Below are positions 1-64,000 of a stretch of DNA of 64,000 nucleotides, piece by piece (within the stretch, counting starts at the first letter, position 1; each line of letters starts with the position of its first letter). The stretch is from Sporosarcina sp. FSL W8-0480. GTDB taxonomy: Bacteria; Bacillota; Bacilli; Bacillales_A; Planococcaceae. Under the pieces are notes generated by a model, which ran no database searches, was not told the origin of the DNA, and saw only the letters and a list, made by a program, of their open reading frames with translations. Position numbers and translations under genes: made by a program. The stretch covers positions 1,805,501 to 1,869,500 of the forward strand of contig NZ_CP150166.1 of assembly GCF_037963765.1 (NCBI RefSeq), in the 5' to 3' direction.

Positions 1-719
1 AACGGAATAAGGAATTAGGCCTTCCGGGTATCCCTTCCGTAGCTGAATCAGTCCATATCGCCCGCGATATTCTTCTTGCTGAAGCGGCAGGCGCCCACTA
101 CCATGTTTGCCACGTAAGTACGAAAGAATCCGTACGGGTAATCCGTGATGCAAAGAAAGCAGGAGTTCATGTAACAGCTGAAGTTAGCCCGCATCATCTG
201 ATTTTATCGGAAGATGATATCCCTAATGACGACGCTGATTGGAAAATGAACCCACCACTTCGTGGAGTAGAAGATTTGCATGCATTACAAGAGGGGTTGA
301 TGGACGGTACACTCGATTTTATCGCAACCGACCATGCACCGCATACTGCGGAAGAGAAAAGCGCTGGTTTTGCAAAAGCACCTTTCGGAATTACAGGATT
401 TGAAACAGCTTTCCCGCTTCTTTACACGAAATTTGTGAAAGAAGGAAAGTGGAAGTTGAAGCAATTGATCGACTGGATGACGATTAAGCCCGCTGATGTA
501 TTTGGTCTACCATACGGGAAAATTGAAGTAGGTGCGCAAGCGGATCTTGTACTTCTTGATTTGAATAAAGAACAGACAATCGACCGGAACACATTTTTAT
601 CCAAAGGGAAAAATACACCTTTTGATGGATGGACTTGTTCTGGCTGGCCTGTAAAAACAATCTACAGCGGCGAAATCGTCTGGCAAGATGAAAAAGTACT
701 ACAAAGAAACAATAAATAA
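1..719 (+). CDS. pyrC: Dihydroorotase, C-terminal part (5' end outside window)
   Basis: Catalyses cyclisation of carbamoyl-aspartate to dihydroorotate, the third step of de novo pyrimidine synthesis, in the cytoplasm. The reading frame is open from the window edge (first full codon at base 3). It shows amidohydrolase landmarks: HVCHVST, a metal-binding histidine pair in VSPHH, the NPPLR loop and the ATDHAPHT motif carrying the catalytic aspartate. The C-terminal LVLLDL and GWTCSGWP segments are typical of class I dihydroorotases. About 239 codons are present, so roughly 190 N-terminal residues are missing. The stop lies 56 bases before carB; the carA gene expected here is absent. Identification is very secure. 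Confidence 0.97.
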
Positions 720-775
720 TCTTGTTCCATAATTTGTGTATCAACTAAATGCAAGCAACGGAGAGGGGAAGTACA

Positions 776-3700
776 ATGCCAAAACGCCAAGATATTGAAA
801 CGATTCTAGTGATTGGATCCGGACCGATCATCATCGGTCAGGCGGCCGAATTTGACTACGCAGGGACACAAGCCTGCCTTTCTTTAAAGGAAGAAGGATA
901 CCGGGTCATCCTCATCAACTCGAACCCGGCAACAATCATGACGGATACAGAAATTGCGGACAAAGTTTACATCGAACCGTTAACACTCGATTTCGTAAGC
1001 CGTATTATCCATAAAGAAAAACCAGATGCCCTTCTTCCGACATTAGGTGGTCAAACGGCATTAAATATGGCTATTGAACTTCAAGAATCAGGAATTTTAA
1101 ATGAATATGAAATTGAAATCATCGGAACAGATCTCGAAGCAATACATAAAGCAGAAGATCGCGACCTCTTCCGTTCATTAATGAAAGAATTAGGGGAGCC
1201 CGTCCCGGAAAGCGAAATTATCCACAATTTAGAGGAAGCTTTTGCATTCGTAGAAAAGATTGGCTACCCGGTTATCGTCCGACCAGCCTTCACGCTTGGC
1301 GGAACCGGGGGAGGGATTTGTTCTAACGAGAAGGAACTTATTGAAACTGTTTCAAGCGGATTGAAATATAGTCCAGTTACCCAATGTCTACTTGAAAAAT
1401 CGATTGCTGGTCTCAAAGAAATCGAATACGAAGTAATGAGGGATTCCGCAGATAATGCAATTGTCGTTTGCAATATGGAGAACGTTGATGCAGTCGGTAT
1501 TCACACGGGCGACTCCATCGTTGCTGCTCCTTGCCAGACGCTTACAGACTATGAAAATGAAATGCTTAAAAATGTTTCTTTGAAAATTGTTAGAGCTTTG
1601 AAGATTAAGGGCGGCTGCAATGTTCAACTGGCACTTGATTCAGAAACATTATCCTACTATATCATTGAAGTGAATCCTCGGGTGAGCCGTTCATCTGCAT
1701 TGGCTTCGAAAGCCACAGGCTATCCGATTGCTAAAATGGCTGCGAAAATTGCAATCGGCCTAACGTTTGAGGAAATGGAAAATCCGATTACTGGTAAAGG
1801 GAATGCATTATTCGAACCGACGATTAACTATATCGTTACGAAAATCCCGAGATGGCCATTCGATAAATTTGAATCCGCAAAGCGTAATCTTGGAACGCAA
1901 ATGAAAGCGACAGGCGAAGTGATGGCTATCGGAAGCACATTCGAGGAATCCATTTTGAAAGCAATCCGATCCCTTGAAACTGGACAATTCGGATTAACAT
2001 TAAAAGGTGCAGAAAAGTTGTCGGATGAATGGATCGAAAAGCGAATCCGGGTTGCTGGGGATGAAAGACTTTTCTTCATCGGAGAAGCCCTACGCAGAGG
2101 CGTTTCAGTGGAAACCCTGAAAGAATGGAGTCAAATTGATGTATTCTTCCTCCGAAAATTCGAAAGGATCGTTCAATTTGAGCGTGAGTTGGCGTCTAAC
2201 CCTTACAACCTTGAAAAACTCGCTGAAGCTAAACGGATGGGCTATTCGGATGTAACACTCGCACAACTTTGGAATGAAAATGAGTTATCCATCTATAAAT
2301 TGAGAAAAGAAAATGGGGTCGTTCCTGTCTATAAAAAAGTGGATACAAGCACGGATGAATATGAATCCACTGCCTCTTACTTTTATGGGACGTATGGGGA
2401 AGAAAATGAATCCGTCAGAACTGAAAAGAAAAGTGTAATCGTCCTTGGCTCAGGACCGATTCGGATCGGTCAAGGTGTGGAATTTGACTACGCAACTGTC
2501 CATTCGATTTGGGCGATCCAGCAAGCTGGTTATGAAGCAATCGTTATTAATAACAATCCAGAGACCGTTTCGACCGATTCCACAATCTCGGATAAATTGT
2601 ACTTCGAACCTTTGACGATTGAGGACGTCATGCATATCATCGACTTGGAACAACCTGAAGGAGTTGTTGTCCAATTCGGCGGGCAAACGGCAATCAATTT
2701 GGCAGCCGGACTTGAAGAACGTGGTGTTAAGATACTTGGAACAACACTTGAAGATATCGATCGTGCGGAAAACAGGGATAAATTCGAGCGTGCATTGCAT
2801 GAAATCGGGATTCCGCAACCTCTTGGGAAAACAGCAGTTTCAGTCCATGAGGCTGTAGCCATTGCCAAGGAAATCGGCTTTCCAGTTCTCGTTAGACCGT
2901 CGTACGTCTTAGGAGGACGCGCAATGGAGATTGTCTATCAAGAAATTGATCTACTTCATTATATGGAACATGCAGTTGAGGCAAGTCCCGAACACCCTGT
3001 ATTGATCGACCGCTATTTAACAGGAACAGAAATCGAAGTGGATGCAATTTGTGACGGAGAAAATGTCTTGATACCTGGCATTATGGAACATATCGAACGG
3101 GCGGGCGTTCATTCTGGCGACTCGATAGCGGTTTATCCCCCACAAAACCTGTCAACCGAAATGGTTAAAACAATTACAGAGTATACGGAGCGACTCGCGA
3201 TTAATTTGAAGATCAAAGGATTGCTTAATATCCAATTTGTCATCTCAGATGGTCAAGTATATGTCATAGAAGTGAATCCTCGGTCGAGCCGAACGGTTCC
3301 ATTCTTAAGCAAGATTACGAGCATCCCAATGGCGAATGTTGCAACAAAAGCGATTTTGGGCCAGTCGATCACTGAACAAGGATTTGCAACAGGACTTGCA
3401 GCGGTACCTGTAGGAGTCTATGTGAAAGTTCCGGTGTTTTCATTCGCGAAACTTCGACGTGTCGATACGACGTTAGGGCCAGAGATGAAATCGACGGGCG
3501 AAGTCATGGGGAAGGATCTAACACTGGAGAAAGCTTTATATAAAGGGCTTGTCGCAGCAGGAATGACGATTAAAGATTATGGAACTGTTCTGTTAACTGT
3601 GTCTGATAAAGACAAGGAAGAAGTCGTAGGCTTAGCAAGACGCTTTACGAATATCGGATACCGTATTCTTGCGACAGCTGGGACGGCAAATGCATTGACG

Positions 3701-3969
3701 AGTGCTGGTATAGAGGTGGAGACTGTCAGCAAAATCGGCTCAGATGCACCGAATCTTATTGATGTCATTCAAAAAGGCGATGTTCAACTCGTCATCAACA
3801 CATTGACGAAAGGGAAACTACCTGAAAGAGATGGTTTCCGTATCCGACGTGAATCAGTCGAAAACGGCATTCCATGCTTCACATCAATTGATACGGCGGA
3901 AGCGATGCTTCGGGTAATCGAATCAATGACGTTTTATACAGATAAAATGCAGAAACAGCAGGTGATATT

Positions 3970-3973
<4 letters not shown>
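776..3973 (+). CDS. carB: Carbamoyl-phosphate synthase large subunit
   Basis: Synthesises carbamoyl phosphate from bicarbonate, ammonia (delivered by the CarA glutaminase) and two ATP. The 1065-residue length is normal. Two homologous halves are visible: each begins with a Rossmann-like segment ([11 protein letters not shown] and [11 protein letters not shown]) followed by an ATP-grasp domain with the NPR metal-binding motif ([10 protein letters not shown] and EVNPRSSRT). A C-terminal MGS-like allosteric domain follows (about residues 930-1065). The ATG at 776 is chosen over an in-frame ATG at 749 because GAGAGGGG sits just upstream and the product then starts MPKRQDIE like its relatives. The stop overlaps pyrK (ATGA). 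Its partner CarA is not encoded next to it. Confidence 0.98.
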
Positions 3974-6364
<2,391 letters not shown>

Positions 6365-6365
6365 A

Positions 6366-6992
6366 TTGGGTAAAAAAGAAATTGCGGAAATACTATTGAA
6401 TATCGGTGCGGTAGAACTAAGTCCAGAAGATCCATTCACTTGGGCATCAGGCATACAGTCACCGATCTATTGTGATAACCGCTTGACAATGTCTGACCCT
6501 GTTGGCCGTAAGCAAATCGCTGAAGGACTTGCAGGGTTGATCAAAGAACATTACCCAGAAACCACACTCATCGCTGGAACTGCAACCGCAGGAATTCCGC
6601 ATGCTGCCTGGGTTGCTGACATTTTAGGATTCCCAATGGTCTATATCCGATCGAAAGCGAAAGGCCACGGACGCAGCCGCCAAATTGAAGGAAAAGTGAA
6701 ACCGGAAGATAAAGCGATCATCATCGAGGACTTGATTTCAACAGGCGGAAGCAGTCTAAATGCAGTAGAAGCCCTTCGCTCAGAGAATGTCGAAGTTACA
6801 GGCGTAGTTTCAATCTTTACATACGAACTCGAAAGTGCCGACAGCGCATTTGAAGAGGCAGGCTTAACATATCAGAGTTTGACGAATTTCGGTGCCTTAA
6901 TAGAAGTCGCGAAAGACGCCGGATCCATCAATGAAGCATCCATTACCGATTTGCTCGAATGGCATGGGAAATTGAAAACCGGATCATTGTAA
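6366..6992 (+). CDS. pyrE: Orotate phosphoribosyltransferase
   Basis: Transfers ribose 5-phosphate from PRPP to orotate, giving OMP, the substrate of PyrF. The 208-residue protein carries the PRPP-binding signature AIIIEDLISTGGSS at about residues 117-130 and the catalytic-loop lysines in RSKAKGHG. The start is a TTG one base after the pyrF stop, giving the N-terminus MGKKEIAE; no ATG nearby fits. The gene closes the operon: a strong inverted repeat lies at 7057-7089. Confidence 0.96.
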   Translation: MGKKEIAEILLNIGAVELSPEDPFTWASGIQSPIYCDNRLTMSDPVGRKQIAEGLAGLIKEHYPETTLIAGTATAGIPHAAWVADILGFPMVYIRSKAKGHGRSRQIEGKVKPEDKAIIIEDLISTGGSSLNAVEALRSENVEVTGVVSIFTYELESADSAFEEAGLTYQSLTNFGALIEVAKDAGSINEASITDLLEWHGKLKTGSL

Positions 6993-7056
6993 TGGATTGT
7001 AAGGGTACCTGTGTGAAAAACTTGTGAAGGTACCTACAAAAAGAATGGTACCAAAA

Positions 7057-7089
7057 AAGGATTGCCGTCAAAACATGACGGCAATCCTT
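7057..7089. terminator. Bidirectional Rho-independent terminator between pyrE and rqcH
   Basis: A perfect 14-bp stem (7057-7070 with 7076-7089) encloses a five-base AAACA loop. A run of six A lies on the left, giving a U tract for minus-strand transcripts of rqcH, and a T-rich stretch lies on the right for pyrE transcripts. It separates two convergent genes. Confidence 0.9.
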
Positions 7090-7091
7090 AT

Positions 7092-8783
7092 TCATTTCTT
7101 CAATCTCCTAACAACATCCTCATCCGGTGTAACATACAACGTCTTCTGCTCAAAATAAATAACAAATCCAGGTTTTGCGCCATTCGGCTTCTTCACATGT
7201 CTGATTTCAGTGAAGTCTACAGGAACAGAGGATGACCCTCTTGCTTTACTAAAGTATGCTGAAAGAATAGCCGCTTCTTGAATTGTTCCCTCATCTGGAT
7301 CCGTCGAGTGGATGACAACATGCGATCCGGGAATGTCTTTTGTATGTAGCCATACATGATCCCTTGCTGCAATTTTGAACGTCAAATAATCATTTTGTTT
7401 GTTATTTTTGCCTACAGAAATCGGAATGCCTGACGAAGAGACATAAGCTTCCGGAGATGGTTTTTTCGGCTTTTGTTTCTTCTTGCCTTTCCTTGCCCTC
7501 ATTAATCCAGCTTCCGCCAACTCCTCCCGAATTTCATCGATATCTTCAGGAGAGGCTTGCATAACCTGCTGCTTAATCATTTCAAAATACTCGATGTCCT
7601 CCTGTGCCTTCGTCAACTGGTCGGCAATCATGATCAAAGCATTCTTTGCCTTAGTATAACGAGAATAATAACGCTGTGCATTTTCTATAGGTGTCTTTCT
7701 TGCATCAAGGGGAATGGTGACTCTCGTTCCTTCCTCATAATAGTTGTCGACAACCGCCTCAGTATCACCCTTTTGAATGGCATAGCTATTCGCCGTCAGC
7801 AATTCACCATATAATTGGAAGGTATCCAGCTTTTCTGCAGCTTTCTGCTCCTTGCCCAATTTGTCCATCTTTAATTTCAACTTTGCTATTTCGTTATCAA
7901 GCCAACGTTCCAAATCTGCTGCTTGCGATTTCACACGTTCTCGTTCGGCCCGTGCAAAATAAACTTTATCAAGCAATTCGCCAAGTGTCCCAAACGTCGC
8001 AACGATTTTATCAGCATACGTCAATGTTGTCGCGGAAAAAATTGTTTTCGTCCCAACTTCTGCAATAGTTGGCACCTGGCCAATTCCTTTGAAAGAAGAA
8101 AGGAAAGTATTATAGATTTGATAGGCATCTTCCTCCCGAACCCCTTTCAAACGGTGCAAAAGCTCCTCGCCATGGATTGGGGAGAAACCAGAAAGTTTCC
8201 CAACAATCTGTTTGGCATTCTCCCATTCTGGTAATAATGATAGAAAATCGCTCTCTTCCAACTCAAATGGATTCAATTTCTCTTGCGGAGGTGCTGGAAC
8301 ATAGGGCTGTCCAGGCAATACTGTCCTGTAACTGTTTACCGAAGGAGGAAGATGTTTCATACTATCAATGATCATATTCCGTTCAGGGTCAATCAATAGT
8401 AAATTACTATGCCTTCCCATAATTTCAACGATCAATTCACGGTGAATTTCATCACCGATTTCATTTTTTGCTCTTATTCCGAAAGATATGATACGATCAT
8501 TGCCTGACTGCCTGATCGATTGAATCACTCCGCCTTCAAGATGCTTCCGGAGCACCATGCAAAACATAGGAGGTTCAGCGGGATTTGCAATTGTTTCATC
8601 AGTCAGTTGAACCCGGGAATACGATGAATGGGTTGAGATGAGGAGTCTGCAATTATCTCTACCAGCCCGCACCATCAAAACAACTTCCTGCGCATTTGGC
8701 TGATGTATTTTCGAAATACGTCCATCTTTAATCTGTTGCAGCTCTTCTACAATCGCTGCAGTAAATAAACCATCAAATGCCAT
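7092..8783 (-). CDS. rqcH: Ribosome quality control protein RqcH (NFACT family; YloA/FbpA-like)
   Basis: Binds obstructed 50S subunits carrying peptidyl-tRNA and recruits tRNA-Ala to add C-terminal alanine tails (known for B. subtilis RqcH). The 563-residue product has an N-terminal NFACT-N domain with the conserved Asp-Arg pair at about residues 96-97 (NDRIIS), a helical/coiled-coil middle rich in E, K and Q, and a C-terminal NFACT-R domain (SSGIPISVGKNNKQND, DHVWLHTKDIPGSHVVI). The ATG at 8783 is chosen over a TTG at 8804 because AAGAGGA sits about ten bases upstream. It is the only large minus-strand gene in the window, transcribed away from gmk. Older annotations call the family fibronectin-binding protein. 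Confidence 0.93.
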   Translation of the reverse strand: MAFDGLFTAAIVEELQQIKDGRISKIHQPNAQEVVLMVRAGRDNCRLLISTHSSYSRVQLTDETIANPAEPPMFCMVLRKHLEGGVIQSIRQSGNDRIISFGIRAKNEIGDEIHRELIVEIMGRHSNLLLIDPERNMIIDSMKHLPPSVNSYRTVLPGQPYVPAPPQEKLNPFELEESDFLSLLPEWENAKQIVGKLSGFSPIHGEELLHRLKGVREEDAYQIYNTFLSSFKGIGQVPTIAEVGTKTIFSATTLTYADKIVATFGTLGELLDKVYFARAERERVKSQAADLERWLDNEIAKLKLKMDKLGKEQKAAEKLDTFQLYGELLTANSYAIQKGDTEAVVDNYYEEGTRVTIPLDARKTPIENAQRYYSRYTKAKNALIMIADQLTKAQEDIEYFEMIKQQVMQASPEDIDEIREELAEAGLMRARKGKKKQKPKKPSPEAYVSSSGIPISVGKNNKQNDYLTFKIAARDHVWLHTKDIPGSHVVIHSTDPDEGTIQEAAILSAYFSKARGSSSVPVDFTEIRHVKKPNGAKPGFVIYFEQKTLYVTPDEDVVRRLKK

Positions 8784-8816
8784 GATAATTAATTCCTCTT
8801 TCAAACGTTTTGTTCC

Positions 8817-8825
8817 ATTTTAGCA
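8817..8825 (-). promoter_or_regulatory. Possible extended -10 promoter of rqcH
   Basis: Read on the minus strand this is TGCTAAAAT, an extended -10 element (TGn plus TAAAAT) about 34 bases before the rqcH start. No good -35 is visible 16-18 bases upstream, so the call rests on the extended -10 alone. Confidence 0.4.
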
Positions 8826-8911
8826 CTCAATGGCCAACTTATGTTATAATATGATGAGATTCTTTTACCGTTTTGAACTAAATTTCTATATAGTAAGTAC
8901 TAAGGAATTAA

Positions 8912-9655
<744 letters not shown>

Positions 9656-9658
9656 TAC

Positions 9659-9883
9659 ATGTTATATCCATCAGTCGATTCACTAAAAGGCAAAATTGAT
9701 TCGAAATACACGTTAGTTACACTTGCTGCGAAACGTGCTCGTGAAATGCAGGAGAGTAAAAACGAATTGCTTCACTCCTATAACTCTCATAAAAATGTAG
9801 GGAAAGCTTTGGAAGAAGTGGCTGCAGGCGCACTTTCAAAACAAGTGCAAGATGCTTCTATTGTCTATGAAGACGAAATTTAA
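9659..9883 (+). CDS. rpoZ: RNA polymerase omega subunit
   Basis: Small subunit that helps assembly and stability of the RNA polymerase beta' subunit. The 74-residue protein carries the family core [14 protein letters not shown] and the [10 protein letters not shown] segment. It starts three bases after the gmk stop, as in other Firmicutes. Confidence 0.95.
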
Positions 9884-9921
9884 TACTCCAAGCTTACTTG
9901 AAGAATTTAATAAGCTCTAAT

Positions 9922-9962
9922 AACTCCCTTGGAAACAAACTTTCTTAGGGAGTTTGTCATTT
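9922..9962 (+). terminator. Possible weak terminator or attenuator after rpoZ
   Basis: AACTCCCT at 9922-9929 pairs with AGGGAGTT at 9947-9954 around a 17-base loop, followed by a T-rich but interrupted TTGTCATTTT. It could reduce read-through into coaBC, although the downstream genes have no other obvious promoter. Confidence 0.45.
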
Positions 9963-9987
9963 TAACTGAAAAAGGGTGAGATGTTTG

Positions 9988-11202
9988 TTGAATAAAAAAA
10001 TTCTTATATGCGTCACCGGTGGAATTGCTGTCTATAAAGCCGTAGCGTTAGTTAGTAAACTATCCCAGGCAGGGGCAGAAGTGAAAGTAATCATGACCGC
10101 TTCAGCTATGGAATTTGTACAACCGCTTACATTCCAAGTTATGTCACGGAATGATGTCTATTACGATACGTTTGACGAAAAGGACTCCCGAGTGATCGCC
10201 CATATTGACCTTGCGGCTTGGGCGGACCTTATCATTGTTGCGCCTGCAACTGCAAATACAATCGGGAAAATCGCTAACGGCATAGCAGATGATATGGTGA
10301 CTTCAACCTTACTTGCAACAACTTCTGAAGTTTGGATCGCACCGGCAATGAATGTTCATATGTACGAAAACAAAGCCGTTGTCCGTAACATTCAGCAACT
10401 GCATGAAGATGGATTCCGTTTCATTGAACCATCTGAAGGTTTTCTTGCATGTGGTTATGTCGGGAAAGGTAGACTTGAAGAACCGGAAAGAATTGTGGAA
10501 CTGATAAAAGAAAGGTTTATGAAATCTACTAAGGAATTGCCGTTGGCAGGTAAAAAAGTTGTCGTGACTGCGGGTCCTACAAGAGAACGAATAGACCCTG
10601 TACGATATATTACCAATTTTTCAAGCGGGAAAATGGGATATGCAATGGCTGAAGCGGCTGTATCCTTAGGTGCGAAAACAGTATTAATTTCAGGACCTGT
10701 TGATTTGCCGGTACCAACCGGTGTCGAGTTTGTACAAGTGGAAAGTGCTGCCGAAATGCTTAAGGCGGTCCTTGCGAATTTCGATGATGCATCGATGGTT
10801 ATTAAGTCGGCAGCTGTCGCAGATTATCGACCGAAAGAGCAGCATACACAAAAGATGAAGAAAAAAGATGGGGATTCTTCGATTGAGCTGGAGCGCACAA
10901 CAGATATTCTTAAAACACTTGGTGAACACAAGAATGAGCAAATCCTTGTCGGTTTCGCGGCAGAAACAAATGATGCGGTTTCATACGGCATGTCAAAGCT
11001 TGCGAATAAGAATTTGGATTACATCATTGTCAACGATGTAACGGATCCTAATGGTGGGTTCGGAAATGATACGAATGTCGTCACGCTATTGACGGGCAAG
11101 GGAAATCAGTATCCATTCGAAGCAATGGAAAAGAAACAACTTGCAAAACTTCTGCTGGAAACAATTATGTCTGAAGAAGGGTCAATTTCAGATGATCGCT
11201 GA
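9988..11202 (+). CDS. coaBC: Bifunctional phosphopantothenoylcysteine decarboxylase/synthetase
   Basis: Makes 4'-phosphopantetheine in coenzyme A synthesis: the CoaB half joins cysteine to phosphopantothenate (CTP-dependent) and the CoaC half decarboxylates the product (FMN-dependent). The N-terminal CoaC domain shows catalytic His72 (AHIDLAAWAD), the PAMNVHMY motif at 119-126 and Cys155 (GFLACGYVGKG). The CoaB domain starts near residue 180 with VVVTAGPTRE and NFSSGKMG. TTG at 9988 is chosen because AAGGGTGAG lies seven bases upstream; the in-frame GTG at 9976 falls inside that site. It overlaps priA by 11 bases. Confidence 0.95.
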   Translation: MNKKILICVTGGIAVYKAVALVSKLSQAGAEVKVIMTASAMEFVQPLTFQVMSRNDVYYDTFDEKDSRVIAHIDLAAWADLIIVAPATANTIGKIANGIADDMVTSTLLATTSEVWIAPAMNVHMYENKAVVRNIQQLHEDGFRFIEPSEGFLACGYVGKGRLEEPERIVELIKERFMKSTKELPLAGKKVVVTAGPTRERIDPVRYITNFSSGKMGYAMAEAAVSLGAKTVLISGPVDLPVPTGVEFVQVESAAEMLKAVLANFDDASMVIKSAAVADYRPKEQHTQKMKKKDGDSSIELERTTDILKTLGEHKNEQILVGFAAETNDAVSYGMSKLANKNLDYIIVNDVTDPNGGFGNDTNVVTLLTGKGNQYPFEAMEKKQLAKLLLETIMSEEGSISDDR

Positions 11203-13603
11203 AATCATTGTAGATGTATCAGCCTATCCGATTGATCGACCATTCGATTATAGGGTTCCGAAACACCTTGTATCGGTTATGGAAATCGGATCACGTGTCA
11301 AAGTCCCTTTCGGACCTCGTAAAGTCCTTGGGTATGTCACAGGGTTGAAAGCGGAAAGTGATGTTGATGAAGATAAATTAAAACCAATTGATGAGTTAAT
11401 CGATTTGGAGCCTATCATATCTCCGGAACTTTTATCACTTTCAAAAAAGATGGCCAGAGAAACACTTTCTTATGAAATCGATGCGTTACAAGTCATGCTA
11501 CCGGCGGCAATGCGTGCAAAGTACGAGAAGTTTATAAATATAGAGCAACCTGATGAAATTGAAGATCCGAGTCTTTCTGACTTTTTGAAAGGGAGGACAA
11601 GGATTCCTTTAAAACAGCTTCATGATTCTCCTTTGTTAAAAGTTGTCAAGGACTATGCGTTAAAAGGCATTGTTTCTGTTGATACCGTAGTTAGCCAACA
11701 GACTAAAATGAAAAAAGTAAGGACAGTCCAAATTACGGATTCTGCAACTTTAAGTAATTTATTGAAATCAGTTCATCCAAATGCAAAGAAGCAGACAGAA
11801 TTGATAACGTGGATGTTGGAACATGCTGGTGAGACAATGGAGGTTTCAAAACTTTTGAAGGACTCAGGTGTTCAGAACTCTGTCTTGAAATCGGTCGTTG
11901 AAAAAGGTGGAGGGATTGAAGGGGTCGCAGAAGTTTATCGTGAACCTGAAGCACCGAACTTAAAAGATACCTCGATTCCAATCCAGCTTACAATGGAGCA
12001 ACAAGTGGCATTACATGCTGTTAATAGCGCATCGGATGGGGGGAAAGCGGAAACTTTTTTATTGCATGGGGTAACGGGTAGTGGGAAAACCGAAGTATAC
12101 CTACAGGCTATCAAGCATGTATTAGAAAAAGGGAAGGAAGCAATCGTCCTCGTTCCTGAAATTTCTTTGACTCCGCAAATGACGGCCCGTTTCCAAGAAA
12201 GATTCGGAAGTCTTGTAGCCGTCATGCATAGCGGCTTATCGGCTGGTGAAAAATACGATGAATGGCGTAAGATCCATCGTCGCGAGGTGAAAGTAGTCGT
12301 TGGGGCGAGGTCTGCCATCTTTGCTCCTTTTGAAAACGTTGGGATCATTATTCTTGATGAAGAACATGAATCCACGTACAAACAGGAGGATACTCCCCGC
12401 TATCATGCGAGAGACGTCGCAATTTGGCGATCCGAATTTTACGGTTGTCCGGTTATCCTTGGGAGTGCAACCCCTTCATTGGAATCTTTTGCAAGGGCCA
12501 AAAAAGGTGTGTATACACTTCTTGAGTTATCCAAAAGAGCGAAAAACCAACCCTTGCCGTCAGTTACGGTTGTCGATATGCGGGATGAACTGAAAGAAGG
12601 GAATCGCTCAATGTTTTCTGTGGGTCTCGCGGAAGCAATTCATCAGCGGCTTGAAAGGAAGGAGCAAATCGTCCTATTCCTTAATAAAAGAGGATTTTCC
12701 TCCTTTGTATTATGCAGGGATTGCGGGACAGTTGTTCAATGTCCGAATTGCGATATTTCATTGACATATCATCGGGCGAATGAGCGATTGAAATGCCATT
12801 ATTGTGGCCATGAGGAATATGTGCCACTCGTTTGTCCAGAATGCGAAAGTGAACATATCCGCTTCTTCGGGACAGGAACACAGAAAGCCGAAGAAGAAAT
12901 TTATAGGCTTTTTCCAGAGGCAAGAGTGCTTCGGATGGATGTGGATACGACCCGTCAGAAGGGTGCACATGAACGCCTTCTTCGTCAATTCAGCGAAGGG
13001 AAGGCCGATATTCTGTTAGGAACCCAGATGATTGCCAAAGGATTGGATTTTCCTAATATTACATTGGTCGGCGTACTTGCTGCGGATACTACTTTGCATT
13101 TGGCCGACTTCAGGGCTGCCGAAAAGACATTCCAATTGATGACACAAGTGAGTGGACGTGCGGGACGTCATGAGTTGGCGGGAGAAGTAATCATTCAAAC
13201 GTACTCACCAGAACATTACGCAATCGAACTTGCAAAGACACAGCACTACGAAACGTTTTACAATTTGGAAATGTCGTCAAGGAAACAATATGGATATCCT
13301 CCTTTCTATTATATAACGCTTATCCAATTTTCCCATGAAGACCTATTGAAGGTAGCGGATTTTGCTGAAAAAGGCACAAGGTATATGAAAAATTCACTTT
13401 CACTTGAAACAGTCATTATCGGTCCAGCCGCAGCAGCTATCAGTCGCGTGAACAATAGATATCGGTACCAATGTTTGATAAAATACAAAATAGAGCCAAA
13501 ACTGATTGAAACACTACAGCAATTGATAAAAATGTATCGGACAAACTGGATGAAGGAAGGGCTGCTCATGACAGTTGACATGGACCCGGCCTCTATTTTT
13601 TAA
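11192..13603 (+). CDS. priA: Primosomal protein N' (replication restart helicase)
   Basis: Recognises stalled forks and loads the replication restart machinery. The 803-residue length matches B. subtilis PriA. Seen in order: N-terminal 3'-end binding domain (YPIDRPFDYRVP), Walker A GVTGSGKT near residue 293, the DEEH helicase box near 389, GSATPSLES, and a zinc-binding cysteine cluster in the 508-555 region (CRDCG, CPNC, CHYCG, CPEC). Helicase motifs V/VI follow (GTQMIAKGLDFPN, QVSGRAGR). The ATG at 11192 lies within the coaBC end, preceded by GAAGAAGG, and gives the N-terminus MIAEIIVDV; the frame is open further upstream but without a better start. Confidence 0.97.
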   Translation: MIAEIIVDVSAYPIDRPFDYRVPKHLVSVMEIGSRVKVPFGPRKVLGYVTGLKAESDVDEDKLKPIDELIDLEPIISPELLSLSKKMARETLSYEIDALQVMLPAAMRAKYEKFINIEQPDEIEDPSLSDFLKGRTRIPLKQLHDSPLLKVVKDYALKGIVSVDTVVSQQTKMKKVRTVQITDSATLSNLLKSVHPNAKKQTELITWMLEHAGETMEVSKLLKDSGVQNSVLKSVVEKGGGIEGVAEVYREPEAPNLKDTSIPIQLTMEQQVALHAVNSASDGGKAETFLLHGVTGSGKTEVYLQAIKHVLEKGKEAIVLVPEISLTPQMTARFQERFGSLVAVMHSGLSAGEKYDEWRKIHRREVKVVVGARSAIFAPFENVGIIILDEEHESTYKQEDTPRYHARDVAIWRSEFYGCPVILGSATPSLESFARAKKGVYTLLELSKRAKNQPLPSVTVVDMRDELKEGNRSMFSVGLAEAIHQRLERKEQIVLFLNKRGFSSFVLCRDCGTVVQCPNCDISLTYHRANERLKCHYCGHEEYVPLVCPECESEHIRFFGTGTQKAEEEIYRLFPEARVLRMDVDTTRQKGAHERLLRQFSEGKADILLGTQMIAKGLDFPNITLVGVLAADTTLHLADFRAAEKTFQLMTQVSGRAGRHELAGEVIIQTYSPEHYAIELAKTQHYETFYNLEMSSRKQYGYPPFYYITLIQFSHEDLLKVADFAEKGTRYMKNSLSLETVIIGPAAAAISRVNNRYRYQCLIKYKIEPKLIETLQQLIKMYRTNWMKEGLLMTVDMDPASIF

Positions 13604-13646
13604 CAGAAATTCGATACAGATCTACATCTTGAAAAGAGGAATAGAC

Positions 13647-14144
13647 TTGGCGATACTTGAAATTGTGAAAAGCCCTTCACCGTTGCTTACACAACGCTGC
13701 AAGGAAGTGGACAAGTTTGATGATAAGCTTGCAAAATTATTAGATGATATGTACGAAACGATGGTAGCTGCAGATGGTGTTGGAATTGCAGCACCTCAAG
13801 TAGGTGAACTTGTCCGGGTTGCCATTGTCGACTTAGGTGAAGGGCAAGAAGTTATTGAAATGATCAATCCCGTCGTCACCGCAATCGGCGGTTCCGAAAC
13901 GGATGTAGAAGGATGCCTAAGTTTTCCAGGCCTTTATGGGGAAGTTGAACGTCCTTACTTCGTTCGGGTGGAAGCACAGGAACGTAATGGTTCGTTGTAT
14001 GAACTTGAGGCAGAAGACTATGAAGCGAGAGCGATTCTTCATGAAATCGATCATTTGGACGGTATTCTTTTCGACTCGAAAATCAAACGAATCGTTGATC
14101 CGAGTGAATTTGAAGATGTTGAGGGAGAGGATGAAGAAGAATGA
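13647..14144 (+). CDS. def: Peptide deformylase
   Basis: Removes the formyl group from N-terminal formylmethionine. All three family motifs are present in the 165-residue protein: [10 protein letters not shown] from residue 44, EGCLSFPG with metal-binding Cys90, and HEIDHLDG with His132, catalytic Glu133 and His136. TTG at 13647 is chosen because AAAAGAGGA precedes it at normal spacing and the product then starts [10 protein letters not shown], the usual N-terminus; the longer frame from 13575 runs into priA. It overlaps fmt (ATGA), the enzyme with the opposing role. Confidence 0.95.
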
Positions 14145-15082
14145 CGAAAATCGTTTTCATGGGGACACCCGACTTCTCAGTACCTGTATTAACGATGCTG
14201 CATAACGAAGGATACGACATTGCAGCCGTTGTTACACAACCCGATCGGCCAGTAGGTAGAAAGCGGGTACTAACACCACCCCCAGTTAAGGTGGAAGCAG
14301 ACCGTCTTGGCTTAACCGTTTTGCAACCCGAAAAACTGAGAAATTCCGCTGAGTTAACAGAACTTAAAAATATGAATCCAGATTTAATCGTAACTGCGGC
14401 TTATGGACAAATCCTGCCGAAGGACTTGCTCGATGTGCCTCGTCTTGGGTGCATCAATGTCCATGCCTCACTATTACCAAAGTATCGTGGAGGGGCACCT
14501 ATTCACCAAGCTGTTATGGATGGCGAAGCAGAAACAGGTGTCACGATTATGTATATGGTTGAGAAATTGGATGCGGGGGACATCATTTCCCAAGTACGAA
14601 TTCCGATTTTGGAAGAAGATAATACAGGTACATTATTCGAAAAATTATCCGTTGCTGGCACACAGTTATTAAAGGAAACATTACCTTCAATTGTGTCTAA
14701 TACGAATGATCGAATTCCTCAGGATGAAAAATACGTAACATTTGCAGGAAATATTACACGGGAACAGGAACGAATTGATTGGACACGTGGTGGCAATGAT
14801 CTATTCAATCAAGTCCGTGGATTATATCCTTGGCCAGGAGCGTATTCTGTTTTCCAAGATGGTAACGTGAAAGTGTGGAAAGCGGAAAAAAGTGACATCG
14901 TCACAGATGCTTCACCGGGTACAATCATTAAACGTTTAAAAGACAAACTTGTAGTGAAAACCGGCGACTCCATTTCAATTGCAATAACAGAGTTGCAACC
15001 TGCAGGAAAGAAACGAATGTCAGCTGAGGAATTCATGAATGGAGCAGGCGCCAATTGGAATGAAGGGGACCATTTCGAATGA
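14141..15082 (+). CDS. fmt: Methionyl-tRNA formyltransferase
   Basis: Formylates initiator Met-tRNA using 10-formyl-THF. The 313-residue protein has the N-terminal formyltransferase fold ([11 protein letters not shown]) and the catalytic loop [17 protein letters not shown] from about residue 108. The following signature includes [17 protein letters not shown], and an OB-like C-terminal tRNA-binding domain ends the protein. Start and stop overlap def and rsmB respectively by ATGA, coupling formylation and deformylation genes. Confidence 0.97.
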
Positions 15083-16431
15083 CAAACAAAGCCAAAAAGA
15101 AGATTTGGAATGGAAATGTTCGAGATGCAGCGCTTTCAATTTTGATGGAGATTCACGACAATCAAGCATATAGCAATCTTCTCCTAAATAGGACGATTAA
15201 AAAATATGCAATTGAGGCGAAAGACCGTGGGCTTTTAACTGAGTTAACCTATGGAACTCTGCAACATAGAATGACGCTGGATTACTATTTAGAGCCGTTT
15301 GTAAAAGGGAAATTAGATGCATGGGTTAGGGAGCTATTAAGGCTATCGATTTACCAAATTGTCTATTTGACTAAAATCCCGCCACATGCAGTTGTCCATG
15401 AAGCAGTAGAAATTGCGAAGAGACGAGGCCATAAAGGCATAGCGTCAACTGTGAATGGAATATTGCGTTCCATCTTACGGAAAGGTGTCCGACCAATCGA
15501 AGACATCAAAGATGATATTGAACGAATTTCGATTGAAACGAGTCACCCAAAATGGTTGATCGAACGTTGGGTTAAACAATTTGGGCAAGAAGAAGCATTG
15601 GCGATGGCACATGAGAATAACCATCCTGCCCGTATGACGGCTCGAGTCAATATATTGAAAACGACTGTTGACGAGGTACTTGGGGAATTGGCGAAAGAAG
15701 GCATTGAAGCAGAAAAGGGAGAAGTCGTGCCGGAAAGTATCCATACATCAAGCGGTAGTTTGGCGAATACAGCTGCTTTTGCAAATGGTCTATTAACGAT
15801 TCAAGATGAAAGTTCAATGTTGCCGGTTATTGCTCTGGACGTGAAACCGGATATGAAAGTATTGGACATGTGTGCCGCACCAGGCGGGAAAACAACATTC
15901 ATAGCAGAGAAGATGAATAATCAAGGGGAAGTTTATGCACATGACCTACATGAACATAAACTGTCATTGATCGAATCCAATGCGAATCGTCTTGGAATTG
16001 AGTCAATCAGATTGAGCAGCGGAGATAGTCGGCAATTGGATTCCATTTACGAACCTGCATCCTTCGATCGAATTTTGGTTGATGCGCCATGCAGCGGTTT
16101 AGGAGTCATCCGACGTAAACCGGAGATAAAATATAATAAAACAGAGCAGGACTTGGAAAACTTGACAAAAATCCAAGAGGAATTGCTCGATACTGCTTAC
16201 GGTTTAGTGAAAAAAAGTGGCATTATAGTCTATAGCACTTGCACAGTTGAATATAGTGAGAACGTTGGGGTAGTCCATAAATTCCTTGAAAAACATCCAG
16301 ATATGACTACTGTTCCGCTTGATTCATTCGTAAAGAATGAATCATTGGCGATTAAAGATAATATGTTGCAAGTTTTACCTCAACATTTTGGAAGTGACGG
16401 CTTTTTTGTAACCGCATTTCGAAAAAAGTAA
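15079..16431 (+). CDS. rsmB: 16S rRNA (cytosine-967-C5)-methyltransferase
   Basis: SAM-dependent m5C methylation of 16S rRNA. The 450-residue protein has an N-terminal NusB-like RNA-binding domain (about 1-140) and a Rossmann methyltransferase domain with the SAM loop [11 protein letters not shown]. Both catalytic cysteines are seen: Cys338 in DAPCSGLG and Cys388 in YSTCTVE. The start overlaps the fmt stop (ATGA). In B. subtilis rlmN follows; here only 32 bases separate rsmB from the phosphatase gene. Confidence 0.95.
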
Positions 16432-16463
16432 TTGCTGCACGTTTAAAGATTAAGGGGGGACAA

Positions 16464-17222
16464 GTGTTGCGATTTGAAGTGCTATCAGATATTGGGAAGA
16501 AGCGTACAGTGAACGAGGATAGTGCAGCCGTTTTCACAATTCAGAATGGCCCGACACTTGCTGTCGTTGCAGACGGTATGGGAGGCCATCGGGGTGGAGA
16601 CTATGCAAGTGCAACAGCAGTTCAACTTTTGGGAGAAAAGTTTCAAGGAGTATCCAATTCAGCACAAATGGATGATGAGGACTGGAAAGAATGGCTTTTA
16701 GAGACGGTTTTGTTCATCAACCGGACTATTTTTGAACTGGCAGAAAGCGATGAGAACTACAAGGGTATGGGGACAACTCTTGATGCTGTGCTTGTTAACG
16801 GAAATAAAGGATTAGTGACACATGTAGGTGATAGTCGTGTGTACATTATTAATGAATCAGAAATCATTCAAATTACAAGAGATCATTCCTACGTCAATAT
16901 CTTGCTTGAATCTGGTGAAATAACAGAAGAAGAAGCTGCTACCCATCCTCAACGGAATTGGATTATGCGAGCGGTCGGATCGGAAAAAACCATAACTCCT
17001 GATTTTTATCATATTCAACTTAAAGAAAATGCGTATCTGTTGATCTGTACAGATGGATTAAGCAATAAGGTCGATAATGAAAAAATCCATTCAATCGTCA
17101 CGTTGGATGGGCATCTTCATGCCAAAGCGGTAGAATTAGTTAAATTGGCGAATGATATGGGTGGCGAAGATAATATTTCTGTTGTTTTAGGATACTCCGA
17201 TTCGGAGGTGAGATCATCATGA
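16464..17222 (+). CDS. prpC: PP2C-type serine/threonine protein phosphatase
   Basis: Dephosphorylates targets of the PrkC kinase encoded next to it. The 252-residue protein shows PP2C metal-binding motifs: VNEDS near the N-terminus, ADGMGGHRGGD, GDSRVY, LICTDGLSN and GGEDNISVV. The start is GTG at 16464 or TTG at 16467; the AAGGGGGGA site at 16452-16460 fits the TTG slightly better, which would remove one residue. The stop overlaps prkC (ATGA). Confidence 0.95.
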   Translation: MLRFEVLSDIGKKRTVNEDSAAVFTIQNGPTLAVVADGMGGHRGGDYASATAVQLLGEKFQGVSNSAQMDDEDWKEWLLETVLFINRTIFELAESDENYKGMGTTLDAVLVNGNKGLVTHVGDSRVYIINESEIIQITRDHSYVNILLESGEITEEEAATHPQRNWIMRAVGSEKTITPDFYHIQLKENAYLLICTDGLSNKVDNEKIHSIVTLDGHLHAKAVELVKLANDMGGEDNISVVLGYSDSEVRSS

Positions 17223-19183
17223 TCGGAAAACGAATTGGTGGGCGTTACGAAGTCATCAAAGGCATCGGCGAAGGAGGCATGTCAAAGGTCTATTTGGCGC
17301 ATGACATAATTTTAGGTCGCGATGTCGCAATTAAAGTGCTTAACTATGATTTCGCAAACGAGCAAGATATAAAGAAAAGATTTCAAAGAGAAGCCATGTC
17401 AGCAACAAGTTTGACGCATCCACATATTGTAAATATTTATGATGTTGATGAAGAAGGAGAGCTTCATTATTTCGTAATGGAGTACATCGAAGGTCAAACG
17501 TTGAAAAAATACATTCAGTCGAATGGTCCATTACCTGTTGCAAAAGCCGTCAATATTATGAAGCAACTTGTTTCTGCGATTGCTAATGCACATCATAATG
17601 GAATTATTCATCGGGATATTAAGCCGCAAAATATATTAATGGATGCCGATGGTGATGTGAAAATAACTGATTTTGGAATTGCGATGGCCTTGCACGCGAC
17701 CGCACATACAAAAACAAACTCGGTTATTGGAACTGTCCATTATTTATCCCCCGAACAAGCACGGGGTGGCATGGCAACTAAAAAATCAGATATTTACTCT
17801 TTAGGAATCGTCTTTTATGAATTACTGACTGGCGAACTACCATTTTCTGCTGAAACAGCTGTCGCAATCGCATTGAAACATTTGCAAGAGGAAACACCTC
17901 CAGTACGAAATATGTTTCCTACCATCCCGCAAAGTGTTGAAAATGTTATTTTAAAGGCAACAGCGAAAGATGCTACATACAGATATCAATCAGCGGATGA
18001 AATGTATGATGATTTACTGACTGTACTTTCCCCTACAAGACAGAATGAAACAAAATTCACATTACCGTTTGATGATGATAAAACACGTGTAATTCCGATT
18101 ATCACAGATCCACCAAAAGTGGATCATCACGACACGACTAAAATCATCGAACCAGTTGCTCCGGAACCAAAAGCGCCTGTGAAAAAGAAAAGAAAGAAAT
18201 GGCCAGTTTTCGTAGGCGTTTCAATAGCACTAATTGCCATTGCATTATTTGCTCTTTTCCTGCCTTCTATATTAGGTCCTAAAGACGACCTTATCCCTGA
18301 AGTTGCGGGATTGGATGAGGCGGAAGCAAGGGATCTCATAAGTGAATCCGGGTTTGTCGTAGAAGGGATCGTCGAGGACTTCTCAGATGAATACGAAGCC
18401 GGTCAAGTTTTCAAAACAATACCGGAAGCTGGAAAAAAGCGTGAGTTGGGCACCCCAGTCACACTATATGTAAGTAAAGGTAAAGAAACGATGGAAATGA
18501 CAGATTTTACAAATAAGGATTACGATGAAATCTATAATTTCTTGCAAGGATTTAATTTTAGGTCAATTACGGCTGATCCGGTATATTCTGACCAGCCGGA
18601 AGGTCAAATTCTTGAGCAAACTCCTGCTGAAGGTGAAAATGTCGTTCCTGGGGAGACGGATATCATATTCAAAGTCAGTCAAGGAAAGAAAACGGTTAAA
18701 CTTGAAGACTTAAGAAATCTCGATAAGAATCAGGTGGATGCTTATGCGAAATCCTCGGGATTCGATATTCGTGTTGTAAAAGAGGAGTTTCATGATGAAA
18801 TTCCAGAAGGAAATATTATTTCACAAGATCCTCCTGCTGGAACCGATTTACACGTCGGTGCAAAGGTAGGTGTTGTACGTTCCAAAGGTCAAGAGAAGAA
18901 ACCGGTGAGAGTTTATGTAAGACAAGTGAATATTCCGTACGAATCTACAACTGTAGATAATGAGGATGAAGAATCAGAGCCTGAACCACAGACTGTTAAA
19001 ATCTACATCCAGGATAATAAGCATTCCATGACAGACCCGGTTGCAGTATTTACAATTATTGAAGATACTCGTAGAGAGATTACGATTGAACTTGAAGAAG
19101 GTCAACGTGGAAGATACATCATCTATAGAGGAGATACAGTCATAGAGGATGTAACGGTTGATTACGATGATATCGAAGAATAA
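17219..19183 (+). CDS. prkC: Membrane Ser/Thr protein kinase with PASTA domains
   Basis: Senses muropeptides or lipid II outside the cell and phosphorylates cytoplasmic targets; linked to spore germination and stationary-phase control in relatives. The 654-residue protein has a kinase domain (about 1-270) with glycine loop GIGEGG, Lys39, HRDIKPQN with Asp133 and DFG at 151. A basic stretch then a single transmembrane helix (about 327-350) is followed by three PASTA repeats between about 350 and 560, each beginning near a G/D-x-D-E-x-A-type segment. The tail is acidic. It is coupled by ATGA overlap with prpC. Confidence 0.97.
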   Translation: MIGKRIGGRYEVIKGIGEGGMSKVYLAHDIILGRDVAIKVLNYDFANEQDIKKRFQREAMSATSLTHPHIVNIYDVDEEGELHYFVMEYIEGQTLKKYIQSNGPLPVAKAVNIMKQLVSAIANAHHNGIIHRDIKPQNILMDADGDVKITDFGIAMALHATAHTKTNSVIGTVHYLSPEQARGGMATKKSDIYSLGIVFYELLTGELPFSAETAVAIALKHLQEETPPVRNMFPTIPQSVENVILKATAKDATYRYQSADEMYDDLLTVLSPTRQNETKFTLPFDDDKTRVIPIITDPPKVDHHDTTKIIEPVAPEPKAPVKKKRKKWPVFVGVSIALIAIALFALFLPSILGPKDDLIPEVAGLDEAEARDLISESGFVVEGIVEDFSDEYEAGQVFKTIPEAGKKRELGTPVTLYVSKGKETMEMTDFTNKDYDEIYNFLQGFNFRSITADPVYSDQPEGQILEQTPAEGENVVPGETDIIFKVSQGKKTVKLEDLRNLDKNQVDAYAKSSGFDIRVVKEEFHDEIPEGNIISQDPPAGTDLHVGAKVGVVRSKGQEKKPVRVYVRQVNIPYESTTVDNEDEESEPEPQTVKIYIQDNKHSMTDPVAVFTIIEDTRREITIELEEGQRGRYIIYRGDTVIEDVTVDYDDIEE

Positions 19184-19197
19184 GAAAGAGGGATTGG

Positions 19198-20094
19198 ATG
19201 CCGCAAGGACAAATTAGAAAAGCGATTAGTGGTTTTTATTATGTGCAAACGGAAAATGGAGATCTGATTCAGTGTAAGGGGAGGGGAGTATTTAGAAATA
19301 GAGGGATCTCCCCCCTTGTAGGTGATAATGTAACAATTGTAGAAGATGGCGATAATGATGCGACGATTACAGAAGTTCAAAAGAGAAAAAATGAACTTGT
19401 TCGGCCGCCCATTGCAAATATCGATCAAGCATTGCTTGTATTTTCTATCGTTGAACCTGATTTCAGCCTTCATTTACTGGATAGATTTCTAACTGTAATT
19501 GAATCAGTCGGTATAAAACCTATCATCTGTCTGACAAAAAAGGATATTGCGTCCGAAACTGAACTTCTACAGGCGAATGCCGCAAAAGAATACTATGAAG
19601 GCATTGGGTATGACGTCATTCAGACGTATATCGACGATCCAAATTTGCACGACCTGCTTTATCCTTTTCTTGAAGGGAAGACGACTGTCCTTGCGGGTCA
19701 ATCTGGTGTAGGAAAGTCAACTTTGTTAAATACGTTGATCCCTGATTTGCTATTGAAAACTGGAGAAATTTCAGAGGCATTGGGAAGGGGAAGACATACT
19801 ACTCGTCATGTCGAACTAATGGAAGTTGCTGGTGGGCTTGTTGCGGACACCCCAGGTTTTAGTTCGCTTGACTTCGATCATATCGAAAAGGAAGAATTAC
19901 GTAATTATTTTATTGAAATGGAGCAAGTGGCGCATCTTTGTAAATTTAGAGGTTGTTTACATCTTAAAGAGCCTAAATGTGAAGTGAAAGCAAAGGTCGA
20001 AACCGGCGAAATTTTAAACTCCAGATACGATAATTACGTACAGTTTTTACAAGAGATTATCGACCGAAAGCCGAGGTATCCGAAAAATGATTAA
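19198..20094 (+). CDS. rsgA: Ribosome small subunit-dependent GTPase A
   Basis: Circularly permuted GTPase that helps late 30S maturation. The 298-residue protein has an N-terminal OB-fold, then G motifs in permuted order: TKKD (G4), GQSGVGKST (G1, about residues 168-176) and DTPGFSS (G3). The C-terminal zinc knuckle residues lie in CKFRGCLHLKEPKC. The ATG at 19198 follows AGAGGGA. It overlaps rpe by eight bases. Confidence 0.96.
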   Translation: MPQGQIRKAISGFYYVQTENGDLIQCKGRGVFRNRGISPLVGDNVTIVEDGDNDATITEVQKRKNELVRPPIANIDQALLVFSIVEPDFSLHLLDRFLTVIESVGIKPIICLTKKDIASETELLQANAAKEYYEGIGYDVIQTYIDDPNLHDLLYPFLEGKTTVLAGQSGVGKSTLLNTLIPDLLLKTGEISEALGRGRHTTRHVELMEVAGGLVADTPGFSSLDFDHIEKEELRNYFIEMEQVAHLCKFRGCLHLKEPKCEVKAKVETGEILNSRYDNYVQFLQEIIDRKPRYPKND

Positions 20095-20752
20095 AATTGC
20101 ACCATCAATACTAGCAGCAAATTTTTCAAGGTTAGCCGAAGAAGTTAAAGAAGTGGAAGCAGCAGGTGCTGAACTGATCCATATTGACGTAATGGACGGA
20201 CATTTCGTTCCGAACATTACAATGGGCCCAATTGTTGTGGAGGCATTGCGACCAGTAACCGACCTTCCTCTTGATGTTCACCTCATGATTGAGAATCCTG
20301 ACACATATATTGAACAGTTTGCAAAAGCCGGGGCAGATTATATCACTGTCCATGTAGAGGCGTGCAGGCATCTGCATCGTACGATTCAGCTGATCCGTTC
20401 GTTTGGTGTAAAACCTGGTGTTGTCCTTAATCCTCATACACCTATTGAGCATATTCTTCATATCTTGGAGGATGTTGACCTTGTCTTGTTCATGACAGTG
20501 AACCCAGGTTTTGGCGGTCAGAAATTCATTCATTCGGTTGTTCCGAAAGTGAAGCAGCTTGCCGATATCATTAAAGAAAAAGGACTCAACATTGAAATTG
20601 AAATCGACGGCGGCATTAATGAGGAAACAATCATTCCATGTGCTGAAGCGGGTGCTACTATTTTTGTAGCAGGTTCTGCAATTTACAATGCGGAGAACCG
20701 TGAAGAGGCATTACAAAGAATCAAATCTGCAGGGGAAAGCGTGCTGAAGTAA
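20087..20752 (+). CDS. rpe: Ribulose-phosphate 3-epimerase
   Basis: Interconverts ribulose 5-phosphate and xylulose 5-phosphate in the pentose phosphate pathway. The 221-residue TIM-barrel protein shows KIAPSILAANF, the metal-binding HIDVMDGHFVPN, DVHLMIENP, VNPGFGGQKF and EIDGGIN. The start lies inside the end of rsgA and its stop overlaps the thiN start by one base (TAATG). Confidence 0.97.
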   Translation: MIKIAPSILAANFSRLAEEVKEVEAAGAELIHIDVMDGHFVPNITMGPIVVEALRPVTDLPLDVHLMIENPDTYIEQFAKAGADYITVHVEACRHLHRTIQLIRSFGVKPGVVLNPHTPIEHILHILEDVDLVLFMTVNPGFGGQKFIHSVVPKVKQLADIIKEKGLNIEIEIDGGINEETIIPCAEAGATIFVAGSAIYNAENREEALQRIKSAGESVLK

Positions 20753-21405
20753 TGAAAAGGGTTGTTATTTGCGCCGGTGGACCAGTCGAGGAATTACCGG
20801 ATTTAATTGCCTTGAAATGGGAAGGGACTATTTTTATCGGAGTGGACCGTGGTTCTCTTCATCTCTTGGAAAGTGGAATAGTTCCTTCGGAGGCGGTAGG
20901 TGATTTCGATTCGGTTAGCGAAAGTGAATTTGCGATGATCCAATCAGCTGTGGATCGTGTTGATGCATTCAACGCTGAGAAAGATGAAACGGATACTGAA
21001 TTGGCGGTTACACGTGCTCTTACCTATCAACCTGATGAGGTTATCATTGTAGGTGTGACGGGTGGAAGGCTCGATCATTTCGAATCGGCGTTGCATTTAC
21101 TCTATCGGCTTCAGATTGAATATGAAGATGTATCATTCATCGTTAAAAATGCAAACAATGAATTATCCGTTTTAAAGGCGGGCACGCATCTTGTGAATAA
21201 AATTGACGGTTTACCCTTTGTATCCTTTTTTCCTTTTGGAGGAGCAGTTGAGGGAATTTCCCTTACTGGCTTTAAGTATGAGACGGTGAATGCACGAATG
21301 GAAATGGGTATAACAAAGTTTACAAGCAATGAACCAATTGCAGAAGTTTGTACTATCTCATTCCAGCAAGGCATATGCTTAATGGTAAGAAGTTCAGATT
21401 CCTGA
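20752..21405 (+). CDS. thiN: Thiamine pyrophosphokinase
   Basis: Converts thiamine to thiamine diphosphate with ATP. The 217-residue protein shows GVDRGSLHLLESG, the acidic AVGDFDSV and KDETDTELA motifs and GVTGGRLDHFESALHLL of the family catalytic domain, then a beta-rich thiamine-binding domain. It directly follows rpe, the normal Bacillales order, and its stop is 14 bases before the spoVM start. Confidence 0.95.
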   Translation: MKRVVICAGGPVEELPDLIALKWEGTIFIGVDRGSLHLLESGIVPSEAVGDFDSVSESEFAMIQSAVDRVDAFNAEKDETDTELAVTRALTYQPDEVIIVGVTGGRLDHFESALHLLYRLQIEYEDVSFIVKNANNELSVLKAGTHLVNKIDGLPFVSFFPFGGAVEGISLTGFKYETVNARMEMGITKFTSNEPIAEVCTISFQQGICLMVRSSDS

Positions 21406-21419
21406 AAGGAGCCGGGGAA

Positions 21420-21575
21420 TTGAGAGTATATACATTTACAATGCCAAAGTTTCTCAGTAGTTTTGTCCGAAAGTGCATGGTAGTCTTCCAAAAAGATGGA
21501 AATCAGAAGAGCCAGGCATCTGCAAGTGCAAGTAACCGTAATCGAAAAAGGAAAAAAGAAAAAACGTCAGGCTGA
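21420..21575 (+). CDS. spoVM: Stage V sporulation protein M, with a C-terminal extension
   Basis: Small amphipathic peptide that marks the curved forespore membrane and anchors the SpoIVA coat base. The first 26 codons (MRVYTFTMPKF..., ending VFQKD) line up with the 26-residue B. subtilis SpoVM as I recall it, about 12 identities including Pro9, and the gene sits between thiN and rpmB as expected. The TTG start at 21420 has AAAGGAG eight bases upstream. Unlike the classic peptide it runs 25 residues further into a basic, low-complexity tail (SASAS, then RNRKRKKEK). The last codons and the stop fall inside the terminator hairpin. It is strong evidence for an endospore former. Confidence 0.85.
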   Translation: MRVYTFTMPKFLSSFVRKCMVVFQKDGNQKSQASASASNRNRKRKKEKTSG

Positions 21576-21594
21576 ACTTATCGGCCTGGCGTTT
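21562..21594. terminator. Bidirectional terminator between spoVM and rpmB
   Basis: An 11-bp stem with one G-U pair (21562-21572 with 21584-21594) and an 11-base loop is followed on the plus strand by TTTATTTC. On the minus strand it is followed by a long T-rich run (TTTTTTCTTTTTT). The spoVM stop codon lies in the loop. It ends both the long gmk operon and the convergent rpmB transcript. Confidence 0.88.
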
Positions 21595-21634
21595 TATTTC
21601 TTTTAGTCGTATAGTCGGAAAGCACAACAATAAA

Positions 21635-21823
21635 TTATACTCGTTGAACTTTACCTGATTTAAGTGCTCTTGCAGATACCCAAACACGCTTTGGTTTACC
21701 GTTAACAAGAATACGAACTTTTTGAAGGTTAGCACCCCAAGTACGTCTGTTAGCGTTCATTGCGTGTGAACGAGCATTTCCTGTACGAGCTTTGCGTCCA
21801 GTAATAACACATTCTTTAGCCAT
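21635..21823 (-). CDS. rpmB: 50S ribosomal protein L28
   Basis: Large-subunit protein. The 62-residue product has the family sequence [23 protein letters not shown] and [15 protein letters not shown]. The ATG at 21823 is chosen over an upstream TTG/ATG because GAGGAGGTC lies immediately before it. It is a single-gene minus-strand unit. Only one cysteine (Cys5) is present, so this is the zinc-free form. Confidence 0.96.
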
Positions 21824-21884
21824 TTTTATGACCTCCTCGCTAATAATGATTAAGCGATTCACTATCTAATTCGCATACCATAAT

Positions 21885-21913
21885 ACTTTATCACAGGAAA
21901 TAATGGCTTGCAA
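21885..21913 (-). promoter_or_regulatory. Candidate rpmB promoter
   Basis: On the minus strand TTGCAA (21913-21908) is followed after 17 bases by TAAAGT (21890-21885), about 60 bases before the rpmB start. Confidence 0.4.
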
Positions 21914-21977
21914 CCTTTTTTATGGGTACTTTCAAGGGAAACTCCTTTACAGATTTTTTGTGTGCGGTTACTTCTTC

Positions 21978-22006
21978 TTTAATAATATGTTGGTGTATAG
22001 TACAAT
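21978..22006 (+). promoter_or_regulatory. Candidate promoter for yloU-fakA
   Basis: TACAAT at 22001-22006 is preceded after 17 bases by a weak TTTAAT -35 at 21978-21983. It lies about 40 bases before the yloU start and is divergent from rpmB. Confidence 0.4.
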
Positions 22007-22043
22007 AGGGGAAGCTATAAAGGATGCAGGAGGGGAAGCTATC

Positions 22044-22403
22044 ATGTCAATTGAGTTGAAAAACGATTACGGTAAAATAGATATTACGAATGACGTCATT
22101 GCCCAAGTGGTTGGAGAGGCGGCAATCGAATGCTACGGAATTGTCGGCATGGCTTCACGTCATCAGATCCGGGATGGGCTTACAGACATCCTTGGAAAAG
22201 AGAATTATGCAAAAGGAGTCATCGTGAGAACAATTGGTGATGAAACACATATCGATATGTATGTCATCGTCGGTTACGGCACAAAAATCTCCGAGGTTGC
22301 GTACCAAGTGCAATCCAAAGTGATGTATACATTAAAAAAGACATTATCGTTAACAGTGGATTCAGTGAATATTTTTGTTCAAGGAGTTCGGGTGACGAGT
22401 TGA
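22044..22403 (+). CDS. yloU: Asp23/Gls24 family protein (YloU)
   Basis: A 119-residue alkaline-shock/envelope-stress family protein whose precise role is not established. The core shows VVGEAAIECYGIVGMAS and VIVGYGTKISEVAYQVQ, typical of Asp23 proteins. The ATG at 22044 is chosen because GCAGGAGGGG lies upstream; the frame is open to 21903 but that part is not family-like. It is the usual neighbour of fakA and ends four bases into the longest fakA frame. Confidence 0.92.
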   Translation: MSIELKNDYGKIDITNDVIAQVVGEAAIECYGIVGMASRHQIRDGLTDILGKENYAKGVIVRTIGDETHIDMYVIVGYGTKISEVAYQVQSKVMYTLKKTLSLTVDSVNIFVQGVRVTS

Positions 22404-22423
22404 TAGAAGGAGGAAAACTTTCA

Positions 22424-24082
22424 ATGAAGTTTATTGATGGTGTGAAATTTGCTGATATGGTGAAGATAGGTGCTCATCATCTTCATCAAAATGCAGACTA
22501 TGTCGATTCTTTAAACGTATTTCCAGTACCCGATGGTGATACAGGAACGAACATGAACTTATCGATGACCTCGGGTGCAAAGGAAATCGCTGCCCATGCA
22601 TCTGTTCACTTAGGGAAAACGGCACAAGCTTTATCTAAAGGTCTTCTAATGGGAGCGCGCGGGAATTCAGGCGTCATTCTATCTCAATTGTTCCGTGGTT
22701 TCGGGAAAGCGGTAGAAGAGGAAGAAAAGCTTGATAGTGTCAAATTCGCAGGAGCACTGGATTATGGTGTTCAAACAGCCTATAAAGCGGTCATGAAGCC
22801 GGTGGAAGGGACTATCTTAACGGTTGCGAAAGATGCTGCGAAAAAAGGCGTTGAAGTGGCTAAAACGACTGGTGATATCATCAAGGTAATGGAAGCGATT
22901 GTTGAAGAATCAAAAGCTTCATTGAAAAGGACTCCGGATCTTCTTCCTGTTTTGAAAGAAGTCGGTGTCGTAGATAGCGGTGGACAAGGCCTTGTCTATG
23001 TATATGAAGGCTTTTTGGCATGTTTAAAAGGGGAAGCGCTTCCGGAACGAACTGCTATTGAATCAATGGACGATCTTGTCAATGCCGAGCATCATCGCGG
23101 TGTTCAAGGTTTCATGAACACTGAGGATATTGAATTCGGTTATTGTACGGAATTCATGGTGAAATTTGAAGACGACAAAGTGAAGAAAAATCCATTTAAC
23201 GAAGGCGACTTCAGACAGAATCTCAGCGAACTTGGTGATTCTTTACTTGTCATCTCTGATGAGGAAATCGCGAAAGTACATATCCATACGGAGGAGCCAG
23301 GCGATGCTCTGAATTACGCACAACGATACGGTTCACTCATTAACATTAAGATTGAAAATATGAGACAACAGCATATCGATATCGTTGGGGAAGGCCATTC
23401 AACGATGAAGGAAGAAAAGGCTGTTCACCCTTATGCGATCGTAACAGTTGCGATGGGGTCCGGAATCGCCGAGTTGCTGAAAAGTATTGGAGCATCCGCG
23501 GTAATCGAAGGCGGTCAGACAATGAATCCTTCAACTGAGGATATTGTCAAAGCGATTAAAGACGTCGGAGCGGAACGTGTAATCATCCTACCGAATAATA
23601 AAAACATCATTATGGCCGCAAAACAGGCAGCAGATGTAATCGGTATAGAGGCTGCCGTAGTGGAAACGAAATCGGTTCCTGAAGGTTTATCCGCAATTCT
23701 TGCATTTAATCCTGAAATCGGTGTAAATGAAAACGAAAAAGCAATGTCTAAGGCTGCTGCAGCCGTCAAGACGGGACAAGTCACTTATTCAATCCGCGAC
23801 ACATCGATTGACGGTGTAGACATTAAAAAAGATGATTTCATGGGTCTTGCAGGAAGTAAAATTGTGATTTCCAAACCTTCTTTGGATGATGTTATTAAAA
23901 CATTACTATCTTCTTTAATCGATGAAGACGATGAAATCGTTACAATCATCTATGGTGAAGATGTGACTGAAGAAGAAGCGAACGAAATTGCGAGCTATGT
24001 TGAAGAGAATTTTGACCATACGGAAGTTGAACTCTATAATGGAAAACAACCATTGTATCCATATATTCTCTCTGTGGAGTAA
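22424..24082 (+). CDS. fakA: Fatty acid kinase catalytic subunit
   Basis: Phosphorylates fatty acids presented by FakB proteins, feeding exogenous fatty acids to the PlsX/PlsY pathway. The 552-residue protein has an N-terminal Dak2-like nucleotide-binding domain with PDGDTGTNM at 36-44 and MGARGNSGVILSQ. A middle domain follows, then a C-terminal DegV-like region (VTVAMGSGIAELLKSIGA, ILPNNKNIIMAA). The ATG at 22424 follows AAGGAGG with ten-base spacing. Ends before a clear terminator. Confidence 0.93.
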   Translation: MKFIDGVKFADMVKIGAHHLHQNADYVDSLNVFPVPDGDTGTNMNLSMTSGAKEIAAHASVHLGKTAQALSKGLLMGARGNSGVILSQLFRGFGKAVEEEEKLDSVKFAGALDYGVQTAYKAVMKPVEGTILTVAKDAAKKGVEVAKTTGDIIKVMEAIVEESKASLKRTPDLLPVLKEVGVVDSGGQGLVYVYEGFLACLKGEALPERTAIESMDDLVNAEHHRGVQGFMNTEDIEFGYCTEFMVKFEDDKVKKNPFNEGDFRQNLSELGDSLLVISDEEIAKVHIHTEEPGDALNYAQRYGSLINIKIENMRQQHIDIVGEGHSTMKEEKAVHPYAIVTVAMGSGIAELLKSIGASAVIEGGQTMNPSTEDIVKAIKDVGAERVIILPNNKNIIMAAKQAADVIGIEAAVVETKSVPEGLSAILAFNPEIGVNENEKAMSKAAAAVKTGQVTYSIRDTSIDGVDIKKDDFMGLAGSKIVISKPSLDDVIKTLLSSLIDEDDEIVTIIYGEDVTEEEANEIASYVEENFDHTEVELYNGKQPLYPYILSVE

Positions 24083-24091
24083 AAAGAAAAT

Positions 24092-24130
24092 GACGGTATG
24101 CTCTTAACGAGCGTGCCGTCTTTTCTATTT
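24092..24130 (+). terminator. Terminator after fakA
   Basis: A 12-bp stem with G-U pairs (24092-24103 with 24109-24120), a TTAAC loop and a TTTTCTATTT tail. Confidence 0.88.
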
Positions 24131-24186
24131 TGACATTATCATGTAAAATGAATTCATGCTTGTCTTTTAACTAGGGGGTATTTTAA

Positions 24187-24849
24187 ATGAAATACAGATC
24201 TGTTTTTGAAATAATCGGTCCCGTCATGATAGGACCTTCATCTTCACATACCGCTGGCGCAGCCCGTATTGGCCGCGTAGCAAGAGATTTGTTCGGAAGA
24301 CAACCGGAATGGGCGAAAATTTATCTCTATGGTTCTTTTGCAGAAACATATAAGGGCCATGGAACTGATGTTGCAATCATCGGTGGATTATTAGATTATG
24401 ATACCTTCGATGAAAGGATTAAAACGTCTTTTGAAGATGCGGCGGCACTTGGGATGACATTTGAATTCATTCCTGAGGAAGAGGAAGCCGAGCATCCGAA
24501 TACGGCGAAAATTGTAATTGGGGATAGCCAAGGTGAGATGGAGCTCGTCGGTATTTCAATCGGTGGGGGAACAATGGAAGTGACGGAGCTAAATGGTTTC
24601 CCACTTCGTCTATCAGGCCATTTTCCGGCGCTTCTTGTTGTACATGATGACCGTGCAGGTGTCATTGCAAACGTTTCCAATGCAATTGCTTCTCAAGGCA
24701 TGAATATTGCCCATATGGAAGTGGGCCGGAAAGAAAAAGGGAAAATGGCACTTATGGTCATCGAGGTCGACCAAATGTTTGATGAAACATTATTAGATGA
24801 ATTGAAATCCTTGCCGAATGTCACTCAAGTATCGACATTGGCAAACTAA
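24187..24849 (+). CDS. sdaAB: L-serine dehydratase, iron-sulfur-dependent, beta subunit
   Basis: With SdaAA it deaminates serine to pyruvate. The 220-residue protein has the N-terminal GPSSSHTAGAARIGR signature, then a C-terminal ACT domain (about 148-220: LLVVHDDRAGVIANVSNAI) that may sense serine. The ATG at 24187 follows CTAGGGGG. No confident sigma-A promoter was found in the 66 bases between the fakA terminator and this gene. Confidence 0.96.
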   Translation: MKYRSVFEIIGPVMIGPSSSHTAGAARIGRVARDLFGRQPEWAKIYLYGSFAETYKGHGTDVAIIGGLLDYDTFDERIKTSFEDAAALGMTFEFIPEEEEAEHPNTAKIVIGDSQGEMELVGISIGGGTMEVTELNGFPLRLSGHFPALLVVHDDRAGVIANVSNAIASQGMNIAHMEVGRKEKGKMALMVIEVDQMFDETLLDELKSLPNVTQVSTLAN

Positions 24850-24863
24850 GGAGGAATAGATAA

Positions 24864-25772
24864 ATGGAAGTACTATTCAGTTCGGTAAAAGAACTTGTTA
24901 CTTTGGCAGAGACACAAAACAAACCTATTTCTGAAATCATGATAGAGCAGGAAATGTTGATAACGAAGCGGTCACGTGAAGAGATTATCGCTCAGATGGA
25001 TAATAATCTTACGGTGATGGAAAGTGCTGTAGAGCAAGGACTTCAAGGAGTAAAATCGACTTCTGGGTTGACAGGTGGGGATGCAGTCCTCATTCAAAAT
25101 TACATCAAGACTGGAAAATCCCTATCTGGTGACCTTATTTTAGACGCGGTCAGCAAAGCTGTTGCGACGAATGAAGTCAATGCGGCAATGGGAATGATTT
25201 GTGCAACTCCAACAGCTGGGGCTGCGGGCATTGTGCCAGGAACGCTTTTTGCGGTGAAAGAGAAGTTGAATCCTACAAGGGAGCAAATGGTGAACTATCT
25301 ATTCACTTCAGGCGCTTTTGGTTTTGTCGTTGCCAATAATGCGTCTATTTCGGGAGCAGCAGGCGGATGTCAGGCGGAAACTGGGTCCGCGGCTTCAATG
25401 GCTGCTGCAGCGATTGTAGAAATGGCTGGCGGAACACCTCAACAAAGTGCAGAGGCATTCTCAATCGTAATGAAAAACATGCTTGGACTTGTTTGTGATC
25501 CTGTTGCTGGTTTGGTTGAAGTACCATGTGTGAAACGGAATGCAATGGGAGCAGCGAAAGCGTTAGTCGGAGCAGATATGGCACTTGCTGGAGTCGTCAG
25601 CAGAATCCCTACCGATGAAGTAATTGAAGCGATGCATAGAATCGGACAAACGATGCCGTCAGCTTTAAGAGAGACTGCGAAGGGCGGTCTTGCTGCTACA
25701 CCTACCGGCAAATGGCTTGAGGCTAAGATATTCGGGAAGGATCGAGCGGTCAATGACACCGTCAATTCATGA
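24864..25772 (+). CDS. sdaAA: L-serine dehydratase, iron-sulfur-dependent, alpha subunit
   Basis: Catalytic subunit carrying the 4Fe-4S cluster. The 302-residue protein shows TSGLTGGDAV, CATPTAGAAGI, GGCQAETGSAA and CDPVAGLVEVPC; likely cluster ligands are Cys169, Cys211 and Cys222. It follows sdaAB by 14 bases with a GGAGGAATAG ribosome site, and its 3' end overlaps recG by 20 bases. Confidence 0.96.
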   Translation: MEVLFSSVKELVTLAETQNKPISEIMIEQEMLITKRSREEIIAQMDNNLTVMESAVEQGLQGVKSTSGLTGGDAVLIQNYIKTGKSLSGDLILDAVSKAVATNEVNAAMGMICATPTAGAAGIVPGTLFAVKEKLNPTREQMVNYLFTSGAFGFVVANNASISGAAGGCQAETGSAASMAAAAIVEMAGGTPQQSAEAFSIVMKNMLGLVCDPVAGLVEVPCVKRNAMGAAKALVGADMALAGVVSRIPTDEVIEAMHRIGQTMPSALRETAKGGLAATPTGKWLEAKIFGKDRAVNDTVNS

Positions 25773-27801
25773 CGCGGTCACATCGCTGAATGGTGTAGGG
25801 AAGGCATCTGCTGAACGGCTCGAAAAATTAGGGATTGAAACGATAGGGGATTTAATCAATACATTTCCCTACCGACATGAAGATTTTAGATTGAAAGATT
25901 TGGCAGATACACCGCATAATGAACGGGTTACGATTGAAGGAAGGGTCGAAAGCGAGCCTTCCGTTCTTTTTTTAGGGAAAAACCGTTCACGCTTGCAAAT
26001 AAGACTCCTTGCAGGTCCACATCTTGTCAAAGCGGTATTCTTCAATCAGCATTATTTAAAAGAACGACTATCTATTGGAATGGTTGTAACTGTGACAGGC
26101 AAATGGGATCGCGGCAGGCAAGTGATTAATGTAAGTAACTTCAGCGAGGGACCAAAAACGGACCATGCGGATTTTGAGCCTGTATACAGTTTGAAAAATG
26201 TTATGCATCAAAAGACATTCCGGAAATATATGAGAAGTGCTCTTGACTTATGTGTTAGTGAAATGGAGGAAGTATTACCGGCTTCCATCAGAGATTCCTA
26301 TATGCTGCCATCCGTCAGTGAAGCATTGGAAATGGTTCATTTCCCGAAATCGCCGAATGATGTAAAACAAGCAAGAAGAAGATTCGTCTATGAGGAATTG
26401 CTTAAATTCCAATTGAAGATGATCGGGATGAAGAAAATACGGAAGGATGCTGAAAAAGGGACAGTCATCCACTATGATATAGACCGTTTGAAAGCATTTA
26501 TTTCTTCATTGCCGTTCGAGTTAACCGGTGCACAAAAGAGAGTTGTCAATGAACTATGTGCAGAATTGAAAAGCTCAAGCCGGATGAATCGCCTTCTACA
26601 AGGGGATGTTGGATCCGGGAAGACTGTCGTTGCAGCGATTGCTCTATATGCCGCCATCACCGCAGGCTTCCAAGGCGCATTGATGGCCCCAACCGAAATC
26701 CTTGCTGAACAGCATGCCAATTCACTTTCTTCCTGGCTTGAGCCATTTGGAGTACGAGTCGCGTTTCTTTCAGGTTCCACAAAGGGGAAGGCAAGAAGAC
26801 ATATTTTGGAGAATTTAGCGAACGGGGAAATCGATCTTTTGATTGGTACCCATGCCCTTATTCAGCCGGATGTCAGTTTCTCCAAATTGGGTCTTGTCAT
26901 TACGGACGAGCAGCATCGTTTCGGTGTCGAGCAACGCCGTGTCCTTAGGGAAAAAGGGCTGAATCCGGATGTGCTCTTCATGACAGCCACCCCTATCCCA
27001 AGAACTTTGGCGATCACGGCATTCGGTGAAATGGACCTTTCAATTTTGGATGAAATGCCCGCCGGGCGTAAACAAATCGAAACGTATTGGTTGAAAGAAG
27101 AGTCATTACTGCCCGTTTTAAGGAAGATGGAGAAAGAATTGCATGCAGGTCGCCAAGCTTATGTAATTTGTCCGCTCATAGAGGAATCGGACAAGCTTGA
27201 TGTACAAAATGCAGTCGATGTCCATGCACAGCTTACCCAACATTTTGCCGGACGTTATACGGTCGGTCTCATGCACGGAAGACTTCATCCTGATGAGAAA
27301 GATGCGATCATGAGGGACTTCAGCGATGGGAAAATCAACTGCCTCGTATCAACAACTGTCGTCGAAGTCGGCGTGAACGTTCCGAATGCGACATTCATGC
27401 TCATTTACGATGCTACTCGTTTCGGATTAGCGCAACTTCACCAATTACGAGGAAGGGTCGGCAGGGGGGCCGATCAATCATACTGTGTCCTTCTTGCCGA
27501 TCCGAAAAACGAGGAAGGAAAAGAACGAATGCAATCGATGACGGAAACGAACGACGGTTTCCTCCTCGCAGAAAAAGACCTCGAACTAAGAGGAGCGGGC
27601 GATTTCTTCGGTAAAAAGCAAAGCGGAATGCCTGAATTCAAGATGGCCGATCTCGTCCACGACTACCGCGCACTCGAAACCGCCCGTCAAGATGCTGAGA
27701 AAATGCTCTCATCCGACAGCTTCTGGACCTCTTCGGAATATAAAATTCTAAGAGAAGACTTGGAACAATCCGGTGCGCTTTCCCAAGAGCGGATGGATTG
27801 A
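25753..27801 (+). CDS. recG: ATP-dependent DNA helicase RecG
   Basis: Remodels stalled replication forks and Holliday junctions. The 682-residue length equals the usual one. It shows an N-terminal wedge/OB domain (LNGVGKASAERLEKLGI onward), Walker A GDVGSGKT around 284-291, the DEQH box at 385-388, MTATPIPRT, STTVVEVGVNVPNA and HQLRGRVGRG. The ATG at 25753 is inside the end of sdaAA; upstream codons of the frame look like a shadow of sdaAA. The gene ends its transcription unit. Confidence 0.96.
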   Translation: MTPSIHDAVTSLNGVGKASAERLEKLGIETIGDLINTFPYRHEDFRLKDLADTPHNERVTIEGRVESEPSVLFLGKNRSRLQIRLLAGPHLVKAVFFNQHYLKERLSIGMVVTVTGKWDRGRQVINVSNFSEGPKTDHADFEPVYSLKNVMHQKTFRKYMRSALDLCVSEMEEVLPASIRDSYMLPSVSEALEMVHFPKSPNDVKQARRRFVYEELLKFQLKMIGMKKIRKDAEKGTVIHYDIDRLKAFISSLPFELTGAQKRVVNELCAELKSSSRMNRLLQGDVGSGKTVVAAIALYAAITAGFQGALMAPTEILAEQHANSLSSWLEPFGVRVAFLSGSTKGKARRHILENLANGEIDLLIGTHALIQPDVSFSKLGLVITDEQHRFGVEQRRVLREKGLNPDVLFMTATPIPRTLAITAFGEMDLSILDEMPAGRKQIETYWLKEESLLPVLRKMEKELHAGRQAYVICPLIEESDKLDVQNAVDVHAQLTQHFAGRYTVGLMHGRLHPDEKDAIMRDFSDGKINCLVSTTVVEVGVNVPNATFMLIYDATRFGLAQLHQLRGRVGRGADQSYCVLLADPKNEEGKERMQSMTETNDGFLLAEKDLELRGAGDFFGKKQSGMPEFKMADLVHDYRALETARQDAEKMLSSDSFWTSSEYKILREDLEQSGALSQERMD

Positions 27802-27851
27802 ATGAATAGATGTATTTTGAGTGTGAGTTTCTAATACGAATTTAAAAATGG

Positions 27852-27887
27852 AGCTGTCCAGGTAATCATCTGGACAGCTGTTTTTGT
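27852..27887 (+). terminator. Terminator after recG
   Basis: A perfect 10-bp stem (27852-27861 with 27870-27879), an 8-base loop and GTTTTTGTT. Confidence 0.92.
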
Positions 27888-27903
27888 TCAGCGCTGCGTA
27901 AAT

Positions 27904-28071
27904 GAGAAGTTTTTATTGATGAAGGAGAACTCTTTGCGAGAGAAGGAGAACTAATTAAGGAGAAAGGAGAACTCTTGACCTGGGTATGAGAATTTATCGT
28001 GGTAAAAGGAGAACTCCGAATGCCTAAACGAGAACTCCGAGCGAATTACCGAGAACTTTACTATGAAATTG
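27904..28071. repeat. Array of eight GAGAACT cores spaced exactly 21 bp
   Basis: Seven-base cores begin at 27904, 27925, 27946, 27967, 27988, 28009, 28030 and 28051, always 21 bases apart. Six read GAGAACT; the first is GAGAAGT and the fifth GAGAATT. The 14 bases between cores are not conserved, apart from a tendency to end in AAG or AC. All cores point the same way. No open frame spans the array (one frame is broken by a TGA in the fourth unit). It lies between the recG terminator and a second hairpin. I do not recognise a named family. Confidence 0.9.
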
Positions 28072-28100
28072 GACAGCCGTTATACTAAAAAGTAAATATG

Positions 28101-28136
28101 AATAAGTGCAGCCATCAATAAATGGTTGCACTTATT
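28101..28136. terminator. Inverted repeat, possible terminator
   Basis: A 15-bp stem with one G-U pair (28101-28115 with 28122-28136) and a CAATAA loop. The following TTGAAAATGG is not a good U tract, so the function is uncertain. Confidence 0.5.
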
Positions 28137-28156
28137 TGAAAATGGAAGAGAATAAG

Positions 28157-28389
28157 ATGCTGAAAGAATATAAACATGGATTTACAATACGGAAATCAGA
28201 TAAAAAAAGAGAAATGACATATTATCAAAGTTTAATATTACATATGAACCAAAAGAATATACTTTTGATGATTCATTGAACTACGACTTAGACTTATTAA
28301 GCACCACGCCGAATATTGTTGAGCTTAATAAGGCATTAGAAGAAGTTATACCCTCTGTAAGCATTTTCACAATGGCAGACTTCACTTGA
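28157..28389 (+). pseudogene. Frameshifted small ORF of unknown function
   Basis: An ATG at 28157 with GGAAGAG six bases upstream opens a frame (MLKEYKHGFTIRKSDK...) that soon ends. A different frame continues immediately after a run of seven A (28202-28208) with KRNDILSKFNITYEP... and ends at the TGA at 28387-28389. Joining the two at the A7 run would give about 77 residues, acidic and without a domain I recognise. It may be a decayed gene, a sequencing error in the homopolymer, or slippage. It sits among other gene fragments, which favours decay. Confidence 0.5.
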
Positions 28390-28391
28390 AG

Positions 28392-28435
28392 GACATTTCA
28401 GCAACCGTTCCCTTGACAGGGCGGATGTTTTTTAT
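28392..28435 (+). terminator. Weak hairpin with T6 tract
   Basis: ACAT and CCG...CCC segments (28393-28412) can pair with GGGCGG and ATGT (28419-28429) with bulges, followed by TTTTTTATTT. It may be the terminator of the frameshifted ORF just upstream. Confidence 0.35.
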
Positions 28436-28486
28436 TTAGAGGGGGGCAAAACGTGAGTTCTTAATTTCCTTTTCATCATACGAAGT

Positions 28487-28606
28487 TCTGCGCTTCAATT
28501 ATTAGACGTTGCATTTGAAAAAGAAAAACTGGCGCGAGTATATTCATTCGAACAACCCAGCCGCCGCAGGACTTCTCAGCAAAATGGGATATGATGAAAA
28601 AGAAAG
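28487..28606 (+). pseudogene. Decayed GNAT-type acetyltransferase fragment
   Basis: One frame reads SALQLLDVAFEKEKLARVY up to about 28545; a shift of +1 continues HSNNPAAAGLLSKMGYDEKE to about 28606. Together they resemble the C-terminal part of GNAT N-acetyltransferases (the LL-x-x-AF segment, then N-x-A-x-x-LL-x-K-x-GY). There is no start, no N-terminal half and a frameshift, so it is a remnant. Confidence 0.5.
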
Positions 28607-28720
28607 GGTATCGATCAAATTGCGAAGGAAATGTTGAGTAAAGGGATGCTGATAGAGCTGATTGTCGAGGTGACAAGTCTTTCAATGGAAGCGATTGGCG
28701 AACTAAACGAAGAGTTGTAA
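28601..28720 (+). pseudogene. C-terminal remnant of an Rpn-type nuclease/transposase
   Basis: A frame running to the TAA at 28718-28720 reads KGIDQIAKEMLSKGM, then LIELIVEVTSLSMEAIGEL. This matches the usual C-terminal tail of Rpn/PD-(D/E)XK recombination-promoting nucleases (E-x-G-I-x-x-IA-x-x-ML-x-x-G followed by an HTH-like helix). The nuclease domain is missing and the frame is closed upstream by a TGA at 28595. Confidence 0.5.
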
Positions 28721-28723
28721 AAA

Positions 28724-28755
28724 AGAGTGCCGGAAGCTGCTTCCAGGCACTTTTA
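28724..28755 (+). terminator. Terminator downstream of the Rpn remnant
   Basis: AGTGCC (28726-28731) pairs with GGCACT (28746-28751), with an inner GGAAG/CTTCC stem, preceded by A4 and followed by TTTAATT. It is retained although the upstream gene is broken. Confidence 0.7.
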
Positions 28756-28800
28756 ATTAATAGGACTTTTATTTTTTTCTTCCGTTTTAATCGTTTTGAT

Positions 28801-28941
28801 TTATCTAATGAAATAATAATGTTTGTAGAGTCCTAGTAAAACGATAATGATTTGAACAATGAGGATATCAATCATAAATAAAGAAAACACAATAATGATA
28901 AGGCGATTTTCTTTTACATACCCATTTTTTGTAGAAATCAA
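28801..28941 (-). CDS. Possible small hydrophobic peptide ORF (weak)
   Basis: A 46-codon frame on the minus strand from a TTG at 28941 to TAA at 28801 encodes one strongly hydrophobic segment (RLIIIVFSLFMIDILIV...) ending in HYYFIR. There is no ribosome binding site and no ATG, and AT-rich DNA often gives such frames. It could equally be noncoding spacer between the decayed island and the fapR promoter. Confidence 0.15.
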   Translation of the reverse strand: MISTKNGYVKENRLIIIVFSLFMIDILIVQIIIVLLGLYKHYYFIR

Positions 28942-28958
28942 TGTTGAACTATGATAAT
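28929..28958 (+). promoter_or_regulatory. Candidate fapR operon promoter
   Basis: TTGTAG at 28929-28934 and GATAAT at 28953-28958 are separated by 18 bases. The FapR-like operator begins nine bases downstream, where bound repressor would block initiation or early elongation. Confidence 0.5.
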
Positions 28959-28966
28959 ATACTGGT

Positions 28967-28985
28967 ATTAGTACCAAGTGCTAAT
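28967..28985. promoter_or_regulatory. FapR operator
   Basis: ATTAGTA and TGCTAAT arms (28967-28973, 28979-28985) form an inverted repeat with six of seven matches around CCAAG. This agrees with the recalled FapR box (TTAGTACC-type palindrome). FapR bound here would repress fapR-plsX-fabD-fabG; malonyl-CoA releases it in relatives. Confidence 0.85.
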
Positions 28986-29002
28986 CCGGAAGGGTGAAAC
29001 AA

Positions 29003-29587
29003 TTGAGAGTGCCAAAAAGGGAGAGGCAGCGCCAGCTTGAGATGAGCCTCGAACAAAATCCTTTTCTGACAGATGAAGAATTGTCCAAGCAATTTAAAGT
29101 AAGCGTCCAGACGATTCGCTTAGATCGATTGGAATGTGGAATTCCGGAATTACGTGAACGATTGAAAACGGTAGCGGCACGAACGATGGATGCCGAGGTG
29201 AAATCCCTTCAATCCGATGAAGTCATCGGTGAAATCGTTGACATCGAGCTGGACAAACGGGCAATTTCCATATTCGATGTAACTGACGATCATGTCTTCC
29301 GAAGAAGCGGAATAGCTCGGGGCCATCATTTATTTGCGCAGGCAAACTCATTAGCCGTTGCAGTATTAGATGATGATCTTGCGTTGACAGTCACATCGAC
29401 ACTCAATTTTTTAAAGCCTGTTAGATCGGGTGATCGTGTAATTGCACGTGCTACTGTGGATAAAAATCGTTCAAATGAGAAAAGGACATTTGTCGATGTC
29501 GTTTCTACAGTTGAAAACGAAACAGTTTTCTCGGGTGAATTCCAGATGTACCAGACTACGAACCACAGTAGGAGTGAAGTAAAATGA
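29003..29587 (+). CDS. fapR: Fatty acid/phospholipid biosynthesis repressor FapR
   Basis: Represses lipid synthesis genes and is released by malonyl-CoA. The 194-residue protein has an N-terminal helix-turn-helix (about 20-60: [22 protein letters not shown]) and a C-terminal hot-dog domain (about 75-185: [38 protein letters not shown]). TTG at 29003 is chosen because GGAAGGGTG lies just before it and the N-terminus MRVPKRERQ matches the B. subtilis start; the GTG at 28994 lies inside the ribosome site. The stop overlaps plsX (ATGA). Confidence 0.95.
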
Positions 29588-30576
29588 TTATTGCATTAGA
29601 CGGAATGGGCGGAGACAACGCACCGGGTGAAATCATCGCAGGCGCTCTCCAAAGTCTAAATGAATTTGAAGATATACATATACATATTTATGGAAATGAA
29701 GAAGTGATGGCTCCGTATTTAAAAGAACATGATAGGTTAAAAGTGTTCCATTGTTCGGAGAAGATTGAACCAGATGATGAACCCGTTCGAGCTATCAGAA
29801 AGAAAAAAGATGCATCAATGGTGAGAATGGCACAAGCAGTAAAGGATGGAGAGGCCGATGCATGCGTTTCGGCCGGAAACACCGGTGCGCTTATGGCAGC
29901 GGGTCTATTCGTTGTTGGTCGTATAAAAGGTATTGACCGTCCTGCATTGTCACCAACACTTCCTACAATAGACGGTCAAGGTTTCGTCTTTTTGGATCTT
30001 GGCGCTAATGCCGATGCTAAACCGGTCCATTTACAGCAATACGGGATTATGGGCAGCATTTATGCCGAAAAAGTCCGTGGCATTCAAAAACCACGTGTCG
30101 GACTATTGAATATTGGTACCGAAGAAGGCAAAGGAAATGAATTGACGAAAGCCGCATTCGATCTACTTGCCGAGGCGCCGATTAATTTTGTCGGTAATGT
30201 GGAATCAAGGGATTTATTAAGTGGAGTGGCAGACGTCGTTGTTACAGACGGTTTTACAGGAAATATGGTGCTGAAGACCATCGAGGGCACAGCCGGCAGC
30301 TTCTTCACGATGTTGAAGGAAGTTTACAGCGCTTCATTGAAATCAAAACTGTCCGCTGCAATGGTCAAGGATGGCTTGCGGGGATTAAAAAAGAAGATGG
30401 ATTACACGGAGTATGGGGGAGCGGGTCTTTTCGGCTTGAATTCTCCTGTCATTAAGGCACATGGTTCGTCCAATGCTAATGCCGTTTTAAATGCAATTAG
30501 ACAAGCAAGAACAATGGTTAAATACGATGTCTGTGGAACAATTGGAAGGACAGTTGGAAAGGTGGAGGCGGAATGA
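29584..30576 (+). CDS. plsX: Phosphate acyltransferase PlsX
   Basis: Converts acyl-ACP to acyl-phosphate, the donor for PlsY in phospholipid synthesis; also accepts input from the FakA route encoded at 22424. The 330-residue protein starts [12 protein letters not shown] and shows [36 protein letters not shown] and [12 protein letters not shown]. Overlaps fapR and fabD by ATGA. Confidence 0.97.
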
Positions 30577-31508
30577 CGAAAATAGCGTTTATTTTCCCGG
30601 GTCAAGGTTCACAATCCGTAGGAATGGGAGAAGAGCTTTTCAACAGTGGTGGAAATTTCCTTGAACGCGCTGATGAAGTATTGCAATTCGGTTTAAGTAA
30701 GTTGATTACAGAAGGACCTCAAGAGGAGCTGACATTAACGTATAATGCGCAGCCCGCACTTTTGACAGTAGGAGCAATGATCGCTTCGAAGCTTGTTGAA
30801 GGCGGCATTACACCTGACTATACGGCAGGACACAGTCTTGGTGAATATACGGCACTTGTTGCTTCAGGAGTTCTATCATTCGAAGATGGAGTTTCAGTTG
30901 TCCATCAACGCGGACTCTTCATGAATGATGCGGTTCCTGCTGGTGAAGGTGCAATGGCAGCCATTCTTGGACTTGACGGAGAGAAACTTCAAGAGGTGAC
31001 AGAAACCATAACAGCAGAAGGAACGCCTGTTCAACCTGCCAACCTAAATTGCCCAGGGCAAATTGTCATTTCTGGCACAAAAGCTGGCGTTGAAAAAGCT
31101 TGTGTGGAACTAAAAGAAGCAGGAGCGAAAAGAGCGATCCCACTAGATGTGAGTGGACCATTCCATTCTTCTCTTATGAAGCCTGCAGCAGAACGTTTGA
31201 AAAATGCTTTGGATGAAGTTGAGATGAAAGACGCTTCTATCCCGGTCGTAGCGAATGTAAATGCAGAAACTGTTTCTGATCGTGAAGAAATCAAGCAGTT
31301 GTTAGTCGAACAACTTTATTCTCCAGTTCGGTGGGAAGATTCTGTCCGTGAACTGATCAACCTTGGAGTTACGCATTTCATCGAATGTGGTCCAGGAAAA
31401 GTACTTAGTGGCCTTGTAAAGAAAATCGATCGATCTGTTACAGTGCTACCAGTCTATGACGAAGAGACATTTCAGGCAGTCATCGATGCAGCGAAAGGGT
31501 GGGATTAA
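30573..31508 (+). CDS. fabD: Malonyl-CoA:ACP transacylase
   Basis: Loads malonyl groups onto acyl carrier protein. The 311-residue protein has the FPGQGSQ N-terminal signature, nucleophile Ser88 in [11 protein letters not shown], and the catalytic His in [10 protein letters not shown]. The start overlaps the plsX stop; fabG starts two bases after its stop. Confidence 0.97.
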
Positions 31509-31509
31509 G

Positions 31510-32256
31510 ATGGGAAGATTTGAAGGAAAAACGGCGATTGTCACTGGTGCTTCAAGAGGAATCGGCCGTGAGATTGCTATATTATTAGGCCGCGAAGGAG
31601 CTCGAGTGGCCGTCAATTACAGTGGTAGCCGAGAGAAAGCCGAAGAAGTCGTCCAACTGATCAAGGATTCGGGTAGCGATGCATTTGCAATCCAAGCGAA
31701 CGTTTCAGATGCTGATCAAGTGAAACAAATGATTGACGCAACAATGGAAAACTTCGGTTCAATCGACTTCCTCGTTAACAATGCTGGCATCACAAGAGAC
31801 AACCTCTTAATGCGCATGAAAGAGGACGAATGGGATGATGTAATTGACATCAACTTGAAAGGTGTCTTCCTTTGCACAAAGGCTGTCACTCGCCAAATGA
31901 TGAAACAACGTGCAGGGAAAATCGTCAACCTCGCATCAATCGTCGGAGTAATCGGCAATCCAGGACAAGCGAACTATGTTGCAGCAAAAGCAGGCGTCAT
32001 TGGTTTAACAAAGACAACAGCAAGAGAATTGGCAACCCGCAATATCACTGTCAACGCTGTAGCTCCAGGTTTTATAACAACCGACATGACAGACTCTCTT
32101 CCTGAAGAAGTAAAAGAGCAAATGTTAGGCTCCATTCCTTTAGGCAAACTAGGCTCAGCCGAAGACGTAGCTGGAGCTGTAGCTTTCCTATTATCCAACG
32201 ATGCAAACTATATAACAGGACAAACTATTCATGTTGACGGTGGTATGGTAATGTAA
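31510..32256 (+). CDS. fabG: 3-oxoacyl-ACP reductase
   Basis: NADPH-dependent reduction of 3-oxoacyl-ACP in fatty acid elongation. The 248-residue short-chain dehydrogenase shows the cofactor loop [12 protein letters not shown], and the catalytic Asn115, Ser143, Tyr156 and Lys160 (NYVAAKAG). The ATG at 31510 is chosen over an upstream in-frame start at 31456, which lies in fabD; GAAAGGGTG precedes it. A palindromic repeat separates it from acpP. Confidence 0.97.
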
Positions 32257-32299
32257 TAACCTGTACAGGTTAAACTAATGTTTTGTACCTGGAACTTCC

Positions 32300-32428
32300 G
32301 TTGCTCGAAGTGGAAGGCGGTGACTCCTGCGGGAATAGCATGAGCTGAAGACCCCGCAACGAAGCGAAGCGTAGTGAGGAGGCTGAAGCCATGCCCGCGG
32401 AAAGCGTCCGCCTGCAACGCAGAGCAAC
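32300..32428. repeat. Palindromic interspersed repeat, copy 1
   Basis: About 129 bases bounded by the inverted termini GTTGCTC (32300-32306) and GAGCAAC (32422-32428). The inside contains GGCGGTGACTCCTGCGGGAA, TAGCATGAGCTGAAGACC, GAGGAGGCTGAAGCCATG and GCGGAAAGCGTCCGCC. These blocks recur in the copies at 40057-40185 and 42363-42486. The two halves are imperfect reverse complements, so RNA or single-stranded DNA could fold into a long hairpin. It has no coding capacity. It splits fabG from acpP; acpP keeps its ribosome site 21 bases downstream. Confidence 0.92.
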
Positions 32429-32463
32429 TTTTGCTGATTTTCCATTGAGGGGAGGTGAATGTT

Positions 32464-32697
32464 TTGTCAGTACTTGAACGCGTAACGAAAGTAGTTGTCG
32501 ACCGTCTTGGTGTCGATGAAAGCGAAGTAAAACCTGAAGCTTCTTTCAAAGACGATCTTGGCGCAGACTCTTTGGATGTCGTTGAGCTTGTTATGGAATT
32601 AGAAGATGAATTCGATATGGAAATTTCCGACGACGATGCTGAAAAGATCGGAACAGTCGGTGACGCTGTTAAATATATCGAAGAAAAAGTAAACTAA
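32464..32697 (+). CDS. acpP: Acyl carrier protein
   Basis: Carries growing acyl chains on a phosphopantetheine arm attached to Ser36 in the [13 protein letters not shown] motif. The 77-residue acidic protein is nearly the same as Bacillus ACP. TTG at 32464 is chosen because GGGGAGGTG lies at good spacing; the GTG at 32455 is inside that site. It is separated from fabG by a repeat, so expression may depend on read-through or on a promoter that cannot be picked by eye. Confidence 0.96.
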
Positions 32698-32766
32698 TTT
32701 ACTTTATTCGTAAAACCGAAAAAATGGGCTCATTAATACTTCAACTAATATGAATGAATTACCATC

Positions 32767-32820
32767 GAGATGCTTTCTTCCTTTCTTAAACCAAGAAAAG
32801 GAACGGAAGTATCTCTTTTC
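32767..32820 (+). terminator. Terminator after acpP
   Basis: A long imperfect hairpin: GAGATGCTT...CTTTCTT (32767-32787) pairs with AAGAAAAGG...AAGTATCTC (32793-32815), followed by TTTTCGGTTTTG. Confidence 0.8.
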
Positions 32821-32824
32821 GGTT

Positions 32825-32853
32825 TTGCATGTAAGGCACGAACCATGTAAAAT
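32825..32853 (+). promoter_or_regulatory. Promoter for rnc-smc-ftsY
   Basis: TTGCAT at 32825-32830 and TAAAAT at 32848-32853 with a 17-base spacer, 34 bases before the rnc start and just after the acpP terminator. Confidence 0.65.
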
Positions 32854-32886
32854 TAAGAGAACTACGAAGTGAAAGGCAGAATCGCG

Positions 32887-33648
32887 ATGAACAATAAACA
32901 GAAATACAAATATGCCTCCTCGCTACTTCCAGTCGAAGTGAGAAGAAAATTTAAAGGGCTCCAAGATCGACTTTCCATCCAATTTAAAGATGAGTCACTC
33001 CTTTATAACGCATTTACACATTCTTCCTATGTAAATGAACATCGTCGTAAAAATTTCTCGGACAACGAAAGACTTGAATTCTTAGGCGATGCTGTATTGG
33101 AGTTAGGCGTTTCCCGTTTTCTTTTTGCCACCGAACCGGATATGAGCGAAGGCGAGCTGACAAAACTTAGAGCGGCAATTGTCTGTGAGCCCTCACTGGT
33201 GAAATTCTCAAATGAACTTGATTTCGGGGACTTTATCTTATTAGGCAAAGGGGAAGAACAAACAGGTGGTAGAACGCGTCCAGCCTTGTTAGCTGACGTT
33301 TTTGAAGCGTTCATCGGGGCATTATTTTTAGATCAAGGAATGGAATCAGTGACTACATTCCTGGAACAAGTAGTTTTTCCGAAAATTGGAGACGGTGCTT
33401 TTTCGCATGTGATGGATTATAAGAGTCGCCTACAGGAGATTGTTCAACAAACCAATCATGGCAACCTGAATTACGAGATTGTTGAAGAGAAGGGTCCTGC
33501 GCATGCGAAAAAGTTTGTCACCGTCGTTAGATTGGAAAATCGTGAATTAGGGACAGGTATTGGAAGGTCGAAAAAAGAAGCCGAGCAGGATGCGGCCCGT
33601 CAAGCCATTCAAGTATTAAAAGGCATTGAGGCCGAAGGAGAGAACTGA
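32887..33648 (+). CDS. rnc: Ribonuclease III
   Basis: Cleaves double-stranded RNA in rRNA, scRNA and mRNA processing. The 253-residue protein has the signature [12 protein letters not shown] from residue 61, a C-terminal double-strand RNA-binding domain (about 180-250, ending [16 protein letters not shown]), and the usual Bacillales length. The ATG at 32887 is preferred; a GTG at 32869 is an in-frame alternative adding six residues. It is two bases from smc. Confidence 0.96.
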
Positions 33649-33650
33649 TT

Positions 33651-36600
33651 GTGTTTCTAAAAAGAGTAGAGATTATAGGATTTAAATCATTCGCCGAGCG
33701 GATTGGGATTGATTTTGTACCGGGCGTCACCGCTATCGTCGGACCGAATGGCAGTGGGAAAAGCAATATCACTGATGCAATCCGTTGGGTGCTTGGTGAA
33801 CAATCGGCAAAATCCCTTCGGGGTGCGAAAATGGAAGATGTCATTTTTGCGGGTAGTGATTCAAGGAAGCCGCTGAATTATGCGGAAGTTACGTTGATCC
33901 TTGATAACACAAACGGCCTTTTTCCGCTGGATTACACGGAAATTAGTGTAAGCCGACGCGTTTTTCGCTCGGGTGAAAGTAATTATTTATTGAACGGTCA
34001 GCAATGCAGACTAAAAGATATTAACGATGTCTTCATGGATTCAGGTTTGGGAAAAGAAGCTTTTTCAATCATTTCCCAAGGCCGGGTAGATGAAATTCTG
34101 AATAGCCGTCCGGAAGACAGAAGGAGTATTTTTGACGAAGCTGCAGGTGTTTTGAAGTATAAGACAAGGAAGCGGAAAGCTGAACATAAGCTCTTTGAAA
34201 CTGAAGATAATTTAGATCGTGTTCTTGATATATTAAAAGAACTCGATAATCGAATTGGGCCACTTGAAAAAAATGCGAAGGCAGCCGAAAAACACGGGGT
34301 TTTGTCCTCGGAAATCAGGGAAGCTGATGTCCGTCTCCTGAATTTTGATGGTGCGATTTTACGGGATGAAATTATTACGAAGACAAAATCACTGGAAGAG
34401 AAACGAGTCCAACGTGAAGGTTTTGAAAAAGAAATCGCAAATGCCGAGCAACAGTCCAATTTATTAAAATCCCAATTGGCGGAAACGGATCGGAAAATTG
34501 AAATGCTCCAAAAACAATTGGTTGAAATAAGCGCCGAAACCGAGAGATGGGAAGGACGCCGACTATTAACTCTCGAAAAACAAAGGAACACAAAAGAACA
34601 TATCAACCGCATAAACAATGAATTAGGGATTGCTCAAAAGGATAAAGAAGATATCATCGTTAAGATAGCTGCGATGAATGAGAAAATGGAAATTACTTCT
34701 TCAGATTTAAATAAGATACAAATTGAAATGAATGAGATTTCCCAAATTCTGAAAAGATCCGTTAAAGAAACCGAAGAAGAAATCAATGAGCTGAAATCGT
34801 CTTATATCGATCTTTTAAATGAAGAAGCGACAGTGAGAAACGATTTGAAACATATCGATGAACGTTTGCAGGGGGAGAAGTCCTCTGCGGAAAGAATTGT
34901 TGAACAAACAACAGTCTTAAATCGTAAACTTAATGAGTTGATCGAAAAACGATCAGATCTATTGACCATTAAAGCTTCATTGAATGAAAAAATAGCTCAA
35001 GCTGAAGCTGCATACAACAATTCTAATGGACTTTTACAGGAATCTGAAAATGATTTGAGAAACCAACAGCAATTCATGCAAACTGCAATGAACAAGCAAT
35101 CTGAAATGCAAGGAAGATTGCGTGCACTTAAAAGTTTGGAGGCTGACTTTTCAGGTTTCTATTCCGGCGTTAGGGCAGTGTTAGTCGCAAATAAAGAAGG
35201 TCAATTACCCGGAGTGGATGGGGCAGTCGCGGAACTTATCAGTGTAGATGATCCGTACATCAAAGCTGTTGAGACTGCTTTAGGTGGTGCCATGCAGCAT
35301 ATCGTAACGGCATCCGAAGCTGAAGCACGAAATGCTATTGGTTATTTGAAAAAGAAAAATGCGGGTCGTGCAACATTCTTACCTCGAGACGTTATAAAAT
35401 CGAGAAAAATTGCACCTGCATCTATTCGTATTGTTGAGAGGCACCCTGAATTCATTGGAACAGCAGATCAACTTGTGAAAACAGAACCTGTATTTACAGC
35501 CATCATTGAAAATCTTTTAGGCATGACGTTAGTCGCGAAGACATTATCAGGTGCATCGGCCATTGCAAAAACATTAGGATACAAGTTTAGGATAGTTACC
35601 CTTGACGGGGATGTGGTCAACGCTGGTGGTTCCCTGACAGGTGGTGGTGCAAAGGGACAATCAACTGTGTTTTCACGGAAAGCTGAATTGGAAGCACTAA
35701 TTTCACAGCTTGAAAGAATGGAAGCTTCCATAAAAACTGCAACGATAAAAATGGGCGAATCCAAAATGACAGTTGCGCAGCATATGCACGATGCTGAAAA
35801 ATTCCGCAAACAGTTAGAGGGTATCCGTGAAGAAATGTCTTCAATCGATTCTAATATTCGAGAACTGGATGTTGAAGTCAGAACAATCGAATCAGAAATT
35901 TTCATTGCTGAAAAAGGAAGGGCTGGTTCGGAAAATCTTGGTTCCGAGTTAACAAAGCGAAAAACCGAATTGATTGAAAAACATATCTCGATTAAAACTT
36001 CACTTGAGTCGACACAAAAGGAAGTAGAAACATTAGAGCGGTTGGCCTCCGATAGACGGAACGAAGAAGCTGCTCTCATAGCAAGAAATGGAGAACTACG
36101 GGAAAAGGCCGCAATATTTCGGGAGCAAAAAGGACATCAGCAGTCCTTGATGGAAGAAATGAACAGGACGCTTGCCCAATTAGATCAAAGAATCTCTACC
36201 CTTGTTGCTGAGCAACTTCTTTATTCTGAGGATGAAAATGGCATCGAACTGTCACCGGAAGAGATATCTTCACGAATAGAGAAATCCACAATGGAAAAAG
36301 CGACGATTGAACAAACATTGTCGAATGAAAGGACAACAAGGAATCGACTTTCAGACGGCTTAAAACAGCAAGAGGATTCATTGAAAAGTTTGCGTACCGA
36401 GGAAAATAAAGCTGTTTCTGCATTTAATGAAATAAATGTGGCCGTTTCACGTCTTGAAGTAAAATATGAATCTATCACAAACCGGTTATTGGATGAGTAT
36501 GGGCTGTACCCTGACTTTGATTACGGTGAAGATTTTAATGTGGAAATGACAAGGAATCGTGTTGAGCAACTAAAGAGTGAACTGGATTCGATAGGTTCAG

Positions 36601-37208
36601 TGAACCCAGGTGCTATTCAAGAGTTCCAGGAAGTATCTGAACGTCATGCATTTTTAACAGAGCAACGGAATGATCTTTTGGAGGCCAAAAATACGTTAAA
36701 CGCAGCAATGTCAGAAATGGATCAAGAAATGGAAATGCGATTCGGTACAACATTTAATGCAGTTAGAAATCGGTTCCATTCTGTATTCAAGGAGATGTTC
36801 GGTGGAGGGGATGCGGATTTGATCCTTACGCAACCAGATAACTTGCTGGAAACGGGAGTTGAAATCGTTGCAAGACCCCCTGGTAAGAAGCTTCAGAACC
36901 TTAGTCTTTTATCGGGAGGAGAACGTGCCCTTACTGCGATTACTTTACTGTTTTCCATCATCGAAGTGCGTCCAGTCCCGTTCTGTATTTTGGACGAAGT
37001 TGAAGCGGCACTCGACGAAGCAAATGTCATCCGTTACAGTAAGTACTTGAAGAAGTTCTCTAACAATACTCAATTCATCGTTATCACCCATCGAAAGGGT
37101 ACAATGGAAGGTGCGGATGTCCTTTACGGTGTGACAATGCAGGAATCTGGCGTCTCAAAATTGATTTCAGTACAATTGTCTGAAGTGCCTGCCGAAATAG
37201 TAGGGTAG
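33651..37208 (+). CDS. smc: Chromosome segregation protein SMC
   Basis: ATPase that forms the condensin core with ScpA and ScpB and loads at parS/origin. The 1185-residue protein has Walker A GPNGSGKS at 31-38, a long coiled coil, a hinge domain (about 515-640, with GVDGAVAELI and LTGGGAKGQS), a second coiled coil, and the ABC signature LSGGERALTAI near 1087. Walker B ILDEVEAALDEAN follows. The start is GTG two bases after the rnc stop, with GAAGGAGAG upstream. Confidence 0.98.
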   Translation: MFLKRVEIIGFKSFAERIGIDFVPGVTAIVGPNGSGKSNITDAIRWVLGEQSAKSLRGAKMEDVIFAGSDSRKPLNYAEVTLILDNTNGLFPLDYTEISVSRRVFRSGESNYLLNGQQCRLKDINDVFMDSGLGKEAFSIISQGRVDEILNSRPEDRRSIFDEAAGVLKYKTRKRKAEHKLFETEDNLDRVLDILKELDNRIGPLEKNAKAAEKHGVLSSEIREADVRLLNFDGAILRDEIITKTKSLEEKRVQREGFEKEIANAEQQSNLLKSQLAETDRKIEMLQKQLVEISAETERWEGRRLLTLEKQRNTKEHINRINNELGIAQKDKEDIIVKIAAMNEKMEITSSDLNKIQIEMNEISQILKRSVKETEEEINELKSSYIDLLNEEATVRNDLKHIDERLQGEKSSAERIVEQTTVLNRKLNELIEKRSDLLTIKASLNEKIAQAEAAYNNSNGLLQESENDLRNQQQFMQTAMNKQSEMQGRLRALKSLEADFSGFYSGVRAVLVANKEGQLPGVDGAVAELISVDDPYIKAVETALGGAMQHIVTASEAEARNAIGYLKKKNAGRATFLPRDVIKSRKIAPASIRIVERHPEFIGTADQLVKTEPVFTAIIENLLGMTLVAKTLSGASAIAKTLGYKFRIVTLDGDVVNAGGSLTGGGAKGQSTVFSRKAELEALISQLERMEASIKTATIKMGESKMTVAQHMHDAEKFRKQLEGIREEMSSIDSNIRELDVEVRTIESEIFIAEKGRAGSENLGSELTKRKTELIEKHISIKTSLESTQKEVETLERLASDRRNEEAALIARNGELREKAAIFREQKGHQQSLMEEMNRTLAQLDQRISTLVAEQLLYSEDENGIELSPEEISSRIEKSTMEKATIEQTLSNERTTRNRLSDGLKQQEDSLKSLRTEENKAVSAFNEINVAVSRLEVKYESITNRLLDEYGLYPDFDYGEDFNVEMTRNRVEQLKSELDSIGSVNPGAIQEFQEVSERHAFLTEQRNDLLEAKNTLNAAMSEMDQEMEMRFGTTFNAVRNRFHSVFKEMFGGGDADLILTQPDNLLETGVEIVARPPGKKLQNLSLLSGGERALTAITLLFSIIEVRPVPFCILDEVEAALDEANVIRYSKYLKKFSNNTQFIVITHRKGTMEGADVLYGVTMQESGVSKLISVQLSEVPAEIVG

Positions 37209-37232
37209 ACAAGTTGAAAAGGAGAGAGTGGA

Positions 37233-38222
37233 TTGTCATTTTTTAAGAAACTGAAAGAGAAGATTACTGGAACAAACGAAGCTGTAACAGAGAAATTCAA
37301 AGATGGGCTTACGAAGACCCGTGATTCATTCACATCTAAAGTCAATGATCTTGTAGCCCGCTTCCGTGAAGTGGACGAGGAGTTTTTTGAAGAGTTAGAG
37401 GAACTTTTATTGCAAGCTGACGTTGGCGTTGAAACAGTGATGGAACTTGTTGATCAGCTAAGATGGGAAGTTAAACGTAAAAACATTAAAACTACAGATG
37501 GTATTCAATCGGTCATTTCCGAAAAGTTGGTGGAAATCTACAAAGCTGGCGAGGAACTTGATACTGAGCTGAATATGCAAGATGAGTTGACAGTTATCTT
37601 AATGGTCGGTGTCAACGGAGTCGGGAAAACAACAACGATCGGTAAACTTGCAGCCCGTCTGAAAGAAGAAGGAAAAACAGTAATGCTTGCGGCGGGGGAC
37701 ACATTCCGTGCCGGCGCGATTGACCAACTTGTAGTTTGGGGCGAACGGGTCGGTGTGGAAGTAATCCGTCAATCGGAAGGATCTGACCCAGCGGCAGTCA
37801 TGTATGATGCAATTCGTGCGGCGAAAAATCGTAAGGTAGATGTCCTCATATGTGACACGGCCGGCCGTTTGCAAAACAAAGTGAACTTGATGAATGAATT
37901 GGAAAAAGTTCACCGGGTGATCGGTAAGGAGATTGAAGGAGCACCGCATGAAGTCCTGCTTGCGCTCGATGCAACGACTGGACAAAATGCTTTGATTCAA
38001 GCGCAGACTTTTAAAGAAGCAACTAATGTAACTGGTATCGTTTTAACGAAGTTGGACGGTACAGCCAAGGGTGGGATCGTTTTGGCGATTCGCAATAAGC
38101 TGAATATCCCTGTTAAATTCGTAGGACTTGGTGAGGGAATGGATGATTTACAACCATTCGATCCTGAGAAATATGTATATGGACTTTTCGCAGAAGGATT
38201 GGAAAAAGAAGCGGAGGAATAA
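37233..38222 (+). CDS. ftsY: Signal recognition particle receptor FtsY
   Basis: Membrane-associated SRP GTPase receptor that docks Ffh-bound ribosomes. The 329-residue protein lacks the long acidic A domain of E. coli, as usual in Bacillales. It has the N domain, then GVNGVGKTTTIGKLA near 125, DTFRAGA, DTAGRLQ and TKLDGTAKGG. The start is TTG at 37233 with AAAAGGAGAG upstream, giving MSFFKKLKEK. The rnc-smc-ftsY order is conserved. Confidence 0.97.
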   Translation: MSFFKKLKEKITGTNEAVTEKFKDGLTKTRDSFTSKVNDLVARFREVDEEFFEELEELLLQADVGVETVMELVDQLRWEVKRKNIKTTDGIQSVISEKLVEIYKAGEELDTELNMQDELTVILMVGVNGVGKTTTIGKLAARLKEEGKTVMLAAGDTFRAGAIDQLVVWGERVGVEVIRQSEGSDPAAVMYDAIRAAKNRKVDVLICDTAGRLQNKVNLMNELEKVHRVIGKEIEGAPHEVLLALDATTGQNALIQAQTFKEATNVTGIVLTKLDGTAKGGIVLAIRNKLNIPVKFVGLGEGMDDLQPFDPEKYVYGLFAEGLEKEAEE

Positions 38223-38265
38223 GTGTACAATCTCCTTCCGCTTATACTTTATCAAGTAAATTCAC

Positions 38266-38294
38266 TTGACAGTTCATGCGAGGAATATTAAGAT
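38266..38294 (+). promoter_or_regulatory. Promoter for ylxM-ffh
   Basis: Perfect TTGACA at 38266-38271 and TAAGAT at 38289-38294 with a 17-base spacer, about 20 bases before the ylxM start. Confidence 0.75.
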
Positions 38295-38315
38295 GGGCAG
38301 AGGGGGCGGGGCGGG

Positions 38316-38645
38316 ATGCTTGAAAAAACGACACGCGTTAACTTCCTCTATGATTTCTATCAGACTTTGTTGACCGATAAGCAGCGTGTTTACATGCAGC
38401 TCTACTATCTTGATGATCTTTCACTTGGTGAAATTGCCGAGGAATACGGGGTGTCAAGGCAAGCGGTCTACGACAATGTCCGAAGAACGGAAGCTATGCT
38501 CGAAGACTATGAAAATAAATTGAATCTTTTTTCGAAATTCCAAAAAAGGATGGAGCTTGTCGATGAACTTGAACAGCTTGTGGCTGATTGTAGTTCATCC
38601 GAAAAAGTGCGGAACTTGTTGAACGCACTGAAAGAACATGACTAA
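38316..38645 (+). CDS. ylxM: YlxM family putative DNA-binding protein
   Basis: A 109-residue UPF0122 protein found next to ffh across Firmicutes; it has been linked to SRP function in streptococci, but its role is unclear. The sequence shows a sigma-70 region 4-like helix-turn-helix ([23 protein letters not shown]) followed by an acidic helix. The start follows GGGCGGGGCGGG, an unusually G-rich ribosome site. ffh starts 27 bases downstream. Confidence 0.92.
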
Positions 38646-38672
38646 AAAGAACATGAGTAGGGGGCTCTATGC

Positions 38673-40028
38673 ATGGCATTTGAAGGTTTGGCCCAGCGCC
38701 TGCAAGGGACGCTTCAGAAAATAAAGGGCAAAGGTAAAATCAGTGAGGCAGACGTCAAGGAAATGATGCGTGAAGTGCGATTCGCACTAATCGAAGCTGA
38801 CGTCAACTTGAAAGTCGTTAAGGAATTTGTAAAAACAGTGAGTGAGCGGGCAGTCGGTCAAGATGTCATGAAGAGTTTGACACCTGGCCAACAAGTCGTG
38901 AAAATCGTTAAAGATGAATTGACGAATCTAATGGGTGGAGAACAGAATCCTATCCAATTCGCGAGGAAATCTCCAACCGTTATCATGATGGTCGGTTTGC
39001 AAGGTGCTGGTAAAACGACGACTACTGGAAAACTTGCGACAGTTCTTCGTAAACGTCATAATAAAAAACCATTATTAGTTGCTGCGGACGTCTACCGTCC
39101 TGCTGCAATCCAGCAACTACAAACGTTAGGCAAACAATTGACGCTTCCTGTCTTTTCATTAGGAACTGACGTGTCTCCAGTTGAAATCGCACGTCAAGCA
39201 CTTGAAGAAGCTGCGAAAGAACATCATGATGTCGTCATCATTGATACAGCGGGACGTTTGCATGTCGATGAGAAACTGATGCAAGAGCTTAAGGATATTC
39301 AGGCTCTCAGCAAACCCGACGAAGTATTCCTTGTTGTAGATGCGATGACTGGACAAGACGCAGTCAATGTCGCTAAATCCTTTGATGAAACATTAGGCAT
39401 TACTGGTGTCGTTTTAACTAAATTAGACGGCGACACTCGTGGTGGAGCTGCATTATCCATCCGTTCCGTTACTCAAAAACCAATTAAATTCGTCGGTATG
39501 GGTGAAAAGATGGATGCCCTTGAACCATTCCATCCCGAGCGTATGGCATCCCGAATTTTAGGGATGGGCGATGTTATGTCTCTTATTGAAAAGGCTCAGG
39601 AAAGCGTTGACGAGGAGAAAGCGAAAGAACTTGAACAGAAGTTCCGCACGCAAACCTTCACACTCGATGACTTTTTGGACCAACTTCAACAAGTGAAAAA
39701 AATGGGGCCTCTCGACGAGATTCTAAAAATGATGCCAGGTTTCAATAAAATCAAAGGTCTCGAAAACGCCCAAGTAGACGAAAGTCAAATGGGACGCGTT
39801 GAGGCTGTCATTCGATCTATGACAACGGCGGAGAGAACAACTCCAGAAATCATCAACGCAAACAGAAAGAAAAGAATTGCAAAAGGGTCAGGAACCTCCA
39901 TACAGGAAGTGAATCGACTTTTGAAGCAATTTGAAGACATGAAGAAAATGGTCAAACAAATGACCAACATGCAACAAAAGGGCAAAAAGAAAATGAAAAT
40001 GCCAGGATTCGACTCTTTCTTTAGATAA
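38673..40028 (+). CDS. ffh: Signal recognition particle protein Ffh (SRP54)
   Basis: Binds signal sequences on nascent chains and 4.5S/scRNA, then docks to FtsY. The 451-residue protein has an N domain, G domain (GLQGAGKTTTTGKLA from about 107, DVYRPAAIQQL, DTAGRLH, TKLDGDTRGGAAL) and a methionine-rich C-terminal M domain (MPGFNKIKG, MKKMVKQMTNMQQKGKKKMKMPG). The ATG at 38673 follows GTAGGGGG. A palindromic repeat lies immediately downstream. Confidence 0.98.
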   Translation: MAFEGLAQRLQGTLQKIKGKGKISEADVKEMMREVRFALIEADVNLKVVKEFVKTVSERAVGQDVMKSLTPGQQVVKIVKDELTNLMGGEQNPIQFARKSPTVIMMVGLQGAGKTTTTGKLATVLRKRHNKKPLLVAADVYRPAAIQQLQTLGKQLTLPVFSLGTDVSPVEIARQALEEAAKEHHDVVIIDTAGRLHVDEKLMQELKDIQALSKPDEVFLVVDAMTGQDAVNVAKSFDETLGITGVVLTKLDGDTRGGAALSIRSVTQKPIKFVGMGEKMDALEPFHPERMASRILGMGDVMSLIEKAQESVDEEKAKELEQKFRTQTFTLDDFLDQLQQVKKMGPLDEILKMMPGFNKIKGLENAQVDESQMGRVEAVIRSMTTAERTTPEIINANRKKRIAKGSGTSIQEVNRLLKQFEDMKKMVKQMTNMQQKGKKKMKMPGFDSFFR

Positions 40029-40056
40029 TTTCTTGTTAGTGTTAAAAGGAAGTTCC

Positions 40057-40185
40057 GTTGATTGTAGCGTAAGGCGGCGACTCCTGCCGGAATAGCATGA
40101 GCTGAAGGCCCCGCAACGTAGCAACGCGGAGTGAGGAGACTGAAGCCATGCCGGCGGAAAGCGTCCGCCTGAAGCGGAAATCAAC
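40057..40185. repeat. Palindromic interspersed repeat, copy 2
   Basis: 129 bases bounded by GTTGATT (40057-40063) and AATCAAC (40179-40185), sharing the internal blocks of copy 1. The right arm GCGGAAAGCGTCCGCC folds on itself and on the left arm GGCGGCGACTCC. It begins 29 bases after the ffh stop and may serve as its transcription end, since no ordinary terminator is seen. Confidence 0.92.
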
Positions 40186-40213
40186 ACTATTTTTAGGTGT
40201 TAAGAAAAAACAC

Positions 40214-40245
40214 TTTACAAACATGAAAAACCTTGATAATATACT
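40214..40245 (+). promoter_or_regulatory. Promoter for rpsP
   Basis: TTTACA at 40214-40219 and TAATAT at 40237-40242 (17-base spacer), overlapping TATACT at 40240-40245. It lies about 40 bases before the rpsP start and right after repeat copy 2. Confidence 0.6.
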
Positions 40246-40256
40246 ATCTTGTGTGA

Positions 40257-40553
<297 letters not shown>

Positions 40554-40567
40554 TCAGGAGGGTGGAC

Positions 40568-40801
40568 ATGAAGCAGCTGATTGAAACGATTGTCAAACCT
40601 TTAGTCGATCATCCCGGAGATGTGCAGGTCGATAAAGATGAACAACATCATCGAGTCACTTACAAACTTTCCGTCAATCCCGAAGATATGGGAAAAGTGA
40701 TCGGAAAGCAGGGACGTGTTGCGAAAGCGATACGAACTATTGTTTACTCAGCAGCAGGCAGTCACCACGGTAAGAAAGTTTACCTTGATATCATTGACTG
40801 A
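40568..40801 (+). CDS. khpA: KH-domain RNA-binding protein KhpA
   Basis: Small KH protein (YlqC family) that in relatives pairs with KhpB/Jag and affects cell division and small RNAs. The 77-residue protein has the GxxG loop in GKVIGKQGRVAKAIR. The ATG at 40568 is preferred over a GTG at 40562 that falls inside AGGAGGGTG. It sits between rpsP and rimM as expected, but the ylqD gene that usually follows is absent. Confidence 0.92.
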   Translation: MKQLIETIVKPLVDHPGDVQVDKDEQHHRVTYKLSVNPEDMGKVIGKQGRVAKAIRTIVYSAAGSHHGKKVYLDIID

Positions 40802-40867
40802 TTGAAAGCGAAAGCAAAAGATCAGACTAAACTACAGGCTCATCGGAACCTTTCCGAAAACCTGTGC

Positions 40868-40899
40868 AAAAGGAGGGAGCTCATGTTCCCTCCTTTTTT
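40868..40899 (+). terminator. Terminator between khpA and rimM
   Basis: A perfect 11-bp stem (40868-40878 with 40887-40897), 8-base loop and a T6 run. rimM begins only 33 bases later, so rimM-trmD may rely on read-through or on a promoter inside this short gap. Confidence 0.88.
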
Positions 40900-40932
40900 G
40901 TCTATTAATGAAACAAAAGGAAGGTGTATTGC

Positions 40933-41448
40933 ATGCAATGGTTCAATGTTGGAAAAATCGTCAACACACATGGAATTCAAGGTGAAGTCAGAGTCATTTC
41001 CCGTACTGATTTTCCTGAGGAAAGATACGCAATTGGGAATGAACTTTCTCTGTTCATGCCAAATGAAAAAAAACCAATCAAGCTGATTGTTGCAAGTCAT
41101 CGCCGCCATAAAAACTTCGACCTTCTCTCATTTGAAGGTCATATCAATATCAATGACGTTGAAAAATACAGGGACGGTATTCTTAAAGTCTCTGAAAAGC
41201 AACTTGGGGATCTTGAAGAAGGGGAATTCTACTACCACGAAATTGTCGGCTGCACGGTTTATACAAATGAAGGCGAAGAGCTTGGCGAAGTGACGGAGAT
41301 CATAGAAACGGGTGCCAATGATGTATGGACGGTCACGCCGAAAACAGGAAAGCCGCATTACATCCCTTATATCGATGATGTTGTCTTAGAGGTGGATGTC
41401 GAACAAAAACGTATCGTCATTGAACCAATGGAAGGACTTCTTTCATGA
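40933..41448 (+). CDS. rimM: Ribosome maturation factor RimM
   Basis: Binds S19 and assists 30S head maturation. The 171-residue protein has the N-terminal [16 protein letters not shown] segment and the PRC-barrel-like C-terminal domain ([35 protein letters not shown]). The ATG at 40933 follows AAAAGGAAGG; a GTG at 40924 overlaps that site. The stop overlaps trmD. Confidence 0.95.
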
Positions 41449-42188
41449 TGAAAATAGATGTCCTCTCATTATTTCCAGAAATGTTCGAAGGAGTCCTGCA
41501 TTCTTCCATCATGAAAAAAGCACAGGAAAACGAAGCGGTTTCCTTCAAAGTGACCGATTTCAGGGACTTCTCAGGCAACAAGCATCATAAAGTAGACGAT
41601 TATCCATACGGCGGCGGAGCTGGAATGGTATTAAAGCCTGAACCACTATTCGCTGCAGTCGAATCACTCGCTCTCGACGAATCGAAAAAGCCGCGAGTCA
41701 TCCTGATGTGCCCTCAAGGCGCCACATTCAATCAGCAAAAGGCTGAGGAGCTTTCAAGGGAAGAACATCTTGTGTTCCTATGCGGACATTACGAAGGCTA
41801 CGACGAGCGCATACGCGAGCATCTCGTCACAGACGAAATCTCACTTGGCGATTTCGTCCTAACCGGCGGTGAAATCGCCTCAATGGCAATCATCGACAGC
41901 GTCGTAAGACTTCTTCCAAACGTGTTAGGCAACACAGATTCGCCTGTCCATGATTCTTTCTCAACTGGACTTCTTGAGCATCCTCAATACACAAGACCAG
42001 CAGATTTCAGAGGAATGAAAGTCCCGGACGTCCTCCTATCAGGAAATCATGCCGAAATCGAAAAATGGCGGCAAGAACAGTCATTAAAACGAACATTCGA
42101 GCGAAGAAAAGACCTTTTGGCTGATGCGCCATTGACGGAACATCAACAAAAGTACTTAAAACAATTAAATGAGGAAGAAAATCAATAA
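41445..42188 (+). CDS. trmD: tRNA (guanine-37-N1)-methyltransferase
   Basis: SAM-dependent m1G37 methylation that prevents frameshifting. The 247-residue SPOUT-family protein shows [39 protein letters not shown] and [11 protein letters not shown] in the trefoil knot. The start is ATG at 41445 or 41448 (ATGATG); both overlap the rimM stop. The phased array begins 13 bases after the stop; no ordinary terminator is visible. Confidence 0.96.
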
Positions 42189-42201
42189 TGGCCTACAATA
42201 T

Positions 42202-42335
42202 ACGCATAATTGTCGCCAAAAACGCATAAATCTCACCAGACACGCATAAAACTTATTTATGCGTGTTTCAACGGATTTATGCGTATCTGGCACGATTTAT
42301 GCGCATTTCACCGACTTTATGCGTGATTTGCTTTG
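42202..42335. repeat. Array of seven TTTATGCGT cores at 20-bp period with central inversion
   Basis: Three cores read ACGCATAAW at 42202, 42222 and 42242. Four more read TTTATGCGY at 42256, 42276, 42296 and 42316, the reverse complement. Within each half the period is exactly 20 bases; five bases separate the halves. Reading all units in one orientation gives a weak 20-base consensus TTTATGCGTRTYTGGCRCGA. The period is not a multiple of three and the array is noncoding. It fills the gap between trmD and repeat copy 3. Confidence 0.92.
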
Positions 42336-42362
42336 ATACATCCTTTATTATAAGGTATATCC

Positions 42363-42486
42363 GTTGATTGGAGCGTAGGCCGGCGACTCCTGCGGGAATA
42401 GCATGAGCCGAAGACCCCGCAGGAGCGAAGCGACGAGGAGGCTAAGGCCATGCCCGCGGAAAGCGCCGGCCGCAGCGGAAATCAAC
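42363..42486. repeat. Palindromic interspersed repeat, copy 3
   Basis: 124 bases bounded by GTTGATT (42363-42369) and AATCAAC (42480-42486). Its outer arms carry GGCCGGCG and CGCCGGCC, a longer perfect pairing than in the other copies. The centre has GACTCCTGCGGGAATAGCAT and GAGGAGGCTAAGGCCATG. It lies directly before the rplS promoter. Confidence 0.92.
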
Positions 42487-42509
42487 CCTATGCTAACTTA
42501 ATTAAAGCC

Positions 42510-42538
42510 TTGCACAAGCCATTCTAATATGTTATTAT
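42510..42538 (+). promoter_or_regulatory. Promoter for rplS
   Basis: TTGCAC at 42510-42515 and TATTAT at 42533-42538 with a 17-base spacer and a TGT extension just before the -10. Confidence 0.8.
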
Positions 42539-42568
42539 TTACTACGTACTTCTATAGAAAGTACATAC

Positions 42569-42616
42569 TGACTGGTGTTCCGCTGCAAACGTAACAAGTG
42601 CAAGAGCATCTGTGAA
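42569..42616 (+). ncRNA. L19 ribosomal protein leader
   Basis: The rplS 5' leader holds a hairpin in which ACTGGTGTTC (42571-42580) pairs, with wobbles, with GAGCATCTGT (42604-42613). Inside are conserved-looking CGCTGCAAACGTAACAAG and TGCA. Position and sequence fit the known Firmicutes L19 leader, a probable autoregulatory element. A separate GTACTT/AAGTAC hairpin lies just upstream (42546-42564). Confidence 0.7.
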
Positions 42617-42631
42617 TAAGGAGAGAAAAAC

Positions 42632-42976
42632 ATGCAAAACATTATTGCAGAAGTAACAAAAGACCAACTTCGTACAGATCATCCTGATTTCCGTCCTGGG
42701 GACACTGTCCGCTTGCACGTGAAAATCGTTGAGGGTACACGTGAGCGTATCCAACTTTTCGAAGGTGTTGTCATCAAACGTCGTGGAGGCGGAATCAGCG
42801 AAACTTTCACAGTTCGTAAAATCTCCAACGGTGTAGGTGTTGAACGTACATTCCCTGTACACACACCAAAAATCGCTAAACTTGAAGTGACTCGTCGTGG
42901 TAAAGTACGTCGTGCGAAATTGTACTACCTTCGCAATCTACGCGGAAAAGCTGCACGTATCAAAGAAATCCGATAA
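42632..42976 (+). CDS. rplS: 50S ribosomal protein L19
   Basis: Located at the subunit interface. The 114-residue protein shows [34 protein letters not shown] and the basic C-terminal [15 protein letters not shown]. The start follows AAGGAGAG. It is a single-gene unit with its own promoter, leader and terminator. Confidence 0.98.
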
Positions 42977-43019
42977 TAGTAAAACGGCGGGGATCGTGTC
43001 TCCATCGTTTTGTAAAGCA

Positions 43020-43054
43020 AAAGGAGGCCAGAAAAAATGGCCTCCTTTCTTTTT
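43020..43054 (+). terminator. Terminator after rplS
   Basis: A perfect 11-bp stem (43020-43030 with 43038-43048) and 7-base loop followed by CTTTTT. A weaker hairpin (AAAACG/CGTTTT) lies just before it. Confidence 0.92.
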
Positions 43055-43081
43055 GCTTCAATGCTAAATAGACGGTACAAT
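43053..43081 (+). promoter_or_regulatory. Promoter for lepB-rbgA
   Basis: TTGCTT at 43053-43058 and TACAAT at 43076-43081 with a 17-base spacer, 31 bases before the lepB start. The -35 overlaps the T tract of the rplS terminator. Confidence 0.65.
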
Positions 43082-43112
43082 AGTAATAGTAGTTTGGCGG
43101 GAGGCTTTGGAG

Positions 43113-43670
43113 ATGAATGAGGAAAAGAAGAAAAATGAAACTTGGGAATGGATTAAGGCACTTTTGATCGCGTTCGGGTTGGCAGCGGTCATTCGAATAT
43201 TTCTATTTACACCAATCGTAGTAGATGGTATCTCAATGATGCCGACACTTGAGCATGGAGATAAAATGATCGTCAACAAAATCGGATACACACTTGGTGA
43301 ACCCGACCGTTTCGATATAGTCGTCTTCCACGCCCCTGAAAAAAAGGATTACATTAAAAGGGTAATCGGACTTCCCGGAGATGAGGTTGAATACCGGGAC
43401 GATATTTTATATATCAATGGTGTACCACAAGAAGAACCGTATCTTGATCAATACAAGGCAGAAGTCACGGACGGCCCATTAACTGAAGACTTTACACTTG
43501 AAGAGAAAATTGATAGTCAGACTGTGCCAGTTGGCCATGTATTCGTAATGGGAGATAATCGCCGGAAAAGTAAGGATTCAAGACATATCGGAGCGGTTCC
43601 TATTGATGAAATTATAGGAAGTACAAAATTTGTATTTTGGCCAATCGCAGACTTTGGATTGGTGGAGTAA
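43113..43670 (+). CDS. lepB: Type I signal peptidase
   Basis: Removes signal peptides from secreted proteins at the outer face of the membrane. The 185-residue protein has one N-terminal membrane anchor (about 14-36), nucleophile Ser41 in DGISMMPTL, general-base Lys82 in IKRVIGLPGD, and the GDNRRKSKDSRHIG box. The ATG at 43113 follows GGGAGGC; a TTG at 43107 is less likely. Its place between rplS and rbgA matches several Bacillales but not B. subtilis. Confidence 0.95.
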   Translation: MNEEKKKNETWEWIKALLIAFGLAAVIRIFLFTPIVVDGISMMPTLEHGDKMIVNKIGYTLGEPDRFDIVVFHAPEKKDYIKRVIGLPGDEVEYRDDILYINGVPQEEPYLDQYKAEVTDGPLTEDFTLEEKIDSQTVPVGHVFVMGDNRRKSKDSRHIGAVPIDEIIGSTKFVFWPIADFGLVE

Positions 43671-43688
43671 AGAAAGGGGTTGAGTACA

Positions 43689-44537
43689 TTGACGATTCAA
43701 TGGTTTCCCGGCCATATGGCCAAAGCAAGACGTGAAGTGACGGAACAATTGAAACTTGTCGATATCGTATTTGAGTTGATAGACGCCAGATTACCCCTTT
43801 CATCAAGAAATCCAATGATTGACGAGGTTATTCAACAAAAACCGAGATTATTAATATTGAATAAAATGGATCTTGCAGATGAAAAAGAGACAGATCGCTG
43901 GATTAAACACTTTGAAGCAGAAGGTATTCGGGCGGTTGCTATAAATTCATTTGAGGGGAAAGGCCTACAAACCGTGACGAAGGCGGCAAAGGAGATTCTT
44001 GCGCCAAAAATTGAGCGCATGAAAAAAAGAGGTATTCGACCTGGAGCGATCCGTGCAATGATTGTCGGTATCCCGAATGTTGGTAAATCAACGCTTATCA
44101 ACCGCTTGGCAAAGAAAAACATAGCTAAAACGGGTAATAAACCAGGTGTAACAAAAGCACAGCAATGGATCAAGTTTGAAAAAGAACTTGAATTATTGGA
44201 TACCCCGGGGATCCTTTGGCCGAAATTTGAAGATCAGTCGGTTGGATACAAACTTGCTTTAACAGGTGCGATTAAAGATACAGTTGTAAACATGGAAAAT
44301 CTTGCTGTCTTTGGTCTGCGTTTCCTGGAAACGCATTATCCAGATCGACTTGAAAAACGATATGGCATTATAACTGTTGGAGACGACATCCAAGCAGTGT
44401 TCAATAAGATAGGCGAGTCCCGCAAAGCATATACTCAAGGCGGGGAAATTGATTATGACAAAGTAGCTGACATGATCGTGCAGGATATACGCAGCGAACT
44501 GTTAGGCAAGTTGACATTCGATTTTACAGACGAGTAA
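43689..44537 (+). CDS. rbgA: Ribosome biogenesis GTPase RbgA
   Basis: Circularly permuted GTPase for late 50S assembly (YlqF). The 282-residue protein has the order G4 (LNKMD), G1 (GIPNVGKST), G3 (DTPGILWP) and a C-terminal AmiR-like helical domain. TTG at 43689 gives [17 protein letters not shown], the conserved start, with AAAGGGG nine bases upstream; a TTG at 43680 abuts the ribosome site. Confidence 0.96.
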
Positions 44538-44548
44538 AAAGAGGGAAT

Positions 44549-44592
44549 GGTCGATAACGTTACGGAATAGTTCCGTGACAATCGGCCTTTTT
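44549..44592 (+). terminator. Terminator after rbgA
   Basis: Outer stem GGTCGAT/ATCGGCC (44549-44555 with 44581-44587), inner stem GTTACGGAA/TTCCGTGAC, then TTTTT. Confidence 0.88.
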
Positions 44593-44669
44593 CTATTAAT
44601 AGCGATAAATGTAGCCTTGATATAACCGATAAAAAGATAAGGCGATATACATATAGAAGGTGAAAAAAT

Positions 44670-45449
44670 ATGAAAACGATAAAAGAAATCTCCGAACGAT
44701 TAAAAGAAACAGACATTCCTCAACAATGGATGAGAGAACTTGAGGCCGATCATCGAATCGGTGTGAGAACAGAATTGGAACGCTGGTACCGAAACTTTGA
44801 GAAGAAACAGCAATTGAAAAAAATGTTGCAAGAAAAAATCGGTTTTGATGGGAGTTTTAAAGAATCTAACAAAGATCTGATTGCGGGTGTGGATGAGGCG
44901 GGGCGAGGGCCATTGGCAGGCCCAGTTGTTTGCGCCGCTGTTATTTTGCCTGCCGACGTCGACTGTCTATTAGGTCTTGATGATTCCAAAAAGACTACAA
45001 AGCAGGAAAGGAATCGTCTTGCAACCTTGATAAAAGAGATTGCAGTTAGTTATTCAATACATATTCAAGCAGTGGAACGAATAGATGCGGTGAATATTTA
45101 TGCAGCTACAAGGGAATCGATGGAGAAAGCCGTAAATAATTTATCTGTTTCCCCATCAATTGTTTTGGCGGACGCAATGGCGTTAGATGTTAACTGCCGT
45201 TCCGTGTCAATTATTAAAGGAGATGCAAAAAGTCTTGCGATTGCAGCAGCATCCATTTTAGCCAAGACTACAAGGGATGATTTGATGGACGAGCTTGATG
45301 CAAGCTACCCAATGTATCAATTTAAAAAAAATGCTGGGTACGGCACATCAGAGCACCTAAATGCACTCCGTATTCATGGGCCCTGTGCACAGCATAGAAA
45401 AACTTTTGAGCCCGTTAAATCGATTTTGGAAGGTGTGATAGAAGGGTGA
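44670..45449 (+). CDS. rnhB: Ribonuclease HII
   Basis: Removes ribonucleotides from DNA. The 259-residue protein has the catalytic DEAGRGPLAGPV (Asp75, Glu76), LDDSKK, VLADAMAL and the YGTSEHLNAL region, preceded by a roughly 65-residue N-terminal extension typical of Bacillales RnhB. The ATG follows AGAAGGTG. The end overlaps the next gene (GTGA). Confidence 0.96.
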   Translation: MKTIKEISERLKETDIPQQWMRELEADHRIGVRTELERWYRNFEKKQQLKKMLQEKIGFDGSFKESNKDLIAGVDEAGRGPLAGPVVCAAVILPADVDCLLGLDDSKKTTKQERNRLATLIKEIAVSYSIHIQAVERIDAVNIYAATRESMEKAVNNLSVSPSIVLADAMALDVNCRSVSIIKGDAKSLAIAAASILAKTTRDDLMDELDASYPMYQFKKNAGYGTSEHLNALRIHGPCAQHRKTFEPVKSILEGVIEG

Positions 45450-46726
45450 GTCATCCATCGATTCAAAGATTGATGAACCAGACAGTTACCACGACTTCAA
45501 ATAGACCATCTTTACATGAAGGTCAAATATTTCATGGACAGGTCAAACAACTTTACAAAGGGGAAATGGCAGAAGTTCAAATTGGAAACCAGAAATTGAT
45601 GGCCAGGTTAGAAGTACCTTTGAAGGCGGGCGATTCATATTTCTTCCAAGTAAAATCTATTGAACCGGAACTGCAATTAAAAATTATAACAGGCCCTTTA
45701 AATGCAACGGATACAAAGGCCAAACAACTGATGAATTTAATGGAGTCAATGCAACTTCCCAAACACACGGAAATGCAAACATTGTTGAACGTTTTTCTGG
45801 ATTGGAAATTACCTATATCCCGTGAAAATCTCATCGTTGCGGCTCAGATGCTGAAATCAGCACCTCCCAATAGTCAAGAGGAAGCACTCCGCTCTATTCA
45901 GCGAATTATTGAATTGAAATTGCCGTTAAGTGATTTAAACTTTAAGACCTTTTTCGGAATAGAAACAAAAGAAGGGATTCACGGTGTTTTAGATTTGCTT
46001 AGAACCTCATTAGTGTATGACTTGGACCTACCCGCACAGCAAAAAGAAGGGATTCTAAAGACGTTAGACCAACTTAGACATAATTCCAATTCCATAGTAG
46101 AACAATCGATAAATGGAAATGTAATGAAAGAAGTTATTCAAAAATTAGTAAATACGATGGGTTTGAATTACGAAGCTGAATTGATACAAAAGGAACCCAA
46201 TTTAAAAAAGATTAGAGATATGTTAAAACCTCAATTGGTTGCCTTGTTGAACGATCCAGTGATTTCTCCAGCATTAAGGGAAGCCGGAGAATTGACATTG
46301 GCACGCATGAACGGTTCACTTCTGCATTCCGGAGAAACGGGTATGAACCAACAGATTATCATGCAACTCCCACTTGAGTTTTTAGGAAAACGAATTGATG
46401 CACAACTGCAATGGAATGGAAGAATGAAAGACGATGGAAAAATAGATCCGGAGTACGCAAGGGTTATGTTTTACCTCGACTTGGAATCAATTAAGAAAAC
46501 TGTAATTGATATGCAAGTACAAAATAAAGTTGTGACTGTCACAATTTTCAATGATGATGAAAGGTTAAAAGTTATTGGAAGCTTCTTTCAGGATACGTTG
46601 AAGAGTGGACTTGAATCGGTGGACTATAAATTGTCCGGTGTCTCTTTTAAAAAACTTACAAAAGAAAAATCCTTAAAAAAGATTCAATCAACAACAGATT
46701 TTAAAGGAGTTGACCTTCGAATATGA
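45446..46726 (+). CDS. ylqG: YlqG-like protein with FliK-type C-terminal region
   Basis: A 426-residue protein of unknown function. It sits between rnhB and ylqH as YlqG does in B. subtilis. An N-terminal segment (GQIFHGQVKQLYKGEMAEVQIG) looks like a small beta domain and the middle is helical. The last 120 residues (LPLEFLGKRIDAQLQW, VMFYLDLESIKKT, QVQNKVVTVTIFND) resemble the flagellar hook-length control (Flg_hook) domain of FliK. No signal peptide or membrane segment is seen. The start is GTG overlapping the rnhB stop, and the end overlaps ylqH by ATGA. The FliK relation is inference from sequence pattern. Confidence 0.75.
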   Translation: MSHPSIQRLMNQTVTTTSNRPSLHEGQIFHGQVKQLYKGEMAEVQIGNQKLMARLEVPLKAGDSYFFQVKSIEPELQLKIITGPLNATDTKAKQLMNLMESMQLPKHTEMQTLLNVFLDWKLPISRENLIVAAQMLKSAPPNSQEEALRSIQRIIELKLPLSDLNFKTFFGIETKEGIHGVLDLLRTSLVYDLDLPAQQKEGILKTLDQLRHNSNSIVEQSINGNVMKEVIQKLVNTMGLNYEAELIQKEPNLKKIRDMLKPQLVALLNDPVISPALREAGELTLARMNGSLLHSGETGMNQQIIMQLPLEFLGKRIDAQLQWNGRMKDDGKIDPEYARVMFYLDLESIKKTVIDMQVQNKVVTVTIFNDDERLKVIGSFFQDTLKSGLESVDYKLSGVSFKKLTKEKSLKKIQSTTDFKGVDLRI

Positions 46727-47022
46727 CGGAAAATAAGGATATGAGAAAAGATGCAATTGCACTTTCGTATAATCCAGACGTCGCAGAGGCACCCAAAATC
46801 ATTGCGAAGGGCAAAGGTTTGATAGCTCAAAACATTATTGAAACGGCAAAAGAGCATAACATTCCGATACAGGAAGATGCCAGTTTGGTTGAGTTGATGG
46901 GGCAACTTAATGTGAATGAAACGATTCCAGAACAGCTATATCAAGCTGTAGCCGAGGTGTTTGCCTATATTTACCACATTGATAGAAACCATGGTATAAC
47001 AAAGGGATCTATCGAGAAATGA
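46723..47022 (+). CDS. ylqH: FlhB/EscU C-terminal domain-like protein (YlqH)
   Basis: A 99-residue cytosolic protein matching the C-terminal domain of type III export switch proteins: AIALSYNP, APKIIAKGKGLIAQNIIE, AKEHNIPIQED, and ETIPEQLYQAVAEVFAYIY. The membrane part of FlhB and the NPTH autocleavage motif are absent; the protein begins about where the cleaved FlhB tail would. It is translationally coupled to the FliK-like gene upstream. Function is not established. Confidence 0.85.
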   Translation: MTENKDMRKDAIALSYNPDVAEAPKIIAKGKGLIAQNIIETAKEHNIPIQEDASLVELMGQLNVNETIPEQLYQAVAEVFAYIYHIDRNHGITKGSIEK

Positions 47023-47062
47023 CGAACCCTGTCAAAAAATGCGGAAAAAAAGCATACAAATG

Positions 47063-47091
47063 TGGACATTATTTTACATCTTTACTACAAT
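47063..47091 (+). promoter_or_regulatory. Promoter for sucCD
   Basis: TGGACA at 47063-47068 and TACAAT at 47086-47091 with a 17-base spacer, about 50 bases before sucC. Confidence 0.7.
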
Positions 47092-47139
47092 GGATACGGC
47101 AGTAAATTATGAGCTACAAGTTCGAATGGAGGATGTAAG

Positions 47140-48300
47140 ATGAATATCCATGAATATCAAGGTAAGCAGCTGCTTAGAGATTATGGCGTTGCTGTTTCAA
47201 ACGGTCGGGTTGCATTCTCACCCGATGAGGCCGTAAAAGCGGCGAAAGAGCTCGGAACTGATGTTATCGTCGTCAAAGCACAAATCCATGCTGGCGGGCG
47301 TGGTAAAGCGGGCGGCGTTAAAATCGCTAAAAATCTTGATGAAGTGCGTGAATACGCAAAAGAGCTTCTTGGTAAAACTCTTGTGACCCATCAAACAGGT
47401 CCTGAAGGTAAAGAAGTTAAAAGGCTTCTTATCGAAGAAGGATCCGATATTAAAAAAGAATACTACATTGGCCTCGTAGTTGACCGCGCTACGGATCGTA
47501 TTACTCTAATGGGATCTGAAGAAGGCGGAATGGACATCGAAGAAGTGGCGGAAGAAACACCGGAAAAAATCTTTAAAGAAGTTATCGATCCAATCGTCGG
47601 CTTGACAGGTTTCCAAGCAAGACGTATGGCATTCAACATGAACATCCCAACAAAACTTGTCAATAAGGCAGCGAAATTCATGCTTGGCCTTTATCAAGTA
47701 TTTGTTGAAAAAGACGCTTCAATCGTAGAAATCAATCCACTTGTTGTAACAGGTGATGATGATGTACTGGCGCTTGATGCAAAGTTCAACTTTGACGAGA
47801 ACGCATTATATCGTCATAAAGACATTGTCGAATTACGCGATTTCGATGAAGAAGACCCGAAGGAAATCGAAGCATCCAAATACGACCTTAGCTATATCTC
47901 CTTAGACGGGAATATCGGCTGCATGGTTAACGGAGCTGGCCTTGCAATGGCTACGATGGATACAATCAACTACTATGGCGGAAATCCTGCTAACTTCCTT
48001 GACGTTGGGGGCGGTGCGACTGCTGAAAAAGTTACTGAAGCATTCAAAATCATTCTTTCCGACGAAGCTGTTAAAGGAATTTTCGTTAACATTTTCGGTG
48101 GAATCATGAAATGTGATGTTATCGCAGAAGGTGTTATTGCGGCTGCGAAAGAAGTCGGACTTCAAGTACCATTAGTCGTACGTTTGGAAGGTACAAATGT
48201 GGACAAAGGTAAAGCTCTATTGAACGAATCTGGTTTGAATATCATCGCTGCTGATACAATGGCAGACGGTGCACAAAAGATTGTTGAACTCGTAGGCTAA
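47140..48300 (+). CDS. sucC: Succinyl-CoA synthetase (ADP-forming) beta subunit
   Basis: TCA-cycle substrate-level phosphorylation with SucD. The 386-residue ATP-grasp protein shows [51 protein letters not shown] and FLDVGGGA. The ATG follows TGGAGGATG; 18 bases separate it from sucD. Confidence 0.97.
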
Positions 48301-48318
48301 GAAAGGCAGGGACAAACG

Positions 48319-49221
48319 ATGGCTATTTATATTAATAAAGATACAAAAGTGATTGTACAAGGTATCACAGGTTCTACGGCTCTTTTCCATACAAAGCAAA
48401 TGCTTGAGTATGGCACGAAAATCGTTGGCGGAGTAACTCCTGGAAAAGGCGGAACAGAAGTTGAAGGAGTTCCTGTTTTCAACACTGTTGAAGAAGCAGT
48501 TAAAGCAACAGGTGCAAACGTATCCGTCATCTATGTTCCAGCTCCTTTTGCAGCGGATGCGATTCTTGAAGCAGTCGATGCAGAATTGGATATGGCAATC
48601 TGTATTACTGAGCACATCCCGGTTATTGATATGATTAAAGTGAAACGTTATATGGAAGGTAAGAAAACTCGTCTTGTCGGGCCGAACTGCCCAGGCGTCA
48701 TCACTGCTGATGAATGTAAGATTGGTATTATGCCGGGCTATATCCATACAAAAGGACATGTTGGTGTTGTTTCCCGTTCCGGGACATTGACTTATGAAGC
48801 TACTCACCAATTAAGCCAAGCTGGAATTGGTCAGACTACTGCAGTTGGAATCGGTGGAGACCCTGTTAACGGTACGAACTTCATCGATGTTCTTAAGGAG
48901 TTCAATGAGGACCCTGAAACATATGCGGTAGTAATGATTGGTGAAATCGGTGGAACAGCTGAAGAAGAGGCTGCGGAGTGGGTTAAGGCTAATATGACTA
49001 AACCTGTTGTAGGCTTCATCGGCGGACAAACCGCACCTCCAGGAAAACGTATGGGCCACGCTGGCGCAATCATTTCCGGTGGTAAGGGAACTGCAGCTGA
49101 AAAGATCAAAGCGATGAACGCAGCAGGTATTGAGGTTGCAGATACTCCATCTGTAATCGGCGAAACATTGATTAAAGTATTAAAAGAAAAAGGTCTTTAC
49201 GAACAATGTAAAACTCATTAA
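48319..49221 (+). CDS. sucD: Succinyl-CoA synthetase alpha subunit
   Basis: Carries the phosphohistidine intermediate and binds CoA. The 300-residue protein shows [46 protein letters not shown] and the catalytic His246 in GHAGAIISG. The ribosome site is AAAGGCAGGG. Followed by a strong terminator. Confidence 0.97.
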
Positions 49222-49229
49222 TTTATAGT

Positions 49230-49263
49230 ACGGCATGCAGGTAAAACTGCATGCTGTTCTTTT
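49230..49263 (+). terminator. Terminator after sucD
   Basis: An 11-bp stem with one wobble (49230-49240 with 49247-49257), GTAAAA loop, then TCTTTTG. Confidence 0.9.
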
Positions 49264-49291
49264 GCATTTTCACATTTAAAGGAGGAACCGA

Positions 49292-50167
49292 ATGGAAATC
49301 ACTGAAGTTGATAAAAGACTACTTGCCTTACACTATGTATATCCTGTGCCTTACAATAAAATAAGTGAAGTAATGCGGAACGATCCGGATCTCAACCTTC
49401 TCTATAATTATCATGCAAGTGACTTAGGGAGACTACTGCAAATCCCCGAAATTAAAGCAGTCCGTCTAAAAGAACAGCTTAAACTCCATGAGAAAACCCC
49501 CTTTCATCTACTTTATCATCAAGAAAACATCATACCCATACCGATTACGAATAAAAACTATCCAAAGTCATTAAAATTGTTGGTAGATCCTCCAACTGTT
49601 CTCTATTTAAGAGGAATGACAAGCATTTTGGATATACCGCTAAAAGTCGCCATAATTGGCTCCAGAAAGGCGACAGACTACTCGCGAAAAGCACTTTCTT
49701 TTATCGTACCTCCACTTGTCGATAAAGGTGCGGTCATTGTATCCGGACTAGCGAAAGGTGCAGACACGATGGCCCATGAATCGGCAATTCAATTTGGCGG
49801 TAAAACAATTGCAGTTTTAGGTCATGGGTTATTTCATTTATATCCTTATGAAAATAGACATCTTGCCCAAGAAATGGCTAAAAATCATTTATTAGTAACC
49901 GAATATCCACCCTATATGAAACCGGCGAAATGGACTTTTCCGATGCGTAATCGAATTATCAGTGGATTATCAGAATCTGTCATTATAACGGAGTCGGACG
50001 AAAAAAGTGGAACGATGAGTACAGTAGACCACGCTCTCGAACACGGGAAGGCCATTTACGCCGTTCCTGGGCCGATTTCATCGTCTTTATCACTTGGGCC
50101 GCATAAATTGATTGTACAGGGCGCTAAACCCATCTGGAACGGCTTTCAAGTGTTCGAAATGAGTTAG
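49292..50167 (+). CDS. dprA: DNA processing protein DprA (Smf)
   Basis: Loads RecA onto incoming single-stranded DNA during transformation. The 291-residue protein has a helical N-terminal region (about 1-65) and the Rossmann-like DprA domain with VAIIGSRKATDYS, VSGLAKGADTMAH, VLGHGLFHLYPYENR, FPMRNRIISGLS and EKSGTM. No C-terminal winged helix is present, as in B. subtilis Smf. It starts right after the sucD terminator with AAGGAGGAACC upstream; no clear promoter of its own was found. Confidence 0.95.
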   Translation: MEITEVDKRLLALHYVYPVPYNKISEVMRNDPDLNLLYNYHASDLGRLLQIPEIKAVRLKEQLKLHEKTPFHLLYHQENIIPIPITNKNYPKSLKLLVDPPTVLYLRGMTSILDIPLKVAIIGSRKATDYSRKALSFIVPPLVDKGAVIVSGLAKGADTMAHESAIQFGGKTIAVLGHGLFHLYPYENRHLAQEMAKNHLLVTEYPPYMKPAKWTFPMRNRIISGLSESVIITESDEKSGTMSTVDHALEHGKAIYAVPGPISSSLSLGPHKLIVQGAKPIWNGFQVFEMS

Positions 50168-50347
50168 TTAAAAACATGTAAATTCCAATCATTGTATTGA
50201 AAAGGTTGATTTTATATCAAATCTGTTATACATTTTGCATCAGATATTCTTTTGAGTCCGTATTCACCAGTAATGAGAATAGGCAAAGATAGTCAATAAT
50301 GAATATGGTGAATAAATAGGAAACCTCTATGAGGAGGAACATAGCAA

Positions 50348-52423
50348 ATGGCAGATTATTTAGTAATTGTTGAATCCCCTGCAAAGGCGAAGACAATCGA
50401 GCGTTATTTAGGAAAAAAGTATAAAGTACGTGCATCAATCGGTCATTTAAGGGATTTGCCACGCAGTCAAATGGGTGTGGATACCGAAAATAATTATGAA
50501 CCGAAATATATTACAATACGTGGAAAAGGCCCGATTCTCCAAGAATTGAAAAAAGATGCAAAAAAATCGAAGAAAATATTCCTCGCAGCTGACCCCGACA
50601 GGGAGGGGGAGGCAATTGCTTGGCATTTGGCCCACCAATTGGGGATTGACATCGATTCAGACTGTCGTGTAGTGTTCAATGAAATTACGAAGGATGCTAT
50701 TAAAGAATCTTTCAAAAACCCAAGACCGATAGACATGAATCGCGTAGATGCTCAACAGGCAAGAAGGGTTTTGGACAGACTTGTAGGCTATAATATTAGC
50801 CCGATTCTGTGGAAGAAAGTTAAAAAAGGTTTATCTGCCGGAAGAGTGCAATCAGTGGCATTGCGATTGATAATTGATCGGGAAAATGAAATAAAGGCAT
50901 TTGTGCCAGAGGAATACTGGAGCATAGTTGGAGAATTTACTAAGAACGGAAAGAAATTCGAGGCAACATTTTACGGCGATGCAACAAAAAAATTAAAACT
51001 CGAAAACAAGGAACAGGTCGATAAGATCCTATCAAAAATGTCGGGTAATGATTTCGAAGTCGTCAATCTTGTTAAAAAGGAAAGAAAAAGGAATGCTGCA
51101 CCACCGTTCACAACTTCTTCTCTCCAACAGGAAGCGGCTCGCAAGTTGAATTTCAGAGCACGTAAGACTATGATGCTCGCTCAACAGTTGTATGAGGGGA
51201 TCAATACTGGGAAAGAAGGCATTGTAGGTCTGATCACGTATATGAGAACAGACTCGACGCGTGTTTCAGAAGGGGCTAAAGCTGAGGCAGCTTCTTTTAT
51301 CGAAACAATGTATGGGAAAGAATTCATTGCCACTACAAAGACGAAGACTAAGGAATCCGCGAATTCACAAGATGCTCATGAAGCTGTGAGACCGACATCA
51401 GTTATGAGGCCGCCTGAGGCGATGAAAGCGTTTTTATCACGTGACCAACTAAGATTATACAAGTTGATATGGGAACGTTTTGTAGCAAGTCAGATGGCAC
51501 CTGCTGTACTTGATACGATTACAGCTGATCTGATGAACGGAGAAGTGAAGTTCAGAGCGACAGGTTCTGAGGTTAAATTCCCGGGATTCATGAAAGTCTA
51601 TATCGAAGGCAATGATGATCAGAAAGAAGAAAAGGATCGGATATTGCCTCCGCTTGAAGAAGGCGAGCTAATTAAAGGCGAAGACATCGATCCGAAGCAG
51701 CATTTCACGCAACCACCTCCGCGGTATTCTGAAGCGAGACTTGTTAAGACCCTTGAAGAGCTTGGAATTGGTAGACCGTCGACATATGCACCCACACTTG
51801 ATACGATTCAAAAACGCGGTTATGTGACACTAGATGCCAAGCGTTTTGTACCGACAGAGCTTGGTGAAATTGTTCATCAAGCCATGTACCAATACTTCCC
51901 AGACATCATAAACGTTGAGTTCACTGCGGATATGGAGAAGAATTTAGATGGTGTCGAAGAAGGCGAAGTTCAGTGGAAGCAAGTCATAGATGAATTTTAT
52001 AAGGAATTTGAAAAGCATCTTAAAGTAGCGGAAGAGGAAATGGAAAAAATTGAAATCAAAGATGAACCTGCTGGAGAAGACTGTGAAAAATGTGGTTCAC
52101 CAATGGTTTTCAAAATGGGACGTTACGGTAAATTTATGGCTTGCTCGAACTTTCCGGATTGTAGAAATACAAAAGCAATCATTAAGCCAATCGGTGTCAC
52201 TTGTCCATCTTGTAAAGAGGGTCAAGTTGTCGAAAGAAAGAGTAAAACAAAAAGGATATTCTTTGGATGTGACCGGTATCCAGACTGTGAATACGTTTCT
52301 TGGGATAAACCGATAGCGAGGCCGTGTCCTAAGTGTCAAAGTACCCTAGTCGAAAAACGGCTTAAAAAGGGCGTTCAAATTCAATGTACTGAATGTGATT
52401 ACAAAGAGGATGCTCAAGAGTGA
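50348..52423 (+). CDS. topA: DNA topoisomerase I
   Basis: Relaxes negative supercoils. The 691-residue type IA enzyme has an N-terminal Toprim domain ([31 protein letters not shown]), catalytic Tyr298 in [21 protein letters not shown], and three C-terminal tetracysteine zinc ribbons from about residue 578. The ATG follows TGAGGAGGAAC. The 180 bases upstream contain AT-rich sequence with a possible TTGATT (50206) and TATACA (50227), spaced too closely to be convincing. trmFO, which normally follows, is missing. Confidence 0.98.
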
Positions 52424-52459
52424 TCAACGGACACTAAGTTATAAAAGATGGTTAATAGG

Positions 52460-52498
52460 CTGTGCAATGTGGAAATAATTCACATTGTGCAGTTTTTT
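52460..52498 (+). terminator. Terminator after topA
   Basis: A 12-bp stem with two G-U pairs (52460-52471 with 52481-52492), 9-base loop and a T6 tract. Confidence 0.9.
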
Positions 52499-52700
52499 CC
52501 TGTTACAGACACATTTTTTTGAACAAATTGTGTCAAAAAAAAGATGAGATTACGAGATGTCAGACTTCCTGAGACGATTCTGTTGCCGAACTGGCAAAAG
52601 GGTTGTATAGTGAATCGTGGACGACTTTAGAATTACATGATTAGTCCTCCAATTCGATTAATTAAATTGAAAATGTAATCTGTTTTAAAAAAGAAGAATA
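52499..52700. other. Noncoding gap between topA and xerC (trmFO position)
   Basis: About 200 bases with no credible ORF. It holds one inverted repeat, GACACA/TGTGTC (52507-52534), followed by A8, which would be terminator-like on the minus strand. I looked for a decayed trmFO here and saw no recognisable fragment. Confidence 0.6.
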
Positions 52701-52707
52701 ACCACTA

Positions 52708-52735
52708 TTCAAACATGTTCTAATTTTGTTATAAT
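52708..52735 (+). promoter_or_regulatory. Promoter for xerC-hslV-hslU
   Basis: An extended -10 TGTTATAAT (TATAAT at 52730-52735) with TTCAAA at 52708-52713 as a weak -35, 36 bases before the chosen xerC start. Confidence 0.65.
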
Positions 52736-52770
52736 TAACTGAGTGATTCATTATGGGGGTGAACCACTTT

Positions 52771-53673
52771 ATGCAGCAAAATGATCTGTCTACTATTCTT
52801 GACGAGTATATAGCTTATATTCGCCTGGAAAAGAACTATTCGTCGCTGACCGTTTCGGAATACAGCAATGATATTCGGGAATTTTTTTCGTTTTTAGGTC
52901 AAGAAGGAATTGTGGAATTAGACAAAGTCGAGTATCCCGAAGCAAGATTATACGTCACAAGACTTTACGATCGCGGTTTATCGAGAATGACAATATCCAG
53001 GAAGATTTCGTCGATACGATCCTTTTATAAATTTGGTAATGCTCGATTCGGGATAAAAGATAGTGCATTCCGTTTGTTAAACCACCCAAAGAAGGAACAG
53101 CGGCTTCCGGCTTTTTTTTATGAAGAGGAATTGGAAACACTGTTCACAACTTGTAAAGGGGAAGATCCGAAATCACTTCGCAATCTCGCCCTCCTTGAAT
53201 TGCTCTATGCCACAGGCATACGGGTAAGTGAATTGACATTCATCAGACTATCAGATATTGATAATTCACTTGGGATTATTAAGGTGATGGGTAAAGGAAG
53301 AAAGGAACGTTATGTACCTTATGGAAGCTTTGCCCAGTCCGCTTTGGAATCCTATCTTGAAAAAAGTCGTCCTATGTTGATGAAGAGACAAAACCATCAA
53401 TCTTTGTTTGTCAATTTACGTGGTGATCCGATTACTGATAGTGGCGTTCGTCATGTCTTAAACAAAATGATGGAGGAAGCTGCAATTCATGGTAAGATTC
53501 ATCCGCATATGATCCGCCATTCATTTGCGACTCATTTACTTTCAAATGGGGCGGATATACGGACAGTTCAGGAGCTTTTAGGTCATAGTCATTTATCTTC
53601 GACACAAGTGTATACGCATATTACAAAAGAGCACTTGCGGAAAGTATATATGAAGACACATCCGCGAGCGTAG
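52771..53673 (+). CDS. xerC: Tyrosine recombinase XerC (CodV)
   Basis: With XerD resolves chromosome dimers at dif. The 300-residue protein has an N-terminal SAM-like core-binding domain and a catalytic domain with Arg151 (TGIRVSEL), Lys near 175 (GKGRKERYV), His246-x-x-Arg249 (HMIRHSFATHL), His272 (LLGHSHL) and nucleophile Tyr281 (QVYTHI). The ATG at 52771 is preferred because GGGGGTG lies nine bases upstream; the ATG at 52753 precedes that site. First gene of the xerC-hslVU unit. Confidence 0.95.
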   Translation: MQQNDLSTILDEYIAYIRLEKNYSSLTVSEYSNDIREFFSFLGQEGIVELDKVEYPEARLYVTRLYDRGLSRMTISRKISSIRSFYKFGNARFGIKDSAFRLLNHPKKEQRLPAFFYEEELETLFTTCKGEDPKSLRNLALLELLYATGIRVSELTFIRLSDIDNSLGIIKVMGKGRKERYVPYGSFAQSALESYLEKSRPMLMKRQNHQSLFVNLRGDPITDSGVRHVLNKMMEEAAIHGKIHPHMIRHSFATHLLSNGADIRTVQELLGHSHLSSTQVYTHITKEHLRKVYMKTHPRA

Positions 53674-53685
53674 GAGGATGAGCTG

Positions 53686-54228
53686 ATGGAATTTCATGCT
53701 ACCACGATATTTGCTGTAAGGCATAATGGTGTTTGTGCAATGTCGGGTGACGGGCAAGTGACGATGGGGGAATCCGTTGTCATGAAGAATACTGCGAAAA
53801 AGGTAAGAAGACTTTTTGGAGGCAAAATTCTTGCAGGCTTTGCAGGTTCGGTAGCCGATGCCTTTACCCTTTTTGAACTTTTTGAAGGTAAATTGGGTGA
53901 GTTTAATGGTAACCTTGAACGTGCGGCTGTTGAAGTTGCCAAAGAATGGCGGGGAGATCGTATCCTACGAAAATTGGAAGCATTGCTTTTAGTTGCGGAT
54001 AAGGATAGGCTATTACTTGTTTCGGGTACAGGTGAAGTTATTGAACCGGATGATGGTATCCTTGCTATTGGGTCCGGTGGAAACTATGCGTTAGCTGCAG
54101 GACGTGCGTTGAAAAAGTATAGTGGCGATTCACTTACTGCTGAAGAGATTGCAAGGGCGGCCCTTGAAACTGCCGCTGAAATATGTGTCTACACAAATGA
54201 TCGAATTATTGTGGAGGTACTAAAATGA
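53686..54228 (+). CDS. hslV: ATP-dependent protease subunit HslV (ClpQ)
   Basis: Proteolytic dodecamer that works with HslU. The 180-residue protein shows [50 protein letters not shown] and [15 protein letters not shown]. These N-terminal nucleophile proteases need Ser or Thr exposed at the N-terminus, but here the start is MEFHATT. Glu is at position 2, and Thr6/Thr7 align with the usual nucleophile region. No alternative start fits: AGGAGG lies eight bases before the ATG and upstream in-frame codons contain no better choice. The end overlaps hslU (ATGA). Confidence 0.95.
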
Positions 54229-55628
54229 ATAAAAAAAAGGAATTGACACCACGTGAACTCACCGCATTTCTTGATCGCTATATTGTTGGCCAAGATGCAG
54301 CTAAAAAAGCTGTTGCAGTTGCAATGCGGAATCGATATCGAAGAAGTCTTTTGACAGATGAAGAGAAAAGCGAAATTATTCCGAAAAACATTTTGATGAT
54401 TGGACCTACTGGAGTAGGGAAGACTGAAATTGCAAGAAGGATTGCTAAATTAGTAAATGCTCCTTTTGTCAAAGTCGAGGCAACTAAGTTTACAGAAGTC
54501 GGATATGTCGGCAGGGATGTCGAATCGATGGTGAGGGATCTGACTGAAGTTGGTGTCAGAATTGTCCGGGAAGAAATGCGGGAATCAGTGAAGGGGCAGG
54601 CTGAAAAGCTTGCAGAAGAGCGTCTTGTCGAATTGTTAGTCCCGGAACGGAAGCGTAAAGGGACTATGCAAAATCCTTTTGAAATGCTTTTCGGTCAAAA
54701 GACTGATGAAGATGAGAAGGATTCAGTGGAGCAAGCTGAAATTGGTAGAAAACGCTCTGAAATCTCACGTAGGCTTGCTGCAGGGGAGTTAGAAGAGGAA
54801 ATCATTACCGTTGAAATCTCTTCCCAACAACCTTCAATGTTTGATGCGCTACAAGGTTCGGGAATGGAACAAATGGGGGCGAGTATGCAAGATGCATTCT
54901 CCTCACTAATGCCGAAAAAAATGGTCAAACGAAAAATGAAGGTGAGGGATGCAAGGAATATCCTTCAAGCAGAAGAAGCCGATAAACTAATTGATAATGA
55001 TGAAATCGCTAGAAAAGCTGTAGAAGCTGTCGAACAACATGGTATTATCTTCATCGATGAAATGGATAAAATAGCAAGTCGTGGCAATAGTGGCGGATCT
55101 TCTGCAGATGTTTCAAGAGAAGGTGTACAAAGAGACATTCTTCCGATTGTGGAAGGCTCAACCGTTACAACAAAATATGGTCCTGTTAAAACGGATTTCA
55201 TTCTGTTTATCGCAGCAGGGGCTTTTCATATGTCTAAACCATCGGATATTATTCCGGAGCTTCAGGGGCGGTTCCCGATTCGGGTAGAGCTTGATAAACT
55301 GACAAAGGATGATTTTTTCAGGATATTAAAAGAACCTGATTTTTCCTTGATTACTCAGTATCAAAAACTATTGGCAACAGAGAACGTCAATATTGAATTT
55401 ACAGAGGATGCTATTGAGCGTATCGCTGAAATTGCATGTGATGTGAATGATAACACTGAAAATATCGGTGCTCGTCGACTGCATACCATTCTGGAAAAAT
55501 TACTTGAGGAACTTTCCTATGAAGCGGCTGACATTGGCCCGACCACTATTAAAATAACGTTGGCATATGTCGATGAAAAGTTGAAAAGTATCATAAAAAA
55601 CAAAGATTTGTCACATTTTATCCTTTAA
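54225..55628 (+). CDS. hslU: ATP-dependent protease ATPase subunit HslU (ClpY)
   Basis: AAA+ unfoldase that feeds HslV. The 467-residue protein shows [27 protein letters not shown], Walker A GPTGVGKT at 60-67, [14 protein letters not shown], the I domain (about 110-240), Walker [12 protein letters not shown] and the sensor region GRFPIRVEL. The C-terminus ends SHFIL, a hydrophobic tail that can dock into HslV. Coupled to hslV. Confidence 0.97.
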
Positions 55629-55708
55629 TCGAGTCGTTTTACTTTATTTAACGATTAAAAAGCTTTAGAATATTCATAAAGGCACGGAAATCTAAGGAGG
55701 AAATAGTA

Positions 55709-56485
55709 ATGGCTTTACTAACTAAAACAAGAAAAATCAATGCAATGTTACAAGAATCGGCAGGAAAATCAGTTAACTTTAAGGAAATGGCGGAAAAGTT
55801 AAGTTCAGTTATTGAATGTAATGCTTTCATCGTCAGCCGTAAAGGTAAACTACTTGGATTAGAAATTCACCAACAAATCGAAAATGAGCGCTTGAAACAA
55901 ATGTTTGTAGATCGTAAATTCCCAGAGGAATATACAAACAAACTTTTCGAAGTGAACGAGACATCTTCCAATATTGACGTTTACAGTGATTACACAGTGT
56001 TTCCTGAAGAAGAACGTGAACTCTTCAAGGATGGCTTAACTACTATTGTTCCAATTATTGGTGGTGGAGAACGTCTTGGTACACTTGTACTTGCTCGTTT
56101 AGCACAAGAATTCACAGAAGATGATCTTATTCTTGCTGAATACGGTGCTACAGTTGTCGGTATGGAAATTCTTCGTGAAAGAGCAGAAGAAATCGAAATC
56201 GAAGCACGTAGTAAAGCTGTCGTTCAAATGGCGATCAACTCGCTTTCATATAGTGAACACGAAGCAATTGAACATATTTTCAATGAGCTTAACGGTCACG
56301 AGGGGCTACTTGTCGCTTCGAAAATTGCTGACAGAGTAGGAATCACACGTTCAGTTATCGTCAATGCTCTACGTAAACTTGAAAGTGCTGGTGTAATTGA
56401 ATCACGTTCCCTTGGTATGAAAGGAACATACATCAAGGTTCTTAACAGCAAGTTCCTTGAAGAACTTGAAAACCAAAAGAATTAA
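55709..56485 (+). CDS. codY: GTP-sensing global transcriptional repressor CodY
   Basis: Represses nutrient-limitation genes when GTP and branched-chain amino acids are high. The 258-residue protein has an N-terminal GAF domain for Ile/Val (about 1-155), a linker helix and a C-terminal winged helix-turn-helix ([34 protein letters not shown]). The ATG follows AAGGAGGAA. It has its own strong ribosome site and an 80-base gap from hslU. Confidence 0.98.
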
Positions 56486-56496
56486 TAAACCTCTTA

Positions 56497-56535
56497 TAAC
56501 ACTTCCACCCACTATGGGGGAAGTGTTATTTTTAT
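56497..56535 (+). terminator. Terminator after codY
   Basis: A 10-bp stem (56497-56506 with 56519-56528), 12-base loop that can extend by C-G pairs, then TTTTTATG. Confidence 0.88.
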
Positions 56536-56675
56536 GAGAAAAATCATGGATGAAAATATTAAATGATAGGTCTTTATTTAATGGAGCTGTAGTAATAGTC
56601 CTATGAGTTAGATTCTACCTATGTCTTATGTAATTAAAAGGGTTGTTTTGTACTATGCTATTTACATTAATATGA
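56536..56675. other. AT-rich spacer before the flagellar promoter
   Basis: About 140 bases without a credible gene or strong repeat. It could hold regulator sites for the fla/che operon, but none can be named with confidence. Confidence 0.5.
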
Positions 56676-56705
56676 TAGACAAAGTTCTTCAAAATCCGAT
56701 ACAAT
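56676..56705 (+). promoter_or_regulatory. Overlapping sigma-D-like and sigma-A-like promoter of the fla/che operon
   Basis: TAGA (56676-56679) and TCCGATAC (56695-56702) are 15 bases apart. This is close to the motility sigma factor consensus TAAA-N15-GCCGATAT. A sigma-A reading (TAGACA at 56676-56681, 18 bases, TACAAT at 56700-56705) overlaps it. It lies about 85 bases before flgB. Confidence 0.6.
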
Positions 56706-56788
56706 AAGACATATATATATAAATTTATATTTAAAAGAAAGTAAGACTTCAAATACATGGAGATTAATAGGAATGAGGTGAACTGAAT

Positions 56789-57181
56789 TTGAATATTTAT
56801 GGTTCCACTATCTCACTTTTGGAACGCGGATTGAATTTTTCATCCGCTAAAGGTAAAGCGATTTCGCAAAACATAGCAAATGTCGACACACCAAACTATA
56901 AAGCGCAGAGTGTTAGTTTCAAAGAACTTATACAAGAATCCAGTGCAAGTCCTATAAAAGCATATCGGACGAATGACTTACATATTGATTTCAGTTCAAG
57001 AGCTGTTCAAAAGGGCGGATTCAATAGTTCGGATTTCCGCTATAGGCATAATGGCAATGGAGTCGATATGGAAAAAGAACAAGCAAATCTTGCCGCAAAC
57101 CAGATTTACTATAATGCACTCGTCGATCGATTAAATGGGAAGTTTAATACGCTTCAAAACGTAATTAAGGGAGGCCGTTAA
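56789..57181 (+). CDS. flgB: Flagellar basal-body rod protein FlgB
   Basis: Proximal rod subunit. The 130-residue protein has the N-terminal GSTISLLERGLNFSSAKGKAISQNIANVDTPNYKAQ, the common rod/hook motif, and a helical C-terminus. The start is TTG at 56789 with GAGGTGA seven bases upstream. It is the first gene of the fla/che operon. Confidence 0.95.
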   Translation: MNIYGSTISLLERGLNFSSAKGKAISQNIANVDTPNYKAQSVSFKELIQESSASPIKAYRTNDLHIDFSSRAVQKGGFNSSDFRYRHNGNGVDMEKEQANLAANQIYYNALVDRLNGKFNTLQNVIKGGR

Positions 57182-57183
57182 GG

Positions 57184-57642
57184 ATGTCGATTTTCCAAAG
57201 TTTAAATACTTCCGCTTCAGCCCTGACCGCACAACGATTAAGAATGGACGTTATTTCCTCGAATATGGCTAATGTTGAAACGACAAGAGGGAAATTGGTC
57301 AATGGTGAATGGCAGCCATACCGGAGAAAAACAGTAAGCTTCAAACCGGTTGATGGACAATTTTCCTCAATGTTAAACAGAGCAATGGGAAATAGTAAGG
57401 TGACTGCGGGCGACGGAGTAACAGTATCCTCGATTAAGGAAGATATGGAGACCCCATTTAAATTAGTATTTGATCCAACACACGTAGATGCGAATGAAGA
57501 CGGCTATGTTCAAATGCCAAATGTCGATCCGTTAAGGGAAATGATTGACCTTATGTCGGCGACAAGATCCTATGAAGCCAATATTACCGTATTGAATGCC
57601 AATAAATCTATGCTAATGAAAGCCCTTGAAATAGGTAAATGA
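57184..57642 (+). CDS. flgC: Flagellar basal-body rod protein FlgC
   Basis: Rod subunit exported by the flagellar type III system. The 152-residue protein shows SLNTSASALTAQRLRMDVISSNMANVETTRG at the start and the C-terminal MSATRSYEANITVLNANKSMLMKALEIG helix. It starts two bases after flgB with a GGGAGG ribosome site. Confidence 0.96.
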   Translation: MSIFQSLNTSASALTAQRLRMDVISSNMANVETTRGKLVNGEWQPYRRKTVSFKPVDGQFSSMLNRAMGNSKVTAGDGVTVSSIKEDMETPFKLVFDPTHVDANEDGYVQMPNVDPLREMIDLMSATRSYEANITVLNANKSMLMKALEIGK

Positions 57643-57660
57643 TAAGGGGAGGGACAACTA

Positions 57661-57969
57661 ATGCCAATACAATCATTAACCGGTATTAACAATGCCGCAG
57701 GAATGATAAAGGTAAATCAAAGCCTGAAGCCAACACCATACGAAGCGCAACAAAGCTTTGGTGCATACCTTAAAGACGCTATTCAAGATGTGAACAGCAA
57801 ACAAATTAAATCTGACGAACTAACCCAGAAACTTATATTGGGTGAAAATGTTGATTTACATAATGTTATGATTGCCGCACAGAAAGCTTCAATAGCATTG
57901 AATGCTACGATGGAAGTGCGTAATAAAGTAGTGGAAGCTTATCAGGAAATCATTCGGATGCCTGTTTAA
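57661..57969 (+). CDS. fliE: Flagellar hook-basal body complex protein FliE
   Basis: Links the MS ring to the rod. The 102-residue protein shows SFGAYLKDAIQDVNSKQ and the C-terminal VDLHNVMIAAQKASIALNATMEVRNKVVEAYQEIIRMPV family signature. The ribosome site is GGGGAGGG. A 50-base gap leads to fliF. Confidence 0.95.
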   Translation: MPIQSLTGINNAAGMIKVNQSLKPTPYEAQQSFGAYLKDAIQDVNSKQIKSDELTQKLILGENVDLHNVMIAAQKASIALNATMEVRNKVVEAYQEIIRMPV

Positions 57970-58019
57970 TCCGTTTAGAGTGTTTTTCTTGAACCATGTA
58001 AGTAGACCGGGGGATTAGA

Positions 58020-59603
58020 ATGAAAGAAAGATTGACTAAAATTGGAGCTGATTTAAAACAGTTCTGGTTAAGTCGCACTAAACAACAAAAAACTACATAT
58101 ATCGGATTTGCTGTGGTGATTGTTGCAGTTGCCGCAGTCTTGACAATCTTCTTGTCGAAGACTGACTTTGTTCCGCTCTATAAAGATGTATCCCGTGCGG
58201 AAATTGGACGCATTAAGGAAGAGTTGGATGCTCAGGGTGTACCAAACCAAATCGCCTTGGGGGGTACTTCAATTCTTGTGCCTAAAAGCCGTGTTGACGA
58301 ATTACTTGTGACATTGGCAGCGGAAGGCTATCCGAATTCAGGAACAATCGATTATTCATTTTTCTCCCAAAACGCCGGCTTTGGAACGACTGATAATGAA
58401 TTCAATATGATTAAACTGGCAACGATGCAAACAGAACTGGCTAATTTGATAAAAGGAATCCGTGGTGTTAAGGATGCAAAAGTGATGATTACTTTGCCGA
58501 CACCAAGTGTTTTTATGAACGAATCCGTTCAAAATGCCACTGCTGCGATTCGGTTGGACACTGAACCTGGACATCAATTTACAGAGTCACAAATAAATGC
58601 ACTTTATAACTTAGTTTCAAAAAGCTTACCGAACTTATCAACAGATGACATAGTAATTATGAATCAGTATTCCGAATACTTCGATCTGAAATCTACTCAA
58701 TCATCAGGTTCATCTATTGTTAATCAGATGGAATTGAAGAAAGATATAGAGCGAGATTTGCAGCGGAAAGTGCAAATGATGCTTGGTACTTTAGTAGGTC
58801 AAGATAAGGTCATCGTTTCGGTTACAACCGATATCGATTTTAAACAGGAAAACAGACAAGAAAACCTTGTTGATCGTGTCGATGAGGATCTCGATAGTTT
58901 AGCGATCAGTGTTCAAAGAATAACTGAAACATTCTCTGGAAATGGTGCCAACGCTGGAGGCCTTTTAGAGGGAGAAGACCCTACGGATAACGGAACAAGC
59001 TTTGGTGAAGTAGGTACATCTAACGGAGACTATGACCGTTTGGAAGAAACAATCAATAACGAAGTAAATAGAATTCGAAAAGATATTGTGGAAAGCCCCT
59101 ATAAAATTCGGGATATAGGAATACAAGTAATGGTGGAGCCGCCTGATGTGAATGACGTAGATTCATTATCAGATGCAGTACGTACTGATATCAGATCGAT
59201 TTTAGAAACTATTATTAGTACATCAATTGACAAAAGCTACTTGCCAGCAGATGTACCAAATAATTTTTGGGAAAGTAAAATTGCGATATCTACCCAAATT
59301 TTTAACGGTAAAGTAGGTTCTTCAACACCAATCGAGCAGACCTCTATACCGTGGTGGATTTATGGAATTGGTGCCATATTACTTATAGTCATCGTCGTTC
59401 TTGGCGTTGTTTACTTCCGCAAACGTAATCGCACGAGTGAAAGTGAAGAAACAATCATCCAAGACATGGGGCCAAAAGCTGTAGATTCTAAAACAGTCCC
59501 TGAAACAGAAGCTTCATTACGAAAAAAATCACTTGAAAAAATGGCGAAAGATAAGCCGGAGGAGTTTGCAAAGTTATTAAGGTCATGGCTTACTGATGAT
59601 TGA
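58020..59603 (+). CDS. fliF: Flagellar M-ring protein FliF
   Basis: Forms the MS ring in the membrane, base of the motor and export gate. The 527-residue protein has a first membrane helix (about 27-45), the YscJ/FliF periplasmic domains (PLYKDVSRAEIGRIKEELDAQG, VMITLP, ARV-like region), a second helix near residues 445-467 (WWIYGIGAILLIVIVV) and a cytoplasmic FliG-binding tail. The ATG follows GGGGGATTAG. Its end overlaps the open frame of fliG. Confidence 0.97.
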   Translation: MKERLTKIGADLKQFWLSRTKQQKTTYIGFAVVIVAVAAVLTIFLSKTDFVPLYKDVSRAEIGRIKEELDAQGVPNQIALGGTSILVPKSRVDELLVTLAAEGYPNSGTIDYSFFSQNAGFGTTDNEFNMIKLATMQTELANLIKGIRGVKDAKVMITLPTPSVFMNESVQNATAAIRLDTEPGHQFTESQINALYNLVSKSLPNLSTDDIVIMNQYSEYFDLKSTQSSGSSIVNQMELKKDIERDLQRKVQMMLGTLVGQDKVIVSVTTDIDFKQENRQENLVDRVDEDLDSLAISVQRITETFSGNGANAGGLLEGEDPTDNGTSFGEVGTSNGDYDRLEETINNEVNRIRKDIVESPYKIRDIGIQVMVEPPDVNDVDSLSDAVRTDIRSILETIISTSIDKSYLPADVPNNFWESKIAISTQIFNGKVGSSTPIEQTSIPWWIYGIGAILLIVIVVLGVVYFRKRNRTSESEETIIQDMGPKAVDSKTVPETEASLRKKSLEKMAKDKPEEFAKLLRSWLTDD

Positions 59604-59616
59604 TGGAGAGATGAAA

Positions 59617-60630
59617 ATGGTTAGGAAAGATAAAGAAATGACCGGTAAACAAAAAGCGGCACTTCTTCTCATTTCGCTTGGACCGGAAGTCTCAGCGTCC
59701 GTCTATAAGCATTTGACGGAAGAAGAGATTGAAATGCTGACCCTTGAAATTTCCGGAGTGAAAAAAGTAGATTCGACCGTAAAGGAAGAAATCATTGAGG
59801 AATTCAATAATATAGTACTCGCCCAAGATTATATTTCCCAAGGTGGAATTGGTTACGCTAAGACTGTGTTGGAAAAGGCATTAGGAAAAGAGCATGCCTT
59901 ATCCATCATCAATCGTTTAACGACGTCTTTGCAAGTGAGACCGTTTGACTTTGCGCGAAAAGCAGATCCGTCACAGGTGCTGAACTTCATCCAAAATGAA
60001 CATCCGCAGACGATTGCGCTAATACTTTCTTACTTGGAGGCTGAGCAAGCTGGAACCATCTTATCATCACTTCCACAGGAAATGCAGGCAGATATTGCTA
60101 AAAGAATTGCGACTATGGATTCAACTTCCCCAGAAGTGATTAGTGAGATTGAGTCTGTACTTGAAAGGAAACTTTCTTCTACAGTTACTCAAGATTACAC
60201 TGAGACTGGCGGAATTGATGCTGTGGTCCAAGTATTGAATGGCGTCGACAGGGCGACGGAAAAAACAATAATGGATGCCTTAGAGATCCAGGACCCAGAA
60301 CTTGCTGAAGAAATACGGAAAAGAATGTTCGTCTTTGAAGATATTGTCACATTGGATAATCGTTCGATTCAACGCATCGTCCGTGAATGTGAAAACGCGG
60401 ACCTTGTCCTGTCTTTACGTGTTTCAAGTGAAGAAGTGCGAGAGGTACTATTCAAAAATATGTCTCAGCGTATGGCCGATTCATTTAAAGATGAAATGGA
60501 AGTAATGGGGCCAGTACGTCTTCGAGATGTAGAGGAAGCGCAAGCCCGGATTGTTTCTATTATCCGTAGATTAGAGGAATCTGGTGAAATCATAGTTGCC
60601 CGCGGTGGAGGAGATGACATCATTGTCTAA
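59617..60630 (+). CDS. fliG: Flagellar motor switch protein FliG
   Basis: Rotor protein that contacts FliF and the MotA stator. The 337-residue protein shows LTGKQKAAL-like start (MTGKQKAALLLISLG), the EHPQTIALILSYL middle motif and the C-terminal charged torque helix region (SLRVSSEEVREVLFKNMSQRM). The ATG at 59617 is chosen over 59596 because GGAGAG lies six bases upstream and the N-terminus then matches B. subtilis FliG. Overlaps fliH by eight bases. Confidence 0.96.
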   Translation: MVRKDKEMTGKQKAALLLISLGPEVSASVYKHLTEEEIEMLTLEISGVKKVDSTVKEEIIEEFNNIVLAQDYISQGGIGYAKTVLEKALGKEHALSIINRLTTSLQVRPFDFARKADPSQVLNFIQNEHPQTIALILSYLEAEQAGTILSSLPQEMQADIAKRIATMDSTSPEVISEIESVLERKLSSTVTQDYTETGGIDAVVQVLNGVDRATEKTIMDALEIQDPELAEEIRKRMFVFEDIVTLDNRSIQRIVRECENADLVLSLRVSSEEVREVLFKNMSQRMADSFKDEMEVMGPVRLRDVEEAQARIVSIIRRLEESGEIIVARGGGDDIIV

Positions 60631-61390
60631 TATTTATCGTGCTGCAAAGACGATTTCTCAAGAAGGAAATGTAAAAGAAATTACAATAAGGACTTTGAAT
60701 AGAACATCGTCTGATGAAGAAGAAGTATTCACACAAGAATCCATTATGATGGAACGAGATCGGCTCATCCAAGAAGCAAAGATGCGAATTGAAACTGAAA
60801 AATCCCAGTTGGAACAGATGAGACAAACAGCTATTGATGATATTGCCGCGATGCAATCTGCGTGGGAGCAGGAAAAGGTGAGATTGCAACAGCAGGCATA
60901 TGAAGAAGGCTTTCAGCAAGGATATGAAGAGGGTAGAAATAAATCCTTGTCCGATATGAAAGAATCAGTGAAAGTTGCGAATGAAGTTACTGTTAAATCG
61001 CATGTAAATGCATTGAAGTATATTGAAGACCAGGAAAAAATAATCCTTGAAATCGCAATAAAAACAGCCGAGCGAATTTTAGGAACAAAGCTTGAAAATG
61101 ATGAAGAGCAATTTTTAACAATCGTGAAAAAGGGCTTGAAAGAAGTTAGGGAAATGAAAGAGGTAAAACTGTACGTGTCAATTGATCACTATGATTTCAT
61201 TTCTTCCAATCGTGATGAGTTAGTCTCGATATTCCCACCTGAAGTTCCTTTTCTCATATTTGCCAATGACGATTTTGACGTGAATGACTGCATCATTGAA
61301 ACGAATCAGGGACGGGTTGTAGTGAGTGTGGATGAACAATTGAACATGCTTAAAGAACAATTATTTGACTTAATGGAAAGTGGTGACTGA
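60623..61390 (+). CDS. fliH: Flagellar assembly protein FliH
   Basis: Regulator of the export ATPase FliI. The 255-residue protein is charged and helical, with the family's glycine-spaced stretch (YEEGFQQGYEEGRNKS, GxxxG type) and a C-terminal V-ATPase E-subunit-like domain (ILEIAIKTAERILGTKL, RVVVSVDEQLNML). TTG at 60623 is chosen because GGAGGAG (60607-60613) is nine bases upstream; the ATG at 60614 directly abuts that site and would add three residues. fliI starts two bases after the stop. Confidence 0.9.
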   Translation: MSNIYRAAKTISQEGNVKEITIRTLNRTSSDEEEVFTQESIMMERDRLIQEAKMRIETEKSQLEQMRQTAIDDIAAMQSAWEQEKVRLQQQAYEEGFQQGYEEGRNKSLSDMKESVKVANEVTVKSHVNALKYIEDQEKIILEIAIKTAERILGTKLENDEEQFLTIVKKGLKEVREMKEVKLYVSIDHYDFISSNRDELVSIFPPEVPFLIFANDDFDVNDCIIETNQGRVVVSVDEQLNMLKEQLFDLMESGD

Positions 61391-61392
61391 CA

Positions 61393-62721
61393 TTGAAGAA
61401 GGCCAATGAGCTACTTAATGTCATTCCAAAATTAAATTCCCATAGAAAATTTGGACGAGTAGTCCAGGTAATCGGCTTAATGATAGAATCACAAGGACCT
61501 GAAAGTTCAATAGGTGATGTCTGCCGCATTCACTTAAAGAACGGAAGGAATGAAAGTTCCGTTGTTTTTGCTGAAGTCGTCGGCTTTCGTGAAGAGATCG
61601 TCATTCTTATGCCATATACCAATATTATGGATATTTCAAGCGGCTGTTTAGTGGAGAGCACCGGAAAACCCCTTGAAGTAAAGGTCGGTATGAACTTAAT
61701 TGGAAAAGTTCTTGATGCAATGGGTAATCCGATTGATAATAGTGCATTGCCAAAGGGACTGTCGACAATCAGGACAGAGCAAGAGCCTCCAAACGTCATG
61801 ACAAGAAAGCCAATCAGCGAAAAGTTAGCTGTTGGTGTAAAAGCGATAGACGGGATGTTGACTGTGGGAAATGGCCAAAGGGTTGGAATTTTTGCTGGTT
61901 CAGGGGTTGGTAAGAGTACCTTATTAGGTATGATTGCAAGGAATACAACTGCTGATTTAAACGTCATCGCACTGATTGGAGAGAGGGGACGGGAAGTACT
62001 TGAATTCATTGAACGAGATCTTGGACCCGAAGGATTAAGTCGAACAATTGTAGTTGCAGCCACTTCCGACCAACCTGCCCTCATGCGCATTAAAGGTGCC
62101 TTTACGGCTACAGCTATAGCAGAATACTTCCGCAATAAAGGGATGAATGTCATGCTTATGATGGATTCCGTGACACGTGTCGCAATGGCTCAGCGTGAAA
62201 TTGGGCTTGCAGTTGGAGAACCTCCTGCAACTCGGGGCTATACTCCATCTGTCTTTTCGATTCTTCCAAAACTACTTGAACGAACAGGAACAAATGAAGT
62301 TGGGGCAATTACAGCCTTTTACACGGTACTCGTAGATGGAGATGATATGAACGAGCCGATTGCTGATGCGGTCAGGGGGATTTTAGATGGCCATATCGTA
62401 TTGGACAGAACACTTGCCAACAAAGGGCAATACCCGGCTATAAATGTATTGAAAAGTGTCAGCCGCCTTATGAATCACATTGCAAGTCATGAACATAAAG
62501 TAGCCGCTGAAAAACTCCGTGAACTGTACTATACCTATAACAAATCTGAAGATCTGATTAACATTGGTGCTTATAAACGTGGGACATCAAAAGAGATTGA
62601 TGCAGCAATTGATTTTGAGCCCCATATAACAAGTTTTTTAAAACAAAGTTATAGTGATAATGTGAAAATGGAAGATAGTATTGAAGAATTGATTGCTCTT
62701 GCTTCTGGAGGTGGAATTTGA
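61393..62721 (+). CDS. fliI: Flagellum-specific ATPase FliI
   Basis: Hexameric ATPase of the flagellar type III export apparatus. The 442-residue protein resembles F1-beta: Walker A AGSGVGKST near residues 169-176, ALIGERGREVLEFIE, Walker B MLMMDSVTRVAMAQREIGLAVGEPP, and GYTPSVFSILPKLLER. The start is TTG at 61393 with GGTGA upstream. Confidence 0.97.
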   Translation: MKKANELLNVIPKLNSHRKFGRVVQVIGLMIESQGPESSIGDVCRIHLKNGRNESSVVFAEVVGFREEIVILMPYTNIMDISSGCLVESTGKPLEVKVGMNLIGKVLDAMGNPIDNSALPKGLSTIRTEQEPPNVMTRKPISEKLAVGVKAIDGMLTVGNGQRVGIFAGSGVGKSTLLGMIARNTTADLNVIALIGERGREVLEFIERDLGPEGLSRTIVVAATSDQPALMRIKGAFTATAIAEYFRNKGMNVMLMMDSVTRVAMAQREIGLAVGEPPATRGYTPSVFSILPKLLERTGTNEVGAITAFYTVLVDGDDMNEPIADAVRGILDGHIVLDRTLANKGQYPAINVLKSVSRLMNHIASHEHKVAAEKLRELYYTYNKSEDLINIGAYKRGTSKEIDAAIDFEPHITSFLKQSYSDNVKMEDSIEELIALASGGGI

Positions 62722-63173
62722 TGAAACCTTATTTATACCGATTTGAAAAAGTGTTAGCGTTTCGGGAGCAGGAAAAAGAAGAAACAGAAGTGGAATATAA
62801 AAACTCTGTCCATTCTTTCGAACAAGTTGCAACAGAATTATATGAGTTATTGAAAAAGAAGGAAGACCTCGAATACGATCATTTAAAGAAATTGGAACAA
62901 GGATTCAACATCAATGATATCCACCTATACACACGATACTTGGAAAGCATTGAAAAAAGCATTTCAATTTTACAACAATCCGTTATAAAAGCGCGTACAA
63001 AAATGAATTGGTTCGAGGAAAAGTTACTTGAAAAGACGATTGAAGTAAAAAAGTTTGAAAAGATGAAGGAAAAAGATCATGAACATTATCGAAATGAAAT
63101 GGAACTGCAAGAAGGGCGTTTCTTGGATGAAATGACGACATCAAAGTTCCATCGAAGAAAAGCAGGGTGGTAA
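62721..63173 (+). CDS. fliJ: Flagellar export protein FliJ
   Basis: Small coiled-coil chaperone escort that fits the central stalk of the FliI hexamer. The 150-residue protein begins YRFEKVLAFREQEKEETEVEYK, the typical FliJ start, and is charged coiled coil throughout. The ATG at 62721 shares a base with the fliI stop; GGAGGTGG is six bases upstream. A TTG one codon earlier is the alternative. Confidence 0.92.
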   Translation: MKPYLYRFEKVLAFREQEKEETEVEYKNSVHSFEQVATELYELLKKKEDLEYDHLKKLEQGFNINDIHLYTRYLESIEKSISILQQSVIKARTKMNWFEEKLLEKTIEVKKFEKMKEKDHEHYRNEMELQEGRFLDEMTTSKFHRRKAGW

Positions 63174-63174
63174 A

Positions 63175-63777
63175 GTGGTGAAAAAAACAAAACACCAATT
63201 ACAGGGTTCAAATGAGGTGAAAAAGAAAGGCGGCGGCCTCTTACAAGGCGTTTTGCTCTGGACTCTTGTCCCATTGCTTTTCACTACAATGGTTCTTTTA
63301 ATCATAGCTTATGTCGCAGGTATAAATATCTTCGACGAAATAAATGAATGGAAACCCTCACTTCCATTTGTCAGTGAGGTTGCTGAAGAGGAAAAACCTG
63401 ATGCTTTTTTGTTTGAGGAACGTGTTGTCTCCTTACAGGCTGAAATCCAGGAAAAAGAAGCACAGTTAGTTAAACTCGAAAGGGCACTGTCTAAGGCTGA
63501 TGAAGAAAAGAAGGAAATGTTAGCTGACCAAAAAGCTCTATTGGCGGAAATCGAAGAATTGAAGATGGCTAAAGATGAACAAAAAAGAGATTTGAAAGAG
63601 ATTATTTCAACAATTGAAAAGATGTCAGCTAAATCCGTAGCCCCAATTATTTCTAAGATGAGTGACGAAGAGGCGATTGAAATACTTTCAAGCCTTAAGC
63701 CGGACGTGTTGGCGCCTATTTTGGAAAAGTTATCAGCAGAAGATGCTGCAAGATATACAAGCCTTTTGACAAAATGA
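63175..63777 (+). CDS. ylxF: MotE/YlxF-like membrane protein with MgtE N-terminal-type domain
   Basis: Position between fliJ and fliK matches ylxF. The 200-residue protein has a basic N-terminus, one membrane helix (about 22-46), an extracytoplasmic coiled coil (about 75-140, VSLQAEIQEKEAQLVKLERAL) and a C-terminal MgtE-N/MotE-like domain (SAKSVAPIISKMSDEEAIEILSSL, DVLAPILEKLSAEDAARYTSLL). The role is probably as a stator or rod-associated chaperone; this is inference from the family. The start is GTG at 63175 or 63178. Confidence 0.85.
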   Translation: MVKKTKHQLQGSNEVKKKGGGLLQGVLLWTLVPLLFTTMVLLIIAYVAGINIFDEINEWKPSLPFVSEVAEEEKPDAFLFEERVVSLQAEIQEKEAQLVKLERALSKADEEKKEMLADQKALLAEIEELKMAKDEQKRDLKEIISTIEKMSAKSVAPIISKMSDEEAIEILSSLKPDVLAPILEKLSAEDAARYTSLLTK

Positions 63778-63805
63778 CTATTTTCTTTGAAAGGGGGTGA
63801 AAAAA

Positions 63806-64000
63806 GTGAACGTAGGAGCTTTGCAATCTGGTTTTCCTTTAGGCAATAAGCTACCCGACCGTACAAATGTTGGTGGTGGAAACAAGAAGTCGTCGTTCGG
63901 TGACATGTTACAGAAGGTAACTACTTCAGTCTCAACAAGAGAAAGTCAACCAACTAAAACGTCAAAAGAAGTGCCTTCCGAATTGATTTCCGATCTAATT
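63806..64000 (+). CDS. fliK: Probable FliK hook-length control protein, N-terminal part (cut by window)
   Basis: A GTG at 63806 follows AAAGGGGGTGA and opens a frame of 65 codons to the window edge (MNVGALQSGFPLG..., FGDMLQKVTTSVSTRE...). The low-complexity Ser/Thr-rich N-terminus and the position after ylxF fit FliK, but the diagnostic C-terminal Flg_hook domain lies outside the window. Confidence 0.7.
   Translation, partial: MNVGALQSGFPLGNKLPDRTNVGGGNKKSSFGDMLQKVTTSVSTRESQPTKTSKEVPSELISDLI

Follow-up and report, generated by a model that had tools for sequence, protein, structure and literature searches.

The gap between recG and fapR in Sporosarcina sp. FSL W8-0480 raises the question of what a row of short, nearly identical DNA words, set apart by one fixed distance and separated by otherwise dissimilar sequence, may represent. 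In the stretch analyzed here (64,000 nucleotides, referred to below as the window), eight 7-bp cores start at positions 27904, 27925, 27946, 27967, 27988, 28009, 28030, and 28051, every step being 21 bp, just as a first-pass annotation of the sequence had described. Six of the cores read GAGAACT, the first reads GAGAAGT and the fifth GAGAATT, and the word next in register, GACAGCC at 28072, does not fit the core. In the GAGAACT sense, the array lies on the same strand as recG and fapR, its first core starting 25 bp after the stem of the recG terminator. The features concerned are as follows.

27852 to 27889, plus strand: predicted intrinsic terminator behind recG, just before the array (terminator scan; stem 27852-27879, T-rich tail to 27889)
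27904 to 28071, plus strand: GAGAACT array of eight 21-bp units with the family core AAnGAGAACTC (from the core positions and the family in the genome)
27802 to 28993, no strand: recG-fapR gap, whose length differs among relatives (from 82 to 9041 bp where both genes aligned, in 18 of 20)
42203 to 42329, both strands: second array, phased at 20 bp on the core TTTATGCG, in which three cores on the minus strand precede four on the plus strand in a tail-to-tail order

Chance does not account for the first array. GAGAACT-like runs (at most one mismatch, period 21) reach a length of eight in the recG-fapR gap and of zero, one, or two in 5000 Markov shuffles of that gap. When any 7-mer core at any period from 14 to 45 was admitted, the run of eight stood against a maximum of four, reached once in 1000 shuffles. 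Shuffled sequence, which might have held as many phased arrays had the pattern been fortuitous, thus gave far shorter runs. Two further observations concern the surroundings of these arrays. Positions 28470-28720 hold a frameshifted remnant that by eye corresponds to the C terminus of a GNAT acetyltransferase, and a GC-rich segment at about 42366-42484 looks by eye like a stretch inside the recG-fapR gaps of two relatives (G064 and G061) and is perhaps another dispersed element. As to the tail-to-tail arrangement of the second array, mixed-strand TTTATGCG pairs lying close together also run minus then plus among the matches listed.

In the genome as a whole (G000; a single contig of 3.25 Mb), the pair GAGAACT-N14-GAGAACT occurs 214 times, 167 times on one strand and 47 times on the other, and its reversed control not once. 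Three or more exact GAGAACT cores occur together in 19 arrays of the 864 kb examined, where every internal step is 21, 41, or 42 bp. Among 92 units that have both neighbors, 95-96% retain A19 and A20 and 86% retain C8; the information content is 1.06 bit at T17 and 0.2 to 0.6 bit at positions 9-16 and 18. As these units were picked by their core, the conservation of the seven core letters themselves is no measurement. The conserved part of the unit is AAnGAGAACTC, about one helical turn, and the other turn is nearly free. Hence, the spacers, which had been described as unrelated over all 14 bases, are largely so, except that the A19, A20, and C8 positions beside the core are kept as well. Between arrays, spacer positions 9-18 are identical at a fraction of 0.36, compared with 0.27 expected by composition. 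Outside arrays, lone GAGAACT cores number 87 versus 69 expected, and a role as scattered single sites was rejected since the word is not clearly enriched there. Replication polarity was also rejected, as the core strand does not track GC skew (judged by eye from two tables).

The spacing itself is strict. With duplicate contexts removed, GAGAACT neighbors no more than 31 bp apart are separated by exactly 21 bp in 111 of 112 intervals in G000, which stem from about 19 arrays and are not independent of one another, and in 190 of 198 intervals when relatives are included. Steps of 10, 11, 31, or 32 bp are absent, and one of 30 bp was found. In alignable intergenic DNA outside arrays, we counted 124 indels and 1607 substitutions (0.077 indels per substitution); given that rate and the divergence of the spacers, slips should be frequent if the spacing were free. 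Unit duplication alone keeps the period within an array, so that the strict spacing is only partly independent evidence. Many of the larger GAGAACT arrays alternate between two spacer types, a trace of unit duplication of which the window array carries no clear sign.

The window array belongs to a class of intergenic arrays that is spread over the genome and built on several unrelated cores, and its initial description as a single unnamed element, while right about the array, understated its setting. A blind scan (any 7-mer in four copies or more, with periods of 14-45 and no more than one mismatch between neighbors) of 400 kb of G000, taken as 20-kb stretches at 20 evenly chosen places, returned 20 arrays, 17 of which have a main period of 20, 21, or 40-42, and none in each of five shuffles. 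Over 464 kb, a set that includes stretches picked for matches, one Markov control gave two groups in the same scan. With periods widened to 10-80 in the even set plus the window, 17 of 23 arrays lie at 20, 21, or 41. The cores found in G000 are unrelated by eye (GAGAACT, TTTATGCG, CTTGAGCGCGG, TATCACAACGTAA, ATCGATCATTT, CATCGGTGGTAAA, AATGGACC, and GAAACCGCTCGTTTA), and families differ in how they keep to two turns: all 29 steps in the TTTATGCG family are 20 bp, the 231 TTGAGCG steps comprise 180 at 20 and 48 at 21, the 33 ATGGACC steps are divided into 11 at 20 and 22 at 21, and the 96 ATCACAA steps include 78 at 21 and 16 at 19, with sums of 40. GAGAACT and AATGGACC arrays adjoin in the same gap at four places (L137 6083-6484, L139 9476-9933, L142 7552-8080, and L146 10403-11053).

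Most arrays are found behind genes. In 864 kb of G000, 68 of 75 arrays are intergenic with a period of 20, 21, or 40-42, and these occupy 38 co-directional, 20 convergent, and 10 divergent gaps; of the remainder, three phased arrays overlap weak open reading frames (ORFs) and four arrays of other periods lie inside genes. For this count, genes were taken from a simple in-house caller, 15 of the 41 sources had been picked for GAGAACT matches, and one N run was dropped. The array is closer to the end of the upstream gene in 30 of the 38 co-directional gaps (P = 0.0005), and the avoidance of divergent gaps is not significant (P = 0.24). Three relatives (G014, G005, and G035), in stretches chosen from match lists, gave 30 co-directional, 11 convergent, and 1 divergent among the 42 of 44 arrays that could be placed; these arrays have 3 to 25 exact cores. 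Arrays follow 60 gene ends at a distance of no more than 350 bp; a predicted terminator stands ahead of the array in 26 of these cases, inside it in 2, and beyond it in 6. An apparent enrichment of terminators before arrays (26 of 48 versus 71 of 201 other gene ends; P = 0.02) was obtained with longer windows for the arrays and was rejected, as it was lost on matched 90-bp windows (24 of 48, P = 0.07, and 25 of 60, P = 0.45, versus the same 71 of 201). The core strand agrees with that of the co-directional genes in 12 of 14 cases in G014, 6 of 8 in G005, and 0 of 8 in G035. In G000, the counts of same versus opposite strand are 5 and 6 for GAGAACT, 7 and 3 for TTATGCG, 5 and 0 for ATCACAA, 2 and 1 for ATGGACC, and 1 and 4 for TTGAGCG.

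The absence of any similar array from relatives, which would have suggested a fortuitous or dead repeat, was not what we found. At least three GAGAACT pairs are present in 10 Sporosarcina genomes, including the present one (G000, G004, G015, G023, G032, G033, G036, G061, G064, and G075). In a first survey, pairs occurred in 7 of 37 Sporosarcina genomes (its own included; one with only three pairs), and 24 genomes of other families gave 1 single pair; in a second, 8 of 45 Sporosarcina genomes had at least three pairs and one more had a single pair. Among 155 genomes of other genera, GAGAACT yielded two single pairs, and the reversed control matched in 14 of the 155. A wider GAGAACT scan returned at least 114 stretches, with many phyla among the matches listed, of which only those from Sporosarcina were used; S. 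luteola and S. thermotolerans are among the species with the core. Pairs of TTTATGCG occur in 12 of 68 genomes of the genus (two with only 5 and 3), with controls at 1 or 2 in five genomes, and pairs of CTTGAGCG likewise in 12 of 68 (three with one pair), with controls at 0.

The class extends to relatives that use other words. One 20-kb fapR stretch from each of 20 relatives gave five arrays with main periods of 20, 21, 40, or 42, and 15 stretches had none. Four Sporosarcina genomes devoid of GAGAACT pairs (480 kb) gave 10 arrays, of which 7 have a period of 20, 21, or 40, indicating a lower density there than in G000. Three of the cores found there are practically private to one genome. Over 12 genomes, TATCAGC forms 258 pairs in G035 and none in the other 11, CGCCAATA forms 53 pairs in G014 and none in the other 11, and GCAAGCAA forms 48 pairs in G005, 4 in G035, 1 in G000, and none in the remaining 9. 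Such counts at a shared period imply that the word changes between species whereas the lattice does not. Beyond the genus but within its family, 357 kb from 20 genomes (20 stretches, of which three were short) contained 10 arrays, only 2 of them at 21 bp with four copies each; the class looks centered on Sporosarcina, as judged from a small sample per genome elsewhere.

How such arrays change with time can be seen at one orthologous place, beside the stop codon at L142:7551. There, GAGAACT cores number 16 in G000, 8 in G023 (two reading GAGAAGT), 3 in G075 (the last reading GACAACT, with one step of 20), 2 in G036 (one reading GTGAACT), and 1 each in G077, where it stands with AATGGACC units, and G064; in G032 and G033 the place shows nothing more than a degenerate GAGAGCT. 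The flanks align at 80-88% identity in G075 and G023, and across G000, G075, and G023 the core and nearly all of the phase have largely been kept, while the spacers differ. G023 also has an eight-unit array of its own in the recG-fapR gap, close to the promoter region of fapR; one of its steps is 22 bp, several of its cores are altered, and its spacers are different. The fapR flank there is 94% identical, and this array may or may not share descent with the window array. The initial proposal of selection on spacing without recent tandem duplication is therefore retained in part: the spacing looks constrained and duplication is not fresh, yet tandem duplication has a share in these arrays, given the varying unit number at the orthologous site and the alternating spacers elsewhere.

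One family has a more defined form. In the TATCGATCATTTCCC (TATCGAT) element, five 21-bp units, the third of which is a variant, and a fixed end make up a body of about 125 bp; it occurs at 15 places in G000, and the 14 that were read and oriented have a common unit order and the same fixed end. One copy lies at L142 10884-11008, where the fixed end could form a short hairpin, and alignments taking in this copy at the orthologous place were obtained for G075, G023, G032, and G033. A sign of recent dispersal was not seen, the best non-self copy in G000 being only 85% identical. The presence of a discrete element at many places suggests that some arrays dispersed as whole elements, apparently long ago.

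What might read these arrays? We tentatively favor the view, to which we give not quite an even chance, that each is a row of sequence-specific sites to which putative cooperative proteins bind next to one another, all on one face of the DNA. A cooperative protein on one face had been proposed for the window array from its phasing, and it remains the best reading, with the proteins, their cooperativity, and their role being what we infer from the pattern in the DNA. A putative DNA-binding protein would recognize a core of about one helical turn that recurs at two-turn intervals (20 or 21 bp). Adjacent molecules would touch along one DNA face, and only intact cores at exact spacing would be held as a nucleoprotein fiber. 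Behind gene ends, such a fiber could insulate neighboring transcription units or anchor the chromosome, and as units are duplicated and lost in place, the spacers would turn over while core and phase stay. Lineages with their own cores would imply fast-changing readers. The pattern calls for a reader that recognizes about one turn, depends on exact two-turn spacing, puts up with changes in the spacers, and works mainly behind genes. The absence of GAGAACT cores 10-11 or 31-32 bp apart, distances that would preserve the face and lose the contact, fits a side-by-side protein with neighbor contacts. Counting against a protein lattice, several unrelated cores per genome would need several readers, the core strand bias of some families (GAGAACT itself is unbiased) is not required by simple face-wise binding, lone cores show no clear excess outside arrays, and three GAGAACT arrays fold better than their spacer shuffles. 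If the lattice is protein bound, it would amount to a genome-wide nucleoprotein system at gene ends, the words of which change between close species while the geometry does not.

A bolder version, a fast-evolving site code in which many tandem-site families, each with its own reader, share a common two-turn lattice and the core word is replaced between species, strikes us as conceivable and rather unlikely. If this holds, bacteria would have an equivalent of the satellite-like binding arrays that evolve together with their proteins, in this case arrays marking the ends of transcription units.

The most serious rival is that the arrays are selfish or neutral dispersed minisatellites, each family owing its spread and amplification to a recombinase, to an activity like that of a transposase, or to slippage at the core during replication. 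They would persist behind gene ends, doing little harm, and the core would be what the amplifying machinery recognizes, of no use to the cell. Because duplication by itself maintains the period within an array, this explanation has to be taken seriously, and we consider it a real possibility that falls clearly short of an even chance. The sharing of gaps by arrays of several families, the position of arrays toward the end of the upstream gene in 30 of 38 tandem gaps, the duplication apparent from alternating spacers, and the discrete TATCGATCATTTCCC element of about 125 bp, with its unit order and fixed end shared by 14 of 15 places, are all in line with it, and similar dynamics are described for staphylococcal STAR elements (PMC3532100). 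However, recent dispersal was not evident in the two families checked (TATCGAT, best copy 85%; GAGAACT, spacers near the random level), neutral drift should lose core and spacing along with the spacers, and one common period is not expected from different machineries.

Alternatively, the arrays could be DNA-topology sites in which two-turn units ease wrapping; positive supercoils accumulate behind gene ends, and gyrase or a bending protein would be drawn to the arrays there. A topology-site role has been proposed for the BIME elements of enteric bacteria. The two-turn period common to many unrelated cores and the location of most arrays behind gene ends would suit this role. Wrapping, however, needs no identical core throughout a family, yet the core and its neighbors are kept; the unit number ranges widely (3 to 25 exact cores), and on matched windows the frequency of a predicted terminator between gene and array does not significantly exceed that at other gene ends. 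We regard this explanation as improbable.

Still less probable is that the arrays act as RNA, in the form of tandem hairpins or protein-binding RNA produced by read-through or from promoters of their own. The core strand is biased relative to the genes in some families, TTTATGCG arrays can have a tail-to-tail dyad and hence a potential hairpin, and some single arrays fold well (best z score, -7.7; three GAGAACT arrays, -2.4, -3.1, and -3.7). With cores fixed and spacers shuffled, however, mean z scores were -0.65 for 17 GAGAACT arrays, -0.95 for 15 TTATGCG arrays, and +0.26 for 16 TTGAGCG arrays, the GAGAACT strand is unbiased (5 same, 6 opposite), and the predicted terminator precedes the array at 26 of 60 gene ends (2 within, 6 after). 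Moreover, the window contains no Rfam family at gathering score, and a 3.8-kb L142 stretch with three arrays gave one Rfam match, far below its threshold. Since the spacer-only shuffles gave no consistent pairing signal, structured RNA, offered as an option in the first-pass annotation, was rejected as a general rule, though single arrays fold better than these means. A coding repeat was dismissed, as no ORF of at least 50 amino acids spans 27904-28071, stops are seen by eye in the frames, and other families have 20-bp units.

Several known systems invite comparison. In plasmid iterons and centromere repeats, a cooperative protein occupies direct repeats spaced by about 20 bp, and each set lies at a single plasmid origin or centromere; by this general description, the Sporosarcina arrays differ in being dispersed over the chromosome. 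The TAACTGA repeats of Beggiatoaceae are direct repeats of a bare heptamer in two to six copies, most of them just before start codons, and resemble the present arrays in that a heptamer occurs in well over a hundred intergenic sets in one genome (PMC4679880). Binding sites of LytTR regulators are 9-bp direct repeats with mostly 12 bp (11-13) between them, 21 bp from start to start, and the pairs lie just upstream of the -35 box (PMC6193735). Our arrays share a direct-repeat period of 21, within the 20-22 bp given there, and differ from such sites in having another consensus, 3 to 25 cores, and a location mostly behind gene 3' ends. A LytTR protein as the reader was rejected because G000 has too few LytTR genes, three versus at least six core families.

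A literature search found no report of a two-turn lattice with species-specific cores, and its part restricted to Sporosarcina yielded nothing beyond one incidental paper. The closest parallel is provided by the STAR elements, whose function is given as unknown and which have a 14-bp GC-rich motif, T(G/A/T)TGTTG(G/T)GGCCC(C/A), with spacers of about 40-44 bp (PMC3532100). Like them, the present arrays are interspersed intergenic direct repeats with a conserved motif, locus-specific spacers, and a unit number that varies in place. Unlike them, they have the core AAnGAGAACTC with 14 bp between 7-bp cores, which departs from both the STAR motif and the STAR spacers, several unrelated cores coexist per genome, and cores differ between species. 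What is new is the shared two-turn lattice with species-private cores, the dynamics of spacers and copy number being known from STAR (PMC3532100). If it is protein bound, the lattice bears on what reads interspersed direct repeats in bacteria, STAR elements among them, and on why they persist.
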